From a virus, in IMG/VR virus record IMGVR_UViG_3300042691_033711, positions 1-20,878 of that record: DNA of 20,878 nt; one strand, written 5' to 3'. A program made the position numbers and the translations under genes. Shown in pieces: positions 1 to 20,878 of the stretch. Each line of letters starts with the position of its first letter. Positions within the stretch are counted from its first letter, which is position 1. Under the pieces are notes generated by a model that saw only the letters and a program-made list of their open reading frames with translations, was not told where the DNA came from and made no database searches.

Positions 1-238
1 TACCCATATCCATTTCGTCTGAGTCCATTTCGTCCTCATCTTCCATTTCAGGTTCTTCCATGTCCACTTCCATGTCAACCTCTTCTTCGCCTTGTTCGTT
101 AAGAGATTCTTTTACTAGTTCTTTGATTTCTTCCTTCATAGTAGAAGCAAGTATTCCTTTTGCATTTTCCGCAACCGCTTCTTCCAAATTTTTCATTTGG
201 AGGATTGCTTCTTCAACAATAGATTTTTCTTTTGCCAT
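1..238 (-). CDS. Acidic Met/Glu/Asp-rich protein, N-terminal part (candidate prohead scaffold)
   Basis: The reading frame starts at ATG 238 and runs off the left edge, so only 79 residues are seen. It begins MAKEKSIVEEAILQMKNLEE, a helical, probably coiled-coil start, and then becomes a run of Glu, Asp and Met (VDMEVDMEEPEMEDEDEMD). It is the next gene after the prohead protease block in the direction of transcription. In T4-like phages the core scaffold gene (gp22) follows the protease (gp21) and precedes the major capsid gene, and scaffolds are acidic and helical, so scaffold is the best guess. This is inference from position and composition; no diagnostic motif is visible. Its low-complexity style resembles the 410-residue protein at 10129-11361. 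A TATTTATA site lies 20 nt before the start. Confidence 0.7.
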   Translation of the reverse strand, partial: MAKEKSIVEEAILQMKNLEEAVAENAKGILASTMKEEIKELVKESLNEQGEEEVDMEVDMEEPEMEDEDEMDSDEMDMG

Positions 239-258
239 TCTTTGTTTTTATTTTTCTA

Positions 259-266
259 TATAAATA
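259..266 (-). promoter_or_regulatory. TATTTATA promoter-like site of the acidic protein gene
   Basis: The minus strand reads TATTTATA here, 20 nt before the start codon at 238. It belongs to the recurrent TATTTAT class of this window. Confidence 0.55.
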
Positions 267-321
267 TGTATCAAAGCACAAAAATTTTTAATTATTTATT
301 TTGATATGCAATATTTTTTTA

Positions 322-1278
322 TTATTTTTGTCCCGACTTGCCTAATTTTTGTTTTTCGAGTTCTATCATTTTCTCGATTTCGGCTTTTCTGAATTCTAGA
401 TTTTGTAATCTTCTATCCCCAACTTTGAAGATGTCATCCTCTACAGGAGTACTTCTATATGTTTTTACTTTTGTTTGTCCCTCGAAATTCACGTTACTCA
501 AAAGATATGGTTCATCATATCTTGTAATTTCGTTGGTAGATTTTTTAATTTTGTTTTGTTTGTTTTCAAATCCGATATATTGTTGATTTTCATAATCAAC
601 AAATAAAAAAACTTGTATATTTTTTTGAGAATATTTTGTTGGGTCAAAACCTCTTGAATTAACTTCAAAGAATGTATCCCCATCTCTATCTACCAAACTC
701 CTTACTTTTGTGAATGGTTTAACTTGTACAAAGAATGTTTTTCCTCTTACAGTAACGGATAGGTCCATTCCTTTTCTTGTGTCTCTGATATCTCCTGAGC
801 AAAATCTAAAAATCTTGGCATCTTCACCAAAAAATTCTTTTAATATACTCATGGCGTAATCTTCGTTTCTATTACCTTTTTCAATCGTTTCTCTGTTTAA
901 TTCAACTAGCTCATCTGTGATTGGACTTCTGAATAATTTTTGGGCATTCAGAGTAATCCATTCCATAAAATTTTTTGGGTTGAGCTCTGTATCGGGTTTT
1001 TCTTCACGAAACATTGATTCCATTTTCCTTCTGACTTTTAGATTGGTGTCAAATCTGTTTAATACGGACCATTTATCGACACCCGGTATATGTTCATAAA
1101 CACCAATTACGCCAAAATCAGTATTACAATTACCATCAGGATTTTCAATTTTACCCCAATTTGAGGGATAATAAACATCTTTCAATGTTTTTCTAATATG
1201 AGCGGCAATGGGGTCCTCTTGTCTTTTAAAATACTCTGATAATATGGTATATTGACCCTCTGAAATTGTAATTTTCAT
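322..1278 (-). CDS. Probable PD-(D/E)XK-fold nuclease-like protein in head module
   Basis: This is a 318-residue protein. I start it at ATG 1278 (MKITISEGQY) and not at the upstream GTG 1317, because the longer version would run through a strong terminator hairpin and because a TATTTATC site ends 4 nt before 1278. Residues 133-187 hold a restriction-endonuclease-like pattern: Glu139 in a helix (EKGNRNEDYAMSILKEFF), Asp172 in GMDLSVTVRGK, and Gln185-Val-Lys187 in FFVQVKP. D...QxK is a known variant of the D...(D/E)xK active site, for example in Mrr-like enzymes. The N-terminal 130 residues and the charged helical C-terminus (about 290-318) are unrecognised. The gene lies between the prohead protease operon and the candidate scaffold gene, where T4 has no nuclease. 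Nuclease activity is inferred from the motif only. Confidence 0.6.
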   Translation of the reverse strand: MKITISEGQYTILSEYFKRQEDPIAAHIRKTLKDVYYPSNWGKIENPDGNCNTDFGVIGVYEHIPGVDKWSVLNRFDTNLKVRRKMESMFREEKPDTELNPKNFMEWITLNAQKLFRSPITDELVELNRETIEKGNRNEDYAMSILKEFFGEDAKIFRFCSGDIRDTRKGMDLSVTVRGKTFFVQVKPFTKVRSLVDRDGDTFFEVNSRGFDPTKYSQKNIQVFLFVDYENQQYIGFENKQNKIKKSTNEITRYDEPYLLSNVNFEGQTKVKTYRSTPVEDDIFKVGDRRLQNLEFRKAEIEKMIELEKQKLGKSGQK

Positions 1279-1282
1279 ATCA

Positions 1283-1290
1283 GATAAATA
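1283..1290 (-). promoter_or_regulatory. TATTTATC promoter-like site, 4 nt from start codon
   Basis: The minus strand reads TATTTATC, then TGAT, then ATG at 1278. If this is a -10 element, the transcript would begin at or next to the start codon. It supports 1278 as the true start. Confidence 0.5.
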
Positions 1291-1299
1291 TATCGGAAT

Positions 1300-1327
1300 A
1301 AAAAAAAGGAGGGTCACCCCTCCTTTT
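1300..1327 (-). terminator. Rho-independent terminator after the 69-residue gene
   Basis: A perfect 10-bp stem, AAAAGGAGGG and CCCTCCTTTT at 1304-1313 and 1318-1327, closes a 4-nt loop. On the minus strand it is followed by a run of T (complement of 1300-1307). It ends the protease/69-residue operon. The T-rich arms make it partly bidirectional. Confidence 0.85.
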
Positions 1328-1349
1328 ACAACTATTGATAATATTTTGA

Positions 1350-1559
1350 TTATTCTATCACCTCATCAATTTTACTTTCAACAATAGCTGTTATTCTCCA
1401 ATCTTCCGAATAGTTTTCAAAAACCTTTGTCACTTTTGCTTCAACATCAGTTGGTGAATAACCTTTAACCAATTTTTCTTGTCTTAATTTTTTAATTTTG
1501 CCTGACTCAGGGTCTGGCATGTCTGTTGTAATTTTTGCTACAAAATATTTTTCGTCCAT
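1350..1559 (-). CDS. Small protein resembling DUF4494 of Bacteroidota
   Basis: This 69-residue protein starts at ATG 1559, 13 nt after the protease gene, so the two form an operon that ends at the 1300-1327 terminator. Its layout (MDEKYFVAKI, then KKLRQEKLVKGYSPTDVEAKV, then WRITAIVESKIDEVI) recalls DUF4494, a small family I know mainly from Bacteroidota and their phages. There the pattern is a start strand, a VTE-YLVDA-SFTEAE-like stretch, and a terminal strand with K-x-E-I. The similarity is recalled, not computed. The role is unknown, and the location suggests expression together with head maturation. Confidence 0.75.
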   Translation of the reverse strand: MDEKYFVAKITTDMPDPESGKIKKLRQEKLVKGYSPTDVEAKVTKVFENYSEDWRITAIVESKIDEVIE

Positions 1560-1572
1560 TTTTTATTGAGTT

Positions 1573-2298
1573 TTAATAACCCAAATAATCGTTCAATTTC
1601 TTCATTAAGTCAAGCGATTTGTCAGGTGACCCACCAAATTGTCTCTCATCTTTCATTTTTTTCTCTTCCTCAAGATTTTCTTCAAAGTTGAATCTCTCAT
1701 TTGGCTCATTGAATAGGTAAGCACCTGGTGTAGACGGTGACCACACAAGGTCAAAACAAATTAATTCAAAATCATCTTGAACCTCGTTCTGTTCTCCAAT
1801 TTTTTTGAGTGACCCCACGCCGCGAGATGATATACCTAATGTTACACCTTGTCTCAAAAGATTTGCCGCTTGGTCTCCTTTGGTTGATACAATTCCTCTT
1901 TCGTGAAAACCTGGTGAAGTTAATAGTTTTAATTTTCCCATTAATACGGGTCCTTCCCACCATATATCACTGATAGCATGTGAAACTCTATCCAAATCAA
2001 CAAGGGAAGACTCGGGGTGATTTAACTCGGATAAAGCAATACCCTTGTTAATCATTTTTTTATAGTTATCCGCCTCTCTCTTTAATACTTTCTCGGGGTA
2101 TATTCTACCGTTTCTATTAGGAGTATTGTATTTTTGAAGTACTGCGTAGAATTCAAATGGTTTAGAGTGGTCTAACATACCTTTAGACTCTCTAACTAAT
2201 TCCGCATTTCTTTTTTCTGTGGGAGATAAAAATCCGGCATCATATTCAATAAGAATACCCTTACCTGATTGTCCCGGTTTCAAAACTTCCATATTCAT
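1573..2298 (-). CDS. 21: Prohead core protease (T4 gp21-like)
   Basis: This 241-residue serine protease should cleave scaffold and capsid precursors inside the prohead before DNA packaging. The family signature is clear: NRNGRIYP at 61-68, SELNHPESS at 90-98 with catalytic-type His94, SHAI at 106-109, and GVTLGISSRGVG at 151-162 with the candidate nucleophile Ser157 or Ser158. This is the herpesvirus-assemblin-like fold of T4 gp21. A C-terminal tail of about 40 residues (from 200) is charged and could be self-cleaved. M3 is an alternative start. The gene lies downstream of the portal gene, as in T4, and shares a transcript with the 69-residue gene. A TATTTATT site lies 7 nt before the start. 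Confidence 0.93.
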   Translation of the reverse strand: MNMEVLKPGQSGKGILIEYDAGFLSPTEKRNAELVRESKGMLDHSKPFEFYAVLQKYNTPNRNGRIYPEKVLKREADNYKKMINKGIALSELNHPESSLVDLDRVSHAISDIWWEGPVLMGKLKLLTSPGFHERGIVSTKGDQAANLLRQGVTLGISSRGVGSLKKIGEQNEVQDDFELICFDLVWSPSTPGAYLFNEPNERFNFEENLEEEKKMKDERQFGGSPDKSLDLMKKLNDYLGY

Positions 2299-2305
2299 TT
2301 TTTAT

Positions 2306-2313
2306 AATAAATA
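2306..2313 (-). promoter_or_regulatory. TATTTATT promoter-like site of the prohead protease
   Basis: The minus strand reads AGTATTTATTATAAAAA, placing TATTTATT 7 nt before the start at 2298. It sits just after the stop of the upstream gene (2323). Confidence 0.5.
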
Positions 2314-2322
2314 CTTTGTTTT

Positions 2323-2784
2323 TTAACTTTGTAGAAGTACTTCCTTTTGTTTGGTGTTTTTGCGTAAAGAAAATTTAAAATATTCGTTCTTTGTAAAATG
2401 TATTGATATAATTTCTTTTGTTATTTTTTTCAGAATATCCTTTAATTTTTTTGACTTGAAGTCGAGGTCTTTTTTCTTTAGATAAAAATTTATTTCTAAA
2501 TTCAAGAATGATTTTTTCTTTAGACACAATCCACTTGCTCTTAAATCTAAATCAACTATAAAGTTTTCTTCAAATATTAATCTATCTAAAATGTCGTGTA
2601 TTGTGTGTTTTATTGACCTTGTTAAATTTAGAACCACTCTTTGCCAATTATCCGAGTCAGTTATTGGTTCTACCCATGTTTGTATGTTTAAATATAAAGA
2701 CTTAAATTCAACTGAATCCACCGTGCCATAAATCACCTTCGCATTTTTGAAACCCGCGATTGGTGAAGTTTTCCCTTTTTTCAT
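2323..2784 (-). CDS. Unknown protein between portal and protease genes
   Basis: This protein has 153 residues from ATG 2784 (MKKGKTSPIAGFKNAK); the TTG codon just before is an unlikely start. The first half looks like a mixed alpha/beta domain (VIYGTVDSVEFKSLYLNIQT, then VVLNLTRSIKHTIHDILDRL). The second half is very Lys-rich with beta-like stretches (FLNLEINFYLKKKDLDFKSK). I do not recognise a family. In T4 the slots between portal and protease hold the prohead core proteins gp67 and gp68, so a core or vertex role is possible, but this one is basic where gp67 is acidic. No TATTTAT site precedes it. Its upstream region (2785-2878) is shared with the divergent rpsU. Confidence 0.8.
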   Translation of the reverse strand: MKKGKTSPIAGFKNAKVIYGTVDSVEFKSLYLNIQTWVEPITDSDNWQRVVLNLTRSIKHTIHDILDRLIFEENFIVDLDLRASGLCLKKKSFLNLEINFYLKKKDLDFKSKKLKDILKKITKEIISIHFTKNEYFKFSLRKNTKQKEVLLQS

Positions 2785-2866
2785 CAACTTTTCATTTTAC
2801 CAACGTTTATTTTAAAAAAAATAAGTATATTTGCGTCAGTAGTCAAAAAAAATTTAATTTTGATGT

Positions 2867-2874
2867 TATTTATT
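2867..2874 (+). promoter_or_regulatory. TATTTATT promoter-like site of rpsU (plus strand)
   Basis: The plus strand reads TATTTATT, then ATAT, then ATG at 2879. The 4-nt spacing equals that at 1283-1290 and 13609-13616. It is the only plus-strand copy I assign to a gene, which supports the idea that the motif follows gene direction. Confidence 0.5.
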
Positions 2875-2878
2875 ATAT

Positions 2879-3070
2879 ATGTTAATTGTAAAATTAGACA
2901 AAAATACCGGAATTGAGAAAGCGTTAAAGTTACTCAAAAGTAAAGTGATTAAAACTCGACAGTCTAGTCAGCTCGTAGAACGTAAAGAGTATGAAAAGAA
3001 GTCGGTTAGAAAAAGAAAAATGATGAAAAAAGCCAAGTACGTTCAGAAAATGAGAAACAAGGACAATTAA
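2879..3070 (+). CDS. rpsU: Phage-encoded small-subunit ribosomal protein bS21
   Basis: This 63-residue protein matches bacterial ribosomal protein S21, which binds near the 3' end of 16S rRNA on the 30S platform and influences mRNA selection. The match covers the full length: MLIVKLDKNTGIEKALKLLK (N-terminal strand and helix), the central ERKEYEKKSVRKRK (compare the family's R-x-x-YEKPS-x-x-R), and a basic C-terminal helix with AKYVQKM. The MLI- start and Tyr54 in a Y-(I/V)-Q motif are as I recall them from Flavobacterium S21. The conserved Pro after YEK is Lys here. The gene lies on the plus strand within a minus-strand head module. No Shine-Dalgarno sequence is seen. Its stop shares the palindrome TTAA with the convergent neighbour. 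Confidence 0.92.
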   Translation: MLIVKLDKNTGIEKALKLLKSKVIKTRQSSQLVERKEYEKKSVRKRKMMKKAKYVQKMRNKDN

Positions 3071-3783
3071 AGATTATCGTTTAGGTTCTTTAATTTGAAA
3101 TATGTGAATTTATCATATTTTTCTGATATTACTTTTTCCATCGTTTCAGTAATCCTACTTTTGGTTTCTGAATCAGAGCTTTCTTTTATTGTCTCCAACT
3201 TTTTGGTGACACTTTCTTTCAATTGCTCAAAATTTGTTTCCAATTCTTTGTCGTCAGTTTTTAGAAAATCTACCAATTCTTTCTTTTCAGACTCATTCAA
3301 ACTTTCGATATAGTTAGTTATAGTTTTGTTAGCAACATTTACCATAGTACTTAATGGTAAATTAACCACTTCTTTCTTATCGACAGGTTTTTTCTTTAAT
3401 GACTCCTTCAGTAGTTTCTTACTTGATAATCTCGATTCAATTGTAAGAACATCGTTTGAAAATAAGTTATCGATATTTGAATAATTGTTGTCTGACTTTA
3501 CATTCACAACCCAATTTGACAAATCAACTAATGTTGAAGTTTTAATCTTGTTAATAGTATTTTCGTAAATTGTAATACATTCATGAATATAATCATCAAC
3601 GATTGACTCATTTAATCCTTTATTAGAATTTAACTCGTCGTACAAATAGAAAAGTTTTGATATGTTTTTATTTTCTAATACATTCTTCTTGAAATTTTTC
3701 ATTTCATTTTTGAATGTTCCGTTAGAGTATGACTCTAACATCAATTTTTCTATCTTCGATTTTAATAATCCAAACTTTACCAT
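3067..3783 (-). CDS. Unknown helical protein after portal gene (possible prohead core protein)
   Basis: This 238-residue protein is rich in Lys, Glu, Asn and Ser and looks almost wholly helical, with long charged stretches near 115-135 (SSKKLLKESLKKK) and 160-225 (ESLNESEKKELVDF, then QLKESVTKKLETIKES). No signal peptide, membrane segment or known motif is visible. It follows the portal gene immediately, the slot of T4 gp67/gp68, so a core or scaffold-associated role is a reasonable guess from position alone. Its stop overlaps that of the convergent rpsU by 4 nt, so no terminator space exists between them. A palindromic TATTTATAAATA site lies upstream. Confidence 0.82.
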   Translation of the reverse strand: MVKFGLLKSKIEKLMLESYSNGTFKNEMKNFKKNVLENKNISKLFYLYDELNSNKGLNESIVDDYIHECITIYENTINKIKTSTLVDLSNWVVNVKSDNNYSNIDNLFSNDVLTIESRLSSKKLLKESLKKKPVDKKEVVNLPLSTMVNVANKTITNYIESLNESEKKELVDFLKTDDKELETNFEQLKESVTKKLETIKESSDSETKSRITETMEKVISEKYDKFTYFKLKNLNDNL

Positions 3784-3794
3784 GTGTTTTTATT

Positions 3795-3802
3795 TATAAA
3801 TA
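3795..3802 (-). promoter_or_regulatory. TATTTATA promoter-like site before the 238-residue gene
   Basis: The site is the core of the 12-base palindrome TATTTATAAATA (3791-3802), 11 nt before ATG 3783 and directly after the portal stop codon. Because it is palindromic it also contains the T4 late promoter sequence TATAAATA. Confidence 0.55.
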
Positions 3803-5605
3803 TCAATCTCTCAAAACTTTTCTCAATTGAGCCTCCATTTCACCTAAAGAATTTTCGGCCTTTGACAAATCAATAAAACTATTAGACTCGGTTAAACTGT
3901 AGTTCTCAACCAAAATCTTTAGATTATCTCGTTTGAATTCTTCAGGTACTGTTCCCCCTTCTCCACCAGGTGGAGGTGGTGGTGGCATTCCTCCAGGTTC
4001 TTCACCGCCGGGAGGTGGAGGAGGTGCCGCGGCTCCCGCAGATGGTGTTCCTCCTGTTGTACTACCATATAGTTTATCAATAGTGTCAAATAAACCTGTA
4101 TGAGTAATTATTGTTGCGGTGTTAGTCAATTCAGCGCCAACAGCCTTTTCAATTCTTTGTTGTTGTAAATCAAGTTTAACTTCTTCATCACTAAACCCAA
4201 GAACATGTTTCTTAGCCCAAGATACTGACACAGGAGCAATACCCTCAATAGCGGTCACAGCATCCTTATACAGTAATATCTTTTCTTTCCAAACATCTAT
4301 TTTAAGTAAATCAGCTTGAGTCGATGGATTAGTTAAACCTAATGTGAAGTTTGATAATTCATCTTCAAAACCTGTCAAGAATAAGTGTATAATGGCAATC
4401 TTATTTAATTCAGCAATCATACATTTTTGTATTCTATTGATGGTTCTTGCGAAACGAATATCCTGTAACGACAAGTTTTTACCTTCACCAACAACTTCCT
4501 CAAATCCTAAAAACGCTTTAGGAACACGTAGTGCGGTCAATAATTTTTTCTGTATGTACTCAATATCGGCAATTTCCGATAGGTTTTGAGCGCCTGCTAA
4601 AGTTTCAATAGGTGACGCTTGAGCCGGGTCTCTTACAGGAATAAAATAATCTTGGTCGACGGCCATTTGGTTAAATCTCATATCAACGTTTCCTGTCTTT
4701 GAGTCAACAACTTGGTCTCTCTTGAATTTGTTGGCAACACGCTGTACATACGCCTCTACATCTTTATCGTCCATATTACCAACGAACACTTTGAATACCC
4801 TTCTTTCAGGTGCTCTCGATGTTCTATATATCAACATCGCATCTTCAGATAACAATAATTGCTTCCAAATACGACGAGCTTTTTCTAACATAGAAGTTCC
4901 GTAAGGAAGTTTTCTATCATCACCCATCAATCTGAAGTGAGCAATTTCCCATGAATTGAATTCCATGTCCTTTGCCTTCCACTTAAATCTCAAACCTCTG
5001 TTTTCCTTTGGTTCCTCAACGTTTTGAGATTTTGCCGGCATACCTCTCTCAAGACGTTCAATCTCAATATTTGGTAACTGCATACATCCCACAACCCCTT
5101 TTTCTGAGTCCAACTTCAAATAAACAAAGTTATCACCGTACTTACAAGTGTTACGTGTCCACATAGGTAAGTTGGTGTTAATATCTAAAACATTGTTAAA
5201 TAAATCGGTTAGAATACCCTTAATTCTTTTTGATTCAGAATAAATCTGAAGCATATAACCATTCTGGTCAACGGTTGTTGATTCTTCACCGTAGATATCC
5301 AAAGCTGCAGAAATCTCGGGAGTATATTCCATTGACTCGTAATCATAAAACGACGCTAACCTTGTTGGTTCATAATATACCGCTTGAGTATATAAATTAC
5401 TTTCAATCTTTTGCCATTGGTTCGCAAGATAGAAAGTTTGTTGAGCTTGTAAGAGCTCTTTGTCGTATTCTTGTTTTGAAGTTGTTCGTAACAACTCCTT
5501 CTTATCAAACTTATAGGTTGGGTAGTCCTGATTAAGTAACGCATTTGGTCCAAACGCTCTAGTTAATCTTTGCCAAACCGTCATTTGGTTATTGTTATTC
5601 TCCAT
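3803..5605 (-). CDS. 20: Portal vertex protein (T4 gp20-like)
   Basis: This 600-residue portal protein should form the dodecameric ring through which DNA enters and leaves the head. Recognisable T4-portal features are YESMEYTPEISAALDIYGEE (about 87-106), followed by the STTVDQNGYMLQIYSES strand, NLPMWTRNTCKYGDNFVYLK, WEIAHFRLMGDD with PYGTSMLEKARRIWKQL, and YRTSRAPERRVFKV. T4 gp20 is 524 residues. The extra length is at the C-terminus, where residues 518-555 form a Pro/Gly/Glu linker with PPPPP and PPPPPP runs, followed by a helical tail (about 557-600). The gene lies 65 nt downstream of the terminase gene and upstream of the protease gene, which is T4-like order. The leader is unusually long for this window (57 nt after the TATTTATA site). 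Confidence 0.95.
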   Translation of the reverse strand: MENNNNQMTVWQRLTRAFGPNALLNQDYPTYKFDKKELLRTTSKQEYDKELLQAQQTFYLANQWQKIESNLYTQAVYYEPTRLASFYDYESMEYTPEISAALDIYGEESTTVDQNGYMLQIYSESKRIKGILTDLFNNVLDINTNLPMWTRNTCKYGDNFVYLKLDSEKGVVGCMQLPNIEIERLERGMPAKSQNVEEPKENRGLRFKWKAKDMEFNSWEIAHFRLMGDDRKLPYGTSMLEKARRIWKQLLLSEDAMLIYRTSRAPERRVFKVFVGNMDDKDVEAYVQRVANKFKRDQVVDSKTGNVDMRFNQMAVDQDYFIPVRDPAQASPIETLAGAQNLSEIADIEYIQKKLLTALRVPKAFLGFEEVVGEGKNLSLQDIRFARTINRIQKCMIAELNKIAIIHLFLTGFEDELSNFTLGLTNPSTQADLLKIDVWKEKILLYKDAVTAIEGIAPVSVSWAKKHVLGFSDEEVKLDLQQQRIEKAVGAELTNTATIITHTGLFDTIDKLYGSTTGGTPSAGAAAPPPPPGGEEPGGMPPPPPPGGEGGTVPEEFKRDNLKILVENYSLTESNSFIDLSKAENSLGEMEAQLRKVLRD

Positions 5606-5662
5606 AGGGTAATTTTAATCACCACAAATAATAACTAAATAGATATTATTTTGTTGGTTTTA

Positions 5663-5670
5663 TATAAATA
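5663..5670 (-). promoter_or_regulatory. TATTTATA promoter-like site of the portal gene
   Basis: The minus strand reads AATATTTATATAAAA immediately after the terminase stop codon, 57 nt before the portal start. It gives the portal gene its own transcript. Confidence 0.5.
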
Positions 5671-7431
5671 TTATCTACTCCCAAATAACCAACCATATTT
5701 CATATAATCATCTTTGGTTATATTATTACCGTTAAATTGGTTAGTTCTATCTGTGTAATTTGGTATTACAGGATTAAATGCGATTTGAGCTCCGACATTA
5801 TCGTTGTTACTAACTGACCATGACTCAAGCATAGCTTTTGTTTGGTCTGTAACTTTTGTAAGTTGTGTAAAGGATGACTCGGCAACATAACAAGCCATGG
5901 CAATTGACATAATCAAGTCATCGTGGTGTCCTTTTTGGTGGTCAGGTCGTCCGTTGATATAGATAAACGTATTCATTTCATTGAATAAACGGTTACTGTA
6001 TATCTTAAAGTCGTGTCTCATCGCTTCTTCAAACGAAGCAATTATCTGTACTCTTTTGTTGTTAAAGTTAATTCCTGGTATCTTTTCAGCAGCCTTTGGG
6101 TCCCACTTCCATTTGTTTGCGGTATCTACACCATCAACATATAAATCTTTGTAACCCATCTCTTGTAACTTTCTTGATGTTGATACTCCCATACCGCCGG
6201 TTATATCAATCACAATAAAACAAGAATACATGTTTGCCCACTTATAACAAATGTCGGCCATGGTATCAGGAGGTAATTTACCGACAAATTCGGCAACCTG
6301 TTCTCTCTCATCAAAATCAATAATTTGAAACGAGCTGAAGTCCTCACTATCCCCTCTACTCACATCGACACCCATTACATATTTGTGACCAATGACAGGT
6401 TCCTTCCATATCCAAAGAGCGTTACCCATCATTTTGTTCTGTGGTTCTTTCAAGTAATTTTCTCTAACCTTTTGTAACAAATTTGAATCAAATACGTTGT
6501 CACCTGACCCCAAAAAGTTACATTCCAACTCTTGAGAAACTTTTCTCTTATCGTACTTCAGTTTTTTAACCATACCCTCAAACCAAAGTGAGCATGGCTT
6601 ATAACCCGTATCCATGATAGATTTTAATTCAACATAGTCACGCTTTTCAAATGGGATTTCTTCCCAACTAATTACATCGTCCTTACTATATTCTTCTTTG
6701 TTCAATAGATAATGGATGATATCTTTGGTTTTAACTAAATATAAATCTTTGGTATAACGAGGGTCTCTAAACCAATACATCTCGGAAATTTTGAAGTCAT
6801 TCATGTTTCTCAATGACTGGTCGTATATTTCGTAATAAATTGGGTCATAACCATTAGGTGTAGATACAACAATAACTTTACCACCCGTAGATAACGACGC
6901 CATACAAGCCGCCCAAAAGTCAGAGTCCGCTTCGATAAACGCTGCCTCATCAAATATCAGGATTGTGGGGGTAAAACCACGAAGTGCGTCTTTAGATGTC
7001 GCTACCGCCTTTACCTCACATCCATTATTTAATTTATAATGTTTTTGTGAGTTCTTATCTGCCGAAAAATCAATACCAACCCAAGCAGGCCATTGACCAA
7101 CAAACCCTCTGATTTTATTTGCCATTTCAAGAGACGTATCAAGTTTGTTGGCAATAATTAGAATTTTCTCGGGTTTATTTTTCTTGGCAAATGCTACTTT
7201 TTTTGATACCCAAGCGGCCGTAACTGTGGATACACCGGCTTGTCGATATTTTAAAGCGATATTTTCGTTGTAATTTTCGTAATCCTCAAGCAAAGAGATT
7301 TGGTCGGGGAATAATTCTAAAGGCACATATTTTGAAACCGTGTTGTCGTAAGTCTGTAAATATGTACCAAGAGCATATGATGTATCTTTCATACATTTCA
7401 CATACTCAATCATTACTTGTTCTTTTGTCAT
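5671..7431 (-). CDS. terL: Terminase large subunit (T4 gp17-like packaging ATPase/nuclease)
   Basis: This 586-residue motor subunit pumps DNA into proheads and cuts the concatemer. The ATPase domain has a deviant Walker A, KYRQAGVST (61-69), lacking the usual GK[ST] lysine, a Walker B with catalytic Glu (ILIFDEAAF, Asp161-Glu162) and the coupling motif STPNG (190-194). The RNase H-like nuclease domain has Asp356 in VMGVDVSRG, Asp409 in FIVIDITGG and Asp504-Asp505 in GHHDDLIMS. The length is close to that of T4 gp17 (610). The gene has a TATTTATA site only 5 nt before its ATG, implying a nearly leaderless transcript. No small terminase subunit was recognised in the window; an unassigned neighbour at 7473-8798 or one outside could fill that role. 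Confidence 0.96.
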   Translation of the reverse strand: MTKEQVMIEYVKCMKDTSYALGTYLQTYDNTVSKYVPLELFPDQISLLEDYENYNENIALKYRQAGVSTVTAAWVSKKVAFAKKNKPEKILIIANKLDTSLEMANKIRGFVGQWPAWVGIDFSADKNSQKHYKLNNGCEVKAVATSKDALRGFTPTILIFDEAAFIEADSDFWAACMASLSTGGKVIVVSTPNGYDPIYYEIYDQSLRNMNDFKISEMYWFRDPRYTKDLYLVKTKDIIHYLLNKEEYSKDDVISWEEIPFEKRDYVELKSIMDTGYKPCSLWFEGMVKKLKYDKRKVSQELECNFLGSGDNVFDSNLLQKVRENYLKEPQNKMMGNALWIWKEPVIGHKYVMGVDVSRGDSEDFSSFQIIDFDEREQVAEFVGKLPPDTMADICYKWANMYSCFIVIDITGGMGVSTSRKLQEMGYKDLYVDGVDTANKWKWDPKAAEKIPGINFNNKRVQIIASFEEAMRHDFKIYSNRLFNEMNTFIYINGRPDHQKGHHDDLIMSIAMACYVAESSFTQLTKVTDQTKAMLESWSVSNNDNVGAQIAFNPVIPNYTDRTNQFNGNNITKDDYMKYGWLFGSR

Positions 7432-7436
7432 ACTAT

Positions 7437-7444
7437 TATAAATA
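7437..7444 (-). promoter_or_regulatory. TATTTATA promoter-like site of the terminase gene
   Basis: The minus strand reads GATATTTATAATAGTATG, with 5 nt between TATTTATA and the start codon at 7431. Confidence 0.55.
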
Positions 7445-7446
7445 TC

Positions 7447-7470
7447 AAACCCCCGATAAACGGGGGTTTT
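7447..7470 (-). terminator. Hairpin terminator after the 441-residue gene
   Basis: A 9-bp perfect stem (AAACCCCCG at 7447-7455 with CGGGGGTTT at 7461-7469) closes the loop ATAAA. It begins 3 nt after the stop of the upstream gene and just before the terminase promoter-like site, so it insulates the two. The T-run is short on the minus strand and longer on the plus strand. Confidence 0.75.
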
Positions 7471-7472
7471 AT

Positions 7473-8798
7473 TTAAATTCCTAAGTCACTTAAATCTACA
7501 TCATCAACATCGTCATCTTCCCATTTTGAGGCTTCCTTCTCATATTCTTGTTTTTTGAGTTCGGAAACAATCTCGTCAACCATTCTTTTGATGACTTTCT
7601 CACCTTGTGGGTCACCACTGTTAATTAACTTGGCAAGTTTGAAAAATTCTTTTGCGTCTAACTTTGAAAATCTCATAAACAAATAGTTCTGAATTTCTTT
7701 CTTGTCGTCATCAAATAATTCAAGTGGATAAGCCGCTGTGAATTTTTCCCAAAAGATTGGTCCAAGTCTCATATCCCAAATTTCGGCTGGTAATGTATCT
7801 TCAGCGCCCATAATCATTTCTGCCTGACGTGGGTCATCAGGAAGACCGTGTGTTCCGAATATTTCATAAACACCCTTAACCAATTCATGAATAAGGATTG
7901 GGAAAGTGGCCGCTCTTGCTTTTACTGTTGGGGGGTCAGTTTCGGTTTCAACTTCACTTTGACCCATTTGACCTTGACCACTTGCGGCCATTCCTTCCAT
8001 GTCAGGCATAACCCAATAGAGGTGGTCCATGAGTGATTGTGTTACACCATACAGACGTGTTAATTCAGGGTTCAAACGCTCGAGTTCGTCTCTAACTAAT
8101 TCAAACATGTAATGACCTTTTTTGGCGGCTCCCTGAATTAAAGAATTAATAAATCTTCTTTTTGCTTTTTCTAAATTGAATTTCTCAAACTCATCTGTGA
8201 AGTCTTCAAGTTCTTCTTGGTGTTTGAAAGCTTGTTTAACATCTTCTTTACTCGGTTCCGTTGGCGCTCCTCTCATACCTTCAGCCGACGATAACGGACC
8301 TGAAACAAGTTTCGCATCAAATTGAATAGCTCCTTCAGGTATAGACATTTCCTTCTTTACCAAATCAACGGCCAATCTCTCGAGATATTCTTTATTTTGT
8401 GACTCAATCATCATCACTTGTTGTAGGGACTGCATGGTCATACCCATAAGTTGCATGAGTGGGTTACGACCTTGTAAAGGAGCAGTTGTACCCAAATATC
8501 TTCCAACATTTTCAACTGAGTCCTTAAATCTTTTTGACGAGATTAGCTCAACAAAATCTCTATCACCACCAGGTAAAGCCGGATGACCAGCATATGGAGT
8601 TGACTTGCTTGTAATCTTCCTTTCAATATCTTGACCCATTCTTTCAGGACCTTCGTAATCAATCGGAGCCTCGTTCAATTTTGTTTTTAATTTTTTCAAG
8701 GTTTCGTTTTCTTTTTTGGTAAGACCTTCTGTAACTAATTTTTTTTCCAAATTAGTTTTTTCTTTTAGAGTTTGTTTCATATTAGGGTTAAAGCTCAT
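7473..8798 (-). CDS. Unknown 441-residue structural-region protein
   Basis: This is the last gene of a four-gene operon; its ATG lies 1 nt after the stop of the preceding gene. The N-terminus is helical and charged (TLKEKTNLEKKLVTEGLTKKENETLKKLKT), followed by a Met/Gln-rich stretch near 113-135 (LMQLMGMTMQSLQQVMM as read across NPLMQLMGMTMQSLQQVMMI), a helical middle, a Gly/Ser/Gln linker (about 272-285) and a very acidic C-terminus (WEDDDVDDVDLSDLGI). No signal peptide, membrane segment or enzyme motif was found. I do not recognise the family. It sits directly upstream of the terminase gene, so a packaging or neck/tail role is possible. Confidence 0.85.
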   Translation of the reverse strand: MSFNPNMKQTLKEKTNLEKKLVTEGLTKKENETLKKLKTKLNEAPIDYEGPERMGQDIERKITSKSTPYAGHPALPGGDRDFVELISSKRFKDSVENVGRYLGTTAPLQGRNPLMQLMGMTMQSLQQVMMIESQNKEYLERLAVDLVKKEMSIPEGAIQFDAKLVSGPLSSAEGMRGAPTEPSKEDVKQAFKHQEELEDFTDEFEKFNLEKAKRRFINSLIQGAAKKGHYMFELVRDELERLNPELTRLYGVTQSLMDHLYWVMPDMEGMAASGQGQMGQSEVETETDPPTVKARAATFPILIHELVKGVYEIFGTHGLPDDPRQAEMIMGAEDTLPAEIWDMRLGPIFWEKFTAAYPLELFDDDKKEIQNYLFMRFSKLDAKEFFKLAKLINSGDPQGEKVIKRMVDEIVSELKKQEYEKEASKWEDDDVDDVDLSDLGI

Positions 8799-8799
8799 T

Positions 8800-9732
8800 T
8801 TACTTCAAATTAATACCAATAGCATCGAATGATAACCAATCAGGAATATCTTTTGCCTTCGGAGCTGGTTTATGTTTTGGTTGATATGGAGTTTGTGGTG
8901 TTGGTCTTTCAGGTTTAACGTCAGGTTTGACAGGGACTTCAACTTCTTTCTCCTTTGCCTTTGGGGCTGGTTTGTGTTTTGGTTGATACGGTGTCTTTGG
9001 TGATGGTTTTTCAGGTTTTACATCAGGTTTAATACTAGGTTCAATGACTGGTGCCTCCTTTTCGGCCTCCATGATTGTCTTGATAAAATCTTTTTTAGTC
9101 ATTTTAGGGGTGATATGTTTGTTAATCATTGTCATAATACTTTCTTCTAATTTACCTTCAAATGTAGGTCTAAGTGAGTTTTTTACTTTGTCGGCGTATT
9201 TTCCAGCAACAACACTTCCCACTTTTTCTAAATAATTTTCAAAACCAAACTCTTCGTTAGTTTCATCTTTTTTTTCAGGTAATTTACTAAAATTTTTGGT
9301 TGAGTCCGCAAATTCTTTTGCCATTTTACACCATTTTTTCTGTTCCTTAGTTTTACCATCTCCGCATTTTGCGAAAAAATATTTTTGTTGTTTTTTTGAT
9401 TCGAATTTTTCGTTCAAATCGTCACTCATTGCTAACCCAAGTTGTGGGTCTTTTTCACTTACCGCTAAGGCAATATCTTCAGTTTCAGTATCATCAACTT
9501 CACTCATTGGAGTTTTAATTTTACCATCCGCAGTTGCAATTCCTTTTTCTTGAGCCATTTTCATATCGGCCGGATTTTTAGGGTCTAAAAGAATTTCGGC
9601 CTCATTATTTTCTTCTTTAGCTTCAACCAATCTATTATATAACGCCTCAATCTGCTTTGGTTTCAGGTCTGCTAATGTAGATGTATTGAACCCATGTTCC
9701 AATAATCTTAATATCTTTTTTTCAATGTTCAT
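8800..9732 (-). CDS. Unknown Lys/Glu/Pro-rich protein with a 26-residue tandem-type repeat
   Basis: This is a 310-residue protein. It begins with a short helical region (1-45), then an acidic linker, then a compact block around 111-142, ESKKQQKYFFAKCGDG with KEQKKWCKMAKEFAD. That block contains two Cys and an SK-x-QQ-x-F pattern seen in small phage virion proteins (DUF3008-like, by memory). A helical region follows (160-225). Residues 235-260 and 269-294 are near-identical Pro/Lys-rich repeats (KPDVKPE, then TPYQPKHKPAPKAK). The start overlaps the preceding gene by 11 nt, implying translational coupling. The function is unknown; a flexible linker or scaffold-like role is a guess. Confidence 0.83.
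   Translation of the reverse strand: MNIEKKILRLLEHGFNTSTLADLKPKQIEALYNRLVEAKEENNEAEILLDPKNPADMKMAQEKGIATADGKIKTPMSEVDDTETEDIALAVSEKDPQLGLAMSDDLNEKFESKKQQKYFFAKCGDGKTKEQKKWCKMAKEFADSTKNFSKLPEKKDETNEEFGFENYLEKVGSVVAGKYADKVKNSLRPTFEGKLEESIMTMINKHITPKMTKKDFIKTIMEAEKEAPVIEPSIKPDVKPEKPSPKTPYQPKHKPAPKAKEKEVEVPVKPDVKPERPTPQTPYQPKHKPAPKAKDIPDWLSFDAIGINLK
8851..9030 (-). repeat. Two 78-nt in-frame repeats inside the 310-residue gene
   Basis: The copies lie at 8953-9030 and 8851-8928 and encode 26 residues each, differing at three positions (Lys/Arg, Ser/Thr, Lys/Gln). They are separated by 24 nt encoding the acidic spacer EKEVEVPV. The synonymous differences show that they are not a recent exact duplication. 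Confidence 0.85.
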
Positions 9733-10132
9733 AAACCACTTTTTTTTCGAACTCCAATACTAAATCTCGTTCGTAAAGTTTATTTTTAACTGTTTCTTCT
9801 TTCTCTCCATAACGAAAAACTAATCGTGTTTTCGTATCAAAATTTACTTCTTCACTATCATTCTCCCAAGATAGAGCAATAACACCGTCAATTGCGTCTA
9901 TCATAGAAAAAAAATCGGAGTTCTGAATAACCGTCATACTAATCGTATCGTTTTTTAGAACTCCTACCTTTTTTATAAATTCTAAGTCTGGTGGTGATGG
10001 GTATCCGTTTGATGGTTTTGACTCCCATGACTCACCCCAAACTCCGTCTAAACTATCCGAGAATATAAATTCATAAATGTTATCTCCCTTATAGTTTGGG
10101 CCTAATTCATTAACATATATCAAATAACTCAT
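9722..10132 (-). CDS. Unknown 136-residue protein in a coupled operon
   Basis: Its ATG overlaps the stop of the 410-residue gene by 4 nt (ATGA) and its own end overlaps the next start by 11 nt, so it is translationally coupled on both sides. The sequence looks mostly beta (YLIYVNELG, YEFIFSD, ISMTVIQN, TRLVFRYG, LVLEFEKKVVYE) with a Pro/Gly-rich loop (SKPSNGYPSPPD) at about 40-50. A small beta-barrel tail or neck component would fit. No family is recognised. An A8 run near its end (coding strand, 9740-9747) is noted under rejected items. Confidence 0.82.
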   Translation of the reverse strand: MSYLIYVNELGPNYKGDNIYEFIFSDSLDGVWGESWESKPSNGYPSPPDLEFIKKVGVLKNDTISMTVIQNSDFFSMIDAIDGVIALSWENDSEEVNFDTKTRLVFRYGEKEETVKNKLYERDLVLEFEKKVVYEH

Positions 10133-11361
10133 AGAATTTCACCTTTTGGTGTTATTCTTATTTTAGTTTCATTAACTTGAAAAATCAAATCGTTTTTCTT
10201 ATTTCTACCGAGCAATTTAGCGTCTGAAAATTTGTTAATCAATTTACGAGAAACAACTTCTTGCTCAACGTTTTCACTCAACTTATTAATTTTCCAAATC
10301 ATTTCTTTTTTGGTATTTTTCTTTTGTTCGGTAATAACTTTTTCATTTTCAGTTACCTTGAAGTATTTTTTCAAAATCTTATCGACATTTGACTCCCCAA
10401 ACAATCCTTCAATCATCTCTTCAACTCCAAATGAATGTCTATCCTCAAGTCCTTGAATTTTTGGTACTCTTGGTTCTTCAGGAGCGTCCATCTCAAACTC
10501 GTCAAACATTTCGGTCATTTCAGCAGGTACTTCTTCAGCCGGCATTTCTTCGGCTCCCATTTCATCAGGCATTTCTTCATCGCCCATATCTTCCATACCC
10601 ATGTCTTCACCTGACATTTCCTCACCTTCAAATTTACCCATAATCTCGTCTCTGTCTTCTTCGTCCAATTGATTTAAATCAAAAGCAGACAACACAGAAT
10701 TGATTACATATTTGATATCCTTTGAGGTCATCGGATTTTCTTCGTCAGCGGCAAGTGTTCTGATTTTTTGTGCCAACTTACCGGTCAATTTTTGAACGGT
10801 CTTGAATGTTACCACTTCCTCATCTTGACCCTCTTCATCTGGCATTTCTGCTTCAGGTTCCATTGGTTCCTCAGGCATTTCAGGTGCGGGTTCTTCAGCA
10901 GGAGCGGGAGCTGGCTCAGGGGCCGGTGCCGGAGCTGGCGCGGGTGCCGCTGTTGGTGGAGCTTGTTCCATCTTCAAGAAGTATTTTGTCTTATCTTTTT
11001 TGCTATCGCCCTCATTGAATAATGAAACGTTACTGTCGTTACCAACTAAATTATTAACTTCTTTGGTAATCAAGTTCAATCTCTTAAACGCTTGAGAATA
11101 TGATGAATAGTATTTTCTATTTTTCATAGGTTCCATGTAATCCATTTCAGACTCATTAAGCCCTTTCACGATTACATAACCGTTCTTTTCCTTATCAATT
11201 CTATAGGTATAACCATCAGGTAATACTTTTTTGTATTCAACTGATGTGTCCTCGTTAATTGGGGTTGGTATGTTTTCTTTATATCTCGCAATTTCAATCA
11301 TGCGATTAATTTTATCCATACCTTGAAGTTTTTCACTTCCTACTGGTTTAAGTTTTCCCAT
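10129..11361 (-). CDS. Unknown protein with Ala-Pro linker and acidic Met-rich region
   Basis: This is the first gene of the four-gene operon; it has 410 residues. In order: a basic N-terminal domain (1-130, including KKVLPDGYTYRIDKEKNGYVI), an Ala-Pro linker (about 134-160), an acidic stretch (161-182), a small helical domain at 186-245 (KTVQKLTGKLAQKIRTLA, then SKDIKYVINSVLSAFDL), a Met/Glu/Asp-rich low-complexity region (246-298), and a C-terminal domain (about 315-410) ending in a beta stretch (DLIFQVNETKIRITPKGEIL). The linkers suggest flexible tethering of three small domains. The composition resembles the partial acidic protein at the left edge. The function is unknown; virion or scaffold-associated is a guess. 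Confidence 0.83.
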   Translation of the reverse strand: MGKLKPVGSEKLQGMDKINRMIEIARYKENIPTPINEDTSVEYKKVLPDGYTYRIDKEKNGYVIVKGLNESEMDYMEPMKNRKYYSSYSQAFKRLNLITKEVNNLVGNDSNVSLFNEGDSKKDKTKYFLKMEQAPPTAAPAPAPAPAPEPAPAPAEEPAPEMPEEPMEPEAEMPDEEGQDEEVVTFKTVQKLTGKLAQKIRTLAADEENPMTSKDIKYVINSVLSAFDLNQLDEEDRDEIMGKFEGEEMSGEDMGMEDMGDEEMPDEMGAEEMPAEEVPAEMTEMFDEFEMDAPEEPRVPKIQGLEDRHSFGVEEMIEGLFGESNVDKILKKYFKVTENEKVITEQKKNTKKEMIWKINKLSENVEQEVVSRKLINKFSDAKLLGRNKKNDLIFQVNETKIRITPKGEIL

Positions 11362-11389
11362 TTTATTTTTTTTGTGAAAATTATTTTTA

Positions 11390-11397
11390 TATAAATA
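11390..11397 (-). promoter_or_regulatory. TATTTATA promoter-like site of the four-gene operon
   Basis: The minus strand reads ATATTTATATAAAAATAA, with TATTTATA ending 28 nt before ATG 11361. It would drive the run of coupled genes from 11361 to 7473. Confidence 0.55.
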
Positions 11398-11420
11398 TAT
11401 CAGTATTAAGAAAATTCAAT

Positions 11421-13604
11421 TTACATCTTACTTCCATACTGACTATAGAATGATTTTAAAATTTCAAAGTTCATGTGAGTCCCTCCTTTATTAAAACAAA
11501 CTACTTTACCATCATATTGTTCTTTACGTGAACAATACCATTTTAATCTTTGTCTTGTTTGTCCGTAAAAACCTGTTGTTCCCCAATTATTAGGGTCACA
11601 ATATAGAATAGTGTTAGCTCCAAAAGATAAACCTGTTTCATAAGTTGAGGGGTCAATTAAACCAACTAAACTTAGTGAGCTATTGCCAGCGTGTTTCCAA
11701 GCTTCTCTTCCTCCTTGTGAAAATCCGGCAATTGAAGATACTTCTCCCCCAAATTTTTCTTTTACATAGGCTCTTACATTTTCTAAACTATTCATGTGAT
11801 GTGTAACTACTATAATAATGTTAGAAGCATAAGGTGACATCACACTAATATATTTTTTTATAGCTTCAGGTTTGGCGCTACCCTTTGAGTATCCCGAAGT
11901 GTGAGCCCCTCCAAAAAGAACGTGAACTTTATTACCTGTGTAACCATCAGGTTTTATAATCGCATATTCTTTATCCGAAGTCGTCGATACATCTGAAATC
12001 TGATTGATTTTAGAATCGGTTCGGGGTGATTGGTCTGGTAAAGCTTCAACTTTTGTTTTTTGTATTTTCCCAATTTTACTCGGGTCTTTAACTATCACAT
12101 CATTAATTGATAGTATAATTTTTTCTACGTCTTCAGGGGAAGCTATACCTGTTTCGTCTAATCCTGAGGATTTTTGAAAGTTCTTAACCGCGGCCTCAGT
12201 TTCATTACCAAATTTACCATCAACTCCCCATTTAGGTAATGAAAATCCTAAAATTTGTAATGCGGTTTGTAATGTCTCAACATTTGGGTCATAAGGGATT
12301 GGTGACCCTTCCGACTTCAAATTCTTTAAAGGACTTGTAAGTGAATTTAGTTTTTCTAACTTTGTAGTTAATTCATCTACATTTTTTTCTTCAGTTGGTG
12401 AAACATTATCAGAGTATGATGTTTCACTCCCCGTGAATATTTTGTCAGAATTAGTCAGTAGTTCTCTCAAATGTCTTCCTCTTGGTAATCCAAGATGGAC
12501 GTGGGTACCCTTATGCATTTTTGAACACGACTCATCCGTACACCACTCCGTTACCTCACCAATATAGTCACCAAGTTTAACGGTATCACCAGGTGTTAAT
12601 TTTACGTTTTTCAAGTGAGTATAAAAAATATCAGGAAACTCACCAGTTCCCTTGATTGATACTTGAGTTCCAAAAACTTTACCTGACCTTTTATTAGTAT
12701 TTCTAATTTTGGTTACTTTACCTTCAGTATAAGAATTTACCACACTACCAGGAGGGGCAAATATGTCCCAAGCATTGTCGGATTGCCAATTACCAAATGC
12801 TCTTTTACTGTGATTGGCCGGTCCATTTTGAATATCAGTTTCAAACGGACCTCCAATATTTGTGGTTGTCTCTTTTAATGTGTATGTTTTGTCAATTAGT
12901 TTATCCTCAAAACTGTGGAGTTTTTCAATATATCCATTACGTCTCAAAGCTTTGAAAACTAAATTTTCGTCAGAGTATTCCCCCCTTTTCTCAAGACCAC
13001 AAGTCCTATATTTTTTAAGTTTGTCTTTGTATTTTTTGATGATTTCTTTAGCCTTTTCAATCGGCTCATCAGAGGCATTTTCGATTACACCGTCAATAAT
13101 ATCCATCCATTGATTTGTTTTTGTTTTAATCAATGCCGTATCAATTTTCACATTTTCTTTTTCAGGTTTGTTTGACCATTCATCGAATAATACCGAATAA
13201 ACTCCACTACTAAAATGAGCTTCGGTTTCATTTTGAACATATAACTCAACGTCATAACCAAAAATAGTTATGTCATGCTTGTCGTTGTATAAAGTTTTTT
13301 TTAGATTAAATAATTCTTTGTATAGGTCTAATTGTTCTTCGGGAAACTGAGCAAAGTCAGCTACAATATGTAAGTCAATGTCAGAAAAACTTGACCAATT
13401 AAAATTCGCCAAAGAGCCGGTCATGATTACGTCCGTTACCACAACTTCAACTTTTAGATACTCGATAAAGTCATTGGCAATCTCCAAAAGAGCTTCCCTA
13501 ACTTTGGGAGTCATTTTAACTTTACCATCAACTTTCTTCCAAATTTTAGGATTTAGAGTTTCTCTTACCCTAAAACTTGATAAAATTCTTTGTAGATTAC
13601 TCAT
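11421..13604 (-). CDS. Four-domain protein: nucleotidyltransferase, M23 peptidase, peptidoglycan-binding, alpha/beta-hydrolase
   Basis: This protein has 727 residues from ATG 13604; the GTG at 13607 is rejected because a TATTTATG site ends 4 nt before 13604. Domain 1 (about 1-200) is a polymerase-beta-type nucleotidyltransferase: GSLANFNWSSFSDIDLH at 63-79 (GS, Asp75, Asp77) and a third acid at DVE (118-120). Domain 2 (about 250-385) is M23/LytM-like: NAWDIFAPPG with Asp280, YTHL with His330, and HVH at 368-370. The usual first zinc His is replaced (Asp276 in DNAWD). Domain 3 (about 437-500) is a peptidoglycan-binding fold (LQTALQILGF, VDGKFGNETEAAVKNFQ). Domain 4 (about 545-727) has GFSQGG with Ser629, Asp651 and His710, a hydrolase triad. 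It probably degrades cell wall in the virion or at lysis. No signal peptide is seen. Confidence 0.88.
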   Translation of the reverse strand: MSNLQRILSSFRVRETLNPKIWKKVDGKVKMTPKVREALLEIANDFIEYLKVEVVVTDVIMTGSLANFNWSSFSDIDLHIVADFAQFPEEQLDLYKELFNLKKTLYNDKHDITIFGYDVELYVQNETEAHFSSGVYSVLFDEWSNKPEKENVKIDTALIKTKTNQWMDIIDGVIENASDEPIEKAKEIIKKYKDKLKKYRTCGLEKRGEYSDENLVFKALRRNGYIEKLHSFEDKLIDKTYTLKETTTNIGGPFETDIQNGPANHSKRAFGNWQSDNAWDIFAPPGSVVNSYTEGKVTKIRNTNKRSGKVFGTQVSIKGTGEFPDIFYTHLKNVKLTPGDTVKLGDYIGEVTEWCTDESCSKMHKGTHVHLGLPRGRHLRELLTNSDKIFTGSETSYSDNVSPTEEKNVDELTTKLEKLNSLTSPLKNLKSEGSPIPYDPNVETLQTALQILGFSLPKWGVDGKFGNETEAAVKNFQKSSGLDETGIASPEDVEKIILSINDVIVKDPSKIGKIQKTKVEALPDQSPRTDSKINQISDVSTTSDKEYAIIKPDGYTGNKVHVLFGGAHTSGYSKGSAKPEAIKKYISVMSPYASNIIIVVTHHMNSLENVRAYVKEKFGGEVSSIAGFSQGGREAWKHAGNSSLSLVGLIDPSTYETGLSFGANTILYCDPNNWGTTGFYGQTRQRLKWYCSRKEQYDGKVVCFNKGGTHMNFEILKSFYSQYGSKM

Positions 13605-13608
13605 CACT

Positions 13609-13616
13609 CATAAATA
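13609..13616 (-). promoter_or_regulatory. TATTTATG promoter-like site, 4 nt from start codon
   Basis: The minus strand reads AAGTATTTATGAGTGATG. Four nt separate the site from the start at 13604, matching the spacing at rpsU and at 1283-1290. Confidence 0.5.
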
Positions 13617-13634
13617 CTTGAGTCGAGTCATTTG

Positions 13635-13877
13635 TTATACTTTTTTATATTTGAAGGCCTTTGCGATTTTACTACTGAAAAATTTACCCTGTGACTCACT
13701 CATTCTAAATTGGGTATATAGTTGGTGGGGTATTTCCATGTATTCATAGAGAGCTCCGTTGTTGAATGTAACGAGCAAATTTTTAGTTTCAGTATCGTAT
13801 TCAGTTTTCTTAATGTTACTTGACTGAATTTCATTGATAATTTTTGTTCCGATAATTTCTTCTTTGAGTATTGCCAT
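13635..13877 (-). CDS. KTSC-domain protein
   Basis: This 80-residue protein is almost entirely one KTSC domain (PF13619 type): SSNIKKTEYDTETKNLLVTF (residues 19-38), NGALYEYMEIPHQLYTQF, and SESQGKFFSSKIAKAF. The family signature is S-S-x-I-x-x-x-x-Y-D, then L-x-V-x-F-x-x-G-x-x-Y-x-Y, then S-x-G-x-F-F. The domain is small, beta-rich, common in phages and bacteria, and without an assigned biochemical role. The start is divergent from the Clp gene, with only 20 nt between the two ATGs. The shared A/T-rich spacer holds TATAAAATA, a weak relative of the TATTTAT site in both orientations. Confidence 0.88.
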   Translation of the reverse strand: MAILKEEIIGTKIINEIQSSNIKKTEYDTETKNLLVTFNNGALYEYMEIPHQLYTQFRMSESQGKFFSSKIAKAFKYKKV

Positions 13878-13897
13878 AACTTTTTTTTTATAAAATA

Positions 13898-15958
13898 ATG
13901 GTTATTATTAGAAAAAAAACAGTTATGATAGAATCCGCGGATAATGATGGGAAAAAATCTAAACAGACCACAAGTGATAGTGGTACCCCTGTATTAGATA
14001 ACTTTAGTAGAGATTTAATTAAACTCGCCGAGCAAGGTAAAATTGACCCCGTTGTCGGTAGGGAGAGGGAAATAACAAGGATTGCTCAAATTCTTTCAAG
14101 AAGAAAGAAGAATAATCCAATCATCATTGGTGAGCCCGGTTGTGGTAAAACCGCAATTGTTGAGGGTCTTGCCATCAAGATATTTGAAGGCGATTGTCCA
14201 AGAAACCTACAAGATAAACGTATCGTATCTTTGGACATGACCTCAATTGTTGCCGGTACAAAGTATCGTGGTCAATTCGAGGAACGTATGAAAGTGATTA
14301 TTGAAGAGCTTCAGAACAACCCAAATATCATCGTTTTCATTGATGAGATACATACAATTGTGGGGGCAGGTAATTCGTCAGGTTCATTGGACGCGTCAAA
14401 CATATTCAAACCAGCTCTTGCTCGTGGCGAAATTCAATGTGTGGGGGCAACAACAAATGATGAGTATCGTAAAAATTTTGAGAAGGATGGGGCTCTTGAA
14501 CGTAGGTTCCAAAAGGTAGTTGTTGATGCGGCAACCAAGGCGGAAACACTACAAATCCTACAAAACACAAAAGACAAATACGAAACGTATCACAAAGTTT
14601 CTTACTCGGATACCATTTTGAGTTTGTGTGTTGATTTGGCCGAGCGATATATTACAGACAGAGAATTTCCTGATAAGGCATTTGACATTATTGATGAAGT
14701 CGGAGCAAGAAGTCAGGTTGAGATTAAAATGCCCGAGATAATTGATGACTTGAAAAAACAAGCTCAAGATATCAAACAACAAAAACTCGATGTTGTTAAA
14801 AAACAAAATTATGAGGAAGCCGCAAATTTGAGAGATAAGGAAAAGAAAATCCTATCGAAACTCGAGGATGAAAAGAAAAAATTCGAGTATGATTTGTTGT
14901 TATCAAAGAGAGATGTAACCGAAGAATTGGTATATGAAGTTGTTTCAAACATGACCAAAATCCCAATTTCAAAACTTAATTCAGATGAGACAAAACTATT
15001 AACAGAGCTTGAGAAAAATCTTTCAGGTAAAGTTATTGGTCAAGAAGAGGCGGTCATCAAAATCTCAAAATCAATTAGAAGAAACCGTTTAGGTATCAAG
15101 GACCCGAATAAACCAATTGGTTCATTTATTTTCCTTGGCTCAACTGGTGTCGGTAAAACATTACTGGCAAAACAACTCGCAAAGGAAATCTTTGGTAGTG
15201 AAGACAATCTTATCAGAGTTGATATGTCAGAGTTTCAAGAAAAACACACAATCTCTCGTTTGATTGGAGCTCCTCCAGGATATGTGGGATATGATGAGGG
15301 TGGTCAATTGACAGAACAGGTAAAAAACAAACCATATTCGGTTGTATTGTTTGACGAGATTGAAAAGGCAAACAAGGATATCTTTTCGGCACTTTTACAA
15401 GTTTTAGACGATGGACATATCACAGACGGACTTGGTAGAAAAATAAACTTCAAGAATTGTGTAATCATAATGACATCAAATATTGGTGTTAAAATGTTAC
15501 AAGATTTTGGTTCAGGAATTGGTTTCAAATCAGCGGCGAACACATATATCGAAGAAGAGTATAAGAGAGATATGTTGAAAAAGGAGCTCAAGAAATTTTT
15601 TGCCCCTGAGTTCTTAAACCGAATTGATGAGATTATCGTATTCAATAACTTGAAGAAAGAACAAATCGCCGAGATTGTAAAAATTGAATTAAATAAATTA
15701 TCAAAAAGATTGACAGGTTTGAGATATCGTATTAACTTTACTGACTCAATTGTTGATTTAATATCAGAAGTTGGTTTTGATGAAACCTATGGAGCTCGTC
15801 CATTGAAAAGGGCAATCCAAGACAAAATCGAAGATTATATTTCTGAAGAAGTATTAAAAGGGAACATATCCGAAGAAAAGGAATATGAGTTAGTCGCGGA
15901 AGAAGGTAATGTAAAAATTACCGAGACTAAAAAGACAAGAAAGAAGAAGGGGTCATAA
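13898..15958 (+). CDS. clpC: ClpC-like AAA+ unfoldase lacking the N-terminal domain
   Basis: This 686-residue protein should be a hexameric ATPase that unfolds proteins for a ClpP-type peptidase. AAA-1: GEPGCGKT (78-85), pore loop KYRG (122-125), FIDEIH (147-152), ERRF arginine region (201-204). A UVR/coiled-coil segment follows (about 290-330, [17 protein letters not shown]), typical of ClpC. AAA-2: GSTGVGKT (414-421), pore loop GYVGYDEGG (461-469), LFDE (484-487), [11 protein letters not shown] (572-582). An IGF tripeptide at 541-543 occupies the position of the ClpP-docking loop of ClpC/ClpA, so ClpP partnership looks preserved. The usual 140-150-residue Clp N-domain, which binds adaptors and substrates, is replaced by about 30 polar residues. 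Host ClpC is around 800-850 residues. The gene is on the plus strand. No ClpP is in the window. Confidence 0.95.
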
Positions 15959-15971
15959 GACCCCTTTTTTT
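15949..15971 (+). terminator. Terminator overlapping the end of the Clp gene
   Basis: GGGGTC (15949-15954), loop ATAA, GACCCC (15959-15964), then seven T. The TAA stop codon of the Clp gene lies in the loop. It also separates the convergent gene that ends at 15970. Confidence 0.88.
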
Positions 15972-16359
15972 ATGATAATTTTTGTGATGCTAATTGTTCT
16001 ATGGTATTAATTAAACCTGAATAAGCATTAAAATGTGCGATTGCTTTATCTATTGTGTCAATTAGATTTTGTTTTTTAGCCGTTGGCATTTTAGAAACGG
16101 TAACCTTATTTTTCAAGTCGGACAATTTGTTCATTATTCCAACATTAGGAGCGTCAAGTTTTTTCAACTGACGAGTTAAACCTCTCAATGAACTCAAATA
16201 CTTGAAATAGTCATATCCCTCTCCTCTCCAAACACCTTTTAGTCCTTGAGCGGCATTTACAATGGGGTCAAATATACCCTCCTCAACTTCTTGTTCTTCT
16301 ATTACTCTTTGTACAATGTTTTTTAAATCGGCTTCGGTGAGCTTAACAACTTTTCCCAT
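15970..16359 (-). CDS. Small protein with N-terminal LTEADL motif
   Basis: This 129-residue protein starts with KLTEADLKNIVQRVIEEQEV (residues 6-25). I know the pattern LTE-x-DL-x-x-IV-x-R-V-x-x-E as a recurrent N-terminal tag on otherwise unrelated proteins of large environmental phages, where a virion or prohead targeting role is conceivable but unproven to my knowledge. A short glycine-containing segment (GLKGVWRGEGYDYFKYL) follows, then a helical C-terminal region (about 60-129) without known motifs. It is convergent with the Clp gene, and its stop lies next to the Clp terminator. A TATTTATA site precedes it. Confidence 0.82.
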   Translation of the reverse strand: MGKVVKLTEADLKNIVQRVIEEQEVEEGIFDPIVNAAQGLKGVWRGEGYDYFKYLSSLRGLTRQLKKLDAPNVGIMNKLSDLKNKVTVSKMPTAKKQNLIDTIDKAIAHFNAYSGLINTIEQLASQKLS

Positions 16360-16372
16360 GATATTTTTTATT

Positions 16373-16380
16373 TATAAATA
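16373..16380 (-). promoter_or_regulatory. TATTTATA promoter-like site of the LTEADL gene
   Basis: The minus strand reads GATATTTATAAATAAAAA, almost identical over 18 bases to the site before the gene at 3783. The spacing to ATG 16359 is 13 nt. Confidence 0.55.
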
Positions 16381-16382
16381 TC

Positions 16383-17207
16383 TTAAAAAAGTAAAAATTG
16401 TTTTTGTTTAACTATCGATGTTTTGTGTTTCTTATTACCTAATGACTCAATCATTTTCTTACCGGTTTCAATACCATTAAATACGTCTTCAATTACCACA
16501 TATTCATCGGGTGAATGATAGTCATAATAACCAATTGAGATATTGATACAAGAAAAATCAAATTTACTACGAAGAGCGTACACGTCAGTATATGGGTGTG
16601 AACCATATTTTTGTCGTCCTTCGAATGACTCACTCAATACCCCATCACAGATTTTGAAAAAGTCATCAGACTTATCAAACAATTTTACACCCATACTATA
16701 TTCAGTAACCATCCAATTAAACGGAGCATCAAACTGAATTGCGTATCCTACATTTGAAAAGAAGTTTGGGTCGGCCTTTCTTGAGCCGTGACAACCAGTT
16801 TCTTCTGACACAAAGAACGCGGCTTTCAACACGGGTAACTCTTTCAATAATTCTAAACAAGCAAATACTCCACACTTATTATCACCACCAATACCTGTAG
16901 GTTTTCCAAAATCATTGTATGCTTTCAAAGACGGACGAAGCTCACCTTGGGCATTTTCCAATTCCTCTTCTCGAATGTTAATCACATCAATATTATGTAC
17001 GGTATCGGTGTGAGCAACAACACATGGGTAGTATGAATGCTCACCAATCTCACCTTTAGTAGCATAAACATTCCAATGCTCATCTACCGAGTATTCAATG
17101 TTATTACGCTCAAGCCAATCAATCAAAAACTCAATCATGAGTTCCTCTTGATAGGTCTTTGTTGGTACCGACAAAACTGATTTAAGGAAATTCAGGTCTT
17201 TTTTCAT
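16383..17207 (-). CDS. M20-type zinc metallopeptidase (PepT/aminopeptidase-like)
   Basis: This is a 274-residue enzyme of the di-zinc M20/M28 superfamily, likely an amino- or tripeptidase or deacylase. All five metal-ligand motifs are present: VVAHTDTV (His66, catalytic Asp68), GIGGDNKCG (bridging Asp109), VSEETGCHG (general base Glu135, ligand Glu136), IQFDAP (Asp160) and DYHSPDEYV (His231). It is much shorter than PepT (about 410 residues) because the dimerisation/lid insert usually found between the fourth and fifth motifs is reduced, so the substrate range cannot be read off. There is no signal peptide, so it acts in the cytoplasm. Its promoter-like TATCTTTG matches that of the tmRNA and lies inside an inverted repeat, unlike the TATTTAT genes around it. 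Confidence 0.88.
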   Translation of the reverse strand: MKKDLNFLKSVLSVPTKTYQEELMIEFLIDWLERNNIEYSVDEHWNVYATKGEIGEHSYYPCVVAHTDTVHNIDVINIREEELENAQGELRPSLKAYNDFGKPTGIGGDNKCGVFACLELLKELPVLKAAFFVSEETGCHGSRKADPNFFSNVGYAIQFDAPFNWMVTEYSMGVKLFDKSDDFFKICDGVLSESFEGRQKYGSHPYTDVYALRSKFDFSCINISIGYYDYHSPDEYVVIEDVFNGIETGKKMIESLGNKKHKTSIVKQKQFLLF

Positions 17208-17229
17208 ATTGACAAAGATAAGTCAATAT
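17206..17229 (-). promoter_or_regulatory. Perfect 8-bp inverted repeat over the peptidase start (candidate operator)
   Basis: ATATTGAC (17206-17213) and GTCAATAT (17222-17229) form a perfect inverted repeat with an 8-nt centre. One arm includes the first two bases of the start codon and the centre holds most of the TATCTTTG element. It could be a repressor operator or, if transcribed, a short stem at the mRNA start. Confidence 0.5.
17213..17220 (-). promoter_or_regulatory. TATCTTTG promoter element (Bacteroidota -7 type)
   Basis: The minus strand reads TATCTTTG 5 nt before ATG 17207 and fits TAnnTTTG, the -7 consensus of the Bacteroidota housekeeping sigma factor. A clear TTG at the -33 position is not seen, only a T-run. 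The transcript would be leaderless or nearly so. Confidence 0.4.
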
Positions 17230-17249
17230 TGTTGATAAAAAAAATTTAT

Positions 17250-18311
17250 TTAGAATAATTCTGGATGATATAAGAAATTGTAAAAATCTTCAAGGGGAAC
17301 AGACATTTTTTTAACATCATGGTAATTTTCCTTGTTGGCTTTATAAAGTACATTGACTTTACCATCTTCCATATTTTGTATATTGAATATTTTTTTCCCG
17401 TCTATTTTGCCAAATGTTTTTTCTTTGGGGAAATTTTGCCAATCCCCTACTTTCATATTTAATTTTTCAATAAGTTCATAAAACTTTTTGACGTTTTCCA
17501 AATCCTCAGGTGACATATCATCAGTTATTTTATCATGAATTTTTTCTAAAATTCTATTAACTTCCCTATTAAATCCGTCACCATCCCAGTTTTCATTATC
17601 CCAATAGCTATAATAATCCTCATATAAATCTTCGTCAAATTCTAAGTTATTCTGAGATACAAAATTTTTTAACATGTCAATAATACTTTCATCATGTGGT
17701 GTTTTTGTTTGGTCCCAAAAACCAATTAACAAATCAACCGTTGTAACATAATGTTCTCTACAACTTCTTTCAATAATACCATAGTTATCGAACTTTTTAC
17801 ATAATTTTTTTTGGACGTAATCCAAACATCCTTTCCTTAAAGTCTCATCGTAATAATCTGCGTAGTAAGAACCAATGTCGTCTATTATATTTCCAAACAT
17901 GTCGTATAAAAAACGTCCAGTTTTTTCAGGGTTATGTAATTCAAAATTGGCAAGAGGAGGATTTACCAACTTTAGTATATCCCGTAGTAATTTGATATTT
18001 TCTTCATTGAAGTAATGAAAAACATATCCTTCTCTGAGTTCCTCATCTCCCCAATATCCATCAACAAATAAATTTTCAGTATATCTACTTTCACAAGCGG
18101 CAATCATGCTAGCGGTGTTAGAATAATCATTTTCATCATCAATAAAAATTTTCATAAATTCTTCTTCGGTGAATCTCAACTGGACCAAAGATTTTCCACG
18201 ATTTTTTGTCACCCTTGTAATTTGAACAACTCTATCGTCATCAGCTTCTCTAACAAATAGAGGGTCAAGGTCTGAATCACGAAATTGTATAAGAGCTTGG
18301 TATAATTCCAT
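17250..18311 (-). CDS. Unknown acidic 353-residue protein
   Basis: This 353-residue protein is unusually rich in Asp, Glu, Tyr and Asn (for example EDLYEDYYSYWDNENWDGDG near 235-255). No membrane segment, signal peptide or catalytic motif is recognised. The first 50 residues look like a beta-rich start (DDRVVQITRVTKNRGKSLVQLRF), the middle is helical, and the C-terminal 60 residues look like a small beta domain (GKIDGKKIFNIQNMEDGKVNVLYKA). It could be a DNA mimic or a structural protein, but nothing visible decides this. Its start is divergent from the tmRNA and the two promoters nearly touch (18326-18333 and 18335-18365). Confidence 0.83.
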   Translation of the reverse strand: MELYQALIQFRDSDLDPLFVREADDDRVVQITRVTKNRGKSLVQLRFTEEEFMKIFIDDENDYSNTASMIAACESRYTENLFVDGYWGDEELREGYVFHYFNEENIKLLRDILKLVNPPLANFELHNPEKTGRFLYDMFGNIIDDIGSYYADYYDETLRKGCLDYVQKKLCKKFDNYGIIERSCREHYVTTVDLLIGFWDQTKTPHDESIIDMLKNFVSQNNLEFDEDLYEDYYSYWDNENWDGDGFNREVNRILEKIHDKITDDMSPEDLENVKKFYELIEKLNMKVGDWQNFPKEKTFGKIDGKKIFNIQNMEDGKVNVLYKANKENYHDVKKMSVPLEDFYNFLYHPELF

Positions 18312-18325
18312 TAAAAACTTTTTTA

Positions 18326-18333
18326 TATAAATA
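18326..18333 (-). promoter_or_regulatory. TATTTATA promoter-like site of the 353-residue gene
   Basis: The minus strand reads AAGTATTTATATAAAAAAG, 14 nt before ATG 18311. It abuts the -33 element of the divergent tmRNA promoter, so one promoter could interfere with the other. Confidence 0.55.
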
Positions 18334-18334
18334 C

Positions 18335-18365
18335 TTGGAATGGCAATAAACTATTTATATCTTTG
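18335..18365 (+). promoter_or_regulatory. tmRNA promoter of Bacteroidota type (TTG-N20-TATCTTTG)
   Basis: TTG at 18335-18337 and TATCTTTG at 18358-18365 are 20 nt apart and match the Bacteroidota housekeeping consensus TTG-N17-23-TAnnTTTG. The expected start point is a few bases downstream, leaving a leader of about 15 nt before the mature tmRNA 5' end at 18386. This would allow transcription by unmodified host RNA polymerase from the start of infection. Confidence 0.7.
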
Positions 18366-18385
18366 TACCACGTTATTTGAAATAT

Positions 18386-18763
18386 GGGGGTAACTTGGAA
18401 TTGACTAGCATAGTTAATTACTCGGAGCATGTCGAGGCTGAACTAACCTTGTAAAACTGGTTCACAAGATAAATGGCAACATTATCAACAAACTCTCTGC
18501 AGTTGGTCTTATCCGTACTGAGGAGAACATTTCAGTAGCCTAATCTAGGATTGGGGTACAAAACGGGTCGGCAGACAGACAACCTTGGAACAGAAGTCGT
18601 AGTTGCGGTGTGGTTTCTACCCAAAAAGAAACAAAACTCGTTTGTGGTTTTATGAGCTCAAAAACCAATATTTCGGAACATTGAGAAGCGATGTTGTCCT
18701 AAACATGTAGGGCTTAGTAGTTAAGATGAGTAGGAAGGGGTTCGACTCCCCATACCTCCACCA
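18386..18763 (+). ncRNA. ssrA: tmRNA (transfer-messenger RNA), complete
   Basis: This 378-nt tmRNA should rescue stalled ribosomes by trans-translation with SmpB. The 7-bp acceptor stem pairs GGGGGUA (18386-18392) with UACCUCC (18753-18759, one G-U), then A60-type discriminator and encoded CCA (18761-18763). The T-arm has GGGG-UUCGACU-CCCC (18737-18751). The 5' part keeps family landmarks (AACUUGGAAUUGACU, then GAGCAUGUCGAGG and CCUUGUAAAA), and the 3' part keeps AACAUGUAG of helix P2. It is one-piece, not permuted. A Bacteroidota-type promoter lies upstream and a strong terminator 3 nt downstream. No SmpB gene is in the window, so host SmpB is probably used. It is on the plus strand, like the Clp and bS21 genes. 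Confidence 0.97.
18475..18543 (+). other. tmRNA tag-peptide reading frame, 22 residues
   Basis: The frame opens at resume codon GGC (18475-18477) and stops at TAA (18541-18543). The tag begins GNIINKLSAV and ends RTEENISVA. Gly as first residue agrees with Bacteroidota tmRNAs as I recall them (GEN...ALAA type), but the tag is more than twice as long and ends in Ser-Val-Ala instead of Leu-Ala-Ala. The alternative frame starting at GCA (18476) would give a 20-residue tag ending in Phe-Gln and stopping at TAG; its polar end makes it less likely. Confidence 0.8.
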
Positions 18764-18766
18764 ATT

Positions 18767-18798
18767 AAAAAACCCCTCACTTGGAGGGGTTTTCTTTT
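18767..18798. terminator. Bidirectional terminator between tmRNA and glycosyltransferase genes
   Basis: CCCCTC (18773-18778) and GAGGGG (18784-18789) close the loop ACTTG, with six A before and a T-run after, so it can end both the tmRNA (plus) and the glycosyltransferase gene (minus). The first 26 bases are identical to 19886-19911. Confidence 0.9.
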
Positions 18799-19810
18799 AT
18801 CCAAAATATTTTGTCCAAATTCTTTCTGATTTCAGAGAATACCACCACAACCCTATCTTATTGAATACCCTTGTGTATGGATATAACAACGCCAATCTCA
18901 TTCTTCTAACGATACTATAAACCTTTGAAGGATTAGCATGGAATAATCGACTAACCCATGGTATCTCTTCTGAAACAACAACAGGAACGTTATTATTCAC
19001 AAAATCAGCGGTTACAATGTTGAACGTCTCCGTAAATGAAACTTGCATTCCCAAGTCCATTGACTGAACAACATCGATGAATTCATCGTGAGTCAGCCAT
19101 GTATATTCAATTAATTCGTGTCTTGGATTATTCTTGAATAGTTCCCTAATGTTCTTTAACACCGGCTCACCCTTTCCTTCAATCCTTTTAACATTGATGT
19201 GAAATTTTAATTTTTTACCGTATGTATCAGCATAATCAATAGCCGCAACCGCTTGTATCAACTGATTTTTTAGTGGCCTTACCGCACCAAAACAACCAAT
19301 ATTCAATTCCTTTTTGAAAAATGGTTTCGATTTGTTTTTATTAAAAAATCCTACAGGGTAATAATTCGGTAGATATAAAAAAGCTCTATTTGTCAGGTCT
19401 GAAAAATTTTCATTCGTGTCATAGTCATTTGCGGATATAATGACATTCGGATATTTGGTGTATTGATATATCCAGTCAATGGCAATACCCTCATTTGCCA
19501 AAAATGATATGTCGCTATGTAATCGTATAATCCACTTAACATTCGGATGAAGTTTAGTCAAAACCTCAAACTTTGATGGGACAACCCAAAGAGCCTCGAT
19601 AATTACGTGAGTAGGTTTATGTTTGGTGACTTCTCTGTCAATGCAGTTGTTGTCATTCACCTCAACCAAGTTTGACTCAATGCCGTTTTTGTTCAACATA
19701 TCCGATACAAACTTAGCCGAATTCAATAGCCCAGACGATACTGAACTATAATTTGGGTGAGAACTCTGTCTTTTTTTGAGGATGAAAAGAACCTTTTTTT
19801 CCTTTTTCAT
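18797..19810 (-). CDS. GT-B glycosyltransferase (GT4-like)
   Basis: This 337-residue protein has the two-lobed GT-B pattern. The N-lobe starts KKVLFILKK and has a loop with a Ser/Gly cluster (SSVSSGLLNSAKFVSDML, about 22-40). The C-lobe starts at LNIGCFGAVRPLKNQ (169-183), the usual nucleotide-sugar-side glycine loop with K181. It continues to MDLGMQVSFTETFNIVTADF (251-270), where Glu261 and the acid eight residues on resemble the GT4 E-x7-E motif with Asp269 in the second place. The end is basic and aromatic (RRMRLALLYPYTRVF, then WWYSLKSERIWTKYF), which could mean membrane association. Phage glycosyltransferases modify DNA, virion proteins or host surface sugars; the sequence does not decide. 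It lies between two identical terminators. Confidence 0.82.
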   Translation of the reverse strand: MKKEKKVLFILKKRQSSHPNYSSVSSGLLNSAKFVSDMLNKNGIESNLVEVNDNNCIDREVTKHKPTHVIIEALWVVPSKFEVLTKLHPNVKWIIRLHSDISFLANEGIAIDWIYQYTKYPNVIISANDYDTNENFSDLTNRAFLYLPNYYPVGFFNKNKSKPFFKKELNIGCFGAVRPLKNQLIQAVAAIDYADTYGKKLKFHINVKRIEGKGEPVLKNIRELFKNNPRHELIEYTWLTHDEFIDVVQSMDLGMQVSFTETFNIVTADFVNNNVPVVVSEEIPWVSRLFHANPSKVYSIVRRMRLALLYPYTRVFNKIGLWWYSLKSERIWTKYFG

Positions 19811-19829
19811 AAGTGGGTGGGATTATACC

Positions 19830-19837
19830 TATAAATA
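19830..19837 (-). promoter_or_regulatory. TATTTATA promoter-like site of the glycosyltransferase gene
   Basis: The minus strand reads TTATTTATAGGTATAATCC, 19 nt before ATG 19810. The site is just after the 19886-19917 terminator in transcription direction. Confidence 0.5.
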
Positions 19838-19885
19838 AGGTGAAAACCTCAAATGTGTATTACTTTTTTGTAATATTTTAATAAT

Positions 19886-19917
19886 AAAAAACCCCTCACT
19901 TGGAGGGGTTTCTTTTT
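19886..19917. terminator. Second copy of the bidirectional terminator
   Basis: CCCCTC (19892-19897) and GAGGGG (19903-19908) close the loop ACTTG, with flanking A and T runs. It ends the 99-residue gene on the minus strand. The core 26 bases repeat those at 18767-18792 exactly and in the same orientation. Confidence 0.88.
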
Positions 19918-20215
19918 AACTTTCTTTTTCTTTGTATTGATAAATTACTTTATCAACTCTTTTGTCGGTGTAACTCGTACATTCTTGGTGGAGTTTGTCA
20001 AAATCTCTGTAGAAGTTAGAAAATCTTTCTTGGATTTCTCTATGATGTTCATCAAAACGACGATGATGATTTTCGAAATCCCATCTGTAAGATTCTTTAA
20101 AACCTTGAACATCTCTTTGTAGTTTTTGAACTTTACTCATCCCTAAAATCACCACCCCAACTAATGTCAGAGCAATAACTGTAAGAACACCTAAAGTGAA
20201 ATAAAACATTTCCAT
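19916..20215 (-). CDS. Small N-terminally membrane-anchored coiled-coil protein
   Basis: This 99-residue protein has one clear transmembrane helix at about 5-26 (YFTLGVLTVIALTLVGVVIL), then a long charged helix (about 28-95) rich in His, Arg, Glu and Phe (FENHHRRFDEHHREIQERF). The layout would suit an inner-membrane spanin-like or superinfection-related protein, but no family motif identifies it and no lysis partner is seen next to it. Before the start there is no TATTTAT site. A 5-bp inverted repeat (ATACC and GGTAT, 20237-20251) lies 22 nt upstream and may be regulatory. The transcript might be readthrough from the tRNA region. Confidence 0.82.
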   Translation of the reverse strand: MEMFYFTLGVLTVIALTLVGVVILGMSKVQKLQRDVQGFKESYRWDFENHHRRFDEHHREIQERFSNFYRDFDKLHQECTSYTDKRVDKVIYQYKEKES

Positions 20216-20265
20216 AAAATAAAAGAATTATTGTTTATACCTGAATGGTATTAAAAATATAGGAA

Positions 20266-20290
20266 TAAAAAAAGGTGAGACAAGCTCACC
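20266..20290 (-). terminator. Rho-independent terminator after the tRNA gene
   Basis: On the minus strand GGTGAG (complement of 20285-20290) and CTCACC (complement of 20274-20279) form a perfect 6-bp stem with loop CTTGT, followed by TTTTTTTATT. It lies 10 nt after the tRNA 3' end and would end a leftward transcript carrying the tRNA and the upstream structured RNA. Confidence 0.88.
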
Positions 20291-20300
20291 TGTAAATTTG

Positions 20301-20373
20301 TTGCAACTGAAGGATTCGAACCTCCGACCTTCAGGTTATGAGCCTGACGAGCTGGCCTCTGCTCTAAGTTGCG
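20301..20373 (-). tRNA. tRNA-Met(CAU), initiator type (tRNA-fMet)
   Basis: This 73-nt cloverleaf reads from C1 (20373) to A73 (20301). The acceptor stem has a C1-A72 mismatch followed by six pairs (GCAACT with AGTTGC). The D-stem is GAGC/GCTC with A11-U24, the anticodon arm is TCAGG-CTCATAA-CCTGA with anticodon CAU, the variable loop is AGGTC, and the T-arm is GGAGG-TTCGAAT-CCTTC. The C1-A72 mismatch and A11-U24 are hallmarks of bacterial initiator tRNA. The anticodon stem has A29-U41 in place of the first of the usual three G-C pairs. CCA is not encoded (CAA follows), so host CCA-adding enzyme is needed. An elongator or Ile (lysidine) tRNA is less likely given the mismatch. Confidence 0.93.
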
Positions 20374-20878
20374 ATGTATTAGTTAAACGAAGCCTGAGAT
20401 TATAGCTTTGATTGAGAACCTTTTGAAGGATTATTGTTTCCCTTCGTATCCACTTCCTTTTGAGAAGTATTTCTCAGTCACGGTCTTTTAGGTTTACCAC
20501 TCCTTGAGGTTTAAGTTACTCTCTTCTTACTTGACTCTTTTTGAGGTTGCCACCCCAATTCATCCTTGCAGGATTAAAGGTCTTTCGTAAAACTACAGTC
20601 AGACTTGGGGTCTTTCTGTGCAATGAACGGCTCATTACTATGTAGTGACCTTTCACTTAAACCTGATGGACACTTTTCCTTTAATTATTGTTCATAATTT
20701 TAGAATTGTGTCGTGGATGTGTCAGAGTAGTGGTCCACCGTAAGCTCCGTCTCCTTTTGGGCGACAGAATACTAAACTACTCCGTGAGATATCCCTATCT
20801 CCATACTATCAGATTACTTCATAAAGAGACCTTGGTAGGTCATCCTTAGGGGTAGTAGCGACACCACTCGTTCTCTAC
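20374..20878 (-). ncRNA. Candidate large structured noncoding RNA upstream of the tRNA (runs off the window)
   Basis: These 505 bases hold no reading frame of note and look unlike the flanking genes: higher G+C, few A/T runs, many perfect short palindromes. Hairpins or helices visible: 20461-20476 (6 bp, loop 4), 20425-20445 (5 bp), 20552-20558 with 20605-20611 (7 bp, enclosing a 5-bp hairpin at 20562-20574), 20620-20638 (7 bp, one G-U), 20644-20657 (5 bp), 20683-20699 (6 bp), 20725-20731 with 20776-20782 (7 bp, enclosing 20745-20751 with 20763-20769, 7 bp with two G-U), 20786-20801 (6 bp, minus-strand loop GGGA, a GNRA tetraloop) and 20828-20841 (5 bp). The minus strand fits best because of the GNRA loop and the tRNA and terminator downstream. 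The setting recalls GOLLD and ROOL RNAs, but I cannot confirm a family. Confidence 0.6.

Follow-up and report, generated by a model that had tools for sequence, protein, structure and literature searches.

A phage GOLLD RNA and its recurrent, ordered linkage to tmRNA and SmpB genes

The question raised by this locus is what kind of molecule is specified by positions 20374-20878 of the window (by which we mean the whole stretch of DNA analyzed, 20,878 nucleotides), in which terminase, portal and head maturation protease genes, among others, reveal a phage. The original prediction held that the stretch is noncoding and structured, and that it belongs to GOLLD, to ROOL or to a new class of the same kind. 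The Rfam search that it proposed gave a clear answer: the minus strand at 20391-20784 is GOLLD (RF02032), with a score of 315.3 bits against a gathering cut-off of 150 and with the model matched over its full length (1-416 of 416, not cut off), while ROOL gave no match in 18200-20878 even at E values up to 1. The assignment to the GOLLD family is certain, and the best explanation overall, to which we give a probability of about 0.9, is a GOLLD RNA of a tailed phage whose host is probably a member of the Bacteroidota; judged by its relatives, the phage would be a large one. Since the record ends at 20878 (the whole record has 20878 bases), the remainder of the GOLLD 5' domain lies outside it. 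The parts of the RNA within the window are the following.

20391-20784, minus strand: conserved 3' domain of the GOLLD RNA (full-model match to RF02032)
20785-20878, minus strand: start of the GOLLD 5' domain (94 nt), cut by the record end (alignment to the conserved 5' region of relatives and covarying hairpin pairs)
20678-20679, minus strand: linker side of a covarying crossing contact, read as bridge B7
20607-20608, minus strand: loop side of the same crossing contact
20568-20569, minus strand: GC dinucleotide in a loop read as L21a (self-kissing bridge B8)

A different large RNA class, be it ROOL or a new one, would have only a general resemblance in its favor; with a full-length GOLLD match far above the cut-off and no ROOL match, its probability is negligible and we consider it ruled out. 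The same applies to a protein-coding stretch, as only short frames are present: the longest listed open frame is 53 amino acids, and the longest stop-free runs of 54 (plus strand) and 46 (minus strand) codons are shorter than the 66 codons averaged over 300 mononucleotide-shuffled versions of the plus strand. The predicted fold of the minus strand over 20374-20878 is unusually stable (-132.6 kcal/mol, z of -3.24, none of 100 shuffles as good); however, because the plus strand also folds moderately low (z of -2.12, 1 of 100 shuffles as good), hairpin counting alone is weak evidence, and it is the covariance-model match together with covariation that settles the RNA on the minus strand.

For the covariation analysis, which had also been suggested and was carried out by pair counting and mutual information rather than with R-scape, relatives were gathered from viral contigs by portal protein and DNA patterns, with one more from a named phage. 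This yielded 162 loci with a match to the 3' domain, 149 of them complete and 96 distinct including the window, some loci representing the same contig twice. Mutual information calculated on the 96 distinct sequences with no structure supplied recovered the helices, the crossing pairs and the kissing contact. When the Rfam pairs and the crossing pairs (107 pairs) were counted on 59 sequences, 93.9% of cells were paired, compared with 78.2% after shuffling (0 of 500 shuffles as high); the crossing pairs had been chosen from largely the same sequences and are favored in this count, and the shuffles ignore relatedness. Changes on both sides were seen in 85 of the 107 pairs, amounting to 946 double-change cells against 264 in the shuffled data for the same 59 sequences, and versions of the structure slid out of place reached 0.058-0.127, compared with 0.484 for the true register. 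Support is uneven among the helices (71.8% paired in helix 13), and 7 of the 107 pairs are nonstandard in the window copy. The structure is thus more than chance, because the comparative evidence is decisive where folding alone would be insufficient: covariation backs the conserved 3' domain, crossing pairs included, and the presence of a structured noncoding RNA on the minus strand, as originally proposed, is confirmed. The start of the 5' domain covaries as well, in the hairpin pairs 1/27, 2/26, 4/24, 10/19, 32/56 and 33/55 (counted from 20878).

The structure reported for env-38 GOLLD by Kretsch and others, as given in the accessible parts of their paper (PMC12286853), is a hollow 14-mer cage in which the 3' half is universally conserved and the less conserved 5' half forms the cap; an intermolecular kissing bridge, B7, joins loop L20 and a linker, the inner dinucleotide of the self-kissing loop L21a switches between GC and CG, and GOLLD expression goes up during phage lysis. 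In our alignment, 61 of the 96 sequences have G-C and 33 have C-G at the pair 20678/20608 of the crossing contact, and the loop read as L21a is of the GC type in 81, of the CG type in 14 and of another type in 1 of the 96 distinct sequences. The contact would correspond to B7 and the GC/CG loop to B8, names that follow the wording of those parts of PMC12286853 rather than a comparison of structures. By analogy with env-38 GOLLD, the window's RNA, which would be about 0.87 kb long if it resembles that of its relative L118, may self-assemble into a cage.

The 5' end of the RNA can be approached through the relatives. A promoter-like motif, TTG-N19/20-TANNTTTG, which we take to be the Bacteroidota promoter form, marks the position expected for the 5' end of the RNA in 84 of the 87 loci with enough upstream sequence, compared with 146 of 1,619 control windows of the same size, the pattern allowing spacers of 17-21. 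It stands where the conserved 5' region starts, often in several copies; two or three precede GOLLD in, for example, L111, L118 and L154. The RNA lengths predicted from the motif range from 821 to 1,021 nt (median, 914 nt), of which the window holds only 94 nt of the 5' domain, and GOLLD of the window would be transcribed from one or more such promoters beyond the record end. The promoter form and the relatives of a Clp-type ATPase encoded in the window (the best 80 of at least 594 genome relatives all bear Bacteroidota names, as judged from titles) suggest that the host is probably a member of the Bacteroidota. A GOLLD pattern gave 0 matches in the genome collection; the pattern is strict, which makes this weak evidence of absence from bacterial genomes. 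Among named phages searched with the window's GOLLD and tRNA, 51 records were matched; among the matches listed, the annotated ones were mostly tRNAs, and one match, in LR745206, lies at a GOLLD locus.

The RNA is followed on the same strand by a tRNA and a single terminator-like hairpin, an arrangement noticed at the outset and upheld here.

20300-20373, minus strand: tRNA-Met(CAT), initiator-like (tRNA scan; Rfam places it at 20301-20373)
20374-20390, minus strand: 17-nt spacer between GOLLD and the tRNA (sequence reading)
20273-20291, minus strand: terminator-like hairpin with a T run, read from 20291 to 20273, behind GOLLD and the tRNA

In bacterial initiator tRNAs, positions 1 and 72 do not form a Watson-Crick pair, and three G:C pairs stand at 29-31:39-41. 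The claim that the tRNA is of the initiator type stands in part: it carries the C1xA72 mismatch, A11:U24 and a CAT anticodon, but only two of the three anticodon-stem G:C pairs (29:41 is A-U) and no encoded CCA. Because one of the three G:C pairs is missing, we call it initiator-like rather than a proven initiator. Its matches in E. coli are annotated as tRNA-Met, at a median of 4 places per genome. Across the 118 distinct 3' domains available for comparison, a tRNA lies within 40 nt 3' of GOLLD in 21, and all 21 have the CAT anticodon; a further 24 have smpB within 6 kb, a share biased upward because 22 of the 118 were entered via smpB, 60 have neither, and 13 are too short to judge (less than 1.5 kb downstream and no tRNA or smpB match), these being kept in the group table and left outside the change counts (11 and 6). 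On the tree, at least 11 changes of the tRNA state next to GOLLD are counted. A tRNA at the 3' side is therefore ruled out as a general feature of GOLLD (21/118). Three relatives that were read (L114, L116 and L117) carry a terminator-like hairpin 3' of GOLLD instead of a tRNA, and in the divergent set L123-L126 a CAT tRNA is located 5' of GOLLD, as described for env-38.

These data bear on the suggestion that RNase P, by cutting at the 5' end of the tRNA, also defines the 3' end of the RNA. In the lineage of the window this is plausible, and the cut, followed by trimming, would set the GOLLD 3' end; it is not general, given that only 21 of 118 domains have such a tRNA. The tRNA could even serve as a processing device only, providing a clean 3' end through RNase P whatever its kind, a reading which we hold less likely than not. 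The short and narrow gap between GOLLD and the tRNA (10-24 nt) fits it, as does LR756502, a 642-kb phage with a non-CAT tRNA (Glu-like with an odd loop, by reading) at +10 from GOLLD; this phage also breaks the rule that the 3' tRNA is always CAT, which is true within the 118 set. The tRNA in question (LR756502.1, locus L494, 11454-11527) has an anticodon loop of apparently 6 bases and starts 10 nt 3' of GOLLD. Against a mere processing device speak the absence of the tRNA from this place in most relatives and the selectivity for CAT in the 118 set, as well as the acceptor stems: among the 14 distinct 3' tRNAs, a clean 1:72 mismatch is present in 9, positions 1 and 72 are paired in one (L256), and the acceptor register is uncertain in four (L150, L191, L192 and L217). 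In the control of phage tRNAs with clean acceptor stems, from which odd stems (12 CAT and 18 other tRNAs) and 13 unreadable rows had been removed, the mismatch occurred in 18 of 27 CAT tRNAs compared with 0 of 152 others.

Beyond the tRNA, the window holds a second structured RNA, facing GOLLD on the opposite strand, and a gene that recurs as a GOLLD neighbor.

18386-18763, plus strand: phage tmRNA, convergent with GOLLD (RF00023, 95.4 bits against a cut-off of 47; missed by ARAGORN)
18475-18543, plus strand: tag frame of the tmRNA, GNIINKLSAVGLIRTEENISVA followed by a stop (frame reading)
13898-15958, plus strand: Clp/Hsp100-type double-AAA ATPase (domain match, below the curated cut-offs of the ClpA and ClpB models)

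The tRNA-like ends of tmRNA are marked by G3-U70 and CCA, and the window copy has both, in addition to its tag frame with a stop. The phage tag is long (about 21-22 amino acids) and conserved, being roughly GN(V/I)(L/I)NK(L/M)xxxGLxRxxExxVA. It was read in 36 of 39 loci (L103-L110 and L276-L305, some of which contain the same gene) by a rule accepting frames that start with G or A plus N, D, E or K; in Bacteroidota genome tmRNAs, ARAGORN reads tags of 9-10 amino acids ending in YA(L/M)AA in 27 of 29. The inner conservation of the phage tag may point to a function beyond degradation. As a finder of these phage tmRNAs, ARAGORN was rejected, for among the phage loci scanned it reported one in just three, two of which hold the same gene. 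Because ARAGORN finds so few, tmRNA was counted throughout by matches over the Rfam cut-off; weaker RF00023 matches, seen also in archaeal controls, were left out. Of 105 loci, 32 encode a relative of the ATPase and 45 a relative of a peptidase-like protein in the 5 kb that follow GOLLD on its 3' side; rows of this comparison that placed window genes upstream arose from a slicing artefact and were disregarded. Both proteins are possibly partners of the odd tag. In the window, the peptidase-like protein (16383-17207) lies, like the ATPase, beyond the tmRNA as seen from GOLLD. The frames between GOLLD and the tmRNA (18797-19810 and 19916-20215) gave no Pfam match; the second encodes a 99-amino-acid protein with, by eye, an N-terminal membrane helix and a coiled coil, and a protein of 111 amino acids built in the same manner follows smpB in L417.

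The neighborhood of the window proved to be one instance of a recurrent arrangement. The first set comprised 50 records, including 5 that a GOLLD pattern had retrieved. GOLLD was present in 16, and 12 of these 16 also contained a tmRNA, compared with 2 of the 34 records without GOLLD; a tmRNA was likewise found in 31 of 50 further GOLLD records. With the window included, 44 of 67 GOLLD records hold a tmRNA, and in all 44 it is located beyond the 3' end of GOLLD and on the other strand, at a distance of 114-6,316 nt (median, 982 nt) on contigs of up to 322 kb. SmpB was found in ten records, namely 8 of the 50 further ones and 2 of 39 from the first set, the latter two both containing GOLLD. Seven of the ten encode it on the GOLLD strand, no more than 1 kb beyond the 3' end of GOLLD, and a tmRNA follows in six of these seven; the remaining three encode it at a distance of tens of kilobases or more. 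The link was also seen in the reverse direction, in a search for phage SmpB that was blind to GOLLD and returned 70 viral loci. GOLLD was located upstream on the same strand, at 75-4,037 nt, in 40 of the 70; these comprised 40 of the 44 loci with an SmpB identity of at least 70% and none of the 26 below it, and in the four misses among the close homologues the contig is cut within 1.9 kb upstream. Whole-record searches, done for 50 of the 70 loci, gave GOLLD in 32, tmRNA in 32 and both in 25 over the cut-offs, with 23 of the 25 convergent within 7 kb. Taken together, 66 of the 68 records holding both GOLLD and tmRNA (44 plus 25 from the SmpB set, less one record common to both sets) show the two tail to tail at a distance of no more than 7 kb; as these records are related to one another, some of them nearly identical, and are for the most part fragmentary, such counts do not represent independent events. 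GOLLD, a CAT tRNA and smpB succeed one another at two loci, L456 and L458, whose records also contain a convergent tmRNA.

The linkage of GOLLD, tmRNA and SmpB is not universal. No SmpB gene is located between GOLLD and the tmRNA in the window. A tmRNA over the cut-off is absent from 23 of the 67 GOLLD records, many of which are fragments, and GOLLD in G095, counted among the 67, consists of partial matches below the cut-off at a contig end; that GOLLD always comes with tmRNA is ruled out by the 44 of 67, mostly fragments though these records are. That the tmRNA is always near and convergent is excluded by two exceptions among the 68, G154, with the tmRNA upstream on the same strand, and G149, with the tmRNA about 194 kb away. 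In the SmpB set, 7 of 32 GOLLD records lack a tmRNA over the cut-off, two of them having a match just below it, and 7 of 32 tmRNA records lack GOLLD over the cut-off, some being cut contigs. Two phages of 0.63-0.64 Mb, LR745206 and LR756502, contain GOLLD and, in a search with stricter filters, gave no tmRNA over the cut-off; SmpB and tmRNA occur without GOLLD in three Lak phages and in MT835488, and LR756501 has an SmpB match without GOLLD and with no tmRNA over the cut-off. Phage relatives with a tmRNA bearing the same kind of tag and no GOLLD match were also observed (G032 and G038; loci L105, L108, L127 and L128).

Linkage is not function, and the recurrent neighborhood can be explained in more than one way. 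Judging from its neighbors only, we tentatively propose, as a reading more doubtful than probable, that GOLLD takes part in phage-controlled translation during infection, together with the phage tmRNA, SmpB and the initiator-like tRNA; it would, for example, bind or store ribosomal particles or tRNA. A more elaborate version, which we regard as only slightly less probable, would join GOLLD, the initiator tRNA, SmpB, the tagged tmRNA and the Clp-type ATPase into a phage island for ribosome rescue and translation takeover, in which the RNA cage would act as a compartment or scaffold, for instance by housing rescued ribosomal subunits or by keeping initiator tRNA available to phage messages; the tag would direct stalled products to a fate chosen by the phage.

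At about even odds, GOLLD could instead be one more gene in a hot spot of phage translation genes, where neighbors gather by transcription timing or recombination and have no functional tie. Shared location could reflect such a hot spot because GOLLD has long been known near tRNA islands, as stated in the accessible text of PMC12286853; the occurrence of GOLLD without tmRNA and of tmRNA with SmpB without GOLLD, and the repeated changes of the tRNA state beside GOLLD, are equally in keeping with it. In L117, the one GOLLD-smpB gap that was read, a terminator-like hairpin and a separate promoter-like motif stand between the two, because of which GOLLD and smpB need not share a transcript. What mere gathering explains less readily is that the GOLLD-smpB order with a convergent tmRNA recurs across diverged GOLLD sequences, and that all 21 tRNAs adjoining GOLLD on the 3' side in the 118 set are CAT although CAT accounts for 39 of the 209 distinct tRNAs typed in these loci. 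The proposed role in translation draws on the same observations: the repeated, ordered linkage to tmRNA and SmpB, and partly to an initiator-like tRNA, opens a testable direction for the function of GOLLD, with more than 100 distinct natural sequences (118 distinct 3' domains) to work from.

GOLLD is an already known family, and what this study adds is the large set of sequences and the ordered genetic link to ribosome rescue. The 2025 cage paper, in its accessible parts, calls GOLLD a molecule of unknown function, with ribosome binding in pull-downs as one lead (PMC12286853). From the portions available of the respective papers, phage tmRNAs were already known (PMC9004378), as were phage-type extra tmRNAs in mycobacteria (PMC9569102). 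We found no statement of a link between GOLLD and tmRNA or SmpB in the literature searched, as far as its text was accessible (including PMC6582537, PMC9569102, PMC7162821 and PMC9004378), a search that most subscription papers, PMC7549688 on mycobacterial GOLLD and the original GOLLD description fell outside. The translation gene sets of huge phages resemble the present case in that tmRNA and SmpB have been reported there (PMC7162821); they differ in that GOLLD is not mentioned in the accessible part of that report, which was also absent from the literature found under GOLLD. ROOL, according to the same parts of PMC12286853, is likewise a large, cage-forming phage RNA near tRNAs, from which the present element is set apart by the Rfam result given above. 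The closest known system, as far as the accessible text of PMC12286853 describes it, is env-38 GOLLD. Whereas env-38 GOLLD lies downstream of a Met-tRNA, the tRNA-Met of the window stands 3' of the RNA, the neighborhood includes an opposing tmRNA and, in some relatives, smpB, and the 5' half of this copy lies outside the record; the two share the 3' domain with its crossing pairs, a contact fitting B7, a GC/CG switch fitting B8, the location in a phage and a tRNA-Met as neighbor.
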